64,000 nt of DNA, taken from NCBI GenBank assembly GCA_029881255.1, contig JAOUMY010000012.1, positions 62,001-126,000 of the forward strand, read 5' to 3'. Numbering within the stretch: the stretch's first letter is position 1; each line of letters begins with the position of its first letter. Shown piece by piece: positions 1-64,000 of this stretch. The notes below the pieces were generated by a model. The model did not search any database, had not been told where the DNA came from, and worked only from the letters and a program-made list of their open reading frames with translations. This stretch comes from Gammaproteobacteria bacterium. Its GTDB lineage: Bacteria > Pseudomonadota > Gammaproteobacteria > S012-40. Position numbers and translations under genes: made by a program.

Positions 1-2
1 AT

Positions 3-167
3 CTTACCATAGGTATGCATTGGATATACTCAAGGCGATGGTTGTTAATGGCCGAACAGCATTTAATTAGAGGCACGGCATGGTTGCCGGTACAGGATAA
101 TCCAATAGCTGCTTCGACCACTAAAAACTGGTGGATGTTTAATTTTCTTGTCTCCTACCGTTTCTAG
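3..167 (+). CDS. C-terminal end of a possible outer-membrane protein (5' truncated)
   Basis: An open frame enters from the left window edge and runs 54 codons to a TAG at 165-167. The tail is rich in Trp and aromatic residues and ends in FLVSYRF. A terminal Phe after alternating hydrophobic and polar residues is typical of the last strand of outer-membrane beta-barrels, where it acts as a BamA recognition signal. It stops 18 bp before the next gene, consistent with a real gene end. The family cannot be named from this fragment, and a chance open frame is not excluded. Confidence 0.4.
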   Translation, partial: LTIGMHWIYSRRWLLMAEQHLIRGTAWLPVQDNPIAASTTKNWWMFNFLVSYRF

Positions 168-185
168 TTTTACAGGAGATAAAAA

Positions 186-3062
186 TTGAAAAAACTAAAA
201 CGATTGCTTGAACAAAAACGATTTGTGAGTTTGAAATGGCAGCTGTTCTTCGTTATAAGCCTGATAATAATATCCGTCAATAGCATCTATTTTTACTATC
301 AGAACAACAAAATCGAGATGAAATATGAACAGGAAAGAATGGATAATCGTCGTCAGGATTTGGGTATGCTTGATGCGATTATTCGCCAAAACTCGAGCGA
401 ACTACAGAATCTTGGATCGATACTTCCCAGTATGTACGGGTTAAAGCACCATTTTGATACCAATCAGTGGGACAAGGTAGGAGCCGTCATTGAAGATATC
501 TGGCCAAATTTTCAGGTCACTTATGAAATAGAAGGCATAGGATTATTTGATCGCGAAGGAAATATGCTGTATTCATCGGAACCTGACTCTCTTTATCGTA
601 TGGATACATCGACGGTTAAAGAGACGGTTTCATACGTTGTGTCCTCCTTGCAGCCGAAATCGGTTGTAGCATGTATGGATGATTGCGCTCAAGTCTCTGT
701 TGTTCCGTATTTGTCAAGAACAAGTAAACTTGGGGCAATCGCTATCTACGCGCCGGTCACAGACATTGTGCTTCGTTTTTCTGATCTTGCCTCCTCAGAG
801 GTCGGTATTCTCGGTGAAGCAGGTTTAAGTCCTACGCGTTTGCCGCGTCTGGATGAATGGCATATGCAGATAGCGGCGCTAACCAATTTCGGCAATGTTT
901 TTAAAGTTCTGGAGACTTTGTCACTGAGCGAAAATTTTTCCGATCTTATAGATAGAAAGGAACTAGTTCAGCTGGAAGACAAAATCTACGATATATTTGC
1001 CGTTCCTCTGGACAGAATTGCGGTAAGCAGCCGCGGTTTTCTATTCTTTATTAAAGACGTATCAGAAGATCAGGCAGAACTGGAACGTATTGCGAAAGAT
1101 AGTTTTCTATTATCACTATTTGGGTTGATCTCTTCAGAGATGGCTATACTCTTATTGCTTTGGCGCCCACTCTCACGCCTTATTTCGACCTCTCATACCT
1201 TGCCTATGCTGGCCAGAGGAGAGTTTGCTCGCGCACGTACATTCTTAAGCCGCGCCAATGAAAATGCCTATATCGTCGAAGATGAGATAGATATGGTTAA
1301 TGCCAGCGCGATTGCTTTGTCTGATCAATTGGAAAAGCTCAATCGAGAGGTTGAGGAATCAACATTGTCACTAAAACGAAATATGGAAAAACTCCGCAGA
1401 GAAAAGGATTTCAGTTCCTATTTGTTAGATACTGCACAGGTAATTATTGTTGCGACGAATTCCAGAGGAAAAATTGAGTTAGTTAACAAATATGGCCAGA
1501 TGCTGTTAGAGATGCAGCCTCAGGAATTGGTTAACAAATCGTTTGATGAGGTTTTTACCAATGGTCGTGAAAGAGATGCGGTCAGAAAGAATATTGAGGA
1601 GATCAACAAAGAGAAGAAGCGACATTTCAGCCAGGAAACCAGTTTCATTACGTCAAGCCAGAAACATCGCAGTATTGCATGGATACATTCATTTTTGGGG
1701 GATGTAGGCGAGCAGAATGTCACAACACTTTCAGTCGGAACAGATATTACGGAGCGAAAGGAGGCGGAACGTCGTATCACCTGGCTTGCCAATCATGATC
1801 CATTGACTGGATTGTTCAACCGGCGGCACTTTAACGAATTGTTTGAAAACTATCTTAATCAAGCCACACGCTATGGAAAATCTGGTGCCTTGTTGTTTTT
1901 AGATCTTGATAATTTTAAGTATATAAACGATACAAAAGGTCATCAGACTGGAGACAGGCTTATAAAAGAAGTGGCATCTGCTCTTCGTCGTATAACAAGA
2001 AATTCTGATATCGTTTCGCGTATCGGCGGTGATGAGTTTGCGATTGTTATTCCGGATATCGATAAGAATGGCGTTATAGAGTTTTGTAACAATCTGAATG
2101 TCAGAATTAATACTGTCATAAAACCCATAGTTTCGGTTCAACAAAAGGTTACAACTAGTATCGGCGTCGCCTTGTTTCCCACTCATGGCAGCAACGTTAC
2201 GCAATTGCTGGCCAATGCTGATATTGCCATGTATCAGGCGAAGGAGCGTGGGCGAAGCCGCTGGCATGTGTATTCTGAAAGTGAACAGGCAATGGAAAAG
2301 ATTCAGTTACATGTAAACTGGAAGGAACGCATCGAAAATGCGCTTAAATATGATCGTTTTATTTTATTCTTCCAGCCTATTATGAAAATCGACACCGGTG
2401 AGATTACCCATTTTGAAGTCCTTTTACGGATGCTTGGGGAAAGCGGGGCGATTATCGCTCCTTATCCTTTTATAAAAGTTGCCGAGAATACCGGCCTGAT
2501 TAACGATATTGACCGCATGGTCTTGCTCAAAACACTCGATTTTATGAAGGCTAATCATCATACAACAAAAAACACGAATTTTTCTGTCAACCTGTCGGCT
2601 CGTACATTTTCAGACAAACGCAGCATCCCAATGATTAAGGAATTGTTGCTCAAATCTAATATTGATACTCGAAATCTCATATTCGAAATAACGGAAACGG
2701 CAGCGTTGCAGGATATCACCGCAGCATCTGCCTTGGTCGATGAATTGCGTAGCATGGGTTGTCGCATCGCCATAGACGATTTTGGCGTAGGTTTTTCGTC
2801 ATTCTATTATCTACGGGAACTTGCGGTCGATTACGTTAAGATTGACGGTTCCTTCATACAACAGCTATCCAGTAATCGGGATGATCAATTAATTGTGCGT
2901 GCCATGTCGGAAATCGTTCGCGGTTTTGGCAAAAAGACAATAGCTGAGTATGTAGAGGACGAAAAAACACTGGAACTCTTGAAAGGATTTAACGTCGATT
3001 ATGCGCAAGGCTATTATATCGGGACGCCTGAGCAAATGAAAAATGAAGAAGAAGTCGCCTGA
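186..3062 (+). CDS. Membrane-anchored PAS-GGDEF-EAL c-di-GMP turnover protein
   Basis: A 958-aa protein predicted to make and/or break cyclic di-GMP. It starts at TTG 186, supported by AGGAG at 174-178. A first membrane helix lies near residues 18-38, an extracytoplasmic sensor region follows to about 300, and a second helix lies near 303-325. Then come a coiled-coil linker, a PAS domain (about 405-520), GGDEF and EAL. GGDEF near residue 614 is intact, and an RNSD sequence exactly five residues upstream fits the inhibitory RxxD I-site. The EAL signature reads EVL, but the catalytic Glu, the DDFG motif and the downstream Lys and Glu motifs (VKIDGSF, KTIAEYVE) are kept, so both activities are plausible. 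The signal sensed is unknown. Confidence 0.95.
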   Translation: MKKLKRLLEQKRFVSLKWQLFFVISLIIISVNSIYFYYQNNKIEMKYEQERMDNRRQDLGMLDAIIRQNSSELQNLGSILPSMYGLKHHFDTNQWDKVGAVIEDIWPNFQVTYEIEGIGLFDREGNMLYSSEPDSLYRMDTSTVKETVSYVVSSLQPKSVVACMDDCAQVSVVPYLSRTSKLGAIAIYAPVTDIVLRFSDLASSEVGILGEAGLSPTRLPRLDEWHMQIAALTNFGNVFKVLETLSLSENFSDLIDRKELVQLEDKIYDIFAVPLDRIAVSSRGFLFFIKDVSEDQAELERIAKDSFLLSLFGLISSEMAILLLLWRPLSRLISTSHTLPMLARGEFARARTFLSRANENAYIVEDEIDMVNASAIALSDQLEKLNREVEESTLSLKRNMEKLRREKDFSSYLLDTAQVIIVATNSRGKIELVNKYGQMLLEMQPQELVNKSFDEVFTNGRERDAVRKNIEEINKEKKRHFSQETSFITSSQKHRSIAWIHSFLGDVGEQNVTTLSVGTDITERKEAERRITWLANHDPLTGLFNRRHFNELFENYLNQATRYGKSGALLFLDLDNFKYINDTKGHQTGDRLIKEVASALRRITRNSDIVSRIGGDEFAIVIPDIDKNGVIEFCNNLNVRINTVIKPIVSVQQKVTTSIGVALFPTHGSNVTQLLANADIAMYQAKERGRSRWHVYSESEQAMEKIQLHVNWKERIENALKYDRFILFFQPIMKIDTGEITHFEVLLRMLGESGAIIAPYPFIKVAENTGLINDIDRMVLLKTLDFMKANHHTTKNTNFSVNLSARTFSDKRSIPMIKELLLKSNIDTRNLIFEITETAALQDITAASALVDELRSMGCRIAIDDFGVGFSSFYYLRELAVDYVKIDGSFIQQLSSNRDDQLIVRAMSEIVRGFGKKTIAEYVEDEKTLELLKGFNVDYAQGYYIGTPEQMKNEEEVA

Positions 3063-3156
3063 GTAGGCGATCAGTAGGTTTAACAAAACGGTAACTTTTT
3101 TGCATTGACTAGACCATATACTATCGCAGTGAGAATTCGGCAGTTTTGTTCCGTCT

Positions 3157-3546
3157 ATGCAAATCTTCATCGAGTTGAGCGGTTTGAACTCTTCTGTTGT
3201 AAGGCGTAAAGCTGGATCGCTCGGTTGTCTGGGAATCGCCGGGCTAGCCCTCACCAGTCGCTTGGTGACAGTGGTTGGAGGATCGTTTCCCTCTAGGCCC
3301 ACACCCAAAAAACTGTCTTTTGGCCGATTCATGCGCCAACACATTGGTGATAGTTCTTACATCCGTACATTCTCCTTATCGCACCTGCTGGATTCCGCAA
3401 TTGCTCGTTTTTCAAGCATTCCCAAAGCCACTGAGCAGGAGAAAATGACCCTACTTGGGTTCATCCTAGACGAATTGTCCACCGTTGAGACAAACATGAC
3501 ACCAAAATTAGGTTCGATAGGCTTTTCATACGGTAGTGTTACATGA
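3157..3546 (+). pseudogene. Weakly supported ORF, possible decayed AraC-type regulator fragment
   Basis: The 520 bp between the GGDEF-EAL gene and nagZ hold one 129-codon plus-strand frame with no visible ribosome site. Its last third (about residues 70-115, ending in LLGFILDELSTVE) resembles from memory the helical segment joining the cupin and HTH domains of some AraC-family regulators. No HTH domain follows, because the frame stops at 3546, and the first half looks unlike any protein I know. It may be a gene remnant or noncoding DNA. The overlapping minus-strand frame is no better supported. Confidence 0.22.
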
Positions 3547-3582
3547 TGAAATAGGCGCGTAAAAAACAGGAAGGAAAACAAA

Positions 3583-4599
3583 ATGACACTTGGGCCAGTA
3601 ATGATCGACCTGGAAGGTACCTCGTTGAGCGCGGAAGAAAAAGAGATGATCGCGCATCCGATGGTTGGTGGACTTATATTCTTTACTCGAAATTTTGAGA
3701 GTCGGCAGCAAATTCACCAGCTAACCCGGGAGATCAAGAAAATACGCAATATTCTGGTATGCGTTGATCATGAAGGCGGGAGAGTCCAAAGATTTCGAGA
3801 AGGTTTTACACGACTACCACCTTGCGCTGTCCTCGGTGAAACCTACGATAAGAATCCTCAGAAGGCGATGAGTGACGCCCACGCCTTGGGGTGGTTGATG
3901 GCTGCTGAGTTAATTGCGGTACAGATAGATTTCAGTTTCGCACCAGTGCTGGATGTGGATTATCGGCTTTGTGATGTTATCGGTAATCGTGCGTTTCACT
4001 CTGATCCAGAGATAATCGGTAAATTGGCATCATCATACGTTAAAGGCATGGCAGACGCCGGGATGAGTAGTACCGGCAAACACTTCCCTGGTCATGGGGC
4101 GGTGAAGGAAGATTCCCACCTTGAACTGCCAGTTGACGGCCGGTCTCTGAAGGAAATCATGAATAATGACGTTATACCGTTCCGACGTCTGAATGAAAGC
4201 AATTTGCTCGACGCCGTTATGCCGGCCCATGTGATTTACGATCAAATAGACAAAATGCCTGCAGGATTCTCCTCGGTGTGGATTAAACAGATCTTGCGCG
4301 AGCAGTTACACTTTAACGGCGTCGTTTTCAGTGACGATTTGAATATGGCTGCTGCCGGAATGGCGGGTAGCTTTACTGATCGAGCAGAGGCGGCGATGAA
4401 GGCGGGATGTGATATGATTCTCGTCTGCAACAATCGCGCAGGGGCAATTGAGGTGCTGGAACATTTCAATTGGCAAACTGAGAGGCTATCGATAGAACGT
4501 CTGGAAGGCATGTTTGCCAAGAAAATAACCAACGAAATTGATCTCAAAACCTCTGACAAATGGCAAGATGCCGTGGCGATTGCGGAGTCGTATATGTAG
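3583..4599 (+). CDS. nagZ: Beta-N-acetylhexosaminidase NagZ
   Basis: A 338-aa GH3 glycosidase that removes GlcNAc from anhydro-muropeptides during cytoplasmic peptidoglycan recycling. The length matches E. coli NagZ (about 341 aa). Visible signatures are DHEGGRVQRF (residues 62-71, substrate-binding Asp62), KHFPGHG with the DSH motif (166-179, the flexible-loop Asp/His pair used for acid-base catalysis) and FSDDLNM, whose Asp251 is the expected nucleophile. ATG 3583 follows AGGAAGG at about 3570-3576. The stop is only 20 bp from the MscS start, so the two may be cotranscribed. No ampC, ampG or other recycling gene is in view. Confidence 0.96.
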   Translation: MTLGPVMIDLEGTSLSAEEKEMIAHPMVGGLIFFTRNFESRQQIHQLTREIKKIRNILVCVDHEGGRVQRFREGFTRLPPCAVLGETYDKNPQKAMSDAHALGWLMAAELIAVQIDFSFAPVLDVDYRLCDVIGNRAFHSDPEIIGKLASSYVKGMADAGMSSTGKHFPGHGAVKEDSHLELPVDGRSLKEIMNNDVIPFRRLNESNLLDAVMPAHVIYDQIDKMPAGFSSVWIKQILREQLHFNGVVFSDDLNMAAAGMAGSFTDRAEAAMKAGCDMILVCNNRAGAIEVLEHFNWQTERLSIERLEGMFAKKITNEIDLKTSDKWQDAVAIAESYM

Positions 4600-4619
4600 T
4601 CGGGGAGTCAGCGTATTTC

Positions 4620-5741
4620 ATGGATATTAATCGATATCTTCAGGAGAGTTTTGCCTTCCTGAGTCTAAGCCAGGACTGGCTGCTTCAAGTCTTTTTGGTC
4701 ATAGTTGCAGTACTGTTTTTTAATTTTTTTCAACGACGCTTTTTACGACGTTTGCGCGTTCAATTGGAAAAGACGCAAAACAGCTGGGATGATGCCTTTG
4801 TTGTTGCCCTGGGCCCACCGCTTACGTTATTAATCTGGATTATTGGGCTGGCTTTTGCTGCCCATATTGTTCAGACCGCTACCGGGGCTGAGATATTTAC
4901 AGCCTTTTCCACTGCTCGAGATGTGGGCGTTATCGGCTGTCTATCCTGGTTTTTAGTACGATTCACCAACAAAGTCGAAAGTAATATTCTCGCACTGGCA
5001 GAACGTCGCGGCAGAAAAATCGATCCAACCACTGCCGATGCAATCACCAAGCTGTTACGTATATCCATTATTATTACAGCGACGCTGGTGGTATTGCAGA
5101 CCATGGGATTTAGCGTCTCAGGGGTAATGGCATTCGGTGGAATAGGGGGAATTGCGGTAGGTTTCGCGGCTAAGGATTTATTAGCTAATTTCTTCGGCGG
5201 ACTCATGATATATCTCGATCGACCTTTCGCCACAGGCGATTGGATACGTTCGCCTGATCGTGAGATCGAGGGCACCGTAGAGAACATAGGCTGGCGATTG
5301 ACCACGGTGCGCACCTTTGACAAACGTCCTATCTATATCCCGAATTCCATATTCGCCAACATAACGGTTGAGAATCCATCGCGCATGACCCATCGACGCA
5401 TATATGAAACCATCGGTATCCGCTACGAAGATGCGTCAAAAATGCAAACAATTATTGATGATATTAAAGCAATGCTGCTTGCCCATGATGAAATAGACAC
5501 CACGCAGACAATGATTGTGAATTTTAACGATTATGGTGCGTCGTCATTGGACTTTTTCGTCTATACATTCACCAAAACAACGAATTGGGTAAAGTTTCAT
5601 GAAATCAAACAAGATGTGTTGCTGAAAATTTATGAGGTCATCTGCAGTCATGGCGCCGACATTGCGTTCCCTACAACGACGATAAATACATCAGAAAGTG
5701 CTCCATTAGGGTTAAATACCATAGAAAGAGAAAAGGTATGA
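4620..5741 (+). CDS. MscS-family small-conductance mechanosensitive channel
   Basis: A 373-aa inner-membrane channel that releases solutes on hypo-osmotic shock. Three to four hydrophobic helices in the first 170 residues precede the Gly/Ala-rich pore helix (GGIGGIAVGFAAKDLLANFF). The beta domain starting with LDRPFATGDWI and the C-terminal alpha-beta domain follow. The frame is open upstream to 4560 inside nagZ, but ATG 4620 gives a normal N-terminus and has GGGGAG at about 4601-4606, so I prefer it. Some MscS relatives conduct specific ions or solutes, so the exact role is open. Confidence 0.93.
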   Translation: MDINRYLQESFAFLSLSQDWLLQVFLVIVAVLFFNFFQRRFLRRLRVQLEKTQNSWDDAFVVALGPPLTLLIWIIGLAFAAHIVQTATGAEIFTAFSTARDVGVIGCLSWFLVRFTNKVESNILALAERRGRKIDPTTADAITKLLRISIIITATLVVLQTMGFSVSGVMAFGGIGGIAVGFAAKDLLANFFGGLMIYLDRPFATGDWIRSPDREIEGTVENIGWRLTTVRTFDKRPIYIPNSIFANITVENPSRMTHRRIYETIGIRYEDASKMQTIIDDIKAMLLAHDEIDTTQTMIVNFNDYGASSLDFFVYTFTKTTNWVKFHEIKQDVLLKIYEVICSHGADIAFPTTTINTSESAPLGLNTIEREKV

Positions 5742-5887
5742 TGACTAAAGCTCCGAGGCATGATTTCCGCTAAAGAACAAGAATTGGTTCTAGTCAATAT
5801 TAGAATATTGGCATATGATGCGGGCTCATAGTGAGCGTGTGAAGATTGCGCAGGCTGCCCGAATTTAATTTAAACTGGAGAAGATAA

Positions 5888-6256
5888 ATGGCTGATAAGC
5901 TGTTGATTATTATGGTAAACACGGACCCTAGTAATCCGTCGGAACTAGGTGCGCCTTTTTTCCAGGCTACTGTCGCAGCGGCGATGGAGTTTGAAGTAGA
6001 GGTCATTTTAACCGGTCGGGCAGGCGAATTAGCGAAAAAGGGTGTAGCGGAAAACCTTTATGTACAGGAAGGTAGCCCGAAGAGTGTTTATGAGTTCATC
6101 AAAGATGCCCATGAAGCCGGAGCGGTATTCAAGGTCTGTACTCCGACGCTGGACCTTTGGGGTGACGATTTGATTCCAGAGGTTGAAGAGACCGTTGGTG
6201 GCGCCTATGTTATCAGTGAAGCCATGGACGACGATACGGTGACCTTCACCTACTAA
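5888..6256 (+). CDS. Orphan DsrE/TusD-fold sulfur-relay-like protein
   Basis: A 122-aa cytoplasmic protein of the DsrE/DsrF/TusD-like family. It opens with a beta strand (KLLIIMVNTDP), continues with an A-rich helix, and carries a single cysteine, Cys84, in the motif KVCTPTLDLWGDD. Cys84 sits where DsrE-family proteins carry the persulfide-bearing cysteine. It stands alone between an MscS channel and a purine-salvage pair, 51 kb from dsrEFH. The ATG follows a purine-rich GGAGAAG. An intrinsic terminator directly downstream makes it a monocistronic unit. Sulfur transfer is a family inference, and the partner is unknown. Confidence 0.8.
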   Translation: MADKLLIIMVNTDPSNPSELGAPFFQATVAAAMEFEVEVILTGRAGELAKKGVAENLYVQEGSPKSVYEFIKDAHEAGAVFKVCTPTLDLWGDDLIPEVEETVGGAYVISEAMDDDTVTFTY

Positions 6257-6276
6257 GTTAGAATTAGAAATCCAGA

Positions 6277-6310
6277 CCCCGTTTGCACACAAAGGCAAAC
6301 GGGGTTTTTT
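6277..6310 (+). terminator. Intrinsic terminator after the DsrE-like gene
   Basis: A perfect 10-bp stem (CCCCGTTTGC / GCAAACGGGG) closes an 8-nt loop and is followed by six or more T residues. It lies 20 bp past the stop of the DsrE-like gene and before hpt. Confidence 0.93.
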
Positions 6311-6392
6311 TATTGTCTATGTCTGACAGTACACTAAGTCTGACGACTTCGGTATACTTCGATTTTTGTTTGTTAACGAGAGAATCATAAAA

Positions 6393-6953
6393 ATGGGGAC
6401 TAATGCCGAACAAGCGTGGAGTGTCTATCAGCGCGCCGAATTGATTTATTCGCGAGACGAAATCAATCTCGCACTGGATTTGATCGCGAAAGACATTAGT
6501 CAAACCTTGAGCGAAAGTGACCCTCTTGTATTATGCGTCATGACAGGCGGGCTAATGACGGCATCTGAGATTTTACTGCGTATGGATTTTCCACTGGAAG
6601 TGGATTACATTCACGCCACTCGCTACGGTCTTGAAACTCAGGGTCAAAAATTGAAGTGGATTGCCAGTCCACGAAAGCCGCTTGTGAACAGAAATATCTT
6701 AGTTATTGACGATATTCTGGATGAAGGACATACGCTTGAGGCAATATTGAATTTTTGCCGCGAGGAAGGCGCAAGCTCTGTATATTCAGCTGTGCTGGTA
6801 CAAAAAGAGCATGATAGAAATACGGGTTTGAAAAAGGCAGATTTTACTGCGATGAGTGTACCCGATCGTTATGTATTCGGGTTCGGTATGGATTACAAAG
6901 GGTATTTACGAAACATACCCGTAATAATGGCGGCACATAGAGACGATGAGTAA
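6393..6953 (+). CDS. hpt: Hypoxanthine-guanine phosphoribosyltransferase
   Basis: A 186-aa type I phosphoribosyltransferase that joins hypoxanthine or guanine to PRPP in purine salvage. The PRPP-binding loop LVIDDILDEGHT (acidic pair followed by EGHT) is clear, and VMTGGLM matches the N-terminal PRPP loop. I chose ATG 6393, preceded by GAGAGAA, over an upstream in-frame TTG at 6366. The last 8 bp overlap the S-methyl-5'-thioinosine phosphorylase gene. That coupling fits a pathway in which the phosphorylase releases hypoxanthine and this enzyme reuses it. Confidence 0.92.
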   Translation: MGTNAEQAWSVYQRAELIYSRDEINLALDLIAKDISQTLSESDPLVLCVMTGGLMTASEILLRMDFPLEVDYIHATRYGLETQGQKLKWIASPRKPLVNRNILVIDDILDEGHTLEAILNFCREEGASSVYSAVLVQKEHDRNTGLKKADFTAMSVPDRYVFGFGMDYKGYLRNIPVIMAAHRDDE

Positions 6954-7692
6954 TTTAGCAATTATAGGCGGGACGGGTTTAACTACATTGGAAAATCTGG
7001 AGATAGTTAGCCGCCAGATCATGCAAACCCCATATGGCGAGCCTTCTGCGCCGTTGAGTATCGGAAACCTGGCAGGTCGTGAAGTTATGTTCTTGCCTCG
7101 TCACGGTTATGGTCACACTATACCCCCACATAAAGTAAACTACCGTGCAAATATTTGGGCATTAAAGGAAGCTGGGGCGACCAATATTATTGCTGTCGCA
7201 GCAGTGGGCGGTATACGCAACGACCTGGTTCCAAAAAGTATCATGGTGCCGGATCAAATTATCGATTACACCTGGTCAAGAATTACAACGTATTTTGAGG
7301 AAGGATTGAATCAGGTCACCCATATCGATTTTACGGAACCCTATAGTCCTCGACTGCGGGACATAATTATCAATGCGTGTAAGGAAATGGGTATAGCTAT
7401 TTTTGAAAAAGGTACTTACGCGGCGACACAAGGGCCACGACTCGAAACAACGGCAGAAATTAATCGCCTTGAGCGAGATGGGTGCGATATTGTGGGCATG
7501 ACCGGGATGCCCGAAGCGGCATTGGCCCGTGAGTTAGATTTGGAATATGCAACGATTGCGGTTGTTGCGAACGCTGCTGCCGGTCGCGGTAATGAACCAC
7601 TAACTATGGATAAGATTCAGGAAAACCTATCATCAGGCATTGAGAATGTAAAAAATATCATTGCCGGCGTCATTAAGGCGAATGCTTTGTAA
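6946..7692 (+). CDS. S-methyl-5'-thioinosine phosphorylase
   Basis: A 248-aa PNP/MTAP-family enzyme. It resembles the Pseudomonas-type S-methyl-5'-thioinosine phosphorylase, which splits methylthioinosine into hypoxanthine and methylthioribose-1-phosphate. The phosphate-binding IGGTG start, the PRHGYGHTIPPHKVNYRANI block and GMTGMPEAALARE are typical of the family. The base-selecting site reads ANAAAG (Asn209) rather than the Asp-containing sequence of adenosine-preferring MTAPs, which favours a 6-oxopurine substrate. The start overlaps the hpt stop (ATGAGTAA), indicating translational coupling. Methylthioadenosine phosphorylase is the main alternative and is less likely. Confidence 0.87.
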   Translation: MSNLAIIGGTGLTTLENLEIVSRQIMQTPYGEPSAPLSIGNLAGREVMFLPRHGYGHTIPPHKVNYRANIWALKEAGATNIIAVAAVGGIRNDLVPKSIMVPDQIIDYTWSRITTYFEEGLNQVTHIDFTEPYSPRLRDIIINACKEMGIAIFEKGTYAATQGPRLETTAEINRLERDGCDIVGMTGMPEAALARELDLEYATIAVVANAAAGRGNEPLTMDKIQENLSSGIENVKNIIAGVIKANAL

Positions 7693-7714
7693 ATCGTAGT
7701 TCGGTGATTTCCGA

Positions 7715-8692
7715 TCAACGGTTTTTTGCAAATTCTTCAATTTCTGGTAAGTCGACAGGTGTAACCATAGCGATCACCCCGAACAAGGGGTGATCGAAGT
7801 AGTAAATCTTCTTGGTCTTGATACGTTGTGATTCGCTCAAACGAAAATCGACAGGTTCAAGTTCCAGGCTGGAAAGAAATGGGTTGGTAACAGTTTTCTT
7901 CTCAGCTGCGGCAATTGTTTCAGTTGTTGAATTTTCCATTGGAAAAGCAGCAACTGCGGCGACTGCACTCATAGGTTCTTCCGGTTTCTTTGTGCGAAAG
8001 TACATATCGATTCCAAGGTGTAGGAACCGCGTCCACTTCAATGTAACAGTGCCGTAAACACGCAATTCCTCAGGTCCAATAGGCTGTTGTAACGCAAAAC
8101 CCAGGTTTTCTTCTGAGACTAAAGGTTCGCCAGTTAACGGATCAACAGCTGTCGTTTCTGCCGAATTTTCCGGTTCATTATTGGTCACAGACAAATTATC
8201 GATGGCAACCATTTCAACTGCGGAATCGTCTACAGGGGTTGCCATTGCAGCGCCGCCAAGCTCCTGATAGGCATTGTCAGAGTCCTCGTCATCAATTAGT
8301 ACCGGGGTCCCGTTTTGGCCTTGATACACGGGTTGACGCCAGGCCTTATGAAGCAGCATCTGAAAGCCATCAGTAGAAGAAAATTTTTCGCGGATCTTCT
8401 GAAATTGGTATTGTTCCATAGCGATGTCTTCAAAGGCCACGGGCACTTGCTGTCTATCGGAAGCGCCAATACCACTTTGATTGGCAATTCCTTTTGTCAG
8501 ACCAATCGAATCGACGGGAAGGTTCGGTTGTAAATCGATAGGCCATTTTTCCGACGCATAGGCCTCAGGTGTGACTTGGGAAAAGATCAATACTTCAACT
8601 TCGTACCATCTCTCGTCCTGCGCATATGCAGTACTGCAATAAATGCATGTCAGGATGATGACGAAATTGAGGAGTTTACGACTAAAAATCAC
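7715..8692 (-). CDS. csiV: CsiV-family periplasmic protein
   Basis: A 325-aa protein with an N-terminal signal peptide (hydrophobic residues about 7-22, cleavage near AYAQ). The CsiV-family opening WYEVEVLIFSQ is present, as is the C-terminal KKIYYFDHPLFGVIA motif. In Vibrio, CsiV is a peptidoglycan-interacting protein needed for LdcV/LpoA-dependent responses to D-amino acids. Here only the family assignment is firm. A Pro/Glu/Ala-rich low-complexity stretch lies in the middle. It is convergent with the phosphorylase gene (22-bp gap) and divergent from peptide deformylase. Confidence 0.85.
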   Translation of the reverse strand: MIFSRKLLNFVIILTCIYCSTAYAQDERWYEVEVLIFSQVTPEAYASEKWPIDLQPNLPVDSIGLTKGIANQSGIGASDRQQVPVAFEDIAMEQYQFQKIREKFSSTDGFQMLLHKAWRQPVYQGQNGTPVLIDDEDSDNAYQELGGAAMATPVDDSAVEMVAIDNLSVTNNEPENSAETTAVDPLTGEPLVSEENLGFALQQPIGPEELRVYGTVTLKWTRFLHLGIDMYFRTKKPEEPMSAVAAVAAFPMENSTTETIAAAEKKTVTNPFLSSLELEPVDFRLSESQRIKTKKIYYFDHPLFGVIAMVTPVDLPEIEEFAKNR

Positions 8693-8781
8693 TAGCTTAT
8701 CCTATCAAATTCGGATGGCTGCCTATTGTAGAATATGTACACGGGCATGGCGAATTTATTCATTTAGGTATCCAATATTCT

Positions 8782-9327
8782 ATGACAACGCAAAAAATAC
8801 TACGCATTGGCAATCCATTACTGAGGCAAAAATCACGCCCTGTTGATGATCCAAGTTCTCATGAGAGTCAGCAATTGCTTGAAGATATGTTGCACAGCAT
8901 GCGACATGCCAGCGGCGCGGGGCTGGCTGCGCCACAAATTGGCCAACTAAAAAGAGTCATAGTATTCGGTATTGAGCATAATCCGCGCTACCCAGACGCG
9001 CCGCCCGTCCCCCTGACGGTGTTGTTTAATCCCGACTATGAAGTTCTTGATTACAATCTTGAGTCTGCCTGGGAAGGGTGTTTAAGTGTTCCCGGTATGC
9101 GTGGGCGTGTAAACAGGCCAAGAAAAATTCGCTATCACGGAGTTGATGGGAGAGGGAAGTTGTTGACACGAGATGCTGAAGGATTTCATGCCAGAGTATT
9201 TATGCACGAATTTGATCATCTTGAAGGAATACTTTACGTTGATAAGCTCGCGGATCCGGCAGATTTTGGCCTTATTGAAGAATTGGAACAGGCCGGTCGA
9301 ATACCGAAAATTTCTGCAGATGACTAG
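8782..9327 (+). CDS. def: Peptide deformylase
   Basis: A 181-aa Fe-dependent deformylase that removes the formyl group from nascent proteins. All three family motifs are visible: GAGLAAPQIG, EGCLSVPG (metal-binding Cys) and HEFDHLEG (two metal-binding His and the catalytic Glu). It lies alone, without fmt next to it, so it may be one of several deformylases in the genome. No strong Shine-Dalgarno sequence precedes ATG 8782, but the N-terminus (KILRIGNPLLRQKSRPV) fits the family. Confidence 0.95.
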   Translation: MTTQKILRIGNPLLRQKSRPVDDPSSHESQQLLEDMLHSMRHASGAGLAAPQIGQLKRVIVFGIEHNPRYPDAPPVPLTVLFNPDYEVLDYNLESAWEGCLSVPGMRGRVNRPRKIRYHGVDGRGKLLTRDAEGFHARVFMHEFDHLEGILYVDKLADPADFGLIEELEQAGRIPKISADD

Positions 9328-9357
9328 AAACAGATGAGTTTGAATCTGGAATCGAAA

Positions 9358-11529
9358 CTACGATTCCTGCAACAAGCATTCGTCGAGAGATTTTGGGTGT
9401 CCAATCGAATAGCCTTGTAAATAGTCTATCCCCATGGCTGTTAGTGTTTGTGCGATTTCCTCTGTTTCCACAAATTCGGCAATAGTTTTTAATCCCATGA
9501 CGTGACCTATTTGGTTAATAGCATTTACCATTTCCTTGTCGACTGGGTCTTTAGTGATATCGCGTACGAAGTGTCCATCGATCTTTACATAATCCACGGG
9601 CAAACTTTTCAGGTATCCAAAAGAAGACATACCGCTACCAAAATCATCTAATGCGAAACGACAGCCCAGCTGTTTCAGTTCGGTCATAAAATGCAGAGCG
9701 CTGGATAGATTACTAATAGCCGCTGTTTCAGTCAGCTCAAAACAAAACTTTTCAGCTTCTATACTACAGTTGCGCACATGTTGAACCAAGAACTCCAGAA
9801 ACGATTTTTGGCATATGGAATTGGCAGAGATATTGATTGTAAAAAATTCGATTTTATCCATGCGCAGTCGATTTTTATTCTTTTCCAGCCAGCTGAACAT
9901 TAATTCAATGACAGTTCTATCCAGTAATGGCATTAAATCATAACGTTCTGCAACACTGATAAAGGCACCGGGAACAACCTGTCCTTGTTGGTCATCAATG
10001 CGCATTAAAACTTCCACGGCACTCATGTTATCGTCTCGGCTACCGGCTGGAATTATACGTTGACAGTGTAGTTGAATGTTTTTGTTTTCCAACGCTTGCT
10101 TGAGTCGCGTCACCCATTGAAATTCCCTATACCGCTTGACTTGCGCCTGATCATCTACCTGATAAACGTGAATTCGGTTGCGTCCTCCTTCCTTCGCCAG
10201 GTAGCACGCTGAGTCGGCCGCTGAAAGAACTTGCGCCAGAGAGGTAGAAGTGTTGTCGATTTGAACTACACCAACACTCATTCCAATAGAGAACACTTTT
10301 TCTTCAGTGGTAAAACGAAAATCTTTTATGATATTAAATAGACGGTCAAGTTGTACAAGTGCGTCATCAAGAGTGATATCGGTGTATAACACACCAAATT
10401 CGTCGCCACCTAGACGCGCAAGCGTATCTGTTTTTCTCATAGAGCGATGTAATACACTGCTAAGTTGTTTTAGCAAGGCATCACCGGCAACGTGGCCACA
10501 GGTATCATTAACAATCTTGAACTGATCAAGATCTATATAGCTTAATACATGAGTTTGACCACTTCGATGGGTATCTCTTATCAATTTTGACAAGCGTTGC
10601 TCGAATTCCATCCGATTGTACAGACCGGTCAGATAGTCATGATGGGCGAGATATTCCATTTGCTGTACCATGGCACGCGTTGCGCTGACGTTGCGAAAAA
10701 CTACAACGGCGCCAGATATGGCTTTCTTTACCATGATGGGGTTAGAGCGATACTGAACTGGAAAACAGTTATTGTCCTTATCCCACAAAACATCGTCATC
10801 TGACCAATGTGACGAACCGTCTATCGTCGTTTGAAAAAAAAGACATTGTTCTTTCGGATAGGCTCGTTGATCTTCATAAGAGTGATGAACAAGATCGAAC
10901 ATGTTTTTTCCAAGCAATTCGTCCCGTTCATAACCTAACATTTCCGCGGCTGCACGATTTACGAAGGTGCATCTAAGTTGCGTATCAATGCCAAAAATTC
11001 CTTCGCCGGTAGAATCCATCAATAGACTGATATGTTCGTTTAGGCGTTGCAGTTCACCTTCTACCTTGCGTGTTCGCGTCAAGTCACGGTTTCCCATTAA
11101 TGTTCCTATGGGATTTCCCTCGAAGTCTTTAATAGTGCGTATCATAACTTCGAAGGGAGTACCACGCGCATTGTTAGGGTGATTGGCTTCCATCACGATA
11201 TAGGTGTCTTCATGACGCGCACGTGCCGCGCAGACTGGGCACGGAGAATCTTCGCCCTCCGGATGCATAATAGTTGTTATTTTTTTGCCAATGGCTATGT
11301 GCGGTGGCATTTTTATGAGGTTATAAAATGCACTGTTGCCGCATTGAATGCGTTCATCTAAGTCGAGAATATAGAGGGGATCTTCAAATGCATTAAGCAC
11401 ATGTATCCAATGTGCATAGGAATCCGCTTGATTGTTGTTCATAGAATTCGCGCCCCAGGCCCACGTTCGAGAAGTTTCCGCCATTTTTAACGTATGATCA
11501 AGAGGACATACATCCTCTTGATCATACAT
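9358..11529 (-). CDS. Cytoplasmic PAS-PAS-GGDEF-EAL protein
   Basis: A protein of up to 723 aa without membrane helices. Two PAS domains (about 40-160 and 165-290) precede GGDEF (RLGGDEFGVL, with an I-site RKTD five residues upstream) and EAL (signature EVL, with LDDFGSG and KTIAEFVE intact). The first PAS contains a Cys-x2-Cys pair (PCPVCAARA), so redox or metal sensing is conceivable. The start is uncertain. ATG 11529 would place a 15-bp perfect inverted repeat in the first codons, and ATG 11484 or 11442 are alternatives. None has a clear Shine-Dalgarno. It lies 15 bp after the multihaem cytochrome gene and may be cotranscribed with it. Confidence 0.93.
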   Translation of the reverse strand: MYDQEDVCPLDHTLKMAETSRTWAWGANSMNNNQADSYAHWIHVLNAFEDPLYILDLDERIQCGNSAFYNLIKMPPHIAIGKKITTIMHPEGEDSPCPVCAARARHEDTYIVMEANHPNNARGTPFEVMIRTIKDFEGNPIGTLMGNRDLTRTRKVEGELQRLNEHISLLMDSTGEGIFGIDTQLRCTFVNRAAAEMLGYERDELLGKNMFDLVHHSYEDQRAYPKEQCLFFQTTIDGSSHWSDDDVLWDKDNNCFPVQYRSNPIMVKKAISGAVVVFRNVSATRAMVQQMEYLAHHDYLTGLYNRMEFEQRLSKLIRDTHRSGQTHVLSYIDLDQFKIVNDTCGHVAGDALLKQLSSVLHRSMRKTDTLARLGGDEFGVLYTDITLDDALVQLDRLFNIIKDFRFTTEEKVFSIGMSVGVVQIDNTSTSLAQVLSAADSACYLAKEGGRNRIHVYQVDDQAQVKRYREFQWVTRLKQALENKNIQLHCQRIIPAGSRDDNMSAVEVLMRIDDQQGQVVPGAFISVAERYDLMPLLDRTVIELMFSWLEKNKNRLRMDKIEFFTINISANSICQKSFLEFLVQHVRNCSIEAEKFCFELTETAAISNLSSALHFMTELKQLGCRFALDDFGSGMSSFGYLKSLPVDYVKIDGHFVRDITKDPVDKEMVNAINQIGHVMGLKTIAEFVETEEIAQTLTAMGIDYLQGYSIGHPKSLDECLLQES
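11492..11527. repeat. 15-bp perfect inverted repeat at the cytochrome / GGDEF-EAL junction
   Basis: GTATGATCAAGAGGA and its exact reverse complement are separated by 6 bp. On the plus strand a T-rich stretch (ATAATTTTTATT) follows, which is terminator-like, but no plus-strand gene reads into it. On the minus strand the hairpin sits just after the cytochrome stop and overlaps the possible start of the GGDEF-EAL gene. It could be a transcript-end structure or a translational control element. Confidence 0.6.
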
Positions 11530-11544
11530 AATTTTTATTAGTAC

Positions 11545-14500
11545 TTAGCGCTTTTTGAATTGTGTCTGCGCGTAATCAAGAACGTTAACACCGTGAATCG
11601 TTGAGTGATTCTTACTTGGATCAAGAAAGGCCGGCATTGGAGCATTTGGTTGACCAAACCGTACTTTATGCAGGAATTCCCATGGGTTTTCTGCTGCGAG
11701 TGAAAAGATGTCCACCCCATAAGTAGCAGTGCCTATGATACCCATACCATCGTCACCGTGACACGAGGCGCAGTTTATTGCTGAATCGATGGAGCCGAAA
11801 TATAAACCTTCGCCAGTTGGCAGATCACGATAAGCGCCTTTAACCGTTTTAAAGACCTGGGAGATATAGGTATTAGTATCGACCATACCTTCTAACAAAA
11901 ACTTAACCAAATCCCAGATGTCTCGATCAGACAACGATGTATGCAGCAGCGTATTCTTTGCGCTAAAAGCATGTAGATCGCTATTTGCGCCTTCCTTTAT
12001 CCAGAGGAACAAGAAATCTTGAAGCGCCTGAGTTGTGAGCTGTGACTTCTGCAAATTGATTTGGTATAGCAAATTGTCAGGACCAGTTGCAGACGGAGTT
12101 CCACCAGCGAATCCAATGCCTTGATAGTCCCACGAATGACAGGATATACAACGCCAGGAATCTGAGGCCTTTTTGAAGGCTGGCAGGTCAGCTACACCAG
12201 GGTTCCGACGATCCCACAACGGATTGGTGACAGATGGTGGTGTGGATTCTCCGCCAGACGCTGCTTTTTCTTCCCACCATTTGTCGAAGAGTCTTCCGCC
12301 GCGTACCAAACTAGCGGTTTCATAACTTCCGGTTCCGGTTTCAGATCCGCCACTCATTGTCTGTACGAATGCCATAACATCTACAGCGTCCTTTGGTGAC
12401 AATCCTTCGAATCCGCCGGCCGTAGGAATCATCAAGCTACCAGGATGTCCGAAACGTACCTTGTGTAAAAATTCCGGTTCGTTGTTTCTTGCGATTTCGT
12501 CTATCGGTGCCGCTTGTAGTTTGCCGTCTGCGCCGTGGCAGGTTATGCAATTGCCCGGTGATGGTTCTTCATAAACAAGTCTGCCATTTTCAGCATTGGC
12601 GAACGGACGTTCGTTCTCAAATGTTCTTACTCCGCTGCCATCTAGCGCGGTAATAAATTCGACTAACTGCTGAATGCTTCCGTCATCAAGATACGCACCA
12701 AAGGCGTGTTCAGGCCAACTGGCGTCACCATTTTTAATAAAGTTAAACATTGTTGTTGGATCGAGAACACTGCCGAGTACGCCTTTTATATTGGTTTGAT
12801 ATTCACCTGTCGCATATGCACCATTTTTACCCAGGTAATCCCAGCCATGACATGATTTACAACGCCAGGTTGTTTCTCCGGTTTTAACGGTATTGCCGCT
12901 GGCTTCCCAAATCGGATGCGTCGTGTTTGGTACCCCTACAGCATCGGCTTCAACTATCCAATTGTCGTATAGACGGCCTGCTTTAGGCATAGATGAAACA
13001 AAGTTTTCCTGTACATAGGCAAGTATGTCGATAGCTGCCTTCGATTCTCGCAAGGTTGGGTCTTGAATGTTGTCGACTAAACCCGGCATGCTATTACCAG
13101 ACTCATTTTTTGCACCAAAGCGCGTTTTGTGCACAAACTCCCATGGGTTATCAGCCGCTACTTCACCCAGAAATTCATTGTTTCCGAAGTCAATCTGTTT
13201 TCCATCCAATCCGTGACACAAAGAACATTTTGCATTGCCGTGGTACAGCGCATTTCCCTCTTCAGGATTTGAACGATCTTTAAGTACCGTCTTTTTGGCG
13301 TCATCAATAAATTGATAGTGACCGGCGCCTTGAGATGCCTCTTCACGCATCGTCATGATAAACAAGGTCAAATCATAGTACTCAGCTTCATCAAATAGCT
13401 GATTGAAGGCATGATCAACATTGGTTGAAATATAGTTATAGACTTCTCCCGCATTTGAGAAGAGTGTAGGGGTATTAGTCGTACCGATTACACCTTTAAT
13501 GTCAGAGAAATTGAGACCATCTTTGTAGGCGCCGTCTTTGCCGCGATAATCCCAACCATGACACTGTTTACAACGCCAAGTGCGTGAGCCAGTGACCTTA
13601 GTATTCGTCTCTGTGGGCCAAAGTGGATGCGTGCCTTCTGGTGCTGCAGTGGTTTTTACAGAAGCATCCCACCATTTATCGTAGAGCAAACCACCATTGG
13701 ACAGACTTGCTGCTTGTAGTTTTACTTCGCTGAAATTTCCCGTTTGTGGTTCTTCTGACGCGCCATTTTTTAAGTACGCCAAGATATCTCGTGCGTCGAG
13801 TATGTCGACTCCGCCGGGCATGGGGCCGCCAGGCTGGCCAAAGCGAACCTTGTGCAGAAAAAACTCTGGATCTTCTTCAGCTTTGCTAATGATACGCTGG
13901 CGCATATCAGGGGTGCTATGGCAATCGGCGTCAATACATGAGCGCTGTGTTGTTGGATTGGGCATCAGGAACTTGGTTTGGCCTTGTTGAGAGTTACCTC
14001 CAGCCAATGGGCTGCCCATTGTTTTAAATCCAACGTCTATAACGAAACGCGTTAAGTCGTGAAGATCTTTGTTATTCAGTTCTTTAAATTCATGTGGAGT
14101 GTTGTCGTAGTGTAGAGCCTCACCAGATTTAATGAAGTTGAAAACTTCCTCCGCTTCGCGCGGCATACCAGATTCGGGGTCAGTGGCGAGCTGCAATAAG
14201 CCGGGGAAGCCTGTGTATGACTCTGGGTCGTTGAATTGAGATGCGGCACCTTCAAATCCTTTGTAATCCCATCCGTGGCAGGTCACACAACGAAATGAAG
14301 ATTTGTCTATTTGTTGTACTTCTTCAGAAGTGCGTTTTTCCCAAAGTTCAAAGACTTCTTCTTTGGGCGGGGCTTCGCCTTTTTCTTTCCACCAATTGTC
14401 ATAGAGGCGTGCTCCGCGTTCCTGGTCTGCATCCTCAAATTTGGTTTGACTGAATTTGCCGCTACCACGACCGCCACCACCACTAGTTGGCGGTTCGGCG

Positions 14501-14580
14501 CAAGCACCTATTACGAGTGCAAGCAGGCCGACGAACGTCAAGCGTGCAACAGAATGAAAGACAACCTCTAACAAATACAT
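11545..14580 (-). CDS. Large modular multihaem cytochrome c lipoprotein (about 8 haems)
   Basis: A 1011-aa exported cytochrome. The N-terminus has a hydrophobic segment and lipobox IGAC (lipidated Cys27), so it is probably membrane-anchored, with Gly-rich spacing after the Cys. Seven CxxCH sites are visible (residues 98, 337, 452, 574, 678, 811, 937) plus one CX4CH (Cys215-His221). They fall into four tandem modules of about 210-245 aa. Each module opens with a RLYDNWW-like block, has WRCKxCHGWDYxG at its first haem and CxxCHGxDGK at its second, and closes with a HKVRFGxPGxxMPG block. Met or His from the repeated blocks may be axial ligands. The substrate is unknown; electron transfer at the periplasmic or outer face is inferred. 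GGGGAG precedes the ATG by 10 bp. Confidence 0.88.
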   Translation of the reverse strand: MYLLEVVFHSVARLTFVGLLALVIGACAEPPTSGGGGRGSGKFSQTKFEDADQERGARLYDNWWKEKGEAPPKEEVFELWEKRTSEEVQQIDKSSFRCVTCHGWDYKGFEGAASQFNDPESYTGFPGLLQLATDPESGMPREAEEVFNFIKSGEALHYDNTPHEFKELNNKDLHDLTRFVIDVGFKTMGSPLAGGNSQQGQTKFLMPNPTTQRSCIDADCHSTPDMRQRIISKAEEDPEFFLHKVRFGQPGGPMPGGVDILDARDILAYLKNGASEEPQTGNFSEVKLQAASLSNGGLLYDKWWDASVKTTAAPEGTHPLWPTETNTKVTGSRTWRCKQCHGWDYRGKDGAYKDGLNFSDIKGVIGTTNTPTLFSNAGEVYNYISTNVDHAFNQLFDEAEYYDLTLFIMTMREEASQGAGHYQFIDDAKKTVLKDRSNPEEGNALYHGNAKCSLCHGLDGKQIDFGNNEFLGEVAADNPWEFVHKTRFGAKNESGNSMPGLVDNIQDPTLRESKAAIDILAYVQENFVSSMPKAGRLYDNWIVEADAVGVPNTTHPIWEASGNTVKTGETTWRCKSCHGWDYLGKNGAYATGEYQTNIKGVLGSVLDPTTMFNFIKNGDASWPEHAFGAYLDDGSIQQLVEFITALDGSGVRTFENERPFANAENGRLVYEEPSPGNCITCHGADGKLQAAPIDEIARNNEPEFLHKVRFGHPGSLMIPTAGGFEGLSPKDAVDVMAFVQTMSGGSETGTGSYETASLVRGGRLFDKWWEEKAASGGESTPPSVTNPLWDRRNPGVADLPAFKKASDSWRCISCHSWDYQGIGFAGGTPSATGPDNLLYQINLQKSQLTTQALQDFLFLWIKEGANSDLHAFSAKNTLLHTSLSDRDIWDLVKFLLEGMVDTNTYISQVFKTVKGAYRDLPTGEGLYFGSIDSAINCASCHGDDGMGIIGTATYGVDIFSLAAENPWEFLHKVRFGQPNAPMPAFLDPSKNHSTIHGVNVLDYAQTQFKKR

Positions 14581-14823
14581 CTACCAAACTCCCCACGAGT
14601 TATATTCCAGCATCAAAAACAAGTGATACAGAATTCTGCTGGATAGTCTATTTGTAAGACCTTAAACACGAATTAAACTATTGATTTTGCATTTAAAAGC
14701 GTGAAATGGAGGGGGATTTTAGCGATCTTTGCTGAAAAACATATTATGGTGGTAGGTGTGCCAGAATGGGCACAGAAACCGAGAGTGGATTTTTCCTGGT
14801 TACATATTGAATTAACAAGACTT

Positions 14824-14853
14824 TTGCTTTAGAATTCGCGTAATTTTTAGAAT
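14824..14853 (+). promoter_or_regulatory. Candidate sigma-70 promoter for the rimP-nusA-infB operon
   Basis: TTGCTT at 14824-14829 and TAGAAT at 14848-14853 are separated by 18 bp. Transcription would start near 14860 and give a leader of about 120 nt that carries the hairpins and the terminator ahead of rimP. Prediction by eye only. Confidence 0.4.
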
Positions 14854-14937
14854 CGCTAGCTTGGTGAGGCAAGGTTCTTTGTAGTTTGCCTTTGGATATC
14901 AAAAGCTTAGCGGTCTTTGATATAAGAGTTTTTAGAG

Positions 14938-14958
14938 TGGGCCGCTGGCCCATTTTTT
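14938..14958 (+). terminator. Leader terminator / attenuator upstream of rimP
   Basis: The stem TGGGCC / GGCCCA closes a GCT loop and is followed by TTTTTTATTTTT, a textbook intrinsic terminator 20 bp before the rimP start. In E. coli the operon containing nusA is autoregulated by NusA through leader termination. A similar attenuator here is an inference from position. Confidence 0.78.
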
Positions 14959-14978
14959 ATTTTTCAGGTTCAGAATAA

Positions 14979-15434
14979 TTGGCGCGTAGCATAGCACTGG
15001 AGAATTTACTGGCACCAACAATCGATGGCATGGGCTATGAGTTGTTGGGTGTTGAGCACGTGTCGCAGGGTCGGCATTCCGTGCTACGGCTATTCATCGA
15101 CAAAATCGATGGCATAAACATCGAGGATTGCGAACGGGTGAGCCGTCAGGTCAGCGGTGTGCTTGACGTAGAGGATCCAATTCGTGGTGAGTACAGCCTG
15201 GAAGTGTCTTCGCCAGGCTTGGATAGGCCCTTGTTCAAAATGGCGCATTTTGAACGCTTTGTGGGTGAAAAGTGCGCCGTACGCTTAAAACAAGCAAAGG
15301 ATGGCAGAAGAAAATTGTCTGGCGTGATCAGGAGTACCAGCGGGGATGGTGTCGTCATTGAGCTGGAAGAAAATAATTGCATTACTCTGTCGCTCGACGA
15401 AATTGAAAAAGCGAATTTAGTTCCACAATTTTAG
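14979..15434 (+). CDS. rimP: Ribosome maturation factor RimP
   Basis: A 151-aa protein needed for 30S subunit maturation. It carries the diagnostic SRQVSGVLDVEDPI and EVSSPGLDRPLF blocks and the C-terminal SH3-like domain. The start is TTG 14979 with only a weak upstream CAGG, unusual but consistent with the alignment of the family N-terminus (LENLLAPTIDGMGYELLGVE). It is the first gene of the rimP-nusA-infB-rbfA-truB-rpsO-pnp cluster. Confidence 0.95.
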   Translation: MARSIALENLLAPTIDGMGYELLGVEHVSQGRHSVLRLFIDKIDGINIEDCERVSRQVSGVLDVEDPIRGEYSLEVSSPGLDRPLFKMAHFERFVGEKCAVRLKQAKDGRRKLSGVIRSTSGDGVVIELEENNCITLSLDEIEKANLVPQF

Positions 15435-15459
15435 TTTTTTGGCCGTGGAGGCTGTGTAG

Positions 15460-16956
15460 ATGAGCAAGGAAATTTTATTAGTCGTAGATGCCGTATCCCA
15501 TGAAAAAGGCGTGGAAAAAGAGATAATTTTCCAGGCTATTGAAAGCGCATTAGCGACAGCAACGCGTAAACGTCATGGGGAAGACATCGATTGCCGGGTC
15601 GAGATCGATCGGGTAAGTGGTGACTATGAAACCTATAGACGTTGGCTGGTTGTGGACGATGAAGACCCAAGTTTTGAATCACCCTTGCGACAAAAACTAT
15701 TAGCGGCTGCTCAGAATATAGATCCGTCGCTTCAACCCGGCGATTATATTGAAGAAAAAATTGAGTCTGTTGAATTTGGTCGTATAGCGGCTCAGACAGC
15801 CAAGCAGGTAATTGTCCAAAAGGTTCGTGAAGCGGAGCGTGCCCAGATTGTTGATGCCTTTCGTGATAAAGAAGGACATCTCGTTAGCGGTATCGTCAAA
15901 CGCGTTGAAAAAGGTAATATTTACGTGGACTTGGGCAATAATGCCGAGGCCGTCATCCTACGTGAACACATGATTCCCCGTGAGAGTATGCGTCCGGGTG
16001 ATCGAATTCGTGGGTATCTGCAGGAAGTTCGTCCAGATGCCAGGGGGCCACAGCTGTTCATCTCCCGTGTCGCTCCAGAATTAATCATTGAATTGTTCAA
16101 ACTTGAAGTGCCTGAGATCGGCGAAGGTTTGATAGATGTAATCAGCGCAGCCCGTGATGCAGGTCAACGTGCAAAGATAGCGGTTCGTGCAAATGATCCA
16201 CGCATCGATCCAGTTGGCGCTTGCGTCGGTATGCGTGGTTCACGTGTTCAGGCCGTGTCAAACGAGCTGGCTGGTGAGCGAGTTGATATAGTGATTTACG
16301 ACGAAAATCCTGCACAATTTGTTGTCAACGCTATGGCGCCGGCAGAGGTAGTATCGATAGTCGTTGATGAAGATGCAGGTAGTATGGACGTTGCGGTAGA
16401 AGAGGAACAATTGTCCCAGGCAATTGGCCGTAGCGGGCAAAACGTACGTCTGGCGAGCGAGTTGACCGGTTGGGAATTAAACGTCATGACCGTGGCGGAT
16501 GCCGAAGAAAAAAGTGCCAAAGAGACTAATGATATACGTGATCTGTTCATATCTCAGCTTGATGTCGATGAGGATATTGCCACCATACTGGTTGAAGAAG
16601 GTTATACCAGTATCGAGGAAGTAGCCTATGTTCCCGTTCAGGAAATGCTTGAGATTGAAGATTTTGACGAGGACATCGTTGAAGAGCTGCGCCAACGTGC
16701 GCGTGATGTGATCATTGCAAAGGCCATTGTGCAGGAAGATCAGTCTGGTGAAGGTCCTGCACAAGACCTGTTAGACATGGAAGGCATTACAACAGAATTT
16801 GCCAATAAACTGGCGAGCGCGGGTGTGTGCACAATGGATGATCTCGCGGAGCAATCCGTAGATGAAGTCGTGGAAATTTTAGGTATAGAAGAGAAGCTTG
16901 CTGGTGATCTTATCATGAAGGCGCGTGAGCCTTGGTTTGCGGACCAGGCTGAATAG
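15460..16956 (+). CDS. nusA: Transcription termination/antitermination factor NusA
   Basis: A 498-aa RNA-polymerase-binding factor controlling pausing, termination and antitermination. Domain order is the N-terminal RNAP-binding domain (1-130), S1 (about 135-200; [16 protein letters not shown]), KH1 and KH2 ([30 protein letters not shown]) and two acidic C-terminal repeats typical of gammaproteobacterial NusA (about 365-430 and 440-495). It follows rimP by 25 bp. It probably acts back on the operon leader. Confidence 0.97.
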
Positions 16957-16991
16957 TTGTCCTCGAGAATTAAAGGCGGGAGCTAGAGTTG

Positions 16992-19562
16992 ATGTCGGAA
17001 GTTACAGTAAAACAGTTCGCGGAAACAGTGGGCATTCCTGTTGACCGTCTGCTTGCGCAACTGGGTGAGGCAGGTTTGTCTGAGAAAAGCGCGGACGAAT
17101 CGATCACTGAAAATGAAAAAATGCAACTGCTGGCGTATCTCCAAAAACGCCAGGGCGTCGATGAAAGGAAAGGCGACAGCCCTAAAAAGATTACTCTGAA
17201 ACGTAAGACAGTCAGTGAGCTTAAGCAGCCAACTAGCGGCGGACGTGGCCCCGGTGGTCGAGGTAGTAGCGCCGGTTCGAGCCGCACGATAAGCGTGGAA
17301 GTACGAAAGAAGCGTACTTACATCAAACGTAGTGAAGTTCAACCGACTGTTGAAAACGATATCTTAGAAAAAGCGAAGGAGATTCAAAAACGCCAGGCCG
17401 AGCAACTTGAACTCGAAGATCGCCAGCGGAAAGAAGAGGAGCTACGACGGGAGGAATCCAACCGTGTAGAAGAAACTCCACAAGCGGCTGCCGTTGAGGC
17501 ACCTGCGGTCGTTGAACCAGTAATTGAGCCCGTCGTGGCAGTCGCAGCCGCAGCCGCAGCCGTTGAGACAGATAAAGAGAAAAAAACCGCAAAGGATAAG
17601 AAACACAAAAAGGCTTCGCCAAAAGACGACTCGAGAGAAGAGCGTGCTGGCAAAGGGAAAAAACGTCGTGCGCGTTCACGTGACGATGATTTTTTTGTCG
17701 GCGATGGTGATGATTCTGACTTTGGTGGTGCGGCGAGAGGCAGACGACGCAAAGGTAAGGCCAAGGAAAAGACCAATGTCCATGCATTCGAAAAACCTAC
17801 AGGCCCAGTTGTAAAGGAAATTCCCGTTCCTGAGTCGATTACTGTTGCAGACTTAGCCCAAAAGATGTCGGTTAAGGCAACTGAAGTTATCAAGATCATG
17901 ATGAGGTCATTTAATGTCATGGCCACGATAAATCAAATTATCGATCAGGATACTGCGATACTGGTGGTTGAAGAAATGGGACACAAGCCGGTAGCCCATG
18001 TTGAGTATTCTGTAGAAGACAATCTTGTATTTGACGAGGCGCAAGGCGAACTCGTATCGCGTCCACCTGTTATTACCGTTATGGGTCATGTCGACCATGG
18101 TAAGACCTCATTGCTCGACTATATTCGTCGTACCAAAGTAGCTTCTGGGGAAGCTGGCGGTATCACACAGCATATTGGTGCATACCACGTAGACACGGAA
18201 AAGGGCACGATTACCTTTCTTGACACACCTGGACACTCGGCGTTTACCGCTATGCGTGCCCGCGGTGCTCAGGTGACGGATATCGTAATTCTGGTAGTTG
18301 CCGCAGACGATGGTGTTATGCCGCAAACTAAGGAGGCTGTCCAGCATGCGAAAGCTGCGGGTGTACCCCTGGTTGTTGCGGTTAATAAGATAGATAAACC
18401 TGATGCCGATCCGGACCGTGTCCGTAGTGAGTTGGCTCAGGAAGATGTTATTCCGGAAGACTGGGGCGGAGATACACAATTCGTGCATGTTTCAGCCAAG
18501 ACAGGAGAGGGTGTCGATACGTTGTTGGATTCCGTCTTGTTGCAGGCTGAAGTGCTGGAACTGAAGGCGGTGGCCGATGGTCGAGCCAAAGGTGTGGTTG
18601 TAGAATCACGCCTGGATAAGGGACGTGGTCCTGTAGCAACCATACTGGTGCAGCGTGGAACTTTGCGTCGGGGTGACATCGTGGTTGCTGGCCACGAGTT
18701 CGGACGCGTACGTGCGATGCTGAACGAAGCCGGAGAGCAGATAGAAAAGGCGGGTCCATCCATGCCTGTCGAAATTCTTGGTTTGTCGGCTGCGCCAACT
18801 GCCGGTGAAGAGGTCGGGGTGGTAGATGATGAGCGCAAGGCTCGTGAAATCGCTAATTTCAGACAGGGCAAATACCGTGAAATCAAGCTGGCCAAGCAGC
18901 AGGCAACTAAACTTGAAAACCTTTTCTCGCAAATGGCGGAAGGTGAAGTCGCAACAGTCAATATTCTGTTGAAGACGGATGTACAGGGTTCTCTTGAGGC
19001 GCTAAGTGACGCCTTGACCAAGCTGTCTACCAGCGAAGTCCGAGTGAAAATTATTGCTTCGGGTGTGGGCGGAATTAATGAGTCTGATGCGAACCTTGCA
19101 CACGCTTCTCGTGGCATTATCATCGGCTTCAATGTTCGCGCAGATTCCGCTGCACGTCGCATTATCGAAGACGAAGGCCTTGATCTTCATTACTACAGCG
19201 TAATCTATGATGCCATCGAAGAAGTCAAACAGGCCATGACAGGCATGTTGGCGCCGGAATTCAAAGAGGAAATCATCGGTTTGGCGGAAGTTCGCGATGT
19301 GTTCCGATCTCCCAAGTTTGGCGCAATCGCGGGTTGTATGGTTGTCGACGGTACAGTGAAACGCAGCAATCCTATTCGTGTCCTGCGTGAAAATGTTGTT
19401 ATCTACGAAGGTGAGCTGGAATCTCTGCGTCGCTTCAAAGACGATACTGCTGAAGTTAAATCCGGTTACGAGTGCGGAATCGGTGTTAAAAATTACAACG
19501 ACGTCAAGGTCGGAGACCAGATTGAGGTGTATGAACGTACACAGGTGGCGCGACAACTGTAA
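16992..19562 (+). CDS. infB: Translation initiation factor IF-2
   Basis: An 856-aa GTPase that brings initiator tRNA to the 30S subunit. The N-terminal IF2 domain ([18 protein letters not shown]) is followed by a long charged, Ala/Lys/Arg-rich linker, then the second IF2N domain and the G domain ([35 protein letters not shown]) and domains II-IV. I start at ATG 16992 (MSEVTV) rather than the adjacent TTG 16989. GGGAG at about 16977-16981 is well placed. The linker has a run of Ala codons near 17540-17560. Confidence 0.97.
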
Positions 19563-19939
19563 TGGCAAGAGAATTTAGTCGTACTCGACGGATAGAAGAA
19601 CAGATACAAAAGGAACTTGCGGAAATCATACATAATGAGTTGAAAGACCCGCGCGTGGGATGGGTTACCATTTCAGGCGTGGAGGTATCTCGCGATTTAG
19701 CTCACGCCAACATTTTCTACACTGTTCTTGGTCAGGATAAGGAACCACCTGAAACGATAAAAGGATTGCAAAAAGCGAGCGGTTTTATGCGCCACGAATT
19801 GGGCAAACGAGTCCATATGCGCAGTATCCCTCAGCTGCATTTTAAATTCGATCTGTCCTATATCCAGGGACAACATATGTCTTCGTTAATCGATAAAGCT
19901 GTAGCGGCTGACACGAAAGACGATGAAACGTCAGAATAG
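19562..19939 (+). CDS. rbfA: 30S ribosome-binding factor RbfA
   Basis: A 125-aa KH-fold protein that binds immature 30S subunits and helps 16S 5'-end maturation and cold adaptation. It shows the family opening (REFSRTRRIEEQIQKELAEI) and the LKDPRVGWVTISGVEVSRDL block. The start overlaps the infB stop by one base (TAATG), so translation is coupled. Confidence 0.96.
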   Translation: MAREFSRTRRIEEQIQKELAEIIHNELKDPRVGWVTISGVEVSRDLAHANIFYTVLGQDKEPPETIKGLQKASGFMRHELGKRVHMRSIPQLHFKFDLSYIQGQHMSSLIDKAVAADTKDDETSE

Positions 19940-19956
19940 GTTTTAAGTAGTCTGGT

Positions 19957-20877
19957 ATGGGTAGAAGAAAAGCAAAAGGTCGTGATATCAGCGGCGTATT
20001 TCTACTGGACAAGCCAACCGGTATCACGTCTAATGCGGCCCTGCAAAAGGTGAAATACCTGTATAAGGCCAATAAGGCGGGGCACACAGGAAGCCTGGAT
20101 CCGATTGCCAGTGGTTTGCTACCGATATGTATCGGTGAAGCTACAAAATTTAGTCACTATCTATTGGATGCTGATAAACGCTACCAGGTGGAAGCACGCC
20201 TGGGTGTTAAGACCACTACCGGTGATATCGAAGGCGAGGTGGTAGAAACTGCCGATATACCTGAGTTCGATCAGGATGGCCTGAAGAGTGTTTTGAGTGG
20301 TTTTCTTGGCAAACAGGAACAAATACCACCTATGCACTCGGCGATCAAACAGAATGGTCAGCCTTTATATAAACTTGCAAGACAAGGTATTTCCGTTGAA
20401 CGCAAAAGCCGAGAGATCGTGATTTACGAGCTTAACCTGCTTGCAACGAGTGAGAATAGCATTACCTTGGACGTTAAATGTTCCAAGGGTACATACATAA
20501 GAACATTGGTCGAAGACATTGCGCACGCCTTGGGCACATGCGCGCATGTAACCCTGCTGCGGCGTACGCAGGTCGGGGATTTCGACATAGAGAATTCCGT
20601 TACACTGGAGAGGCTGGAGGAAACCCTGGCTGGATCTGGTTTGACAGGAATAGATGAGATGTTGCTCCCGTCCGAGACGGCAATTGCGGATTGGCCCGGA
20701 GTCAACCTCTCTGAGGATGCCGCATATTATCTGCGACAAGGGCAGGCGGTCCTCGTACCAAAAGCACCGACACAAGGTCTGGTGCGATTGTATGAAGGAG
20801 ATGACAATTTCCTTGGCGTGGGTTGTATCCTCGATGATGGCAGAGTCGCACCAAAGCGACTGATAAAAGTTGCCTGA
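19957..20877 (+). CDS. truB: tRNA pseudouridine-55 synthase TruB
   Basis: A 306-aa enzyme that makes pseudouridine 55 in the tRNA T loop. The catalytic motif GHTGSLDPIASGLLP contains the nucleophilic Asp. KGTYIRTLVEDIA and the C-terminal PUA-like extension (VPKAPTQGLVRLYEG...FLGVG) are present. It follows rbfA by 17 bp. Confidence 0.96.
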   Translation: MGRRKAKGRDISGVFLLDKPTGITSNAALQKVKYLYKANKAGHTGSLDPIASGLLPICIGEATKFSHYLLDADKRYQVEARLGVKTTTGDIEGEVVETADIPEFDQDGLKSVLSGFLGKQEQIPPMHSAIKQNGQPLYKLARQGISVERKSREIVIYELNLLATSENSITLDVKCSKGTYIRTLVEDIAHALGTCAHVTLLRRTQVGDFDIENSVTLERLEETLAGSGLTGIDEMLLPSETAIADWPGVNLSEDAAYYLRQGQAVLVPKAPTQGLVRLYEGDDNFLGVGCILDDGRVAPKRLIKVA

Positions 20878-20927
20878 CTTGAGATAAAAGTGCGGAATAT
20901 TAACGGTTTCCCATTAGGAGATTTAAA

Positions 20928-21197
20928 ATGGCTTTAACAGCAGCTGACAAAGACAAAGTAATCAAAGACTATCAAACCAGCGCATCGGACACAGGTTCAC
21001 CTGAAGTTCAGATTGCTCTACTTTCTGCAAGAATCGATGACCTTTCAGGTCATTTCAAACAACACATTCATGACCATCATTCACGCCAGGGTTTGTTGAA
21101 AATGGTCAATGCTCGTCGCAAGCTTCTTAGCTATCTCAAGAACAAAGATCTGGAGCGTTACAGAACGCTGATTGGACGTCTTGGACTGCGTAAGTAA
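20928..21197 (+). CDS. rpsO: 30S ribosomal protein S15
   Basis: An 89-aa ribosomal protein of the platform of the small subunit, with the canonical [16 protein letters not shown] and [18 protein letters not shown] blocks. It has a strong TTAGGAG ribosome site. In E. coli S15 represses its own translation through a pseudoknot; I did not try to fold one here. Only 29 bp separate it from pnp, and I see no terminator between them. Confidence 0.98.
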
Positions 21198-21226
21198 ATT
21201 CACTTCTCAAAACGAAGGAACTCAAT

Positions 21227-23314
21227 GTGACTCGGATAAGCAAAAGCTTTCAATATGGCGCACACACAGTCAAGCTGGAAACTGGTGAGGTGGCGCGACA
21301 GGCATCAGCGGCGGTATTCGCCAGCGTTGGTGACACCACGGTACTCGTCACTGCAGTAGGCAAAAAGTCAGCCGATGAAGGGCGAGACTTTTTTCCACTG
21401 ACAGTAAACTATCAAGAACGTGCATATGCCGCCGGTAAAATACCCGGCGGTTTTTTTAAGCGCGAAGGTCGTCCAAGCGAGAAAGAAACACTGACCTCTC
21501 GTCTGATTGACCGTCCTATTCGTCCGCTGTTTCCTAAAGGTTTCAAGAACGAAGTTCAGGTCATTGCGACAGTTGTGTCTGTAGACAGTAATATCGATCC
21601 AGATATTGCTTCTATGTTGGGTACATCAGCAGCACTGGCGATCTCCGGTATGCCTTTCATGGGCCCTATCGGTGCAGCACGTGTTGGTTACAAGAATGGC
21701 GAATACATCTTGAACCCGACGATTTCAGAAACAGCCGAATCTGCTCTGGACCTGGTCGTTGCCGGTACTGAAAATGCGGTTCTTATGGTTGAGTCTGAGG
21801 CGAAAGAGCTTTCCGAAGAAGTCATGTTGGGTGCAGTCGTGTTTGGACACGATCAGATGCAAGCGGCAATCAAGGCGATTAATGAATTTGCTGCTGAAGT
21901 CAACAATCCTTCCTGGGATTGGCAGGCACCTGAAAAAGACAACAGTCTCGCGGATGCGGTTGCAACTGCAGCAGAAGCGCGCATTACTGAAGCCTATAAG
22001 ATTCAGGAAAAGCAGACGCGTGGTGATACCTTGGGTGTGATCCGAGGAGAAGTTGTTGAAAAGCTGACCGCCAAAGAAGGCCAGGAAGGCTGGTCAGCAA
22101 TGGACGTCGGCAATGCGGTCAGCGATCTTGAAAAGAAGATTGTACGCGGCTCTATCATCGCGGGTAATCCTCGTATCGATGGTCGCGACACTGACACGGT
22201 TCGTCAGATTACGATACGTACAGGCGTTCTACCACGCACTCATGGTTCTGCTTTGTTCACGCGTGGTGAGACTCAGGCTATCGTTGTAACGACTTTGGGT
22301 ACTGAGCGTGACGCACAGGTTATCGATGCAATCGAAGGCGAGTACCGCGAGCCTTTCATGCTGCACTACAACTTTCCTCCATATTGTGTTGGTGAAACCG
22401 GTATGGTGGGTTCTCCTAAGCGTCGTGAAATCGGTCATGGTCGTCTGGCCAAGCGTGGTGTTGCGGCAATGATGCCAAGCGTTAAAGATTTCCCATACAG
22501 TATCCGTGTTGTATCTGAGATCACTGAATCCAATGGATCAAGCTCTATGGCCTCTGTGTGTGGCGCGAGTCTTTCATTGATGGACGCTGGTGTTCCTTTG
22601 AAGGCGCCTGTCGCGGGTATCGCGATGGGTCTGATCAAAGAAGCCAATGGCTTTGCCGTTTTGACTGATATCCTGGGTGACGAAGATCACTTGGGTGACA
22701 TGGACTTTAAAGTTGCCGGTTCGACTTCAGGTATTACTGCGCTGCAGATGGATATCAAGATCGACGGTATCACCAAGGAGATCATGGAAGTCGCACTGGA
22801 AAAGGCACGCAATGGTCGTATGTACATCCTTGAAAAGATGAACGAGGTGATCAATAAGCCACGTGAAGAAATGTCAGAATACGCCCCACGTTACATCACG
22901 ATCAAGATCAATCCTGATCGCATACGTGATGTTATCGGTAAGGGTGGCGCGACTATCCGTGCGATTACTGAAGAGACTGGTACTTCTATCGATATTACTG
23001 ACGACGGTGTTGTTAAGATCGCGTCGGTTGATATGGCTGCCGGCGAAGCCGCCAAGAAGCGCGTTATCGAGCTGACTGCTGACGTTGAAGTCGGTATGGT
23101 TTACGAAGGTAAGGTTAGCAAGATAATGGACTTCGGTGCTTTCGTTAATGTTCTGCCAGGCAAAGATGGGCTTGTCCATATTTCCCAGATTTCCGATGAG
23201 CGCGTCGAGAATGTTACCGACAAGCTGAAGGAAGGCGATATGGTCAAGGTCAAGGTTCTGGAAATTGACAAACAAGGCCGTATCCGTTTGAGCATGAAGG
23301 CTGTTGAAGCTTGA
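21227..23314 (+). CDS. pnp: Polyribonucleotide nucleotidyltransferase (PNPase)
   Basis: A 695-aa 3'-5' phosphorolytic exoribonuclease, a core degradosome and mRNA-turnover enzyme. Two RNase PH domains flank a helical domain and are followed by KH ([16 protein letters not shown]) and S1 ([18 protein letters not shown]) domains. The start is GTG 21227 with GAAGGA upstream. It is the last gene of the operon, closed by the terminator at 23341. Confidence 0.98.
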
Positions 23315-23340
23315 TTGTTTAAATAATTAGTTCAAAAAGA

Positions 23341-23368
23341 AGGCTGGGTTTTCCCGGCCTTTTTTTTT
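23341..23368 (+). terminator. Intrinsic terminator after pnp
   Basis: AGGCTGGG pairs with CCCGGCCT (one G-T wobble) around a TTTT loop and is followed by eight further T residues. It lies 27 bp after the pnp stop. Confidence 0.95.
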
Positions 23369-23479
23369 AATTATTTTGTGCCGTGGGTGTTGCAGTGTTG
23401 TTGGTGTGGGTGGATGCGTTTGATTTATGTGGCCACGTCGGGCATCGTTGGACGGTTCGTCGCAAAACACGCTGTGAAT

Positions 23480-23561
23480 ACTTTTTAGCTGCGCTTCCTG
23501 CTTCGCTAAAAAGTCCAGGGCACACGTCCGTGTGTGCCCGTTCGTTTCGGGAATACCGAAA
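23480..23561. repeat. Cluster of three adjacent palindromes (REP/MITE-like element)
   Basis: Three perfect inverted repeats lie side by side: ACTTTTTAGC/GCTAAAAAGT (23480-23514, 15-bp spacer), GGGCACAC/GTGTGCCC (23518-23539, 6-bp spacer) and TTTCGG/CCGAAA (23545-23561, 5-bp spacer). The flanks 23370-23730 hold no convincing gene; a minus-strand open frame across them is best explained by the repeat. The arrangement resembles dispersed palindromic repeats found in many copies in gammaproteobacterial genomes. I cannot see further copies in this window. Confidence 0.6.
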
Positions 23562-23734
23562 CTCACCCCTGTAAGCTCTGCGGCCGTCACGTAAATCAAA
23601 ACCTGCTTTTTCAACCAATCTCAGGGCGGGAACCTAGGCACTACATACACCAACAAGTCTTTACCAATTCAATCGATAGTACTCTGCCGGTATCTAATTT
23701 GCTCTATAAACGCCGACTAGCCGAGAGACCGATC

Positions 23735-24424
23735 ATGCGACTATCAATTTCACTTATATTTCTAGCTTTATTGGCGCCGCAATGTTTGCTTGCCGAGGAA
23801 GCAGGCAAAATCGCCGCTATCGAAGGCAATGCTTTCTATCATCCCGGGTCTCAGCCGCGAGGAGAACCGATTACAGGTACCGGTAGACAAGTCGAAGTGG
23901 GCGACATGATTCGTACTAAACATCAGGCTAGCGCCGGTGTCATCCTGATTGATGGCTCCAAGGTAGCGATTGATGAACAGTCGAGTGCCATATTTCGCCT
24001 GCAAAACGCCATTGATGTTGATAGTGGTACCGTAGTCGTGGATATTAAAAAACGTGGTGGTTTGTCAGGTTTTCAGATTAAGACCAAAACCGCGGTAATT
24101 GGCGTCAAGGGAACACAGTTTGTCGTAGCGGCCGATGATAAAAATCTGTCCGTTTATACCCGTGAGGGGACGGTCAGTGTTGAATCTATCAAGGGCGAGT
24201 TCAAACAATACAAACGCAAGGTGATGGATGAATTCGCCGCGTTCAAGAAGCAGATGCAGGACGGTTTTGAGCAGTTCAAGGCCGAGCAACAGCGAGAGTT
24301 TGTCGGCTTTGTGAAATCCATAGATGTCAAAGCTGGGAAAATGATTTCCATTTCCGGTGAGGACCTGGAAGAGGCCGACGTCAGCAAAGAACTTGAGAAT
24401 AAATTTGATCTGCTGAATTTTTAG
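23735..24424 (+). CDS. FecR-domain periplasmic protein
   Basis: A 229-aa exported protein. ATG 23735 gives a clean signal peptide (hydrophobic core LSISLIFLALLAPQCLLA, cleavage near LLAEE). A FecR domain (about 30-150) follows, including VEVGDMIRTKHQASAGVILIDGS and KTKTAVIGVKGTQFVV. A charged, helical C-terminal region has repeated Phe-Lys-containing segments. FecR domains bind or sense in the periplasm. Here no sigma factor or TonB receptor is next to it. Instead the convergent neighbour (13-bp gap) is a CHASE2-adenylate cyclase, a pairing seen in other proteobacteria. Confidence 0.83.
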   Translation: MRLSISLIFLALLAPQCLLAEEAGKIAAIEGNAFYHPGSQPRGEPITGTGRQVEVGDMIRTKHQASAGVILIDGSKVAIDEQSSAIFRLQNAIDVDSGTVVVDIKKRGGLSGFQIKTKTAVIGVKGTQFVVAADDKNLSVYTREGTVSVESIKGEFKQYKRKVMDEFAAFKKQMQDGFEQFKAEQQREFVGFVKSIDVKAGKMISISGEDLEEADVSKELENKFDLLNF

Positions 24425-24437
24425 GTCAAAGAATCAG

Positions 24438-26501
24438 CTATTTTTCTAAAGCCGCCGCGCCATCCCAGCGCGGTGGAGGCTGCAAGCATAATACTTTACA
24501 CCTGTCTGCCAGCACCTGTGACGCCCTATCTTGAAATTCTTTGGATAGATCAGCAAACAATCCCTGAGCTTCTTTGAATTCCCCGGAAAAATACCGACCC
24601 AGTGCTGCTTCGTAGCGCACTTTTAAGGTATCGGAACGAGACTCCTGCCAATCAAGCTCATAGATGTTAATCGCCTCTTTCTTACCTTTGACTCGCACGC
24701 GATCTAAATGTCGAAGGAAAAACAACTCAGTGTCTCGTAGTTCATTAAAGGTATGTTCACTCAAGATAATCTTTACACCATATTGTTTAGTCAGACCTTC
24801 CAAACGAGAAGCCGTGTTAACGCTATCGCCCAATGCAGTATACGAGAATCGCTTACTAGAACCAACGTTGCCGACCACTGCATTACCTGTGTTAACTCCG
24901 ATACCTATCTCAATGCGTGTGGACACTCGGTGTGCAATTTTCTCATTTAACGTGCCGGTCAATGAAACCATTTCCAAAGCGCTGATACATGCTTTATGCG
25001 CATGATTGTCGACATCGACGGGGGCGTTGTAGATGACCATCATTGCGTCGCCGATATATTTGTCCAACATGCCATCGTGGGAGAGGGCGACTTGGGTCAA
25101 GGGGTCGAAAAACTCATTGAGTACAGCGATTAATTCGGAGGGAGATAGGGTCTCAGAGAGCGATGTAAAGTTTCGAATATCAGAAAATAGCACGCTAATA
25201 GTTTTCTCTTTTCCACCGAGAGTTAGTGCATCCGGGTCTTTGATGATTTGTTTGACAAGCTGATCGGAAACATAGGCTGAGAAGGCGCTCTTGAGGTACT
25301 CTGCGTTGCGGTTGGCCTTTCTAAACAGACTGATTTCGTTAAAGCTACTCAGAAGTACAAGCGCAAAAAGTATTTGTAATTCCTGTATCCAGATCTTATT
25401 TAGAACGAGTGAATAGGATAGAGCTAAGATTACACCCACCGCTAGTACGTAACACGGTACGCGAATTTCCAGGCGGCGCATTCGATAGGCTAGTAGGCAT
25501 ACCAAAATTACTAATCCCAGGAGTACAAACTCCAGCGTCGTGTTATTCTTAAGTTCAGAGCCATTCAGTAAATCATTGAGCGCCGCTGCATGTATGTAGA
25601 CACCTGGCATAGCCGCATCAACCGGAGTAGGGCGCATATCAAACAGACCGGTTTCCGTTACACCAACAATCACTAGCTTGTCTTTGAACGTATTCGCTGG
25701 AACCTCACCACTAACAATTTTCGACGCAGAAATACGCTGGATACCCGATGCGAAAGACAAACGCATACGGTAGTTGGAGAACTGTTGATTCGCTGTCGTT
25801 AGAAGAAAATCTGTTTCCTTGCCTATCACCAGCTCCGGTTCTGCGTTTTGATAAAATCGTAACATCTGCAGTGCAAATGACGGTAACACCAAACCCTTAT
25901 GTACCGCCGTGAGAAGATATCGACGATATAAGCCATCGCTATCCGGATGTATCGAAAAATAGCCGCAGCTGATGGCGCTGTTGTGAATGGTAGCGATATT
26001 GGATTCAGCGTGAGGAAACTCGGGCAGGGAAACCGTTTCAGAAACCAATTCGACATTGTATAGACTGCACTCATCCAAAGAGGCGTCTTCGATTTGTGAG
26101 ACTTTCTGGGTAGACGCATCCTGGAAGAAATAGCCTAGCACAACATTGTTCGCCTGACGTATCGAATCTGCGAGGGCCTGGTCCTGGTCTCGGTTTGACG
26201 CTTCTGAAAACACCATATCCAGACCAACAACCGATGCTTCTCTCAGACCGTCGATTAATTTTGCGAATACGGAACGATCCCAAGGCCAGCGCCCGATTTG
26301 GTTAATGCTCGGTTCGTCGACTTCAACCACGATAATACGTTCATCAATCGCTGACGGGGCGAGTTGATACTGCGTTTTCAATTTTAAATCATTGAACCAT
26401 AGTGCGAGGGAATTGAATCCGGGAACAGGATACATTACCGCAGCCAAGGTAATTGTCATTACCAGGCTGTAAAAGAGCGGCAAATGCAGTCGTTGTTGCA
26501 A
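24438..26501 (-). CDS. CHASE2-domain adenylate cyclase (class III)
   Basis: A 687-aa membrane protein. An N-terminal helix is followed by a periplasmic CHASE2 sensor domain (about 45-320), then three closely spaced membrane helices (about 325-395) and a class III cyclase domain (about 430-620). The metal-binding Asp residues (VLFSDIRNF; KYIGDAMM) are present. The adenine-selecting Lys (LDKYIGD) and Asp (TALGDSVNTASRLEG) indicate ATP as substrate, giving cAMP. A short C-terminal extension follows. The ligand is unknown; the FecR-domain neighbour is a possible partner. Confidence 0.93.
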   Translation of the reverse strand: MQQRLHLPLFYSLVMTITLAAVMYPVPGFNSLALWFNDLKLKTQYQLAPSAIDERIIVVEVDEPSINQIGRWPWDRSVFAKLIDGLREASVVGLDMVFSEASNRDQDQALADSIRQANNVVLGYFFQDASTQKVSQIEDASLDECSLYNVELVSETVSLPEFPHAESNIATIHNSAISCGYFSIHPDSDGLYRRYLLTAVHKGLVLPSFALQMLRFYQNAEPELVIGKETDFLLTTANQQFSNYRMRLSFASGIQRISASKIVSGEVPANTFKDKLVIVGVTETGLFDMRPTPVDAAMPGVYIHAAALNDLLNGSELKNNTTLEFVLLGLVILVCLLAYRMRRLEIRVPCYVLAVGVILALSYSLVLNKIWIQELQILFALVLLSSFNEISLFRKANRNAEYLKSAFSAYVSDQLVKQIIKDPDALTLGGKEKTISVLFSDIRNFTSLSETLSPSELIAVLNEFFDPLTQVALSHDGMLDKYIGDAMMVIYNAPVDVDNHAHKACISALEMVSLTGTLNEKIAHRVSTRIEIGIGVNTGNAVVGNVGSSKRFSYTALGDSVNTASRLEGLTKQYGVKIILSEHTFNELRDTELFFLRHLDRVRVKGKKEAINIYELDWQESRSDTLKVRYEAALGRYFSGEFKEAQGLFADLSKEFQDRASQVLADRCKVLCLQPPPRWDGAAALEK

Positions 26502-26565
26502 AACAGATATCCGGAGTTTCGTGTATTAAACTCGTATCGGATACGCAGGAGAGAATGTTTAAAAG

Positions 26566-26592
26566 AAAAACGGCGCATAAAGCGCCGTTTTT
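26566..26592 (-). terminator. Bidirectional intrinsic terminator after fadJ-like gene
   Basis: CGGCGC/GCGCCG with flanking A5 and T5 tracts forms an 11-bp stem around a 5-nt loop. It ends the fadE-fadI-fadJ transcript 23 bp after the last stop and separates it from the cyclase gene. Confidence 0.88.
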
Positions 26593-26614
26593 CATATCTT
26601 TGGAAAGCCGAGAT

Positions 26615-28678
26615 TTAGGCTGTAGGCGCCAGATCATCCCAGCCATCGTCAGGCTTGAACATACCGCCATGGCGCTTTTCCAGACGGTTTAGATTGTCCT
26701 TATACTCTTTGATGCCATGGTGCTTAGCATAGTGCAGAGGACCACCGCGGAATGGCGCAAAGCCAGTACCAAAGATAACACCCGCATCAAGCTGATCCGT
26801 ATCGGCCACGACACCTTCACGCAGACATGCAACACACTCGTTAAGCATGCGCGCCATCATGCGCTCGATCATCTCCGGTGCAGGGCGACCTTCGATTTTG
26901 CTCTTGCCATCAACCTTTTTACCGTTCTTGTAATGATAGAAACCTGAGCCTGATTTCACGCCGAGCTGGCCTTTTTCCACCATACGCTTGAGGCTCTGAG
27001 GTACCTCAACATCCAGGTCTTTGGACAGGATCTCTGCGACGTGCAGACAAATATCCAGACCTACGGTATCAGCCAAACGAAGCGGACCCATGGGCATGCC
27101 GAACTGTAGTGCTGCCTTGTCGATCAATTCCGGATTCATGCCTTCTTCCTTCATTTTGACCGCTTCTAACATGTAAGGCATCAATACACGATTGACCAGG
27201 AAGCCTGGGCCACTCTTGACCGGCAAAGGCAGACGATCGATTTGAACTGCAAATGCAGCGGTACGTGCAGCGACATCTTTGTCCGTTACCTTAGATTCCA
27301 CGATTTCGATCAACGGCATCATCGCAACCGGATTGAAGAAGTGCAGGCCTACCAAACGCTCAGGACGCTCCAGGGCTTCGCTGAGGACTTCCAGTGGAAT
27401 ACTGGAGGTGTTTGTGGTCAATAGCGCATCGGACTTCATACGCGGTTCCAGTTCGCGGAACAGCGTCTGTTTGGCCTCGATGTTTTCAACAATGGCTTCA
27501 ATGATGACATCAGCCTTCGGAACGCCCAGACCCTTTATGTCTGGCGTCAGACGATCCCGGGCAGCGATGACTGCGAGACGGTCACCACGATATTTCTTTT
27601 CAAATAGACCATTAGCGCGAGCCATAGCCTTGGCCAGGGTAGCGGGGTTACGATCCTGCAAGGTCACCTGCAATCCACGGAAGGCACACCAGGCGGCGAT
27701 GTCGCCACCCATAACGCCGGCACCAATTACATGCACGTGTTTGGCTTTCTCAAATGCTTTGCTCGATTTGCCAAGACCTTTAAGGTTTTCACGCAGGAAG
27801 AAAACACGGATCAGGCTTTGTGCCGTTTCACCAATTACCAAACGGGCGACAGATTTTGCCTCTTCCTCCATCATGCGTTTGCGGTTGTCGGCGAAGCGTG
27901 CCCATAAATCGATCAAGGCGTATGGAGCAGGGTAGTGTTCCTTACGCGCCTTTTTTGCCACCTGCTTGCGCATCATGTTGGCGAGTATCGGGCGCACCAG
28001 ACTGTTATTGGTCAACTTCTGCAGAGTCGAAAGTGGACGCTTCTTGGTGCGCTCCAAAATGACCTGACGTGCCGCAGACTTTAATTGACGTGTCGGTACG
28101 GCGAAATCAACAAAGCCCATCTTAGCGGCCTTCTTGGCCGGGATAGCTTTACCGGTAAGCATCATATCCATCGCCGCAGGCGCGCCGATGATATGAGGTA
28201 AACGGACCGTTCCGCCAAAGCCGGGATGGATTCCAAGTTGGATTTCCGGCAGGCCAAGCTTGGTCTTCGGGCCGTCATCTGCAATGCGATATTTACATGC
28301 CAGAGCCAGTTCCAGGCCACCACCCATACAGAAACCATGAATCAACGCGACGGTTGGCATCTTCATGTTTTCGATCATGTCCATAATGGCCTGGCCGCGA
28401 CGAATGTGCGCGACAGCTTGATCATTGTTTTCGATTTTCAGAAATTCTTTGATATCTGCACCAGCGATGAAGCCGTTTGGTTTGTCTGATACAAAGACGA
28501 TACCTAAAGGCTTATGCGAAGATTTCTGAGCATCAAGAAGTATTTGCTCAAGTTCTTCTAGTACCGGAACACAGAGTACATTCGTGGATGCGCCTGCCTG
28601 ATCAATATGCAGCCACAGTATACCCTGGTCGTCGTTTTCAATTTTCCAGTGTTGGTATTGTTGATTGCTCATGTTCAT
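26615..28678 (-). CDS. fadJ: Enoyl-CoA hydratase / 3-hydroxyacyl-CoA dehydrogenase (fatty-acid oxidation alpha subunit)
   Basis: A 687-aa bifunctional beta-oxidation enzyme. The N-terminal crotonase domain has the oxyanion-hole GFIAGADIKEF and the catalytic-Glu motifs (MGGGLELALACKYRIA; LPEIQLGIHPGFGGTVRLP). The C-terminal dehydrogenase domain has the Rossmann motif VIGAGVMGGDIAAW and the His-containing GLHFFNPVAMMPLIEIV. Its start overlaps the thiolase stop by one base (TAATG). The family split between FadB and FadJ cannot be settled by eye; the fadI-fadJ order favours FadJ. Confidence 0.9.
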   Translation of the reverse strand: MNMSNQQYQHWKIENDDQGILWLHIDQAGASTNVLCVPVLEELEQILLDAQKSSHKPLGIVFVSDKPNGFIAGADIKEFLKIENNDQAVAHIRRGQAIMDMIENMKMPTVALIHGFCMGGGLELALACKYRIADDGPKTKLGLPEIQLGIHPGFGGTVRLPHIIGAPAAMDMMLTGKAIPAKKAAKMGFVDFAVPTRQLKSAARQVILERTKKRPLSTLQKLTNNSLVRPILANMMRKQVAKKARKEHYPAPYALIDLWARFADNRKRMMEEEAKSVARLVIGETAQSLIRVFFLRENLKGLGKSSKAFEKAKHVHVIGAGVMGGDIAAWCAFRGLQVTLQDRNPATLAKAMARANGLFEKKYRGDRLAVIAARDRLTPDIKGLGVPKADVIIEAIVENIEAKQTLFRELEPRMKSDALLTTNTSSIPLEVLSEALERPERLVGLHFFNPVAMMPLIEIVESKVTDKDVAARTAAFAVQIDRLPLPVKSGPGFLVNRVLMPYMLEAVKMKEEGMNPELIDKAALQFGMPMGPLRLADTVGLDICLHVAEILSKDLDVEVPQSLKRMVEKGQLGVKSGSGFYHYKNGKKVDGKSKIEGRPAPEMIERMMARMLNECVACLREGVVADTDQLDAGVIFGTGFAPFRGGPLHYAKHHGIKEYKDNLNRLEKRHGGMFKPDDGWDDLAPTA

Positions 28679-29988
28679 TACTCCACAGACTCAATTAACA
28701 TCGCGCCACCCTGACCACCGCCTATGCATAGACTGGCCATGCCTGTTTTGGCATTATTACGCTTTAAGACACTCAGTAAGTGCAGCACAATGCGCGCGCC
28801 GCTAGCGCCTACGGGGTGACCGATACTGATGCCGCCACCATCGACATTCAGTTTCTCATGCGGAATCTCTCCGATGGCGCTTTTTAGTCCGATAAAGTCT
28901 TTGCAATAGTCTTCGCTTTTCCACGCCTCGACACAGGCGAGTACCTGAGCCGCAAAGGCTTCATTGATTTCCCAATAATCCACATCTTCGATCTTGAGTT
29001 TGTTGCGCTCCATGATGGGCGCCATGGCATAGGCAGGACCTAGCCCCATTTCTGATGGATCAAGACCGGCCCAATGTGCATCAACGATCTTTCCGATGAC
29101 TTTCAAATTGTGTTCTTTTACTGCTTCTTCGCTGGCGAGTATCAGCATTGCCGCGCCGTCGGTAATCTGTGCGCTGTTACCTGGCGTAACTTTGCCGAAT
29201 TTTCGATCGAAGTAGGGTTTTAGTTTCGCAAGACCGGTCATATCCGAATCTCTGCGCAATCCGTCGTCCTGGTCATAGAATTTACCGCGCGTGTCGTAAA
29301 TCACTTCGATCTCTTCCATAAAACCGGCGTCTTGCGCTGCAGCGAGGCGACGATGACTTTCAACGGAGAATGCATCCATCTGGCTACGTGAAATGCCAAA
29401 ACGATAGGCAAGATTTTCTGCGGTTTGCCCCATAGACAATCCAACAACAGGATCAGTTAGCCCGCGTAACAGACCAATTATCGGTTGGAGATGTTTACCA
29501 GTGAGTTTGCCGAGTGCTTTAATCTTTGCAACAGGCGTTTTGGCTGCGCCAAACATACCTAGCCAGTTCACCATTTTTTCATTGAGTAGAACAGGCGCGT
29601 GGCTCATTGCCTCAACACCGCCCGCTAGTATGAGGTGAGAACGGCCGCTGGCGATATTACTCGCTGCGGTGTCCAATGCTTGCATACCCGACGCGCAATT
29701 GCGCTGTACCGTCCATGCCGGAACGTGTTCTCCGCAACCGACACGTAAGGCAATGACGCGAGCGATATTGGCTTCATCTGCGCCCGGCATAACACAGCCT
29801 ACAATCACTTCATCAAATTTGTCAGGGGAAAAAGGTTGACGCTGCACCAATGGTTTTGCTGCGCCTACGCCGAGATCAGCGGCAACAAATGGACCTGTTT
29901 TTCCCCTGGCTTTCAGAAAAGGGGTACGACAACCGTCGACGATATAAACTGGTTTATTACCAAACGCTTTGTGTGCCCGAGTACTCAT
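28678..29988 (-). CDS. fadI: Acetyl-CoA C-acyltransferase (3-ketoacyl-CoA thiolase)
   Basis: A 436-aa thiolase that cuts 3-ketoacyl-CoA to acetyl-CoA and a shortened acyl-CoA. The nucleophilic Cys lies in QRNCASGMQALD, and the C-terminal His and Cys motifs read GGISIGHPVGASGARI and LCIGGGQGG. The length fits FadI (about 436 aa) rather than FadA (about 387 aa). It lies 10 bp after fadE and is translationally coupled to fadJ. Confidence 0.92.
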   Translation of the reverse strand: MSTRAHKAFGNKPVYIVDGCRTPFLKARGKTGPFVAADLGVGAAKPLVQRQPFSPDKFDEVIVGCVMPGADEANIARVIALRVGCGEHVPAWTVQRNCASGMQALDTAASNIASGRSHLILAGGVEAMSHAPVLLNEKMVNWLGMFGAAKTPVAKIKALGKLTGKHLQPIIGLLRGLTDPVVGLSMGQTAENLAYRFGISRSQMDAFSVESHRRLAAAQDAGFMEEIEVIYDTRGKFYDQDDGLRRDSDMTGLAKLKPYFDRKFGKVTPGNSAQITDGAAMLILASEEAVKEHNLKVIGKIVDAHWAGLDPSEMGLGPAYAMAPIMERNKLKIEDVDYWEINEAFAAQVLACVEAWKSEDYCKDFIGLKSAIGEIPHEKLNVDGGGISIGHPVGASGARIVLHLLSVLKRNNAKTGMASLCIGGGQGGAMLIESVE

Positions 29989-29998
29989 GTTCTCATCC

Positions 29999-32431
29999 TC
30001 AAGATTTCAGTTTGAATTCGCTCGGCGCGAAATCATCAACTTTAATAATTTCACGTCGAAGCGCATCATAAGACAGAATCTGATCGGCCTCTTGCTGCGA
30101 GATTATTTTCTCGCTCACGGCCTTGTTCACCATATCTTTATAGCTTATCGAGATTACCTTTAGCTTACCTTCCTTGCGAGCTTTTTGGATCAGTTTTTCG
30201 ATTCGTTCTATACCAGGTAAATCTTTTAACGCCTGTTCAAGACGCCCGACTTGTTCATTCTGATCAGACGGCACGAATATTCCCGATGTTAAGCGATCGC
30301 GTGATGCAGAATCGGCGAGCAAGTTTCTTGAGACTTTGTGGCCTAAATCGTCAGACGGTGGCGCAAAAGTACGGCCCAGTGGAAAACAGATAAAACGCAG
30401 GAATTGGCCGAGGATGCGATTCGGAAAGTTTTTACAAATACCGTACAAAGCCTCCTGAATTCCGTATAAACAATCATCAAGCGCCCAACGCAGAAATGGC
30501 AAATCCTCTTCAGGACGTCCATCGTCTTCATAACGTTTCAATGTCGCAGAGGCGAGATAGAGCATACTCAACGCGTCAGCAAGACGACCCGATAATTTTT
30601 CCTTGCGCTTGAGAGCACCGCCAAGAGACAACATCGCGACATCGGACACGAACGCAAAAGCACTGGACATACGCGTCAGATGTTGGAAATATCGCTCGTT
30701 CTTGCCGACCATAGGGACTAATGCCAGTCGTGATCCCGTTAATCCAAAGAACAGACTTCTAAAACAGTTTGCCAGCGAGAAACTGATATGTCCGCGTATC
30801 GCCTGATCGAAGTCTTCAGACGCCTTACGTAAATCCTGTTCGTGTGCTGCCTGCATTTCTTTCAACACAAAAGGATGACAGCGTATCGCACCCTGACCAT
30901 AGACGATCATACTACGTGTAAGAATGTTGGCTCCTTCCACTGTGATGCTGATCGGTATAGCCTGGTACAGCTTGCCGAAAATATTATGTGGGCCGAGACA
31001 AATACCTGCACCACCTTGTACGTCCATGGCATCATTGACGGCCTTACGCATACGCTCAGTGAGATTGTATTTAAGTATAGCGGATACAACCGACGGGCTC
31101 TCTCCCATATCGAGAGCACCAGCACTCATGGTGCGCGCAGAGTCACACATATAGGCATAACCACCGATGCGTGCGAGCGGCTCTTCTACACCTTCGAAAT
31201 AGCCAATCGGCGTTTTAAACTGTTTACGAATTCGTGCATAAGCACCCACTGCACGGGCTGCGAATTTTGCGCCACCCACACTCAATGCAGGAAGTGAAAT
31301 CGAGCGACCAGCAGCTAGACATTCGACCAGCATGCGCCAGCCATTACCAGCCTGTTTGTGTCCACCAATGATCCAGTCAATAGGGATGAATACATCGTCA
31401 CCGCTATTTGGACCGTTCTGGAAGGCAATACTCAAAGGGTGGTGTCGTCGACCGATGTTGACACCTTCGTGATCCGTTGGGATGAGCGCACAGGTAATAC
31501 CCAACTCCTCAGTATCTCCAAGAAGATGATCCGGGTCATAGAGTTTAAATGCGAGACCAAGCACAGTCGCGACCGGACCCAGGGTGATATAACGCTTGTC
31601 CCAGGTAACGCGTATTCCTAGTGTTTCTTTACCTTTGTAGGTGCCGCGGCAAACCACACCAATATCAGGAATTGCACCGGCATCACTACCAGCCTCAGGG
31701 CTGGTCAGTGCGAAACATGGGATTTCTTTTCCGACGGCGAGATTCGGCAGATAGTGCTGTTTTTGATCTTCGGTACCGTAGCGGTGCAGCAATTCTGCTG
31801 GGCCCAATGAATTTGGCACCATTACCGTTACAGCGGTCGCAACGCTGCGTGTAGAGATTTTCATAACTACAGCAGAGTGGGCGAGGGCAGAGAATTCGAG
31901 GCCGCCATATTTTTTCGGAATAATCATTCCGAAAAATTTATTGTCTTTGATGAATTGCCATACTTCTTCCGGAAGATCATTGAGCTCTTGGTTAATCTTC
32001 CAGTCATCGAGCATTGAGCACAATTGCTCAACTGGACCGTCTAAAAATGCCTGTTCTTCCGTACTCAGCGCTGGTTTTGGATATTGAAGCAGTTCGTTCC
32101 AATCTGGATTACCGGAAAAAAGATGAGCGTCCCACCACACCGTTCCGGCTTCTATGGCATCCTGTTCGGTCTTGGACATGGGTGGAAGAATTTTCCGAAA
32201 GATATCGAGTATTCTGTCAGTCACCAGTGTCGTGCGTAAGGTGTCTATGTTGAGGATGACGGCCACTGCCAAAAACACAAACCACCCAGCGCCCAGCAAA
32301 ACACCACCTTCAAGCAGGAAACTGGACAACAAAAGGTAAATGGCAAATGCCAAAGTCCAGGTTTTAAGTGCCGCCTGGCGAAAGGCCAGTACCCCAGCGA
32401 GAATTATTCCAATCAATACTGCTAAAAGCAC
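29999..32431 (-). CDS. fadE: Acyl-CoA dehydrogenase FadE
   Basis: An 810-aa FAD-dependent dehydrogenase of the long FadE type (E. coli 814 aa) for the first step of beta-oxidation. Two or three N-terminal hydrophobic helices (1-65) suggest membrane association. The acyl-CoA dehydrogenase core follows (IIPKKYGGLEFSALAHS; ALTSPEAGSDAGAIPD; AVNDAMDVQGGAGICLG), then the FadE-specific C-terminal domain. It heads the fadE-fadI-fadJ operon. No FadR-type operator was identified in the upstream 100 bp. Confidence 0.95.
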   Translation of the reverse strand: MLLAVLIGIILAGVLAFRQAALKTWTLAFAIYLLLSSFLLEGGVLLGAGWFVFLAVAVILNIDTLRTTLVTDRILDIFRKILPPMSKTEQDAIEAGTVWWDAHLFSGNPDWNELLQYPKPALSTEEQAFLDGPVEQLCSMLDDWKINQELNDLPEEVWQFIKDNKFFGMIIPKKYGGLEFSALAHSAVVMKISTRSVATAVTVMVPNSLGPAELLHRYGTEDQKQHYLPNLAVGKEIPCFALTSPEAGSDAGAIPDIGVVCRGTYKGKETLGIRVTWDKRYITLGPVATVLGLAFKLYDPDHLLGDTEELGITCALIPTDHEGVNIGRRHHPLSIAFQNGPNSGDDVFIPIDWIIGGHKQAGNGWRMLVECLAAGRSISLPALSVGGAKFAARAVGAYARIRKQFKTPIGYFEGVEEPLARIGGYAYMCDSARTMSAGALDMGESPSVVSAILKYNLTERMRKAVNDAMDVQGGAGICLGPHNIFGKLYQAIPISITVEGANILTRSMIVYGQGAIRCHPFVLKEMQAAHEQDLRKASEDFDQAIRGHISFSLANCFRSLFFGLTGSRLALVPMVGKNERYFQHLTRMSSAFAFVSDVAMLSLGGALKRKEKLSGRLADALSMLYLASATLKRYEDDGRPEEDLPFLRWALDDCLYGIQEALYGICKNFPNRILGQFLRFICFPLGRTFAPPSDDLGHKVSRNLLADSASRDRLTSGIFVPSDQNEQVGRLEQALKDLPGIERIEKLIQKARKEGKLKVISISYKDMVNKAVSEKIISQQEADQILSYDALRREIIKVDDFAPSEFKLKS

Positions 32432-32534
32432 GCCACTATCTCCTTTTCTTACGAATGCCTATGCCTTATTCAACCCTAAAACTCCGGATTAGGGTCGTCT
32501 ACACAATAACGACATATATTCTCCTTTCTTTATC

Positions 32535-33677
32535 CTAATTTGCGGCTATTTGAATCGCCTTTTGAATCGTTTCTAGTGGGGTATAGTAATGCGGAGAAAA
32601 TCGAATTCCGCCACCTCTCAGGGCACAAAGTACGTTTGCACTCTTTAATCGATTCCAAACTTTTTCAGATGTTTCATGTTGGTGCTGAAAATTGACAATA
32701 CCGGAAAGAAACTGTGGTTCGGTCCGCATATTCAATCGTAATGACGGGTGTTCGTGTATTGAATCTATCATGTATTGTGTTCGTTCCAATACTTTCTTCT
32801 CAACTTCGTCCAACCCAATCTCAAGTAGCAAGGAAAGGCTTGCGTTGAACGCCACTATTCCAAGCATATTTGGACTGCCACATTCAAAGCGTTGTCCACT
32901 TTCCGCAACTTGCCAATGGTTTTTGTCGAATACTCCCGCATCTTTGACCATGTGCCAGCCATATTGATTCAGTTTCAACAGATCCCTTGCTTTTGGTGTC
33001 GAATAAAACAATGCGATGCCTTCCGGACCTAATAACCATTTATGCGCGTCAGCCACTACGAAATCGGCATGGCAAGTTTTTACATTGAATTTAAGTGCGC
33101 CCAAGCTCTGGATGGCATCGACACAAAACAGAATGTCCTTACTGCGACAAAATACGCCCAGAACTTCCAGATTCATTCTTGTTCCACTGGCGTATTGAAC
33201 AGAGCTTACTGAAAGTAGTTTTGTATTGTCATCACAGAGGCTTATAAGCGCCTCTTCGGGGGATGAAGTTAAAGCAAGTTCTGCCATTCTGGTCTGCACC
33301 CCAAATCGATCGGATAGGGATTCCCACACAATTCGGTTGGAGGGGAATTCCTCGGAAGCGATAACCACATTGTCCCCAGCTTGCCATTCCAGACCATAGG
33401 CGATCACCGACAAGCCTTCGGAGGTGTTTTTCAAAAGAGCAATATCGTCGGTTGAATCTGCATTTAGTAACGTTTTAATCTGTTCTCTCAGCTGTAATTC
33501 ACGTTTAAGCCATTGAATATAGTCTTTAGACCCGTAGCTGAGATTTTCATCAACAAAACGACGAATAGCGTCTCCAGTACGACGGGGCCAGGGTGCTACC
33601 GCCGCGTGATTTAGGTGGAAAATTTGGTCGCTAAGCAACCATTCGGTACTGGACGTTGGGTTAGCCATGATCTCCAC
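32535..33677 (-). CDS. Class V aminotransferase-fold PLP enzyme
   Basis: A 380-aa PLP enzyme of the aminotransferase class V family. The PLP lysine is Lys213 in DAHKWLLGPEG, and Asp187 (FCVDAIQSLG) is the expected pyridine-nitrogen partner. It looks like a cysteine desulfurase, but the C-terminal region (CALRGGGIRFSPHYYTP) lacks the Cys-containing active loop of SufS/IscS. An isopenicillin-epimerase-like or other aminotransferase activity is therefore more likely. It is monocistronic, and no substrate is evident from neighbours. Confidence 0.78.
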   Translation of the reverse strand: MEIMANPTSSTEWLLSDQIFHLNHAAVAPWPRRTGDAIRRFVDENLSYGSKDYIQWLKRELQLREQIKTLLNADSTDDIALLKNTSEGLSVIAYGLEWQAGDNVVIASEEFPSNRIVWESLSDRFGVQTRMAELALTSSPEEALISLCDDNTKLLSVSSVQYASGTRMNLEVLGVFCRSKDILFCVDAIQSLGALKFNVKTCHADFVVADAHKWLLGPEGIALFYSTPKARDLLKLNQYGWHMVKDAGVFDKNHWQVAESGQRFECGSPNMLGIVAFNASLSLLLEIGLDEVEKKVLERTQYMIDSIHEHPSLRLNMRTEPQFLSGIVNFQHQHETSEKVWNRLKSANVLCALRGGGIRFSPHYYTPLETIQKAIQIAAN

Positions 33678-33884
33678 TACGTTTAGGTGACTTGATTTTA
33701 ACCTACTGTATTACTAGACTTAGTTGTAACGATTTATTCGTATAGATTAGATGAAAATCTCATAAAAACAATATGATGAGTAGTTTAAAAAAAATAAATA
33801 GGCACAGCTGAGCCTGCGCGTTCGGACACAATAGCTACAACGCAGATACAGTTTTTGTCGATAGATACACGTTGGGAAGGGAAA

Positions 33885-36809
33885 ATGCCGATTGGGTACA
33901 TTCGTATCACCGTAGTGGCGATGCTGATGTTTTGCTTCGCGATGCCGCTTGCTGCCATGCAGGGGCAGACGGTGCTATTGCCTACAGCCGCCAGTGATGG
34001 CTTTATCGTCAAATTCAAATCCACCTCTTCTCGAGCCAGCCAGCAGAATACCCTAGCCACCGCCGGACTAAAGACAGTAGAGCGTTTTGCACTCACAAGT
34101 GGATTGAGCTTCGTCCAAACCGTCACCGGGCAAAACAAGACAAATGCGCTGTCCACGCTCCAACAAAATCCCGCAATCGAATACGTCGAGCCGAACTATC
34201 TGGTCCAAGTTGAGGTCGTTCCAAATGACCCGGACTTCAATAGACAATACGGACTCAGCAATAGTGGCCAGAACGGCGGCGCCCGCAACGCGGATATCAG
34301 TGCGCCCGAAGCTTGGGATCTTACGACTGGCGAAGGGGCATTAATCGCTGTGGTCGATACGGGTGTCGACTATAACCACCCAGATCTGAGCTCAAACATT
34401 TGGATTAACAATGGCGAGGTGCCCAATAACGGCATTGATGATGATCACAATGGTTATGTTGATGACATCAGGGGGTGGGATTTTGCGAATAGCGACAATG
34501 ACCCGATGGATGACCATGGCCATGGTACTCACGTATCCGGAATAATTGCGGCTCAGGGCAATAATGGTACCGGTGTCGCAGGTGTGAATTGGAAAGCCAG
34601 TATCATGGCATTGAAATTCATGGACGGTACGGGCATTGGATCGACTGTAAACGCTATTCGCGCAATCAATTATGCTGTGGCCATGGGTGCTCGCGTTTCG
34701 AATAATAGCTGGGGTGGAGCAGGCTATAGTCAGGCGCTTTATGACACTATTCAGGCAGCCGCGCAAAAAGGTCATCTCGTTGTGGCCGCTTCAGGAAACG
34801 ACGGTGTTAATAATGATGACCCCAACACGCCGCATTATCCGTCAGGCTACAATCTGAACAACATCATTTCAGTCGCGGCAACCGACTCATCGGACAATCG
34901 TGCAATATTCTCTAATTTCGGGGCTACTACTGTGGACCTGGGGGCACCTGGGGTAAGAATTTACAGTACTTTGCCGGGACGCAGTTACCAGTTTATGGAT
35001 GGTACTTCTATGGCGGCTCCTTTTGTTACAGGTGTCGCAGGATTGATTATCTCCCGTTTGCCGGACATCAATATCGATACTTTGGTCAATGCCATCATCA
35101 ACAATACGGATCCTGTTTCATCAATGACGGGAATTACCACGACCGGAGGCAGGTTAAACGCGTTTAAGGCGCTGTCCAGCGTCACCGCAGATATCAAAAT
35201 CTCTCCAAATACCGCTAATGTCGGAATAAACGATACGTTGCAATTTTCTGCTCAGGGCGGGACAGCTCCTTATCAGTGGAGCGTAAACAATACGGCACTA
35301 GCACAGATTGATAGTCGCGGGTTCTTTCGTGCACTTAGTGCAGGAAAGGTACAGGTAAATGTAATTGATGCCAGTGGTTTTCGTTCAAATACAGGTGATA
35401 TCGTCATTAGTGATATCAATATCAGCCCGAATAACGCGGATCTGATCGTCGGCGAAGTGCTGCAGTTTTCTGTAAGTGGCGGTATCGCGCCCTATGAGTG
35501 GCAAACTCCACCCAACGGCATCGGCAGTATCGATAGAATAACAGGTTTATTCTCCGCCTTGTCGTCAGGTGTAACGGAAGTTAGTGTTAGAGACAGCACC
35601 GGTATCTCAAAAAGCAGTGGCAGCATCCGTATCGTCGATATTCAGCCACTGATGATATCTCCAATGAGAGCCGATCTCATGCCCGGAGAAACCCTGGCTT
35701 TCCGAGTCAGCGGCGGTACTGCGCCATATACATGGTCGGTATCGGATAATCTGATCGCTTCTATCGACAATGCCGGGGTGTTAATTGCAAATCAAGCCGG
35801 GGCAGTCACCGTAACCGTTACCGATTTAAGCGGCAATAGCGTTACTAGCAATGCAATTAACATAAGCGAATTAGCCATCGTTGCGGACAATACCACCGTG
35901 CGCATAAACGAGACAGTAAACCTTATCGTCAAAGGTGGTAAGCCGCCATATCAATGGCGAGTAACAAATTCAAATATCGCCAATGTCGACGCGGAAGGAA
36001 TTCTTACTGCGGTCAATCCCGGATCGATACGCGTTACGATTATGGATGCGAACGGCAACATAGGGCGCTCCCAGGTGATTCTGATTACCAATAGTGCAGC
36101 TCTAAACGTTTTTGTTCGCGACAATGTAATTTCAGTGAACGGAACAACAACCATAAAAGTATCTGGTGGTACACCGCCTTATAACTGGACAAACAGCAAT
36201 CCTTCCGTGGTGCGTGTGGACGAAAACACTGGAACCGTTACCGGATTAAGAACCGGGAACGCAGTTATCTCAGTCACAGATAGTACTGGGGTAATGGTCG
36301 CTTCAGACACGCTCGAAGTCAGAGCTGTGTTTCTAACCCCGGCGAATAGTAATATAGAAGTCGGGCAGACGGTTAGCTACAGCGTTAGCGGAGGCGTAGC
36401 GCCATATCGCTGGGAAGTGAGCAACACCGGTATTGCCTCCATTGATAGCACAGGCCTGCTCAGAGGCATCGCTACAGGGGCGGTAACGGTAAACGTATTC
36501 GACCGTGATAATGTGAAGATGTCGGCGACTGTGACCGTAGTCGCAGCAGGAAGTGGTGGAGCTATTCATCCTTTGGATATACGTCCTTTTACTGCAGTTC
36601 TCTCTAGACGCTCTCAAAGCGAATTGTTATTTACCGCGACCGGTGGCACAGCGCCCTATCGTTTTTCGCTAACTAATACGACGGTTGGAAAGATTAACGC
36701 CTCTACAGGTGCCTATATTCCATTTTCTGATGCTCCTGGAGAGACTAGGATAGTAGTCACGGATGCTGATGGTCACGTTGCCGAAAGCGGTATTATTTCA
36801 GTTCAATAG
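33885..36809 (+). CDS. Secreted subtilisin-like (S8) serine protease with seven Ig-like repeats
   Basis: A 974-aa exported protein. ATG 33885 sits 4 bp after GGGAAGG and gives a signal peptide (hydrophobic about 10-27). An inhibitor I9-like propeptide (about 38-115) precedes the S8 domain, whose triad is visible: Asp in VVDTGVDYNHPDL, His in DDHGHGTHVSGI, Ser in DGTSMAAPFVTG. The C-terminal half holds seven tandem Ig-like (BIG2-type) repeats of about 75-80 aa, each with a GGxxPYxW or very similar block. No sorting signal (PEP-CTERM or type IX) is seen at the end. Likely secreted or cell-surface; the target is unknown. Confidence 0.92.
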   Translation: MPIGYIRITVVAMLMFCFAMPLAAMQGQTVLLPTAASDGFIVKFKSTSSRASQQNTLATAGLKTVERFALTSGLSFVQTVTGQNKTNALSTLQQNPAIEYVEPNYLVQVEVVPNDPDFNRQYGLSNSGQNGGARNADISAPEAWDLTTGEGALIAVVDTGVDYNHPDLSSNIWINNGEVPNNGIDDDHNGYVDDIRGWDFANSDNDPMDDHGHGTHVSGIIAAQGNNGTGVAGVNWKASIMALKFMDGTGIGSTVNAIRAINYAVAMGARVSNNSWGGAGYSQALYDTIQAAAQKGHLVVAASGNDGVNNDDPNTPHYPSGYNLNNIISVAATDSSDNRAIFSNFGATTVDLGAPGVRIYSTLPGRSYQFMDGTSMAAPFVTGVAGLIISRLPDINIDTLVNAIINNTDPVSSMTGITTTGGRLNAFKALSSVTADIKISPNTANVGINDTLQFSAQGGTAPYQWSVNNTALAQIDSRGFFRALSAGKVQVNVIDASGFRSNTGDIVISDINISPNNADLIVGEVLQFSVSGGIAPYEWQTPPNGIGSIDRITGLFSALSSGVTEVSVRDSTGISKSSGSIRIVDIQPLMISPMRADLMPGETLAFRVSGGTAPYTWSVSDNLIASIDNAGVLIANQAGAVTVTVTDLSGNSVTSNAINISELAIVADNTTVRINETVNLIVKGGKPPYQWRVTNSNIANVDAEGILTAVNPGSIRVTIMDANGNIGRSQVILITNSAALNVFVRDNVISVNGTTTIKVSGGTPPYNWTNSNPSVVRVDENTGTVTGLRTGNAVISVTDSTGVMVASDTLEVRAVFLTPANSNIEVGQTVSYSVSGGVAPYRWEVSNTGIASIDSTGLLRGIATGAVTVNVFDRDNVKMSATVTVVAAGSGGAIHPLDIRPFTAVLSRRSQSELLFTATGGTAPYRFSLTNTTVGKINASTGAYIPFSDAPGETRIVVTDADGHVAESGIISVQ

Positions 36810-36827
36810 CGTTGAAGTTCAAGCATC

Positions 36828-36852
36828 TGTCACGGTTTTTCATACTGTGACA
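36828..36852. repeat. Inverted repeat after the protease gene
   Basis: TGTCACGGT / ACTGTGACA (one wobble) with a 7-nt loop lies 18 bp past the protease stop. No U tract follows, so it is a weak terminator candidate. The TGTCAC/TGTGACA halves recall a CRP-like site, but the spacing is not canonical. Confidence 0.35.
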
Positions 36853-36936
36853 TGAGTCTCATTTTGGCCACTTTGCCTGTTCCTGATTTTTTGCCGACCG
36901 ATAACACTAATACACCGGATTTTCTCAGGAAGATTT

Positions 36937-37314
36937 ATGTTTAAAGTGCTGTTAGTCGAAGACAACCATATCAACCAGATGGTTGCCTCAAAAATCCTGC
37001 GCAAAACCGGCATGCACGTAGATATCGCTACGAATGGATTAGAAGCGTTGGACTTGATCAAAACAAACGACTACCAGCTGATTTTGATGGACTGCCATAT
37101 GCCGAAAATGGATGGCTTTGAGGCAACAAAGAAAATTCGTGCGATGGGGCTAGACATGCCGGTTATAGCCCTGACAGCCTCGACTGACCAGGAAACACGA
37201 GAGCTGTGTTTCAAAGCAGGTATGAATGAGTTCATCAGTAAACCGGTACGAACTTTGGCTTTGACCGAACGGGTCGCTTATTGGCTCAGCCATCAAATGA
37301 CGAAAATCGGATAA
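36937..37314 (+). CDS. Single-domain CheY-like response regulator
   Basis: A 125-aa lone receiver domain. The acidic pair follows LLVEDNHINQMVA, the phosphoacceptor Asp is in ILMDCHMPKMDG, the Thr position is in IALTAS and the Lys is in ISKPV. The sequence style is that of receivers detached from hybrid histidine kinases. No kinase is adjacent, so the partner is encoded elsewhere. Confidence 0.9.
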   Translation: MFKVLLVEDNHINQMVASKILRKTGMHVDIATNGLEALDLIKTNDYQLILMDCHMPKMDGFEATKKIRAMGLDMPVIALTASTDQETRELCFKAGMNEFISKPVRTLALTERVAYWLSHQMTKIG

Positions 37315-37334
37315 ATCTTTTCTAAAAAACGACC

Positions 37335-37946
37335 TTAAGGGCTTTTAACAAACACTCGCGCACTTAGCCCTGTCGCAATTTCAACTGGACGCGTCGCTTC
37401 CGTTTCACCATCAAATTGATCGGTTAATAATCCTAAATGCAGTTTTTCATCAGAGATTTGGTAAACATCGAAGTAGACCATCTTCACATTATGGGGTAGG
37501 TAAGTAATATTTACTGCCTTGTCAATTTCGTATTTGACCTCAGTTCCGTAAAGATACTGCAAGTCTTCTGTTCCACCAGTGGAATGAGCTATTGCTTCTA
37601 ATCGCTTGAAACTAAAATCGATGGGTTGCATCACGGGTTCTGGAGCGAGAGAGGTATCGATAGAAAAGTTACCCTGCATTCGCAAACTCCACATGCGATT
37701 GGGTTGGAGGCAATCATTTTTATTAAATTTTTCATCAATGCGAATCGCCTGATCTTTGAAAAATGTGTACGTAGTTCGCTTGGATACAGTCGCGAGTGAG
37801 CCGGTAACGCTACCCTGGCGGCCGTTTGCGCATGCCCCTTCCCATACCGCATGTATAGGAAATTCGGTGGGTTCCTCCTGAGGAAGTCGAGAACAGGCCA
37901 AAGGAATAATCAGCAAGCTAAGAACGATTCGAAATGCAACGGTCAT
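37335..37946 (-). CDS. Putative lipoprotein of unknown function
   Basis: A 203-aa protein with a signal peptide and lipobox IPLAC, giving lipidation at about Cys18. The mature part is beta-rich (TTYTFFKDQAIRIDEKF; VKMVYFDVYQISDEKLHLG) and has two further Cys (about 39 and 79) that could form a disulfide. I do not recognise the family. It is convergent with the response-regulator gene and upstream of the OxyR-like gene on the same strand. Confidence 0.65.
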   Translation of the reverse strand: MTVAFRIVLSLLIIPLACSRLPQEEPTEFPIHAVWEGACANGRQGSVTGSLATVSKRTTYTFFKDQAIRIDEKFNKNDCLQPNRMWSLRMQGNFSIDTSLAPEPVMQPIDFSFKRLEAIAHSTGGTEDLQYLYGTEVKYEIDKAVNITYLPHNVKMVYFDVYQISDEKLHLGLLTDQFDGETEATRPVEIATGLSARVFVKSP

Positions 37947-38018
37947 GGGTCAAACGGATAGTTACTTCTGAAAGGGCATTATACTTGCGATCTCCCGTTG
38001 CTGGAAGACACTACTTAT

Positions 38019-38939
38019 CTATGGAAATACGATATGGACCGTGTTCGGCAAATGATCGGCGATTACCTTGCACAGCGCCTGTAGGGCCTGTTTTCGTGGA
38101 AAACTACGGCGTGTTACAAGTGAGATTCTACGCGATGCGTTACGTATAGAGAGCTGCTGGGCGACGACGCCACTTCCTGTTGTCCACGAGGCCTGCATTG
38201 CAAGCGCGGGAACAACAGTTAGACCAAATCCAGCACGTACCATCTGGATGAGAGTTTCCAGACTAGCCGCGCGTAAATCGGCAAAGTCGCCACCTCGCGT
38301 TCTGTCTTCCATATGAAACATCGCCATGGCCTGATCAGCAAGGCAATGGCCTTCAGCGAGCAACAGAATATTTTCCCCTTTCAGATCACGGGCGGTGATT
38401 TTGTCGCTGGTATAGAATGCGTGCTTACGTGGATATGCGATCCAGAATGGCTCGTCAAAAAGCGCCGTGGTATCGAATTCCTGGTCATCCACATCGGTTG
38501 CAAGCAATGCTGCGTCTATCTCGTGATTCCTAAGGCGCTCAAGTAGAACATCTGTGAGTTCTTCTGACAGCACAAGTTTTAGTTGAGGAAACTGTTGTTG
38601 CAAAGGCGAGATGATTAACGGTATTAGATAGGGACTGAGTGTTGGAATTGCGCCTATGCGCAACGGCCCAGCCAATGGATCCTGGTGGGCCATTGCCAGC
38701 TGCTGCATTGCGTCGACTTTTTCCATGATCTCACGGGCGTGACGCAATAATAATTCACCGATAGGGGTAATCTCTACGGATCGATTGGTGCGTTCAAACA
38801 ATATTGCACCTAACTCCTCTTCCAATTTTTTCAATTGACCACTTAATGTTGGTTGACTTACAAAACAACGTTGCGCAGCTTTACCAAAATGACGATAGTC
38901 AGCAACGGCAATGAAGTATTGTAGATCTCGTATATTCAT
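38019..38939 (-). CDS. OxyR-like LysR-family regulator lacking Cys208
   Basis: A 306-aa LysR-type regulator (start ATG 38939, MNIRDLQYFI). The N-terminal HTH (AAQRCFVSQPTLSGQLKKLE) and C-terminal sensor domain align with OxyR. The peroxide-sensing Cys falls at residue 199 in EGHCLADQAM, as in E. coli OxyR, but position 208, the disulfide partner Cys in E. coli, is Phe (AMFHM). It may sense peroxide through a one-cysteine mechanism, or sense another thiol-reactive species such as polysulfide. No catalase or peroxiredoxin gene is adjacent. Confidence 0.85.
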   Translation of the reverse strand: MNIRDLQYFIAVADYRHFGKAAQRCFVSQPTLSGQLKKLEEELGAILFERTNRSVEITPIGELLLRHAREIMEKVDAMQQLAMAHQDPLAGPLRIGAIPTLSPYLIPLIISPLQQQFPQLKLVLSEELTDVLLERLRNHEIDAALLATDVDDQEFDTTALFDEPFWIAYPRKHAFYTSDKITARDLKGENILLLAEGHCLADQAMAMFHMEDRTRGGDFADLRAASLETLIQMVRAGFGLTVVPALAMQASWTTGSGVVAQQLSIRNASRRISLVTRRSFPRKQALQALCKVIADHLPNTVHIVFP

Positions 38940-39181
38940 TTTGTGTCTGTCTGTAAGTGTGTTTGGAGGCTTTTCCAAAAGGGATATAGCAGATTTTGCC
39001 GATGAATCACAGCCTGGGAGTAGAGCGTAACGGTTTTGTTTTGGTGACTGTCTCCTTGAGTTTATTGAGAGGGGAGAGGGAAATGAGATGGTATTAGCGC
39101 GTGTCGTGCCAGTGAGGATGGCGCAAGCACTTGGTGAATTAGGGGCACGAAAGAAGAGGAATGGAGGTAATCCAATCGCAC

Positions 39182-39646
39182 TTATGGACCCAATTGTTCC
39201 TTGCTCACCTTGGAGGCAAAAAAGTCGTCGGCGAAATCTTCATCCACGGCATTACCTGCATCATCTTCGAGTGGTTGTTCGTAGTCATTCCAGCCTCGTA
39301 GTCCGGTTTGTAGTGACAACACATGCTTATAGCCCATCTGTTGCATAGTTTGTGCTGCGAAAAGACTACGGTTTCCTGAGCGGCAGACGACAATTATTTC
39401 CTCTTCTCGTGCGCGAACCAGAGCTGGGATAGTGTCATCAAATCCCCATTCACACGCAGTTTCGAGTACGCCACGAGGGACGCAGATGGAACCGTTGATG
39501 CGCATGGCTGCAAACTCATGTGGTTCTCTAACATCGAGTATTAAAGGCTTTTCACCGCTTTCTATTTTACTGGCGAGATCCCAGGGGAAAATCTCCTTTA
39601 CCGTTTTACGGCATTCATCAAGCAGTTCTGAGTATCGTTTCATCAA
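39182..39646 (-). CDS. Rhodanese-domain protein
   Basis: A 154-aa single-domain rhodanese. The entry motif LILDVREPHEFAAMRINGS and the active-site loop VVCRSGNRS with catalytic Cys88 are intact. The N-terminal 20 residues and the acidic C-terminal tail (DDAGNAVDEDFADDFF) are extra. It follows the NarL-like gene by 11 bp on the same strand, so it belongs to the two-component operon. Sulfurtransfer or persulfide chemistry is expected; the partner is unknown. Confidence 0.9.
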   Translation of the reverse strand: MMKRYSELLDECRKTVKEIFPWDLASKIESGEKPLILDVREPHEFAAMRINGSICVPRGVLETACEWGFDDTIPALVRAREEEIIVVCRSGNRSLFAAQTMQQMGYKHVLSLQTGLRGWNDYEQPLEDDAGNAVDEDFADDFFASKVSKEQLGP

Positions 39647-39657
39647 GTTACCACGGC

Positions 39658-40338
39658 TTAATTCAATGTCTGTTGCTGCTTGCCTAGACCATGTTCCACA
39701 GCAATAACGGCGGCCTCGACGCGCGAATGTACGTTAAGTTTGCGCAAAATCGACTTTACGTGTAGTTTCACGGTGCCGTCGGTAATGCCAAGATTGCGCG
39801 CGATCACTTTATTGCTTCCGCCTTCAGCGATCTGAGTCAGAATTTCACGTTCGCGTGGCGTCAAGTCACTGAGCTTATCCTGGCTGTCCGGTTTATTGAT
39901 GTTTCCTTGAACCACACGAGCCAAAGTAGCAGTGAGATCCTGGGCGACGACGGTTTCTCCTTGCATGATAGAATGTAAGGCATCGATCAATTCATCAGGC
40001 TCCATATCCTTTAGCAGATATCCGTTCGCTCCACATTGGAGTGCCTCGGCAATATCGGTGTCCTCGCGGCTAGTCGTCAGCATCACGATTGGCATCTTCA
40101 AATTGAGCTTGCGCAATTGGGTCAATACTTTCAGCCCACTTGTATTGGGCATGCGAATATCGAGCAACACAATGTCTGGACTCAGGGCTTTTGCCATATC
40201 CAAGCCACTATCGGCATCGCCAAATGAACCGATGACATCAATTCCTCTGGTAGCCAGCAGACCCTCTAATCCGGCTCGAAAAAGTGAATGATCATCAATG
40301 AGCAGCACACGTATGTTCTTTTCTGTTTCTATTGTCAT
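39658..40338 (-). CDS. NarL/FixJ-family response regulator
   Basis: A 226-aa response regulator. The receiver has LLIDDHSLFRAGLEGLL, phosphoacceptor Asp in VLLDIRMPNTSG and Lys in LLKDMEPDEL. The LuxR-type HTH is LTPREREILTQIAEGGSNKVIARNL and onward. Most similar in style to NarL/NarP. The start overlaps the sensor-kinase stop by 4 bp. Confidence 0.9.
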   Translation of the reverse strand: MTIETEKNIRVLLIDDHSLFRAGLEGLLATRGIDVIGSFGDADSGLDMAKALSPDIVLLDIRMPNTSGLKVLTQLRKLNLKMPIVMLTTSREDTDIAEALQCGANGYLLKDMEPDELIDALHSIMQGETVVAQDLTATLARVVQGNINKPDSQDKLSDLTPREREILTQIAEGGSNKVIARNLGITDGTVKLHVKSILRKLNVHSRVEAAVIAVEHGLGKQQQTLN

Positions 40339-42026
40339 TGGGAAAATCTTTGTACTATCGGTGTAATTTCTTCTGGTTCAGTATCTTCAATGAATAAGGA
40401 GTTAGCAGCCTCACTATAGTGAAAAGGCGAGCTCTTGAAACTCAGTTCCACGCGTGTTCCCTCGCCGTCTTCGCTGTCGATAGAGAGTTCACCATTGAGC
40501 AGTTTACAGCGTTCCTGCATGATATTGATACCAATATGTTTACCAGCACGGTTTCGATTGCGCTTGGATTTGATGCCTACGCCATCGTCCTCAATCAAAA
40601 CTGACCAGTTACCATTGTTTGATGCTTTAACCAGCACGCGCGCATGATGCGCCTGGCTGTGTTTTCGGATATTGCTCAATGCCTCCTGAACGATATGCAG
40701 GACTTGAACCTCGTTGCTTGGATGTAAAGACTGACCGTTGATCTCGTTTTGAAAAAATACGGATATATTGTTTTCCCTTTCGAAACTTCTTACGCATTCC
40801 TCTATCGCAGGTACAAGTCCACGTTCATCCATGCGCGTGCGGAAATGCCCAAGCAATTCACGCAATTCCTCGTTTGCCTTATCCAGGCCTTGATACAGGT
40901 TTTGAATTTCTTCCTGCATGTCTTTGTGTCGTTCTCGATGGTGATTTTTATCCAAAACGCTAACCTGCATCTTCAAACTGGCCAGCGTCTGTGCAAGCGA
41001 ATCGTGTAATTCGTGAGATAGTAGGGTTCTTTCTTCCATTAGTGACAGTCGATGGGCGCGTTTTTCAAGTCGTGACTTTGCAATTGCAACGCCGAGATGT
41101 TTACCTATGCTACTAAGCAACCCATTGGCTTCGTCCTGACCACTAAAGCTATTACCGGTAACGTAAAGATTATAAATACCTAGAGTTTCGCCTCGATACT
41201 GTAAAGGTATCGCTATGACTTTCTGGCCACGGCCAAATGATTGAAACCGAGTTGATTCTTGACAATGTGTAATTTCACGGCACTCCATACGGCCATGAAG
41301 GACAGCTTTACCGCATGAACATGCATCCAAAGCGATCAAGTGTTCTCGCGAGAGCGTTTGCTCATCCAGGCCGATACTCGCAATCATGCGCAGCATTCCG
41401 TCGTCAGTCAATAAGCGTACACATGCGGCATCTGCTTTGGCAATGTTCAACATGGTGTGCATAAAACGCGTGAGCAGCTCTTCCAGATTGTGTGCGTTAT
41501 TGATGCAGGAAGCGACGTCATATAACGTTTCCAACGACTGGTTTTTTAGTTTGACGCGTTCTGTTTGTTCCATCACCTGGTCTTGCATATGTTTTGTCAA
41601 GGCACGCAGTGATTCACTCAAGGTATTGATGTCGCCGGCCAGCTCAACGAATTCTTCCGGTCCAGTTTCAGGAATACGCGCGGCTAGATTGCCACCACGC
41701 ATACGCATGGCCCAGTGACGCAGGTGCGTTAGGGGGACCAGGAGATTATGTTCAGTTCGTACGACGGCGATATAAAGCTGAACAAGGCTGAATAGCAACA
41801 AAGCGATTGCAGTGGATGCGAAATAAACCAGGTATTCCGGCATTGCGATGATTGCAGCAAAGGCACTGACACTCAGCAACATTGAAAGTGTGATTGTAAA
41901 AAAGGGAAAGCTGAGCCCGGCACTTTTCAGGGCGCCACGGGACTTATAATTCCACTGGCTGGCTGGGCGTATAAGCCATTTTCCTAAACTATTGGCTAAA
42001 CTGAGTTTTCCGCTAGAACTACTCAA
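40335..42026 (-). CDS. NarX-like sensor histidine kinase without a periplasmic sensor domain
   Basis: A 563-aa kinase. Two membrane helices (about 38-60 and 65-89) are joined by only a few residues, so the nitrate-binding periplasmic domain of NarX is missing. HAMP (about 90-145), a coiled coil, a GAF domain (about 165-320), HisKA_3 (phospho-His341 in LSHELHDSLAQTL) and HATPase (ending near residue 545) follow. The GAF carries a Cys cluster (Cys236, 238, 249, 255), like the Cys-rich central module of NarX. Cytoplasmic redox or ligand sensing is inferred. It is in an operon with the NarL-like regulator and the rhodanese. Confidence 0.88.
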   Translation of the reverse strand: MSSSSGKLSLANSLGKWLIRPASQWNYKSRGALKSAGLSFPFFTITLSMLLSVSAFAAIIAMPEYLVYFASTAIALLLFSLVQLYIAVVRTEHNLLVPLTHLRHWAMRMRGGNLAARIPETGPEEFVELAGDINTLSESLRALTKHMQDQVMEQTERVKLKNQSLETLYDVASCINNAHNLEELLTRFMHTMLNIAKADAACVRLLTDDGMLRMIASIGLDEQTLSREHLIALDACSCGKAVLHGRMECREITHCQESTRFQSFGRGQKVIAIPLQYRGETLGIYNLYVTGNSFSGQDEANGLLSSIGKHLGVAIAKSRLEKRAHRLSLMEERTLLSHELHDSLAQTLASLKMQVSVLDKNHHRERHKDMQEEIQNLYQGLDKANEELRELLGHFRTRMDERGLVPAIEECVRSFERENNISVFFQNEINGQSLHPSNEVQVLHIVQEALSNIRKHSQAHHARVLVKASNNGNWSVLIEDDGVGIKSKRNRNRAGKHIGINIMQERCKLLNGELSIDSEDGEGTRVELSFKSSPFHYSEAANSLFIEDTEPEEITPIVQRFSQ

Positions 42027-42293
42027 AGATGTATACCCCTGTGCGGTGAAAACCTTATTTATTATCGTTCACTAAGCGGATTTATATATGAAAGGTTCAA
42101 GCAATACAAGGAAACGCTAATGCAGCATCGTCAAGATGTCTTGAGAAGATGCTTAACTAATTGAAAAAATAGATAATAGTCGTGTTTCTCGATAAATGCC
42201 ATAGTATTTACCAAAAATTTAGGGGTGTATTTTGCCTAAACATAGGACGAAATATAGAAAACGGATAAAACGGTTTTGATCATTCGAAGAGCG

Positions 42294-42788
42294 ATGGAAA
42301 AACAGCTGACAGAAGCGGTATTGGCCGCAATCAAAAATGTTATTAAGACGATGCTTCAACAGGAAGCAACTCATACCGAGCCGTATGTAAAAAAGAAGCC
42401 GATCGCATTCGGCGAAGTCTCAAGTTATATCTATCTTGTGGACGAGCACAACAAGTATTCCGTAGCAGTTTCTTTTCCCCACGATGTCATCCGGTTAATA
42501 GCCAGGAAGATGTTGCCTCCGAATACGGTGTTAACTGGCGAGGTCATTAAAGACCTGACCCAGGAAATGGCTAATATGTTCGCCGGTGGTGCCAAATCAA
42601 GTTTGGAGGATGCGGGAATAAAGCTGCAAATGTCTTTACCTCGGCTCATCGCAGGCAAGAATCACATTATTAAACATGTTTCGGAAACAGGAATTCTCAT
42701 GATTCCGTTGATGTGTGATTTTGGCCCCTTTTTCGTAGAAATATGTAAAGCACAGCAAAAACAAAACGAGGTGAAAGCCGCTGGTTGA
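42294..42788 (+). CDS. CheX-like chemotaxis phosphatase-domain protein
   Basis: A 164-aa protein with the CheX/CheC-like fold. The conserved Glu-x2-Asn motif lies in LTQEMANMFAGGAKSSLE, which in CheX carries the residues that dephosphorylate CheY-P. Start ATG 42294 is preferred over the in-frame TTG 42276. No chemotaxis genes are next to it. A lone receiver protein (36937-37314) lies 5 kb upstream and could be a substrate. Confidence 0.8.
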   Translation: MEKQLTEAVLAAIKNVIKTMLQQEATHTEPYVKKKPIAFGEVSSYIYLVDEHNKYSVAVSFPHDVIRLIARKMLPPNTVLTGEVIKDLTQEMANMFAGGAKSSLEDAGIKLQMSLPRLIAGKNHIIKHVSETGILMIPLMCDFGPFFVEICKAQQKQNEVKAAG

Positions 42789-42851
42789 TGGTGAATTCCC
42801 TACCGAATACATTTTTTGTTTGATAGTGCAAATTTAACAATGTGTGCTTTT

Positions 42852-44297
42852 TCAACGATGAATGGCGTAGATTCCAGGTCTGAAAATATCGTCTTCCGTA
42901 TTGTTAAACGCGGCCACGTAGCGTCCGATGGCATTTTCGAGTTCTTCGCTCCAGGACGGGTGGGCATAGCTCATGTCGGTGAAGAACCATAGACCTCGGT
43001 TGGACTGGCAGGCGGCGGTCAGTGTGTGGACCATTTCTCCTGCTTGAGGGCCGACTATGGTGCCACCAAGCAACTGGCCTGTCTCGTCGTCATGTACAAC
43101 TTCAATATATCCTTCAAGATCCTTGCTTGTTTTGGCTTTGGTTGATCCTGCCAGATTGATGCGAGCCACTTCCACTTCAAATCCTGCCTGTTCGGCTCGG
43201 TCTTCAGTGAGACCTACACTGGCAATTTGCAAGGCTGTATCGATGACCATAGGGACGCGATTATAGTTAAACTTTTGGCTGTTGCCGTTTATCGCATTAT
43301 TTGCGGCAATCTTTGCATCATGAAATGCACCGTTGGCGGTCATTGGGCCGTGTTTTACATCACCGATCGCGTAAACACCTTTGCAGCTAGTCTCCAGATA
43401 TTCATTGGTCTGAATAAATCCATCTGGATGAAGATGAATCCCCGCAGCATCTAGATTCAAAGATTCAACATTTGGTACGCGCCCGACTGCGACGAGTACT
43501 TTTTCAAAACGCAGACACTGCCCATCATTCAACGTGACCTCGACACCACCTGCTTCGACCCGAGAGGATGAAACCTGGGTATTTTTGATATAGGCAATTC
43601 CCAGGCGTTTAAACTTTCGTTCGAGGGTCTGGCTGGCGCGTTCATTAATGCAAGGTTTGTTAAGTAGACGCTCCGATTGTTCGACAATGCTTACCTTGCA
43701 GCCAAACTGATGTAAGGCATAGGCCAGTTCGCAACTGACAGTGCCGCCTCCGACAAACAGCATTGATGTCGGCATTGTGTCCAGTTTAAACATAAAGTCC
43801 GTGGTGTTGAGAATATGTTCACCATCTCTTGGGCAACAATTCAATTCCTTCGGCCTGCCACCGGTGGCAATTACTATTTTATCTGCGGTATACACTGTCG
43901 TGATATTATCTTTGACGACTTTAAGAGTGTGCTCGTCTACGAAACTAGCGCTACCTTCGTGTAGTTTAATACCAAGCTGTTTTAACCAGGGTATGAGGGT
44001 GGCACGGATACCGGCTATGGTTTCATTTTTGTGTTTAATCGCCGCACTGAAATCGCCGCTTATCTGGCCGGAAATTCCGTGTCCGGCATAACTGCTGAAA
44101 TCTCGTAGTAGCTTTGCAATTCGAACGAGTGCATCTTTGGGAACGCAGCCCTGGTTAAGACAGGTACCGCCGGGAAGTGATTTTTCAATAATCGCGACTT
44201 TTGCACCGTACATGGAAGCTGTCACCGCCGCTTTGTAACCGGCCGGGCCGCTTCCGATGATCAAGAGATCATAATGATTGGTGTCGTTGGTCGGCAT
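42852..44297 (-). CDS. Dihydrolipoamide-dehydrogenase-like flavoprotein, coupled to dsrN
   Basis: A 481-aa FAD/NAD(P) disulfide oxidoreductase. It has the FAD motif IIGSGPAGYKAAVTA, the redox-active pair in GGTCLNQGCVPKDAL, the second nucleotide fold (LFVGGGTVSCELAYAL), YAIGDVKHG, and the C-terminal His-Glu pair (AHPSWSEE). ATG 44297 is the likely start. It overlaps the dsrN stop by 29 bp, so the gene is the distal member of the dsr transcript. No 2-oxoacid dehydrogenase E1/E2 genes are near. A role in the thiol/disulfide chemistry of sulfur oxidation is inferred. Confidence 0.85.
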   Translation of the reverse strand: MPTNDTNHYDLLIIGSGPAGYKAAVTASMYGAKVAIIEKSLPGGTCLNQGCVPKDALVRIAKLLRDFSSYAGHGISGQISGDFSAAIKHKNETIAGIRATLIPWLKQLGIKLHEGSASFVDEHTLKVVKDNITTVYTADKIVIATGGRPKELNCCPRDGEHILNTTDFMFKLDTMPTSMLFVGGGTVSCELAYALHQFGCKVSIVEQSERLLNKPCINERASQTLERKFKRLGIAYIKNTQVSSSRVEAGGVEVTLNDGQCLRFEKVLVAVGRVPNVESLNLDAAGIHLHPDGFIQTNEYLETSCKGVYAIGDVKHGPMTANGAFHDAKIAANNAINGNSQKFNYNRVPMVIDTALQIASVGLTEDRAEQAGFEVEVARINLAGSTKAKTSKDLEGYIEVVHDDETGQLLGGTIVGPQAGEMVHTLTAACQSNRGLWFFTDMSYAHPSWSEELENAIGRYVAAFNNTEDDIFRPGIYAIHR

Positions 44298-45696
44298 TGT
44301 TTGCGTGTCTTTTTGCAGACCCTCCTTTGTGTTTGCGTACGAACTGAACAAAGCGCGATGCCCAGCGATTATGTTCGCTGTCGCGCAAATGGGTATAACT
44401 GGCAAAGGTGTTTTTGTAAATCACGCCGTCATGAGCGCCATCGACACCAAATCCTCGCATCATTTTGTAACCGAAACGGATGTCTTCATCGATGTTTTCG
44501 GCCTTGGAATAGTGAAACTCGTGAGCACAATAGACAGCATTGTTTTCTGTGCGATTGTCTTGCCACGGAAAGTCTTCGCTCTCGGAAACGCGTACATAAC
44601 CACGACCCTGTGGTTTGTCGTACATCACGGTATCAAGGCCGAGTGCACCGCACATCTCATGGCTCTCGTCGCGCCATTTGAGTACGCGTGACAAATACAT
44701 CAGTCCACCACATTCTGCATAGACAGGCATACCGTCTTCGATTTCACGTCGAATCTGTTGCTTCAATTCGCGATTGGCGGCAAGTTGCTTCGCTTGTGTT
44801 TCCGGAAATCCACCACCGATAAATAAGCCGTCGACTTCTGGCAAACTACGATCATGTAGCGCATCAAAAAATACCAGTTCGGCACCTGCCGCTTGCAGGG
44901 CCTCGAGATCGTTGGGGTAATAAAAGCCAAACGCCGCATCTCGTGCGACACCAATACGCACATCGGTCTTGGCATTGCTGACGAGCTTGAGATATTTCCC
45001 CGTATCCACATCTGGGGCGAGGGCAGCGATCTCCATCAGGCGTCCGAGATCCACCTGATCACCCACGTGCGATGCGATGCGCTGTATGGTTTCCGTGGAT
45101 AATCGTGACTCGTTGCTTGGAATCAGTCCAAGATGACGTTCGTCGATATTCAAATCTGCGTGTTCATGCACCGCACCTATGACCGGAACGTCAGTATAGT
45201 GCTCTATAACCGCTCTCAGCTTGCCCTCATGGCGTTTACCGCCGAGCTTGTTCAAGATGACACCTGCGATATTGACCCGCTCATCGAAGGCCTGGTAGCC
45301 CAGAATCAGAGGGGCGATACCTCGCGTCATGCCCTTGGCCGAAATCACCAGCACCACCGGGGCCTTGAGCAGGCGGGCGAGGGCGGCGTTGCTATTGCGT
45401 CCTTCCAGGTCCAGGCCGTCGTACAGGCCTTTGTTACCCTCGATAATACCGATATCCGCACCGGCCATGTAACGGCGAAATGTTCCGCGTAACTCTTCTT
45501 TGCCCATGGTGTGGTAGTCGAGGTTATAACAGTTACGGCCGCTGGCCTGCGCCAGCCACATCGGGTCGATATAATCGGGGCCTTTTTTGAAGGGTTGTAC
45601 GATCTTGCCTTGTGCCTGAAGGGCGGCGCACAAGCCCATGGAAATCGTGGTCTTGCCTGACGATTTATGGGCGGCAGAGATCAGTACATGTGACAT
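44269..45696 (-). CDS. dsrN: DsrN, sirohaem amidase (cobyrinate a,c-diamide synthase family)
   Basis: A 475-aa glutamine-dependent amidotransferase. In Allochromatium DsrN is needed to make the sirohaem amide of dissimilatory sulfite reductase. The ATP-binding P-loop SGKTTISMGLC, PFKKGPDYIDPMWLA and the glutaminase Cys in PVYAECGGLMYLSR are visible, matching CobB/CbiA. It starts 1 bp after the TrpD2-like stop. No cobalamin genes are nearby, which supports the sirohaem role over cobyrinate. Confidence 0.92.
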   Translation of the reverse strand: MSHVLISAAHKSSGKTTISMGLCAALQAQGKIVQPFKKGPDYIDPMWLAQASGRNCYNLDYHTMGKEELRGTFRRYMAGADIGIIEGNKGLYDGLDLEGRNSNAALARLLKAPVVLVISAKGMTRGIAPLILGYQAFDERVNIAGVILNKLGGKRHEGKLRAVIEHYTDVPVIGAVHEHADLNIDERHLGLIPSNESRLSTETIQRIASHVGDQVDLGRLMEIAALAPDVDTGKYLKLVSNAKTDVRIGVARDAAFGFYYPNDLEALQAAGAELVFFDALHDRSLPEVDGLFIGGGFPETQAKQLAANRELKQQIRREIEDGMPVYAECGGLMYLSRVLKWRDESHEMCGALGLDTVMYDKPQGRGYVRVSESEDFPWQDNRTENNAVYCAHEFHYSKAENIDEDIRFGYKMMRGFGVDGAHDGVIYKNTFASYTHLRDSEHNRWASRFVQFVRKHKGGSAKRHANNADQRHQSL

Positions 45697-45697
45697 T

Positions 45698-46714
45698 TCA
45701 GGCCGCCGCGACGAAGCGATTTAGCGGGCGATTTTTCCACATCGTTTCCGCCATTTGTTGTGCTTCAGACTGATCCTTTGCCTTGCCCATGAGTTTGAGA
45801 ATGATGGCTACGGTACCAGTGACTGAAGCGATGCCATATTCGTCGTCCTGTTTGCCTTCCCACACCTCGCGCAAACGCGCGATGTCCATTTCTTCGTCGC
45901 GCAGGTGTCGTGGACCAGAAAACAGTGGCCCCCAATCTTCCTCGGACAATTCGCCGTCATGAACCGACTTTACGCGAGTGGTGTTATCAGGATTGCGCTC
46001 TATCTCGCCACCTTCACCTTTCAACACCGCCATATGTTGCTCGCCGATTAACTGCGCTGCTACCTGGTGTGTATCGCTATAGGTAGGGTGAAATATACCT
46101 TGTATGAGATAGGGTGCTTTATATGGATTGAACATGCGCGCGACAGTATGAACCGGTGAGCGCAAACCTAGTAGCGGACGCATCTGGATAATGTCATGCA
46201 TGAGCCCGGACATCACTTCCAATGGAATGTATGCGAAGTTATTGGCTTCAATCTGTTGATTAGCCATTTCGTAACTTTCACATACAGGAAGGCCAAGCAA
46301 TTTGAGCGTATCGCGTGTGTATACGCGGCCTTCGGTATGTCCCTCGGTGCCGTGCATTAAAACTCGAATACCGTTAGAGGCTAGCAACAAGGCAGACAAA
46401 ATAAACCACGGCAACTGGCGACGTTTGCCGGCATATGATGACCAATCAAGATCTATCTGAGTGTGATTCGACGGGACATTGAAGCTGTCTCTACACGCCT
46501 GAACAAATCCTGCGATTTCTTCCGGTGTTTCCTCTTTGACGCGCAATAGCATGAGAAAAGCACCCAACTGCAGGTCTTCGACCTCGCCCTTGAGTATCAT
46601 GTTCATGGAGTCGTAGGCCTCTTGCTGGGTGAGGCCGCGAGAGCCCTTGCGTCCCTTACCCAGGATGCGAACGTAGGGCGCGAATGGATGTTCTTCGTAC
46701 ATATTGTGTGGCAC
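45698..46714 (-). CDS. TrpD2/YbiB-like (anthranilate phosphoribosyltransferase-fold) protein inside the dsr operon
   Basis: A 338-aa protein of the TrpD-like family. It keeps the overall fold (LTQQEAYDSMNMIL; AFLMLLRVKEETPEEIAGF; VLKGEGGEIERNPD). The Gly-rich PRPP loop of true TrpD is altered (MHGTEGHTEGRV), as in YbiB/TrpD2 proteins, which bind nucleic acid rather than make tryptophan. It lies 21 bp after dsrP and 1 bp before dsrN, so it is cotranscribed with dsr genes. The function in sulfur metabolism is unknown. Confidence 0.75.
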   Translation of the reverse strand: MPHNMYEEHPFAPYVRILGKGRKGSRGLTQQEAYDSMNMILKGEVEDLQLGAFLMLLRVKEETPEEIAGFVQACRDSFNVPSNHTQIDLDWSSYAGKRRQLPWFILSALLLASNGIRVLMHGTEGHTEGRVYTRDTLKLLGLPVCESYEMANQQIEANNFAYIPLEVMSGLMHDIIQMRPLLGLRSPVHTVARMFNPYKAPYLIQGIFHPTYSDTHQVAAQLIGEQHMAVLKGEGGEIERNPDNTTRVKSVHDGELSEEDWGPLFSGPRHLRDEEMDIARLREVWEGKQDDEYGIASVTGTVAIILKLMGKAKDQSEAQQMAETMWKNRPLNRFVAAA

Positions 46715-46735
46715 TCCTGTTCGTGCCGCCAGGCA

Positions 46736-47944
46736 TTAACCTTTGTGATGCGGGTTTGCTGCGGCGTCCGATAAATCAGCGGGCAGGAATTTTAGCAATT
46801 TCACGCCTATGCTCACAATCAGACCGGCAATTGCGACGCCACCAATTCCGAGCAGAGTTTCAGGCAAACTTGGAGAATAGCTGCCAACAACACCGTCAAA
46901 GAAACTGCTAGAGATGTTGTACTCTGGGAAAATTTCCAAAGGTACCGCTTGGCCGCCAATGATGATGACATACATTTGCGCAATTCCGCCGATCAACACA
47001 AGCACTGCGGCGTATCCCAGTGACTTTGCCGATTCTTTCAATTGTGGACTATAAATGATTGCGAGAGGAATCAGGCTGCCTAGGACAATTTGCACGCCCC
47101 AGAACAATAACGTGTAGATTCCACCATCACGTAGTATAAACGCCTCTACGTCGCCGTGTTCTGCAGCATATAAGTTCGTCAGGTGATATATGGACACCAT
47201 CAGTAGTACGCCGGCAATGAAAACGCCGAGTAATCTGCGTAGACGACCCAATACATAATTACCTAAAGGACGTCCGCTCCATTTGTATGAGGCCATGAGT
47301 ACGAGTACGAATACCGCTAGACCGAATGAGAAAGACATAACGATAAACATCGGTGCCATGATCGCTGCATCATAGGCCTGGCGTGCAACCAGAAAACCAA
47401 AGATGGAACCAGTACCTGTGGTCAGTATCAGCCGCCAAACAAAGGCAACGAGACCGGCGGTCTTACTGTGCTTCTTGTATTGACCTTCCATCATCATCCA
47501 CAAATAGACGAAGACGATGGCCATAAAACCGTTGTAGAGAATAATGTTCCAGGCGAATATCGATTTGAAATTGTAGTGAGTCATGGCGACGATGAGTCGA
47601 TCGGGACGACCGAGATCGAGTACCAGAACAATCAAACCACCGGCAAGCAATGCCATGGCTAAAAGCCCGGATAAAGGCGCCAGAGGTTTATAGGCTGTTT
47701 TACCAAATACTGAAGAGATCGAGGCAACATTGAGCGCGCCAGACGCAGCGACAATCAGGAATACAGCAAATACGTGTGGCATGCCCCAGACGATCTGGTT
47801 ATTCATACCGGTAACAATGTGGCCGTTGTGTTCCATGTAGTAGGCGGAACCTAAGCCTAACAAAAGCAAGGCAGCCAAAGCGCCTATCAGAAAAAAGTAC
47901 TCTCCGCTCTTACCTTCGATTTCCAGGAAATTAACTTTCTTCAT
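46736..47944 (-). CDS. dsrP: DsrP, NrfD-family quinone-interacting membrane subunit
   Basis: A 402-aa polytopic protein with about ten membrane helices, NrfD/PsrC-like. It is the membrane anchor of the DsrJOP module and exchanges electrons with the quinone pool. It begins 3 bp after dsrO. The last 25 residues are cytoplasmic and polar. Confidence 0.93.
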   Translation of the reverse strand: MKKVNFLEIEGKSGEYFFLIGALAALLLLGLGSAYYMEHNGHIVTGMNNQIVWGMPHVFAVFLIVAASGALNVASISSVFGKTAYKPLAPLSGLLAMALLAGGLIVLVLDLGRPDRLIVAMTHYNFKSIFAWNIILYNGFMAIVFVYLWMMMEGQYKKHSKTAGLVAFVWRLILTTGTGSIFGFLVARQAYDAAIMAPMFIVMSFSFGLAVFVLVLMASYKWSGRPLGNYVLGRLRRLLGVFIAGVLLMVSIYHLTNLYAAEHGDVEAFILRDGGIYTLLFWGVQIVLGSLIPLAIIYSPQLKESAKSLGYAAVLVLIGGIAQMYVIIIGGQAVPLEIFPEYNISSSFFDGVVGSYSPSLPETLLGIGGVAIAGLIVSIGVKLLKFLPADLSDAAANPHHKG

Positions 47945-47947
47945 CCC

Positions 47948-48691
47948 TTATATGCCTTCGTATCTGACACCAGTGTTGAGTTTCAAATCCGCACGTACCT
48001 GACGTGAGGGGTATTCTTTTAAACGCTTGCTGATCGCGCTGTTCGGATCATTCAGATCACCAAACATGATGGCTTGTTCTTTACAGCTTTCGACACAAGC
48101 CGGCATTTCGCCTTTGTCGACACGATGGACACACATCGTACAACTTTCGACAGTACCCATACCGCGCGGCATGTAAGCGTCTTCGTGATCCACAATTTCG
48201 TGTACAAATGAACGTGCCTTGTAAGGGCAGGCCATCATGCAATAACGGCAGCCGATACAGATATGTTTGTCGACGAGAACGATACCATCGGCACGTTTCA
48301 TAGACGCGCCAGTCGGGCAAACATCCACACAAGGTGGTTCGGCGCAATGTTGACACATCATAGGCAGTGAAGCCTGGTGACCGGTGGTCTTATGTGTCAG
48401 GTTGACTTTGCGTATCCATTGCGGCTTTTGTGCTAGTGGAGCGGTGTCATTTGCCCAGCCGTTTTCTTTGGCGCAGGCAGAAACACAATCATCACAACCG
48501 GTTTTGCATTTATTGGAATCGATTAACATGCCCCAGCGAACATCTCGCGATGCTGCTTCAGAAGGAGAACGGGCCTGTGCGACCTCGAACATCATTACGC
48601 CGGGAGCGAGGGTCACCCCGGCAGCCGCTGCACTGACCGCGAGAAAACGACGGCGTTGCAAATTAGGGCTTTGTTCGTCAGATGTACTCAT
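47948..48691 (-). CDS. dsrO: DsrO, periplasmic iron-sulfur subunit with Tat signal
   Basis: A 247-aa ferredoxin-like protein with a twin-arginine signal (QRRRFLAVSAAAAGV). Cys clusters for several [4Fe-4S] centres are visible: CKTGCDDCVSAC, CQHCAEPPCVDVCPTGA, CIGCRYCMMACPYKA, CTMCVHRVDKG. It connects the haem protein DsrJ to DsrP. It lies 2 bp after dsrJ and 3 bp before dsrP. Confidence 0.94.
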   Translation of the reverse strand: MSTSDEQSPNLQRRRFLAVSAAAAGVTLAPGVMMFEVAQARSPSEAASRDVRWGMLIDSNKCKTGCDDCVSACAKENGWANDTAPLAQKPQWIRKVNLTHKTTGHQASLPMMCQHCAEPPCVDVCPTGASMKRADGIVLVDKHICIGCRYCMMACPYKARSFVHEIVDHEDAYMPRGMGTVESCTMCVHRVDKGEMPACVESCKEQAIMFGDLNDPNSAISKRLKEYPSRQVRADLKLNTGVRYEGI

Positions 48692-48693
48692 GC

Positions 48694-49110
48694 CTATGGA
48701 TTCCTCTGACTGACTTGTTGTTGAGGTTTAGAGTTGTGGCAACCAAAACAATCGATCTTGACTGCCGCATAACTATGACAACTATTACAAAAATGTTTTT
48801 CACTTTTGACACTAACAAACGTACCGTCACTGTCTTTCACGGCGTGGCATGAGAGACAGCCTTGTAGGCTATGCTTTACTGTGCGTATACCTTCGCGCAA
48901 GGTATCGTCGCGTTGGTGCTTGAGTAATTCCATATGATTACGACGCATGAAACCCGTCTCTTCGACACATTGTTCGCCCTTAATGGCTTTCGGCACATCA
49001 GGCTTAGGCACATCTGCTTGAACCAAAGAAACAGAGAATGCGGCAAGCAGCAACGCGCTTATGAGGTAGGGGTATAACCGCAATTGCTTCTTAACCGCAT
49101 TCTGTTTCAT
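48694..49110 (-). CDS. dsrJ: DsrJ, triheme cytochrome c
   Basis: A 138-aa periplasmic cytochrome. ATG 49110 gives an N-terminal signal or anchor (residues about 12-32). Three haem sites are visible: CLSCH, CNSCH and CFGCH. A Cys in GEQCVEE upstream may correspond to the unusual His/Cys-ligated haem of DsrJ. The frame is open further upstream into dsrL, but that extension has no signal peptide. The gene starts 13 bp after the dsrL stop. Confidence 0.92.
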   Translation of the reverse strand: MKQNAVKKQLRLYPYLISALLLAAFSVSLVQADVPKPDVPKAIKGEQCVEETGFMRRNHMELLKHQRDDTLREGIRTVKHSLQGCLSCHAVKDSDGTFVSVKSEKHFCNSCHSYAAVKIDCFGCHNSKPQQQVSQRNP

Positions 49111-49123
49111 TTTTGAACCCCTA

Positions 49124-51067
49124 TTACTCACCAAGACCCATATCGATGTAACCAGTAGGGCACACATCGGCACAGATATGACATCCGATACAACGGTTGT
49201 AGTCGGTGTAAACATAACGACCAGTGGTCGATTGTTTTCTTGGCGTCTTCTTGACCGCATCCTGAGGGCAGTAGACAACGCAGTTGTCACACTCGAAGCA
49301 CATACCACAGCTCATGCAACGTTCTGCTTCTTTCTTGGCATCTTCTTCAGTTAAACAAACGATACGTTCCTTGAAGTGACCCAAGACTTCGTCAGCGTGT
49401 ACGTCTTTGTGATCACGTAGTACGCGCGGCGTAAAAGCAAAGTGACCAAGGAACAGTTTGTTCGATTTGATGACTTCTTTCTCTGAACGGTCTTCATAAT
49501 TGTGTACGGCGAAGTCCATATCGGAAGTACCGCGAACTTCTCCTGGCGTGTAGTCGCTAGGCGCCAATTCGGTTTCACGCAACTTGGCGAGCAGATTGAA
49601 ATGATGAACATCAACTTTAGGACGCTTATCAAATTCGGAAACGCCGCTCAGGTAATCGTTAATACTATCGACAGCAATTGATGCTTGACCGATTGCTGTA
49701 GTTAGTAGGTGAGGGCGGATGATATCGCCAGCCACGAAGTGGCCTTTCTTGCCTTTAACCTGATAGTTGCCATCGGCATCAATCAAACCACGGCCGTTAT
49801 TTAGCTCGTCGATACCCTCGAATTCACCGGTCTGACCGATGGCTGCAACAATCAGCTCAGCCTCAAGTACACGTTCGGTTCCTTCTATTTTTTTATGGGT
49901 TTTTTCATCAAAATCGGCAACTTTTAGACCAATCGCACGACCGTCGTCACCGAGTACTACTTCGACAGGGTCAACACAACCAACGATTTCCACACCTTCA
50001 CGCAGCGCGTCTTGTACCTCATGCTCTGCTGCAGTCATGTTGCTGACCGGGTGACGTGAGATCAACGTAACATCGGCACCTTGTTTGTTGGCAGCTGAGA
50101 CAACATCTTGAGCTGTGTGACCAAGTACAACGTACTCAGGACGCTGCTTCGGATCTTTCGGCGTAATGTTACCGATACGACGGGCAACAGAGGCAACGTC
50201 AATAGACGTATCACCACCACCTACAACCACAACCTTACCAGTTACGTGATCAAGTCGGCCTTCGTTAAACGCAGAGAGGAAGGCAACACCTGTAATACAG
50301 TTGTCAGCCTCTGCACCGGGAATAGGCAGAGGACGACCTGCTTGTGCGCCGAGCGCCCATAGTACCGCATCAAATTCTTTCTCAACATCGGCCATGGATA
50401 CATCTTTACCGACGCGGACGTTAAGACGAGTTTCGACGCCCATCTCCAAAATACGGTTGATTTCGCCATCGAGTACATCACGTGGTGTACGATAGCCAGG
50501 AATGCCGTAACGCATCATGCCACCGAGTTCTGAGTGGTCGTCGAAAATGGTAGCACCGTGACCTAAACGACGCAGTTGGTAAGCCGCTGCGAGACCAGCA
50601 GGGCCGCCACCGATAATAGCCACTTTCTTACCCGTGTCCGCACCCGGGGCGTCAAATTTGAAGCCTTCAGTTAGCGCGGTGTCACCAATATACTGCTCAA
50701 CAGCGTTAATGCCGACATAGTCTTCAACCTCGTTACGGTTACAGCCGTCCTGACATGGCGCAGGACATACGCGACCCATAATAGAAGGGAAGGGATTGGC
50801 ATTGGTTGAACGACGGAAGGCATATTCTTGCATGCTCACGTCTTTGGGGGGCTTTTCCATACCGCGAACGATATCTAACCAACCACGAATATCTTCACCC
50901 GCGGGACAACTGCCCTGGCAAGGCGGTGTACGGTGAACATAGGTAGGACACTTGTGTGACCAGCCCGCTTGAAATATATGCTCGTCCCATGCTTCTGGCT
51001 CAAAATCGCCATCCTCATAGCGACGGAAGGTCAACTTGTGGTTTACATCGTTTTTAGAAACTGCCAT
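49124..51067 (-). CDS. dsrL: DsrL, NAD(P)H:acceptor iron-sulfur flavoprotein
   Basis: A 647-aa GltD-like oxidoreductase, in sulfur oxidisers the redox partner of DsrAB. N-terminal Cys motifs (RTPPCQGSCPAGED; CPAPCQDGCNRNEV) are followed by FAD (IIGGGPAGLAAAYQL) and NAD(P) (VVVGGGDTSIDVASVARR) folds. A C-terminal two-cluster ferredoxin domain ends the protein (CMSCGMCFECDNC; CIGCHICADVCPTGYID). The C-terminal ferredoxin is typical of DsrL. Its presence with dsrEFH indicates the oxidative direction. Confidence 0.95.
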   Translation of the reverse strand: MAVSKNDVNHKLTFRRYEDGDFEPEAWDEHIFQAGWSHKCPTYVHRTPPCQGSCPAGEDIRGWLDIVRGMEKPPKDVSMQEYAFRRSTNANPFPSIMGRVCPAPCQDGCNRNEVEDYVGINAVEQYIGDTALTEGFKFDAPGADTGKKVAIIGGGPAGLAAAYQLRRLGHGATIFDDHSELGGMMRYGIPGYRTPRDVLDGEINRILEMGVETRLNVRVGKDVSMADVEKEFDAVLWALGAQAGRPLPIPGAEADNCITGVAFLSAFNEGRLDHVTGKVVVVGGGDTSIDVASVARRIGNITPKDPKQRPEYVVLGHTAQDVVSAANKQGADVTLISRHPVSNMTAAEHEVQDALREGVEIVGCVDPVEVVLGDDGRAIGLKVADFDEKTHKKIEGTERVLEAELIVAAIGQTGEFEGIDELNNGRGLIDADGNYQVKGKKGHFVAGDIIRPHLLTTAIGQASIAVDSINDYLSGVSEFDKRPKVDVHHFNLLAKLRETELAPSDYTPGEVRGTSDMDFAVHNYEDRSEKEVIKSNKLFLGHFAFTPRVLRDHKDVHADEVLGHFKERIVCLTEEDAKKEAERCMSCGMCFECDNCVVYCPQDAVKKTPRKQSTTGRYVYTDYNRCIGCHICADVCPTGYIDMGLGE

Positions 51068-51101
51068 GCCTTTTCTCCCAGTCTATAACTCAAACGAGCA
51101 A

Positions 51102-52601
51102 TTAAAATTGTTTATCACCAAGTACAATGGCATCGCCGACCAGCTGATGCACACTGACGATCATATCCATTGGTAAACCGTAGAACGGTGTTACCTTGCT
51201 GAACTGTGCTTTACATATGGCACAGATAGCGGCCACATTGGTTACACCGTGATTCTCGACCACGTCCTTCAGTGCTTCCATACGTGGAAGTGCACCTTTG
51301 ACGCGTAGTTCCATCAAGTCGTCGGTCAACAGTCCGCCGCCACCACCACAACAATAGGTTTTGTCATGAGTGGTATCCGGATTCATTTCCACGTAGTGAT
51401 TGCATGCCGCTTTAATAACTGCACGCGGAATTATAAATTGTCCGCCTGGCATATTTCCCATGCTGGTTGCGCGTGCAACATTACAGGAATCGTGGAAAGT
51501 GATGACACGATGATCGTTGGCTTCTTTATCTAGAGTGATAGCACCGCGCTGTATCAAGTCGTAGGTGAATTCACAGATGTGCTGCGGTACAGGATAGCGC
51601 TTATCGAGAAAATCGAAAGGTCCTATCAATGTATTCCAGAAGCTATAAGCAACGCGCCACGCATGACCACATTCGCCAACGATAATTCGCTTAACGCCAA
51701 GCTCTTCGGCGGCCCGACGAATACGTGAGGCTACTTGTTGCATCTGATCATAGCTGCCGATGAACATACCGAAGTTTGCTGCTTCAGAGGCATGTGAACT
51801 CAACGTCCAGCTAATACCTGCCTGATGGAAAACCTTAGCATAACCCATCAAACCGTCGATATGTGGTTCCGCAAAAAAATCTGCGGATGGCGTCACCAGA
51901 AGTATATCTGCGCCTTTTTGATCGATGGGAATACGAACCGCGACGCCGGTATCTTCTTCCATGTCTTCTTCAAGACCTTCCAGCGTGTTGATCAAGGCAG
52001 GCTTGGGTAAACCTAGATTGTTGCCGACGGTCTTAACCTTACCAATGATTTCGTTGCAGTATTTTTGGCCTTTTCCGACGTGATCCATGATCTCTCGGGC
52101 TGCCATGGAAATTTCAGCAGTATCGATGCCGTATGGACAGAACACGGAACAACGGCGGCACTGTGAACACTGATGAAAATATTTATACCAGTCCTCAAGC
52201 ACTTCTTCGGTGAGATCTTCTGCACCGACCAGTTTGGGGAAATATTTACCGGCAAAGGTGAAATAACGACGGTAGACTTTACGCAACAAATCCTGTCGCG
52301 CTACCGGCATATTTTTCGGATCAGCGGTGCCCTGGAAATAATGGCACTTGTCGGTACATGCACCGCACTTAACGCAGCTGTCGAGATAAACTTTTAGTGA
52401 ACGATATTTGGTTAGAAGCTCGCCCATTTTTTCAATGGCTTTTTCTTTCCAGTCTTCCACTAACTCACCCGGAAATCCCAGTGGTTCCTGATGCTCAGGC
52501 TTCGCCACAAATGGACTGCTATGCGACATACTGTCAACCTTAAGCAAAGGTATAACTGGGTATTCGCGCAGTTTCGGGGTTTCAAATTCGACTTTGGCCA
52601 C
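51102..52601 (-). CDS. dsrK: DsrK, HdrD-like iron-sulfur protein
   Basis: A 499-aa cytoplasm-facing subunit of DsrMKJOP that handles the DsrC thiol/disulfide. Two [4Fe-4S] motifs (CVKCGACTDKCHYF; CSQCRRCSVFCPYGID) precede the CCG domain region (HDSCNVARATSMGNMPG; YCCGGGGGLLTDDL), which holds the catalytic heterodisulfide-type cluster. It lies 23 bp after dsrM and 34 bp before dsrL. Confidence 0.94.
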   Translation of the reverse strand: MAKVEFETPKLREYPVIPLLKVDSMSHSSPFVAKPEHQEPLGFPGELVEDWKEKAIEKMGELLTKYRSLKVYLDSCVKCGACTDKCHYFQGTADPKNMPVARQDLLRKVYRRYFTFAGKYFPKLVGAEDLTEEVLEDWYKYFHQCSQCRRCSVFCPYGIDTAEISMAAREIMDHVGKGQKYCNEIIGKVKTVGNNLGLPKPALINTLEGLEEDMEEDTGVAVRIPIDQKGADILLVTPSADFFAEPHIDGLMGYAKVFHQAGISWTLSSHASEAANFGMFIGSYDQMQQVASRIRRAAEELGVKRIIVGECGHAWRVAYSFWNTLIGPFDFLDKRYPVPQHICEFTYDLIQRGAITLDKEANDHRVITFHDSCNVARATSMGNMPGGQFIIPRAVIKAACNHYVEMNPDTTHDKTYCCGGGGGLLTDDLMELRVKGALPRMEALKDVVENHGVTNVAAICAICKAQFSKVTPFYGLPMDMIVSVHQLVGDAIVLGDKQF

Positions 52602-52624
52602 CTGTTAACTCCTCAGAAATTCGC

Positions 52625-53347
52625 CTACTTGCCTTCCATCTTCGCAGCCCAGGGTGCGATATGACGTTTTTCACGCGAATTATCGACCTGGTTACGGGAA
52701 GGGCTGAAGAATACACCTGGCGCATGTAACAGTTTGCTGATTGGAAATACCAGCAATAGTGTCGCCACCAACAGCAGGTGAACATATAAAATCGGATCTG
52801 AAGGTATAGGCTGAATTTCGAAGACCATCAGGCCCAGCATAAAACTCTTTACCGCCACGATATCGGTATGGGTGACGTATTTCATCGCTAGACCAGAAAG
52901 CGCAATAGCAACCAGTAATGCCAGCATTAAATGGTCAGATGGGCCAGAAATGTAACGGATACGCTCAACCACAACACGGCGTGCCCACAATGCCAGTAAC
53001 CCAGCGAGCATCGCGAATCCAGCATAGACGCCTATCCATTGAATCATTTCCACCCACCACCAGACAGGTTCCTGGAAATAGCGCAGATGACGCAAAACAA
53101 CAATCAGCATGCCAACATGAAACAGCCAGCCAAACAACCAGATCCATTTATTTGAACGGAAAAGGCTGTGAAAAATTGTTACTTCTTTAATTAAACGCAC
53201 CACTACGCCACTTCTTGTCATAGGGGCCGGCATAGTAGGAATCTTCAGTGGCGCGGGCGTTCTGGCGTAAACAGAAATACGATAAAGCACGCCTAGAATA
53301 AAAACAGCCGTCGCAAGGTAAAGGGCAATTGCTATAAATGCTGACAT
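52625..53347 (-). CDS. dsrM: DsrM, NarI-like membrane cytochrome b subunit
   Basis: A 240-aa membrane protein with five to six helices, related to the cytochrome b of nitrate reductase. It forms the quinone-linked module with DsrK. His residues in FHVGMLIVVLRHLR, in GPSDHLML and in VHLLLVATLL are candidate haem b ligands. It lies 61 bp after dsrC, a gap that contains a strong hairpin. Confidence 0.92.
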   Translation of the reverse strand: MSAFIAIALYLATAVFILGVLYRISVYARTPAPLKIPTMPAPMTRSGVVVRLIKEVTIFHSLFRSNKWIWLFGWLFHVGMLIVVLRHLRYFQEPVWWWVEMIQWIGVYAGFAMLAGLLALWARRVVVERIRYISGPSDHLMLALLVAIALSGLAMKYVTHTDIVAVKSFMLGLMVFEIQPIPSDPILYVHLLLVATLLLVFPISKLLHAPGVFFSPSRNQVDNSREKRHIAPWAAKMEGK

Positions 53348-53375
53348 AGACTCAATACTATTTAGTTTTCAGTTA

Positions 53376-53400
53376 AAGTGGCCGACCATGTCGGCCACTT
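53376..53400 (-). promoter_or_regulatory. dsrC: Strong hairpin between dsrC and dsrM
   Basis: A 10-bp perfect stem (AAGTGGCCGA / TCGGCCACTT) with a 5-nt loop starts 8 bp past the dsrC stop. Only a short U run follows on the transcript, so partial termination or 3'-end protection of a dsrC transcript is more likely than full termination. Confidence 0.65.
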
Positions 53401-53408
53401 ACACTTAT

Positions 53409-53741
53409 TTAGATACAGCCAGTAGGCTTAGGCAAACCAGCGATCTTACATGCCTGCTTAGCAGGTCCGTAAGGGAACAGTTCGTACAGATACTTGCTGT
53501 TTCCTTTTTCTTTGCCCAGCTTCTTACCAATTGCCTTGGTCAGAACACGAACCGCAGGAGCGATCTGGAATTCGTCATAGTATTCACGCAGGAAATTAAC
53601 AACTTCCCAATGGCTTTCAGTCATTTCAACATTTTCAGATTGAGCCAAAAGCGCTGCAGCTTCTTCACTCCAATCGTCCAGGTTGATCAAATAACCCTCT
53701 TCATCAGTCTCAAGAGACTTTCCACCTACCTCAATAGCCAT
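53409..53741 (-). CDS. dsrC: DsrC sulfur carrier
   Basis: A 110-aa protein that carries sulfur as a trisulfide/persulfide between DsrEFH, DsrAB and DsrK. The flexible C-terminal arm has both conserved cysteines, Cys98 and the penultimate Cys109, eleven residues apart (ACKIAGLPKPTGCI). This marks a true DsrC rather than a TusE-like protein with only the last Cys. A good AGGAG site precedes the start. It lies 37 bp from dsrH. Confidence 0.97.
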   Translation of the reverse strand: MAIEVGGKSLETDEEGYLINLDDWSEEAAALLAQSENVEMTESHWEVVNFLREYYDEFQIAPAVRVLTKAIGKKLGKEKGNSKYLYELFPYGPAKQACKIAGLPKPTGCI

Positions 53742-53778
53742 ATAAAAACTCCTCTACTTTCAGCGTTAATAATGGATT

Positions 53779-54084
53779 TTATAACCAGGACGTTGTTGAA
53801 TCGTGTTTTGCAACAAGTTCGACAAAGCCTGCATAATCGACCAATTCTATATTTTCCATGACCTTGCCTCGCACGCCACGTGCTTCAAGATCACCGGAAA
53901 GTGCATAGAAACTTACCGATGCCATGGCAGATTGGACGAGATCAGTTATTTTCGTACCGTTTAACGCTCCATAGACGCCATCTTCGATCAAAAGTATGGC
54001 GCTACCTGCCTTTGCATTTCGTATGCAGCTTTCGAGACTGTCTTTCTCGAAAGGTGATTTATTTACTGTGTGTAACATTGCCAT
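53779..54084 (-). CDS. dsrH: DsrH, sulfurtransferase subunit (TusB-like)
   Basis: A 101-aa subunit of the DsrE2F2H2 sulfurtransferase. The family fold is clear (AILLIEDGVYGAL) and the conserved Cys is at residue 20 (DSLESCIRNA), as in Allochromatium DsrH. It lies 10 bp after dsrF. Confidence 0.94.
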   Translation of the reverse strand: MAMLHTVNKSPFEKDSLESCIRNAKAGSAILLIEDGVYGALNGTKITDLVQSAMASVSFYALSGDLEARGVRGKVMENIELVDYAGFVELVAKHDSTTSWL

Positions 54085-54094
54085 CTAGTTCACC

Positions 54095-54502
54095 TCAGAA
54101 ACTCAGAACAACATCTTGGGTATCGATGATGTCAGCCATCTCTGCCGCAGAAACCAAGTGTATGGAATCTTTTTCTTCGTAATCGTCATCTTCATCTTCC
54201 CAAGTGAGATGCTGAAGATCCTCGATACTCAGACCGCGTGCCTCAAGAGATTCTTTTTCAACATAGATCTTTTTGATGTCGTAGTCGCCAAGGGCCTTAT
54301 AGGTTGGCGAGAAGTTTTTCATACCAACGCCATCGGTCTTTTGACCTTTGACTAATTGATAGACCCCATCACCCACGAACGCCAGGCTTACATCCTGATC
54401 GAATGCTGCGCCGATGAGTACAACTTCAAGCGACTCAAGAGCGTAAATGGTTCCGTAAGGCGCTTTGCGATTGAGATAAAGAAACTTTTTTATATCTGAC
54501 AT
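54095..54502 (-). CDS. dsrF: DsrF, sulfurtransferase subunit (TusC-like)
   Basis: A 135-aa structural subunit of DsrEFH (VVLIGAAFDQDVSLAFVGDGVYQLVKG). It contains no Cys at all, so it cannot carry sulfur itself, which fits a scaffold role. It lies 9 bp after dsrE. Confidence 0.94.
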   Translation of the reverse strand: MSDIKKFLYLNRKAPYGTIYALESLEVVLIGAAFDQDVSLAFVGDGVYQLVKGQKTDGVGMKNFSPTYKALGDYDIKKIYVEKESLEARGLSIEDLQHLTWEDEDDDYEEKDSIHLVSAAEMADIIDTQDVVLSF

Positions 54503-54511
54503 AGCAACACC

Positions 54512-54904
54512 TTAATCACCAAACGTGATCATACGATCGGACTGTATTCCTGCTTCGATCAACTGACCGAGACCGGAGATACGGAAACCTGGTGCGATAT
54601 TGTCCGCATCCAGACCCTGACGTTTCGCTTCGTTCTCATCCATGATACCGCGACGCTGAGCTGCTGCAATACACAACACCATATCGATGTTGTGTTTCTC
54701 TGCCAGTTCAGACCAGCGTTTCTGGATATTACGATCGTCTGTCGGTGGTACCGTCAGACGCGTGCCGTTGTTGACACCATCGTGATAAAAGAACACGCGA
54801 AATATTTCGTGGCCCGCCGCTAACGCTGCCGTACAAAAATTGTAGGCAGTGTCAGAGGCCTGGTGTGTATATGGGCCTTCGTTGATTAGTATTCCAAACT
54901 TCAT
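54512..54904 (-). CDS. dsrE: DsrE, sulfurtransferase catalytic subunit (TusD-like)
   Basis: A 130-aa subunit carrying the catalytic Cys78 (DMVLCIAAAQRRGIMDENEA), at the same number as in Allochromatium DsrE. It passes sulfur to DsrC. It lies 15 bp after dsrB. Confidence 0.95.
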   Translation of the reverse strand: MKFGILINEGPYTHQASDTAYNFCTAALAAGHEIFRVFFYHDGVNNGTRLTVPPTDDRNIQKRWSELAEKHNIDMVLCIAAAQRRGIMDENEAKRQGLDADNIAPGFRISGLGQLIEAGIQSDRMITFGD

Positions 54905-54919
54905 AAATGAATACCCCGC

Positions 54920-55993
54920 TTAGAAACGGATGTGCGTAGAAGCATTCAAGCTGGTACGCGCACCGCGCCAGTTGTCGATATGGAACTTGGTGAACGGCAG
55001 TTCAGTCAGTTCGAAGAAACGCGGCCAACCGATACGCTCAATCCAATCACCAACGCGTTCCCAATCACGGGCATCTCCCTTATACACATGCAGAATCTTC
55101 TTAACGATTTCTGCAGCTTCTGGCCAACGTGGTGCGTTGTTTGGAATATCCGCTGCAACAAGTTTGTGGAACATAGGCTTGCTACGAGCATTAGAGTGCT
55201 TACCACCAACCCAGATTGCCAGCTTCGAGTGTTCTGGATCGTTGATCTGCATCGGAGGGCAAGGTGGATAACATGCGCCACAGCAGATACATTTCTTCTC
55301 ATCGACTTCCAGAGAAGGTTTGCCGTTAACCATGGCCGGACGAATCGCGGCAACTGGGCAACGCGCAACAACGGAAGGACGTTCACACACATTGGCAACC
55401 AAATCATGATTAATCTTAGGTGGCTTGGTGTGCTGCACGTTGATCGCGATATCACCTTGACCGCCACAGTTGATCTGACAGCAGGAAGTCGTGATGTGTA
55501 CGCGGTTAGGCATACGTTCGTTGATGAATTCATCATGCAACTCATCCATCAGCGCCTTAACAACGCCGGAAGCGTCAGTGCCTGGAATGTCGCAATGCAA
55601 CCAACCCTGAGTGTGGGCAATCATGGTCACAGAGTTACCGGTACCACCAACGGGGAAGCCTTCTTTGTTAAGTGCTTCGATCAGAGGCGCTACTTTGCTT
55701 TCTTCGCTAACCATATATTCGATGTTTGAACGGATAGTGAAGCGTACATATCCATCAGCAAATTTGTCGGCTATATCAGCCAGCTTACGGATGGTGAAAA
55801 CGTCCATCTGACGCTGCGTTCCGGCACGAACTGTCCAAACTTCTGCGCCACTTTTTGATACGTGGTGCAGAACACCCGGACGAGGGCGGTCATGGTATTT
55901 CCAGTTACCGAAGTTGTCCTTCAGTACGGGATGCATAAAGGGAAACGGATCTGGAACTCCGGTTTCGTCCGGCATACGTGGTGCTTGAGACAT
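54920..55993 (-). CDS. dsrB: DsrB, dissimilatory sulfite reductase beta subunit
   Basis: A 357-aa subunit of the cytoplasmic alpha2-beta2 sulfite reductase, which works in reverse in sulfur oxidisers. The sirohaem/[4Fe-4S] region (TTSCCQINCGGQGDIAINV; CERPSVVARCPVAAIRP) and the inserted ferredoxin (CICCGACYPPCPPMQIND) are present. A terminator-like hairpin precedes it. Confidence 0.96.
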   Translation of the reverse strand: MSQAPRMPDETGVPDPFPFMHPVLKDNFGNWKYHDRPRPGVLHHVSKSGAEVWTVRAGTQRQMDVFTIRKLADIADKFADGYVRFTIRSNIEYMVSEESKVAPLIEALNKEGFPVGGTGNSVTMIAHTQGWLHCDIPGTDASGVVKALMDELHDEFINERMPNRVHITTSCCQINCGGQGDIAINVQHTKPPKINHDLVANVCERPSVVARCPVAAIRPAMVNGKPSLEVDEKKCICCGACYPPCPPMQINDPEHSKLAIWVGGKHSNARSKPMFHKLVAADIPNNAPRWPEAAEIVKKILHVYKGDARDWERVGDWIERIGWPRFFELTELPFTKFHIDNWRGARTSLNASTHIRF

Positions 55994-56027
55994 TATTTCT
56001 CTCCCAAAAAATTATGAATTACTGCAC

Positions 56028-56055
56028 AAAAAAACGCGGGGGATTAACCCGCGTT
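56028..56055 (-). terminator. dsrA: Terminator-like hairpin at the dsrA stop, before dsrB
   Basis: Read on the minus strand, AACGCGGG pairs perfectly with CCCGCGTT around a 7-nt loop that contains the dsrA stop codon, and five or more further T residues follow. It has every visible property of an intrinsic terminator yet lies between two subunits of one enzyme, with a 50-bp gap. Partial read-through or mRNA processing is the likely outcome. Confidence 0.75.
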
Positions 56056-57291
56056 CTTTCTTTGTTCCCATTTCTCGGCTTCTTCCGCCCAGGTGTCCAT
56101 GCGCACGTAAGAGCTCTGACGTGGATGATTGACCATGTTTGGATCAACATCGATACCTACACCTTCAAGGAAGTTGACCAGGCCGATGCGCTCGATCATT
56201 TCACCGGTACGCTCGTGCTCAAGCGCGTTTTCAGCGAAGAAGTCGATGATGTTTTCAGCCATTTCAGTCAGCGCTTCGAAGTCTTCTTCTTCTTCCAGCT
56301 TCATGAAAGGAACAACAACCGTACCCATGGTGTCACCGATCTTCAGCGTACGCTTACCACCGATCAGAATGGTTACGCCGTGATCATCACCAGGAGACAA
56401 TGCCTTGGTCATGACGTTAATACAGTGCATACAACGAACGCAATTGCGGTTGTCGACAGCCAGCGTGTCATCATCGTTCAGAGACAGCGCATTAGTCGGG
56501 CAACGTGAAACGACATTGTCGATAACGTATTTGCGGCTCTTCGCATTTATGAAATTCTTTACTTCCGCCTGATCAACTTTCATGTCGTCACGCCATGTTC
56601 CAATGACAGCCATATCTGAACGGTGAATCGCGTTCATACAGTCATTAGGACAACCCGAAACTTTGAATTTGAACTTGTAAGGCAGGGAAGGACGGTGCAT
56701 CTCGTCGAGGAAGTTGTTAACCAGCGTACGGTGAATCAGTTGCTCGTTCGCACAAGAGTGTTCACAACGCGCCGCACCTACACAAGACATGCCAGTGCGA
56801 ACAGCAGGGCCAGCACCACCAAGGTCAAAGCCCATTTCATTCAGTTCGTCGAATGCAGGCTGTACATTGTCAGTGGAAACACCTTGGAACATGATATCGC
56901 CAGATTGACCGTGGAATGCGATCAGACCAGAGCCATACTTTTCCCATACGTCACACATATCGCGCAGGGTTTTGGTGTTGTAGTGCATGCCAGCAGGTGG
57001 CTGAACACGCAAGGTGTGGAATTCGGCAGCCTCGGGATATACGGCTTTACCGGTAGTTTTGTCTTTCAATTCGGTAAAACGGGGAATAACACCACCGCCA
57101 TAACCGCGGACACCAACTGTGCCCCCTTTCCAGTAACCCTTGCGAGTCTTGTAGGATTCTTCCAATTGACCCAACAGGTCAACCGCCATGTCATTGTTTT
57201 CTGCCAGTTTCTTGATGCCAGTTACAAAACTGGGCCAAGGACCGCTTTCCAATTGATCTAGATTGGGTGTATCGTGAAGTTTCTTAGCCAT
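56044..57291 (-). CDS. dsrA: DsrA, dissimilatory sulfite reductase alpha subunit
   Basis: A 415-aa catalytic subunit. The sirohaem-[4Fe-4S] cysteines are in CVGAARCEHSCANE and KVSGCPNDCMNAIH, and the ferredoxin insert has CPTNAL and NCVRCMHCINVM. AGGGGAAGG lies 7 bp before the ATG. It is the first gene of the dsr transcript, divergent from the TauD/Cas6-like operon. Confidence 0.97.
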   Translation of the reverse strand: MAKKLHDTPNLDQLESGPWPSFVTGIKKLAENNDMAVDLLGQLEESYKTRKGYWKGGTVGVRGYGGGVIPRFTELKDKTTGKAVYPEAAEFHTLRVQPPAGMHYNTKTLRDMCDVWEKYGSGLIAFHGQSGDIMFQGVSTDNVQPAFDELNEMGFDLGGAGPAVRTGMSCVGAARCEHSCANEQLIHRTLVNNFLDEMHRPSLPYKFKFKVSGCPNDCMNAIHRSDMAVIGTWRDDMKVDQAEVKNFINAKSRKYVIDNVVSRCPTNALSLNDDDTLAVDNRNCVRCMHCINVMTKALSPGDDHGVTILIGGKRTLKIGDTMGTVVVPFMKLEEEEDFEALTEMAENIIDFFAENALEHERTGEMIERIGLVNFLEGVGIDVDPNMVNHPRQSSYVRMDTWAEEAEKWEQRKNAG

Positions 57292-57321
57292 AATAGCCTT
57301 CCCCTAACAAGTTAACTTATT

Positions 57322-57333
57322 GAGAACGTTCTC
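57322..57333. promoter_or_regulatory. 12-bp palindrome upstream of dsrA, candidate operator
   Basis: GAGAACGTTCTC is a perfect palindrome 31 bp upstream of the dsrA start codon. It is a good size for a dimeric regulator site, but no regulator gene for dsr is visible in the window. Confidence 0.4.
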
Positions 57334-57800
57334 TGCACTGATTCAGGACAGCCTCTTACATCGGGCCCCTAATCCAATCACATTAGTCTATGTTAATTTA
57401 GTTCATAAGGAGTACCCCGCTGTTGGGAGGGGTAGGTAAAGTGATGTATATCCCAAAAGAGATATACGAATATAATCTCCTTATTTCAGATAGATACAAT
57501 ACCTTTTCTCATTTCGATATTGAATTGGGTCGCAACAGTGCAACGAGTAACCCATGTGATTATGTCGAACCAAGCAACGACGCGGGATGCGTACGCAGAG
57601 CAGTCACACGAAGCTGCATTATAACCACATGCTGAGTAAGGGTGAGTAGGTAAAACGGGTTCAAATGGTTTCAATTCAAATTGCTTGAGAGAGCGAATGG
57701 CGATAAAGACCTTAAGATATGAAATGTAACTACTTGGTTTTATTTTGTCTCTACTATATTGCCTAATATTAATAAGTAAAAAGGAATGATGACCGATAAC

Positions 57801-57816
57801 TATCCCTATCGGGATA
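57801..57816. promoter_or_regulatory. Inverted repeat TATCCC/GGGATA upstream of the TauD-like gene
   Basis: A 6-bp perfect inverted repeat with a 4-bp spacer, 83 bp before the TauD-like start codon. A possible operator; evidence is symmetry only. Confidence 0.3.
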
Positions 57817-57898
57817 TCGCGGTTGCAAACGATAGCCGGTAGTTTCCGACTCAACGGCCTGAAGCCCAAAATTGATCAACTAAAATCTCTATAGTGAT

Positions 57899-58825
57899 AT
57901 GTTAACTTTCAGCAAACTAGCCAGTAACCCGCATGCCTCCTTGATGAAACCCGCTACAAAACCAAAGCACCAGGTCGATTATGAGCGTTGGCGTCGGCAA
58001 AAATTGGCGGCCTATGAGAATACGCCATCATTGGTGACAGCTCTGGCGAATCCTTTTGATATCACTGAAGATGAATATTCGAAGATATTGACGAACATAA
58101 AGCAATTCAATATGGCGCTTTATGCGACGGACTGTGGTGGTGTGGAAGACGATAATATACCGCGTCAGATAGGTAGACGTTTCGGTCTTGAAAACCTCGA
58201 CAGGCATTTGTGCGCAGAAGAATCAGGCATTGCCGCGTTGCGATTTAATCCTGATCAATTGCATGGTGAATATATTCCCTATTCACGACGTGCGATCAAT
58301 TGGCACACCGATGGATACTACAATAATCCGGAGCAGCGTATTAACGCGATGATCTTACAGTGTGTGAGTACCGCGGAGTCTGGAGGGGAAAACGCCGTCA
58401 TGGACCCGGAGATACTGTATATACTGCTGCGAGATGAAAACCCAAGTTACATTGATGCGCTTTCCCGTAATAATGTGATGACTATTCCTGCTAATGAACA
58501 GGATGGGAAGGTCATAAGAGAAGCTCAAACGGGTCCGGTATTTTATAGTGATGAAGCCGGGAATCTTCACATGCGTTATACTGCGCGTACACGTAGTATC
58601 GAGTGGCTGGATGACCCTATGGTTAAGAAGGCTACAACACGGATAACGCAAATTCTCAATGACCCACGTTCACCTTATATCTTTCGGTTCCGTATGAAGC
58701 CAGGGCAGGGCATTATTTGCAATAACGTGTTACATATGCGTACGGCATTTGAAGACAACACGCGTACCGGCCAACATCGTTTGGTGTACCGAGCACGCTA
58801 TTACGACAGAGTCAGGATTGAGTAG
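57899..58825 (+). CDS. TauD/TfdA-like Fe(II)/2-oxoglutarate dioxygenase
   Basis: A 308-aa predicted non-haem iron dioxygenase. The metal-binding HxD is His136/Asp138 (INWHTDGYYN). The distal His is probably His279 (NNVLHMRTAFED), and the 2-oxoglutarate Arg is among Arg294-Arg300 (QHRLVYRARYY). TauD relatives release sulfite from sulfonates or hydroxylate other small molecules or proteins; the substrate here is unknown. It is the first gene of a four-gene operon, and its stop abuts the next start. ATG 57899 has a weak ribosome site; ATG 57944 is an alternative. Confidence 0.82.
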   Translation: MLTFSKLASNPHASLMKPATKPKHQVDYERWRRQKLAAYENTPSLVTALANPFDITEDEYSKILTNIKQFNMALYATDCGGVEDDNIPRQIGRRFGLENLDRHLCAEESGIAALRFNPDQLHGEYIPYSRRAINWHTDGYYNNPEQRINAMILQCVSTAESGGENAVMDPEILYILLRDENPSYIDALSRNNVMTIPANEQDGKVIREAQTGPVFYSDEAGNLHMRYTARTRSIEWLDDPMVKKATTRITQILNDPRSPYIFRFRMKPGQGIICNNVLHMRTAFEDNTRTGQHRLVYRARYYDRVRIE

Positions 58826-59029
58826 ATGGAAAAGCTGAGTGAAATAGCCGAATTGGATGCCCCGTTTAACAAGAAAATAACCTTTCAGAAAGTGGAATAC
58901 GAAAACGGATTCCAGTTTTTACGTATGCGCATAAAGGAAGGCAAGCGATTCACGATTATCGATCTCGATGTCCATACAGCACAATCCTGTGCCGACACGA
59001 TTAACCAATGGATAGGCCAACTGGACTAG
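58826..59029 (+). CDS. Small conserved-looking protein of unknown function (67 aa)
   Basis: A 67-aa protein starting immediately after the dioxygenase stop (TAG-ATG) and ending 4 bp before the Cas6-like gene. The sequence is compact and mixed alpha/beta (ITFQKVEYENGFQFLRMRI; RFTIIDLDVHTAQSCADTI), with no membrane segment. The tight spacing argues that it is a real gene. I do not recognise the family with certainty. Confidence 0.75.
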   Translation: MEKLSEIAELDAPFNKKITFQKVEYENGFQFLRMRIKEGKRFTIIDLDVHTAQSCADTINQWIGQLD

Positions 59030-59033
59030 ATCA

Positions 59034-59690
59034 ATGTGGCAGGAAAAAAACCAGCACTATCGTGTTCCTGATGATGTCATTGAGGTGATCTTTAAGGTCG
59101 CCGGCAAGACACTTTGCAAGGAATATGAATCCCTACTCGCAGAGTCTCTGTACACGTTGTTTCCGACACTGCGAGAGATGGAAGATGTGGCGATTTTTCT
59201 CAATCATGCCATAGAAGAGGGGAACGGATGGTATATGGACGATGATCCCAGTGCGCCGTTGTATCTCTCACGTCGGACCAGACTGACATTACGTATCCCT
59301 TCAGTTCAGGAAGACGCGTTGCTTGCAGCGTTCAAGGACGGGATATTAAACATCAAAGAACATGAACTGCGCCTCACGCATTCTCAGTCACGACTGCTTT
59401 CGCCTTCTGCGACTTTGTATGCACGGCATATCGTGTCTGGTGAAGACGATGAAGCGGCATTTGTGTCACGAATAATCGAAAAACTGCGTGATATGGAAAT
59501 CCGGCCCAAGCGCCTTTTACCCGGAAAGGGAAGACAAATTCAACTGGATGATCAGCAATTCTATACGCGTAGCCTGATGATTGCCGATCTTGAAAAAGAC
59601 GAAGCGATACGTTTACAACAAAAAGGTCTTGGGCCACTCCGTCATATCGGTTGTGGTGTGTTCGTTCCCTATAAATCCATTTCAGATTAA
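59034..59690 (+). CDS. Cas6/Cmx6-like RAMP-fold protein in a non-CRISPR operon
   Basis: A 218-aa protein. Its C-terminal Gly-rich loop (GLGPLRHIGCGVFVPYKSI, about 197-215) and the preceding SLMIADLEKDEAIRLQQ match, from memory, the type I-MYXAN Cas6/Cmx6 family. The middle blocks YLSRRTRLTLRIP and ATLYARHIVSG agree. Cas6 proteins bind and cut CRISPR repeat RNA. Here the family His near the N-terminal helix seems to be replaced (KEYESLLAESLY), and the usual His in the G-loop (GPHR) is Leu. No repeat array or other cas gene is in view. It is 4 bp after the 67-aa gene and 6 bp before the next, so it is cotranscribed with them. RNA binding without CRISPR function is the likeliest role. Confidence 0.7.
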   Translation: MWQEKNQHYRVPDDVIEVIFKVAGKTLCKEYESLLAESLYTLFPTLREMEDVAIFLNHAIEEGNGWYMDDDPSAPLYLSRRTRLTLRIPSVQEDALLAAFKDGILNIKEHELRLTHSQSRLLSPSATLYARHIVSGEDDEAAFVSRIIEKLRDMEIRPKRLLPGKGRQIQLDDQQFYTRSLMIADLEKDEAIRLQQKGLGPLRHIGCGVFVPYKSISD

Positions 59691-59696
59691 CTTTCT

Positions 59697-60287
59697 ATGA
59701 GACTCAAATCCGGTTGGTTCAATAAGGACAAGCCTCGCTCTATTGCGGAACTCGGCGATGTCATGGGCTTTAATTTATGGTCTATTGCGGTCAATCGCGT
59801 CAAACATATGGAAGGGCAGGGATTCAAGGTCAACCTTCCCGCCCAGACCCTGGCTGTGATTGGCGAGTATCTGTTTTTCCTGATGCAGAAAATCGATCGC
59901 TATGTTTATAGCCGTTTGCCGCAGGAACAGCGCAATGCGTTCATTCAGTCCCTGGCAAAAAAGCTGATCAATACTATGGTAGAAAATCAGTTTGATGCCC
60001 ACGGCGCCGGTGATTACGCCACGCCATTTATTGTACGTATGAATGAAGCTCTCGGCGCCTATGCCCGCTTCGACGATGCCCGGGATGAAAGCGAGGCCTC
60101 TTACCCTTCTTTGGTCTATCTTGGCGATAGTATTGAAAACCTTGTGAAGGATTTGAATCAGGGATGGGTTAAGGAGCAGGTCATTGAAATCGAGGGCCTC
60201 GGCGCCGTGGAAAGTCTGATGCGCGTGTTGCCAAGAATAGTCGAAAGTGCAGAGAATGTTGATAATAATCAAGATTCTGTGGAGTAA
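59697..60287 (+). CDS. Unknown protein, last gene of the TauD/Cas6-like operon
   Basis: A 196-aa soluble, mainly helical protein (RLPQEQRNAFIQSLAKKLIN; NAVESL-like helices near the end). It has no signal peptide, no cysteine cluster and no motif that I recognise. It starts 6 bp after the Cas6-like gene, so coexpression is clear. A possible weak hairpin (60296-60313, AGCACTT/AAGTGCT) follows the stop. Confidence 0.75.
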   Translation: MRLKSGWFNKDKPRSIAELGDVMGFNLWSIAVNRVKHMEGQGFKVNLPAQTLAVIGEYLFFLMQKIDRYVYSRLPQEQRNAFIQSLAKKLINTMVENQFDAHGAGDYATPFIVRMNEALGAYARFDDARDESEASYPSLVYLGDSIENLVKDLNQGWVKEQVIEIEGLGAVESLMRVLPRIVESAENVDNNQDSVE

Positions 60288-60394
60288 ATATAAAGAGCAC
60301 TTAATAAAGTGCTTTAACAAAAGTTAAACTGAATTCTCAGCTTGTCGTTACCGATACAGTCAGTACGCCGCTAATTCCATCGAGACTGTGTCGC

Positions 60395-60901
60395 ATGAGT
60401 GAACAACCGTCATCCCTGTGGGGAAGCCTGTTTCGCGCAAAAGAGCCCTGGTATGAAGAAGTCATGTCACTCTGGGCGCGCACGCCGTTCTTTGCCAATA
60501 TTCCTGAACGAGAAATAATTAAACTTGCCAAGGTAATGCATCCTCGTAAATTTAACGCCGAGGAATTCATTTTTCGCTACGGTGACCAAGGTGCGGGCGC
60601 GGCGATGATTATTTCTGGTGCAGTAGAAATCAGTTATCAGGGCACGGTATTGGCCACATTACAGCGTGGAGATTTCTTCGGAGAAATTGCACTCGTACTT
60701 GATGAGCGGCGCACTGCAGATGCGGTGGCCAAAGAGCCCTGTGAGGTCGTATTTTTTTTACGCCCGGATTTGGATGAATGGATTGCGCGAGCACCGCAAC
60801 ATGGCGCTCGTCTAAGCACAAACCTGGCGCATGTTCTGGCCAAACGACTATTACACGCAAACAAGATGCTCGCCGACGAGAGGAAACGACATGTGGGCTA
60901 G
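60395..60901 (+). CDS. Stand-alone cyclic-nucleotide-binding domain protein
   Basis: A 168-aa protein with one cNMP-binding domain (about 35-155). The phosphate-binding cassette is visible (GDFFGEIALVLDERRTADAVA, read with the Arg at its end). No HTH domain follows, so it is not a CRP-type regulator. Its end overlaps the permease gene by 11 bp, which suggests it controls or binds that membrane protein. A cAMP-forming cyclase is encoded 34 kb away in the window. Confidence 0.85.
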   Translation: MSEQPSSLWGSLFRAKEPWYEEVMSLWARTPFFANIPEREIIKLAKVMHPRKFNAEEFIFRYGDQGAGAAMIISGAVEISYQGTVLATLQRGDFFGEIALVLDERRTADAVAKEPCEVVFFLRPDLDEWIARAPQHGARLSTNLAHVLAKRLLHANKMLADERKRHVG

Positions 60902-61949
60902 CGTAATCGTGCATCCTGTTTCGCGAGCACTGACGCTTTATCTGTTATTGCTCGTCGTCGTGGTTGTTGTCAGTCTGGTGTTCAAGCCCGTACTGTTACC
61001 ACTGGCTGCCTCGTTTATTCTATATGCTGTCTTGTATCCCATGGTAGCCAAGCTACAGGGAAATGGGTTTAGTGATAGTTGGTCGATTACCTTAGTTTTA
61101 CTTCTACTGACGATCTTCATTATTGGTAGCGTAGTGCTGCTTTTTCCTTTGCTGCTTGAGCAGATCCAGGAATTACAGACACGACTTCCTTTGATGTGGC
61201 AAAAACTGTCTGCCTTTGTTGATGCCTTCGGCAAGGCATTACGTGCATCTATGGGCGTAGAATTCGACACAGAAAAAGTTATCAAACGTACGCTGGAAAA
61301 CATTCAGTCTACCGGCGCCTCTATCGTTGTCTCCTCAGCAGGCACCATGATGCAGGTGGCGATGGCACTGTTTCTTGTCCCTCTGATCACTTTTTTTCTT
61401 TTACGGGACTACCGCAATATGCGTAACCGTTTTATGGGCTGGCTGCCCAACGCAGGTTTCGAATTAGGGTGGTTGATCTATCACGCAGTCGCCAGACAAC
61501 TGCAACAGTATCTGCGCGGCGTGATGTTGCAATCGAGCATTATCGCTGTCTTCGCCAGTATTGGTTTTTATTTAATCGGCGTTGATATGGCCTTTCTGTT
61601 TGGTGTTCTGACAGGCCTGTTTAATCTCATCCCGTATATTGGACCACCGTTGGCGATTATCCCCCCGTTACTGGTGAGTCTAGGTGGGGATGAGGTAACC
61701 ACCTTAATGATGGTCGGTATTCCCGTAGTCGTTTTGGCGGCACAACTGCTCGATAACCTGGTGATTGTACCTACGCTTATTGCTAATACCGTTAATCTAC
61801 ACCCACTCGTGGTGTTGCTTGGCATCATTATTTTTGGGGCGCTATTTGGATTTATCGGTATGCTCATCGCGATTCCATTCATGGCAGTATCCAACATCAT
61901 ATTTGCCTCTCTTGTGTTTGGTCTTCAGGGAAGCGACGCACCACAATAA
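60891..61949 (+). CDS. AI-2E-family membrane permease (PerM/YdiK-like)
   Basis: A 352-aa inner-membrane protein with about eight helices. ATG 60891 is preceded by GAGGAAA and gives a normal first helix (LTLYLLLLVVVVVVSLVF). Family blocks include FFLLRDYRNMRNRFMGWLPN, GLFNLIPYIGPPLAIIPPLL and ATPFMA-like IAIPFMAVSN at the end. Some relatives export autoinducer-2, others act as Na+/H+ antiporters; the substrate here is unknown. It is coupled to the cNMP-binding gene by overlap. Confidence 0.9.
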   Translation: MWASVIVHPVSRALTLYLLLLVVVVVVSLVFKPVLLPLAASFILYAVLYPMVAKLQGNGFSDSWSITLVLLLLTIFIIGSVVLLFPLLLEQIQELQTRLPLMWQKLSAFVDAFGKALRASMGVEFDTEKVIKRTLENIQSTGASIVVSSAGTMMQVAMALFLVPLITFFLLRDYRNMRNRFMGWLPNAGFELGWLIYHAVARQLQQYLRGVMLQSSIIAVFASIGFYLIGVDMAFLFGVLTGLFNLIPYIGPPLAIIPPLLVSLGGDEVTTLMMVGIPVVVLAAQLLDNLVIVPTLIANTVNLHPLVVLLGIIIFGALFGFIGMLIAIPFMAVSNIIFASLVFGLQGSDAPQ

Positions 61950-62030
61950 CGCACTTGCGGTAGTATTCATGCTTCGTAACAGTGCTTTATCAAGTGGATT
62001 CTTTTCTCCTTTATTTATCAAAAAAACCTT

Positions 62031-62051
62031 TATTGTTTAATATAAACAATA
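62031..62051. promoter_or_regulatory. Inverted repeat upstream of the FNT transporter gene
   Basis: TATTGTTTA / TAAACAATA, a perfect 9-bp inverted repeat with a 3-bp spacer, lies 116 bp before the transporter start in an AT-rich 217-bp gap. Its symmetry suits a regulator site; no T tract makes it a clear terminator. Confidence 0.4.
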
Positions 62052-62166
62052 GGATAGGTTTCGTGTTTTAAGTTGGCCTGTGATTTGCGATAGCGCTTGC
62101 ACGTAGCGTCGTTCTCAATACGATCAAAACGTCAAAAACTTATTTGTTGTCGATGGAGAAAAACAC

Positions 62167-62979
62167 ATGGCTTATCTCGCACCTTCGGAATTCGTCACCA
62201 AGATGGTGGACGCTGGCGAATCAAAAATCTATATGTCTACACGTGACACCATAATTAGAGCGTACATGGCAGGCGCTATACTCGGGCTGGCTGCGGTATT
62301 TGCAATAACGGTAGCTGTAACAACAGGCTCGACAATTCTGGGCGCGGTACTTTTCCCGGTTGGATTTTGTATGTTGTATCTGATGGGTTTTGATCTACTC
62401 ACAGGAGTATTCGTTCTTACGCCGTTGGCGTGGCTCGACAAACGACCTGGAGTCACGATCGGTGCGATATTGAAAAACTGGGGACTGGTGTTTGTTGGTA
62501 ACTTCGCTGGAGCATTGACTACCGCACTGATGATGGCAGTCGTGTTTACCTATGGTTTTACGACTGAGCCGGGAGCAGTTGGTCAAAAGATCGCAGGCAT
62601 TGGAGAGGCCCGTACGTTGGGCTATGCCGAACATGGTATGGCTGGATGGTTGACCATATTTCTTCGCGGTATGTTGTGTAACTGGATGGTTTCCATGGGT
62701 GTCGTTGGCGCAATGATTTCAACTACTGTCAGCGGCAAGGTACTGGCGATGTGGATGCCTATCATGCTGTTCTTTTTTATGGGCTTTGAACACTCAGTTG
62801 TAAATATGTTTCTATTTCCTTCCGCCATGATTATGGGTGGTGATTTCTCTGTCATGGATTACTTCTGGTGGAATGAAATCCCGACTGCATTGGGCAATCT
62901 GGTTGGCGGACTTGCATTTACCGGACTGACTTTGTACAGCACCCATGTACGTACAGCGCCAAAGCGCAATTTCAGTTAA
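62167..62979 (+). CDS. Formate/nitrite transporter (FNT) family protein
   Basis: A 270-aa pentameric channel with six helices. The FNT blocks AYMAGAILGLAAVFA, NWGLVFVGNFAGAL, RGMLCNWMVSMGV and FMGFEHSVVNMFLFP are present, the last carrying the conserved central His. NirC-like nitrite transport is plausible given the NarX-like system in the window, but formate or hydrosulfide (the HSC branch) cannot be excluded by eye. GGAGAAA lies before the ATG. Confidence 0.92.
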   Translation: MAYLAPSEFVTKMVDAGESKIYMSTRDTIIRAYMAGAILGLAAVFAITVAVTTGSTILGAVLFPVGFCMLYLMGFDLLTGVFVLTPLAWLDKRPGVTIGAILKNWGLVFVGNFAGALTTALMMAVVFTYGFTTEPGAVGQKIAGIGEARTLGYAEHGMAGWLTIFLRGMLCNWMVSMGVVGAMISTTVSGKVLAMWMPIMLFFFMGFEHSVVNMFLFPSAMIMGGDFSVMDYFWWNEIPTALGNLVGGLAFTGLTLYSTHVRTAPKRNFS

Positions 62980-62997
62980 TAATAAAACTTAGGAATC

Positions 62998-63024
62998 CCC
63001 GGCTCAACAATGAGCCGGGCTTTT
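62998..63024 (+). terminator. Intrinsic terminator after the FNT gene
   Basis: A 9-bp perfect stem (CCCGGCTCA/TGAGCCGGG) with a 4-nt loop is followed by C and four T residues, between the transporter stop and the phosphatase-kinase start. The T run is short, so some read-through is likely. Confidence 0.8.
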
Positions 63025-63038
63025 ATCCGGAAGTATCT

Positions 63039-64000
63039 ATGCAGAAGCAACTCCAGGTTGCGCTGGGACAGTATTCTGACAAGGGCCGAAAAGCCAAAAA
63101 TCAGGATTTCCACGGCGCATTTATTCCCAAGGAACCTATGCTCAGTAGTAAAGGGATTGCGATTGCACTCGCCGATGGCATCAGCAGCAGTGACGTCAGT
63201 CAGATCGCCAGTGAGTCTGCAGTTAAAGGCTTTCTTGAAGATTATTACTGCACATCCGATGCGTGGTCGGTAAAAACATCGGCCAGTCGCGTGATCCTGG
63301 CGGTAAATTCCTGGCTACATTCTCAGACTAGGCAAAGTGAGTTTTGTTATGACCAGGATAGGGGGTTTGTCTGTACTTTTAGTGCCCTGATTCTGAAGTC
63401 GACAACCGCGCATATCTTACACGCTGGCGATACTCGTGTTTATCGATTACGAAAAAACACGCTTGAACAATTGACTGAAGATCATCGTCTGTGGATTTCA
63501 AAAGATAAGAGTTATCTCAACCGTGCACTTGGCGTTAATCTGCAACTTGAAGTGGATTATCGAAATCTTTCCGTGGAAGTGGGTGATGTGTTTATTATGG
63601 CCACGGACGGCGTTTATGAGTTTACGTCTCAGCAATTTATTATTGATGCGGTTCAACAAGGCGGAAATGCGCTGGATGACATCGCAAAAACGATAGTCGA
63701 GTATGCCTATGCCCAGGGCAGCGAAGACAATCTCACGCTGCAAATTGCCAAAGTGAGCGAACTTCCATTGGCTGACGCCGATGAGATCTACCAGCAGATG
63801 ACGGTTTTGCCGTTTCCCCCAATGCTCGAAGCCAGGATGCAATTCGACGGCTTTGAAATTATACGGGAGATACATGCCAGCAGTCGCAGCCATGTTTTTC
63901 TGGCCAGAGACAGCGAAAGCGGACAACAGGTAGCGATCAAAATACCGTCTGTCGATTTGCGCAATGAGGCCAGCTATCTGGAGCGTTTTTTGATGGAGGA
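63039..64000 (+). CDS. PP2C-type phosphatase / Ser-Thr kinase fusion (3' truncated by the window end)
   Basis: At least 320 codons are open to the window edge. An N-terminal PP2C domain (about 1-235) keeps the metal-binding Asp motifs (ALADGISSSD; LHAGDTRVYRL; MATDGVYEF; GSEDNLTLQIA). A protein kinase domain begins near residue 270, with the glycine-rich-like loop (IHASSRSHVFLARD) and the ATP-binding Lys in QQVAIKIPS. The rest of the kinase lies beyond 64000. Such bifunctional proteins often sit next to nitrate/nitrite transporter genes, as here. ATG 63039 is the likely start. Confidence 0.9.
   Translation, partial: MQKQLQVALGQYSDKGRKAKNQDFHGAFIPKEPMLSSKGIAIALADGISSSDVSQIASESAVKGFLEDYYCTSDAWSVKTSASRVILAVNSWLHSQTRQSEFCYDQDRGFVCTFSALILKSTTAHILHAGDTRVYRLRKNTLEQLTEDHRLWISKDKSYLNRALGVNLQLEVDYRNLSVEVGDVFIMATDGVYEFTSQQFIIDAVQQGGNALDDIAKTIVEYAYAQGSEDNLTLQIAKVSELPLADADEIYQQMTVLPFPPMLEARMQFDGFEIIREIHASSRSHVFLARDSESGQQVAIKIPSVDLRNEASYLERFLME

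Follow-up and report, generated by a model that had tools for sequence, protein, structure and literature searches.

A Cas6-family gene linked to the oxidative dsr operon of Gammaproteobacteria

We suggest that a non-CRISPR homologue of the Cas6 endoribonuclease is, on balance, a fixed, single-copy accessory of oxidative Dsr in Gammaproteobacteria, with a proposed action on RNA. The linkage of its gene to dsr is very well supported. Its fold and homology, its co-occurrence with dsrA, the conserved divergent linkage, the operon partners, the active-site residues shared with CRISPR-linked proteins and the lack of association with cas1 were all established computationally. The case studied here lies in a 64,000-nucleotide stretch of a gammaproteobacterial contig (the window), for which a sequence-only reading had proposed a Cas6 relative recruited to a different function connected with sulfur metabolism. 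Co-occurrence with dsrA and gene linkage strongly support that proposal, but the loss of the catalytic His on which it partly leaned is not a property of the whole family.

The operon and its Cas6-family protein

In the window, four plus-strand genes spaced by 0, 4 and 6 bp face away from dsrA, exactly as the sequence-only reading had laid them out, coordinates included:

56044-57291, minus strand: dsrA, first gene of the oxidative dsr operon (TIGR02064, 582 bits)
57292-57898, no strand: intergenic gap separating the divergent dsrA and TauD genes
57899-58825, plus strand: TauD/TfdA-family Fe(II)/2-oxoglutarate dioxygenase gene, DsrQ of the literature (PF02668, 64 bits)
58826-59029, plus strand: DUF6967 gene, 67 aa (PF22295, 88 bits)
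59034-59690, plus strand: Cas6-family (PF09559) RAMP gene of the dsr-linked branch, 218 aa (Pfam, 168 bits)
59124-59126, plus strand: codon of Tyr31 (TAT), at the position of the alpha-1 His
59625-59657, plus strand: Gly-rich loop GLGPLRHIGCG, residues 198-208 (from the alignment)
59697-60287, plus strand: gene for a 196-aa all-helical protein (p196), without a Pfam family

The product of the first operon gene matches the TauD family, its translation shows the HTD and the distal His (in the HxD motif WHTDGYY and in NNVLHMRT), and its divergent placement beside dsrA is that of DsrQ, the name given to the TauD-like gene adjoining dsrA (Lenk et al. 2012, as cited in PMC7596348). DsrU has also been named in dsr loci (Lenk et al. 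2012, cited in PMC6018796, where its function is given as unknown). The passages on DsrQ and DsrU in PMC7596348 and PMC6018796 say nothing of a Cas6-family protein, a Cys-free DsrC or a 196-aa protein, and a literature search for Cas6 with dsr, in which Lenk et al. (2012) was covered through citing papers, found no paper reporting the link. The association of Cas6 with dsr is new relative to the literature found; DsrQ and DsrU were already named. Just 3' of the operon, the window holds a gene for a cyclic-nucleotide-binding protein (60395-60901), for which no counterpart was detected close to cas6 among the nearest relatives.

The 218-aa protein is genuinely related to Cas6. It scores above the gathering cut-off of Pfam PF09559 (26.7 bits), and its AlphaFold (AF2) model (pLDDT 91.3) has two ferredoxin-like domains with Cas6 topology. 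In a Foldseek search of the PDB, this model best matched Cas6 of a type I-B CAST (8fcu_B/8fcj_B, TM 0.79), followed by Cas6 of P. furiosus and then Cse3 of T. thermophilus, and a profile of the dsr-linked family retrieves 8fcj at 8.6e-25. Pfam, the structural comparison and the loop residues thus all uphold the earlier identification of a RAMP protein with a Cas6-type Gly-rich loop. The window copy scores 92.6 bits against TIGR02807 (Cmx6, type I-MYXAN), below the equivalog cut-off of 98.85, and at least one dsr-linked relative clears that cut-off (129 bits). Since the model also matches all 41 dsr-linked members scanned, automated annotation is likely to present many of them as CRISPR-related.

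The dsr-linked proteins share with type I-MYXAN Cmx6 and the CAST Cas6 the double ferredoxin RAMP fold, an alpha-1 DH motif, equivalents of R87 and R131 and the C-terminal Gly-rich loop. They differ in having dsr neighbours and no cas3, cas8, cas7 or cas5, and in a GNGW insert and a PHKGI-type tail; in the tree, the CRISPR Cmx6 group and the dsr group form separate branches (support 100/99). Distances among the Cas6 proteins correlate with those among DsrA (rho 0.62).

Co-occurrence and gene neighbourhood

Across 369 Gammaproteobacteria genomes of 272 genera, PF09559 was found in 118, practically one copy per genome, and dsrA (E<1e-30) in 119. Both genes are present in 111 genomes, the Cas6 gene only in seven, dsrA only in eight and neither in 243 (Fisher p=7e-75, with counts that ignore kinship). 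Most of the mismatches are contig breaks: six of the seven genomes with the Cas6 gene only reach a contig end inside the operon or shortly upstream of it (L064 of G138; L169-L171, L173, L174), and several contigs with dsrA only start or stop just upstream of that gene (L163, L164, L165, L167, L168). Against cas1 no association was seen in the same 369 genomes (50 with both genes, 68 with the Cas6 gene only, 85 with cas1 only, 166 with neither; odds ratio 1.4, p=0.13), and eight single-contig genomes carry the Cas6 gene without cas1 (G031, G046, G056, G091, G093, G120, G143, G320). The survey thus shows a gene that tracks dsrA, not cas1, and the sequence-only reading's suggestion of similar genes near dsr in other sulfur oxidisers proved correct, given their presence in 111 of 119 dsrA genomes. 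In a wider sample of the phylum, the gene occurs in 5/5 dsr-positive Gammaproteobacteria and in none of the 48 dsr-positive genomes of other classes, a result that we count against the accessory role proposed above.

No repeat array was found in the window and no cas genes neighbour the operon there, in agreement with the earlier statement on this point. Its genome (99% complete) has no cas1, no Cas7/DevR and no cas3 above cut-off, CRISPR outside the window being judged through missing cas genes; CRISPR-linked control loci, by comparison, do have neighbouring cas genes (L156-L159, L161, L162). One more Cmx6-like gene, at 3971-4762 of a Gloeobacter morelensis plasmid locus (L160), has no cas genes in 8.6 kb and adjoins a PAPS-reductase-family gene, a cupin and hypotheticals, possibly another non-CRISPR context of Cas6. 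A scan of public genomes found no relatives with the single window sequence and 580 with the family alignment. The best 80 of these 580, which are those closest to the window copy, include Thiohalobacter, Thiogranum, Marithrix, Venteria, Sedimenticola, Cocleimonas and Acidiferrobacteraceae. A search for phage-encoded Cas6 of the dsr-linked kind found none.

Of the 99 loci that extend 4.5 kb or more upstream, 84 have dsrA or dsrB nearby, and wherever dsrA was called upstream (85/85) it is divergent from the cas6 gene. In the common order, dsrA points away from a series formed by DsrQ/TauD, F7 (about 64 aa), optionally F18 (about 240 aa), cas6, a DsrC paralogue and F12 (about 67 aa), often followed further downstream by two additional Fe/2OG oxygenases, by DUF6866 and by the 196-aa family. 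The region 3' of cas6 near dsr in sulfur oxidisers (L036-L075) is a recurrent island with a PKHD-type and a second Fe/2OG oxygenase, DUF6866 (Sfum_1244 family), a Sel1-type protein and several small proteins. Four genomes carry a rearranged set: in L189, cas6, the DsrC paralogue (dsrC2), p196 and TauD adjoin dsrA in this order, and the same families are linked in L190-L192. The recurrence of the same gene set in two arrangements argues for a joint function. In the window lineage, DUF6967 occupies the slot that F7 has in most relatives, and the DsrC paralogue is found elsewhere in the genome and not next to cas6. DUF6967 also adjoins cas6 in L190-L192. In 6 of 40 extracted loci (L057, L058, L069-L072), cas6 is apart from dsr, and those genomes carry dsrA. 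In dsr loci of other classes that lack Cas6 (L193, L195-L197), TauD, F7 and DUF6967 stand in this order next to dsrA. Cas6 is thus not required for DsrQ and the small proteins, and TauD, F7 and DUF6967 form a part of the module that is older or wider than Cas6.

Active-site residues and partner proteins

The catalytic His of Cas6 usually sits at the start of alpha-1. The corresponding His31 is kept in 116 of 121 dsr-linked relatives, a set of loci that counts some genomes twice (e.g., L036 = L076), and in 7 of 8 CRISPR or CAST Cmx6 proteins, the CRISPR-linked controls being from cyanobacterial plasmids. Dsr-linked and CRISPR-linked proteins also have in common R87, R131 and the Gly loop, and the loop glycines (G198, G200, G206, G208) are invariant among the 121 relatives save for single exceptions. 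The presence of the alpha-1 His in so many relatives, as in CRISPR-linked Cmx6, makes RNA cleavage, beyond mere RNA binding, the likely ancestral activity of the dsr-linked family.

In the window copy, His31 is replaced by Tyr, and the alignment to a relative that retains the His (G008) has no gaps around this site. G001 and G002, which are sister genomes, share this Tyr, and L192 has it as a separate case. The His has therefore been lost, and the gene retained, in at least two lineages, which we count against a co-opted nuclease. The sequence-only reading, which took the catalytic His candidates to be lost, was right for this copy, its small lineage and one other, but not for the family. Invariants specific to the dsr-linked proteins are W2, GNGW (63-66), R81, E140, K160 and K214; the GNGW insert and the others could serve protein contacts instead, and this too we count against the preferred reading.

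The usual 3' neighbour of cas6 belongs to the DsrC/TusE family (PF04358, TIGR03342; 107-118 bits), with examples beside cas6 in a related locus and in the window's own genome, away from cas6:

L041:8136-8474: DsrC paralogue, cas6 neighbour
G000:C2:424968-425306: DsrC paralogue of the window's own genome

Unlike sulfur-relay DsrC, in which the penultimate Cys is described as strictly conserved, this paralogue has both C-terminal cysteines replaced, and the tail reads KGGY in 99 of the 99 paralogues recovered as cas6 neighbours. Because both cysteines are gone, it cannot relay sulfur by persulfide, and is likelier a decoy or regulator than a sulfur carrier. The 196-aa protein is conserved in dsr islands (22 homologues in 40 loci); its AF2 model (pLDDT 90.7) is a six-helix bundle, for which Foldseek found no PDB match at E<=0.001.

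Candidate RNA targets and alternative functions

An RNA target was sought within the dsr genes. In the window, one candidate hairpin lies in the gap between dsrC and dsrM:

53376-53400, minus strand: hairpin AAGUGGCCGACAUGGUCGGCCACUU, candidate RNA target

A hairpin is found in the dsrC-dsrM gap in 56 of 76 loci, against 2.6 expected by shuffling, and in the dsrA-dsrB gap in 34 of 81, the shuffling expectation across dsr gaps being 1-3. These hairpins are real, but they are not co-distributed with Cas6, and we rejected them as its target. The strong hairpins 3' of dsrC and dsrA probably act as stabilisers or attenuators of the mRNA. Within the cas6 operon, hairpins are near chance in most gaps, with little sign of conservation, and an Rfam search for an RNA partner gave no match; these results, like the poor match between dsr hairpins and Cas6, weigh against the co-opted Cas6 preferred below.

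It is very improbable that the protein is simply an orphan CRISPR Cas6, acting in trans to process arrays. This would fit the TIGR02807 matches, one of them above the cut-off, and the conserved alpha-1 His, but the gene tracks dsrA instead of cas1, its own genome lacks cas1 and DevR, and the eight single-contig genomes retain it without cas1. A protein that has given up acting on RNA and serves as a structural partner, for instance of the DsrC paralogue or DsrQ, would account for invariants absent from CRISPR Cmx6 (W2, W66, R81, E140, K160, K214) and for the loss of H31 in the window lineage and in L192. Against this, some 95% or more of members retain the Gly-rich loop together with H31, R87 and R131, the same set as in CRISPR-linked Cmx6, and we consider such a structural role rather unlikely, if less so than the other alternatives.

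Two alternatives name a specific RNA. If the protein processed the polycistronic dsr message at the hairpins that follow dsrA and dsrC, it could set the excess of DsrC, whose gene lies between these hairpins, both of which are far above chance; similar hairpins, however, occur in Cas6-less dsr operons (L194, L195, L197) and are absent from L189 and L192, which have Cas6, and their stem sequences vary, so that we judge this unlikely. Still less probable is an action on tRNA, with the DsrC/TusE-like paralogue, in a thiolation tied to the Dsr sulfur relay. It draws on the membership of the cas6 neighbour in the TusE/DsrC family and on E. coli, where TusE supplies MnmA for 2-thiouridine (PMC3397948), but a paralogue without both relay cysteines cannot carry sulfur as TusE does.

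The co-opted, dsr-linked Cas6 is our preferred reading. The protein would bind a hairpin of a host RNA, using its pair of ferredoxin domains and its Gly-rich loop; most species would probably cut that RNA with His31 on alpha-1. The window lineage, with Tyr31, may bind the RNA, or cut it only weakly, without the classical His. Least surely, the RNA might be a transcript of a sulfur-oxidation gene, or a tRNA from the related thiolation route of Tus and MnmA; the module, with DsrQ and the DsrC paralogue taking part, might thereby adjust Dsr output. We put forward tentatively, as somewhat short of an even chance, the broader idea that oxidative Dsr in Gammaproteobacteria includes a dedicated RNA-processing step in which the non-CRISPR Cas6, aided by the Cys-free DsrC and DsrQ, recognises one specific host RNA as an endonuclease and so controls sulfur oxidation.

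The NCBI model TIGR02807 is likely to tag many dsr-linked proteins as CRISPR-associated, misleading CRISPR surveys of sulfur oxidisers. If this protein is kept with dsr and not with CRISPR, in almost all Gammaproteobacteria that carry dsr, it would be a clear example of core energy metabolism taking over a protein that processes crRNA, and the finding suggests an unrecognised RNA-linked layer in a major sulfur-oxidation pathway.
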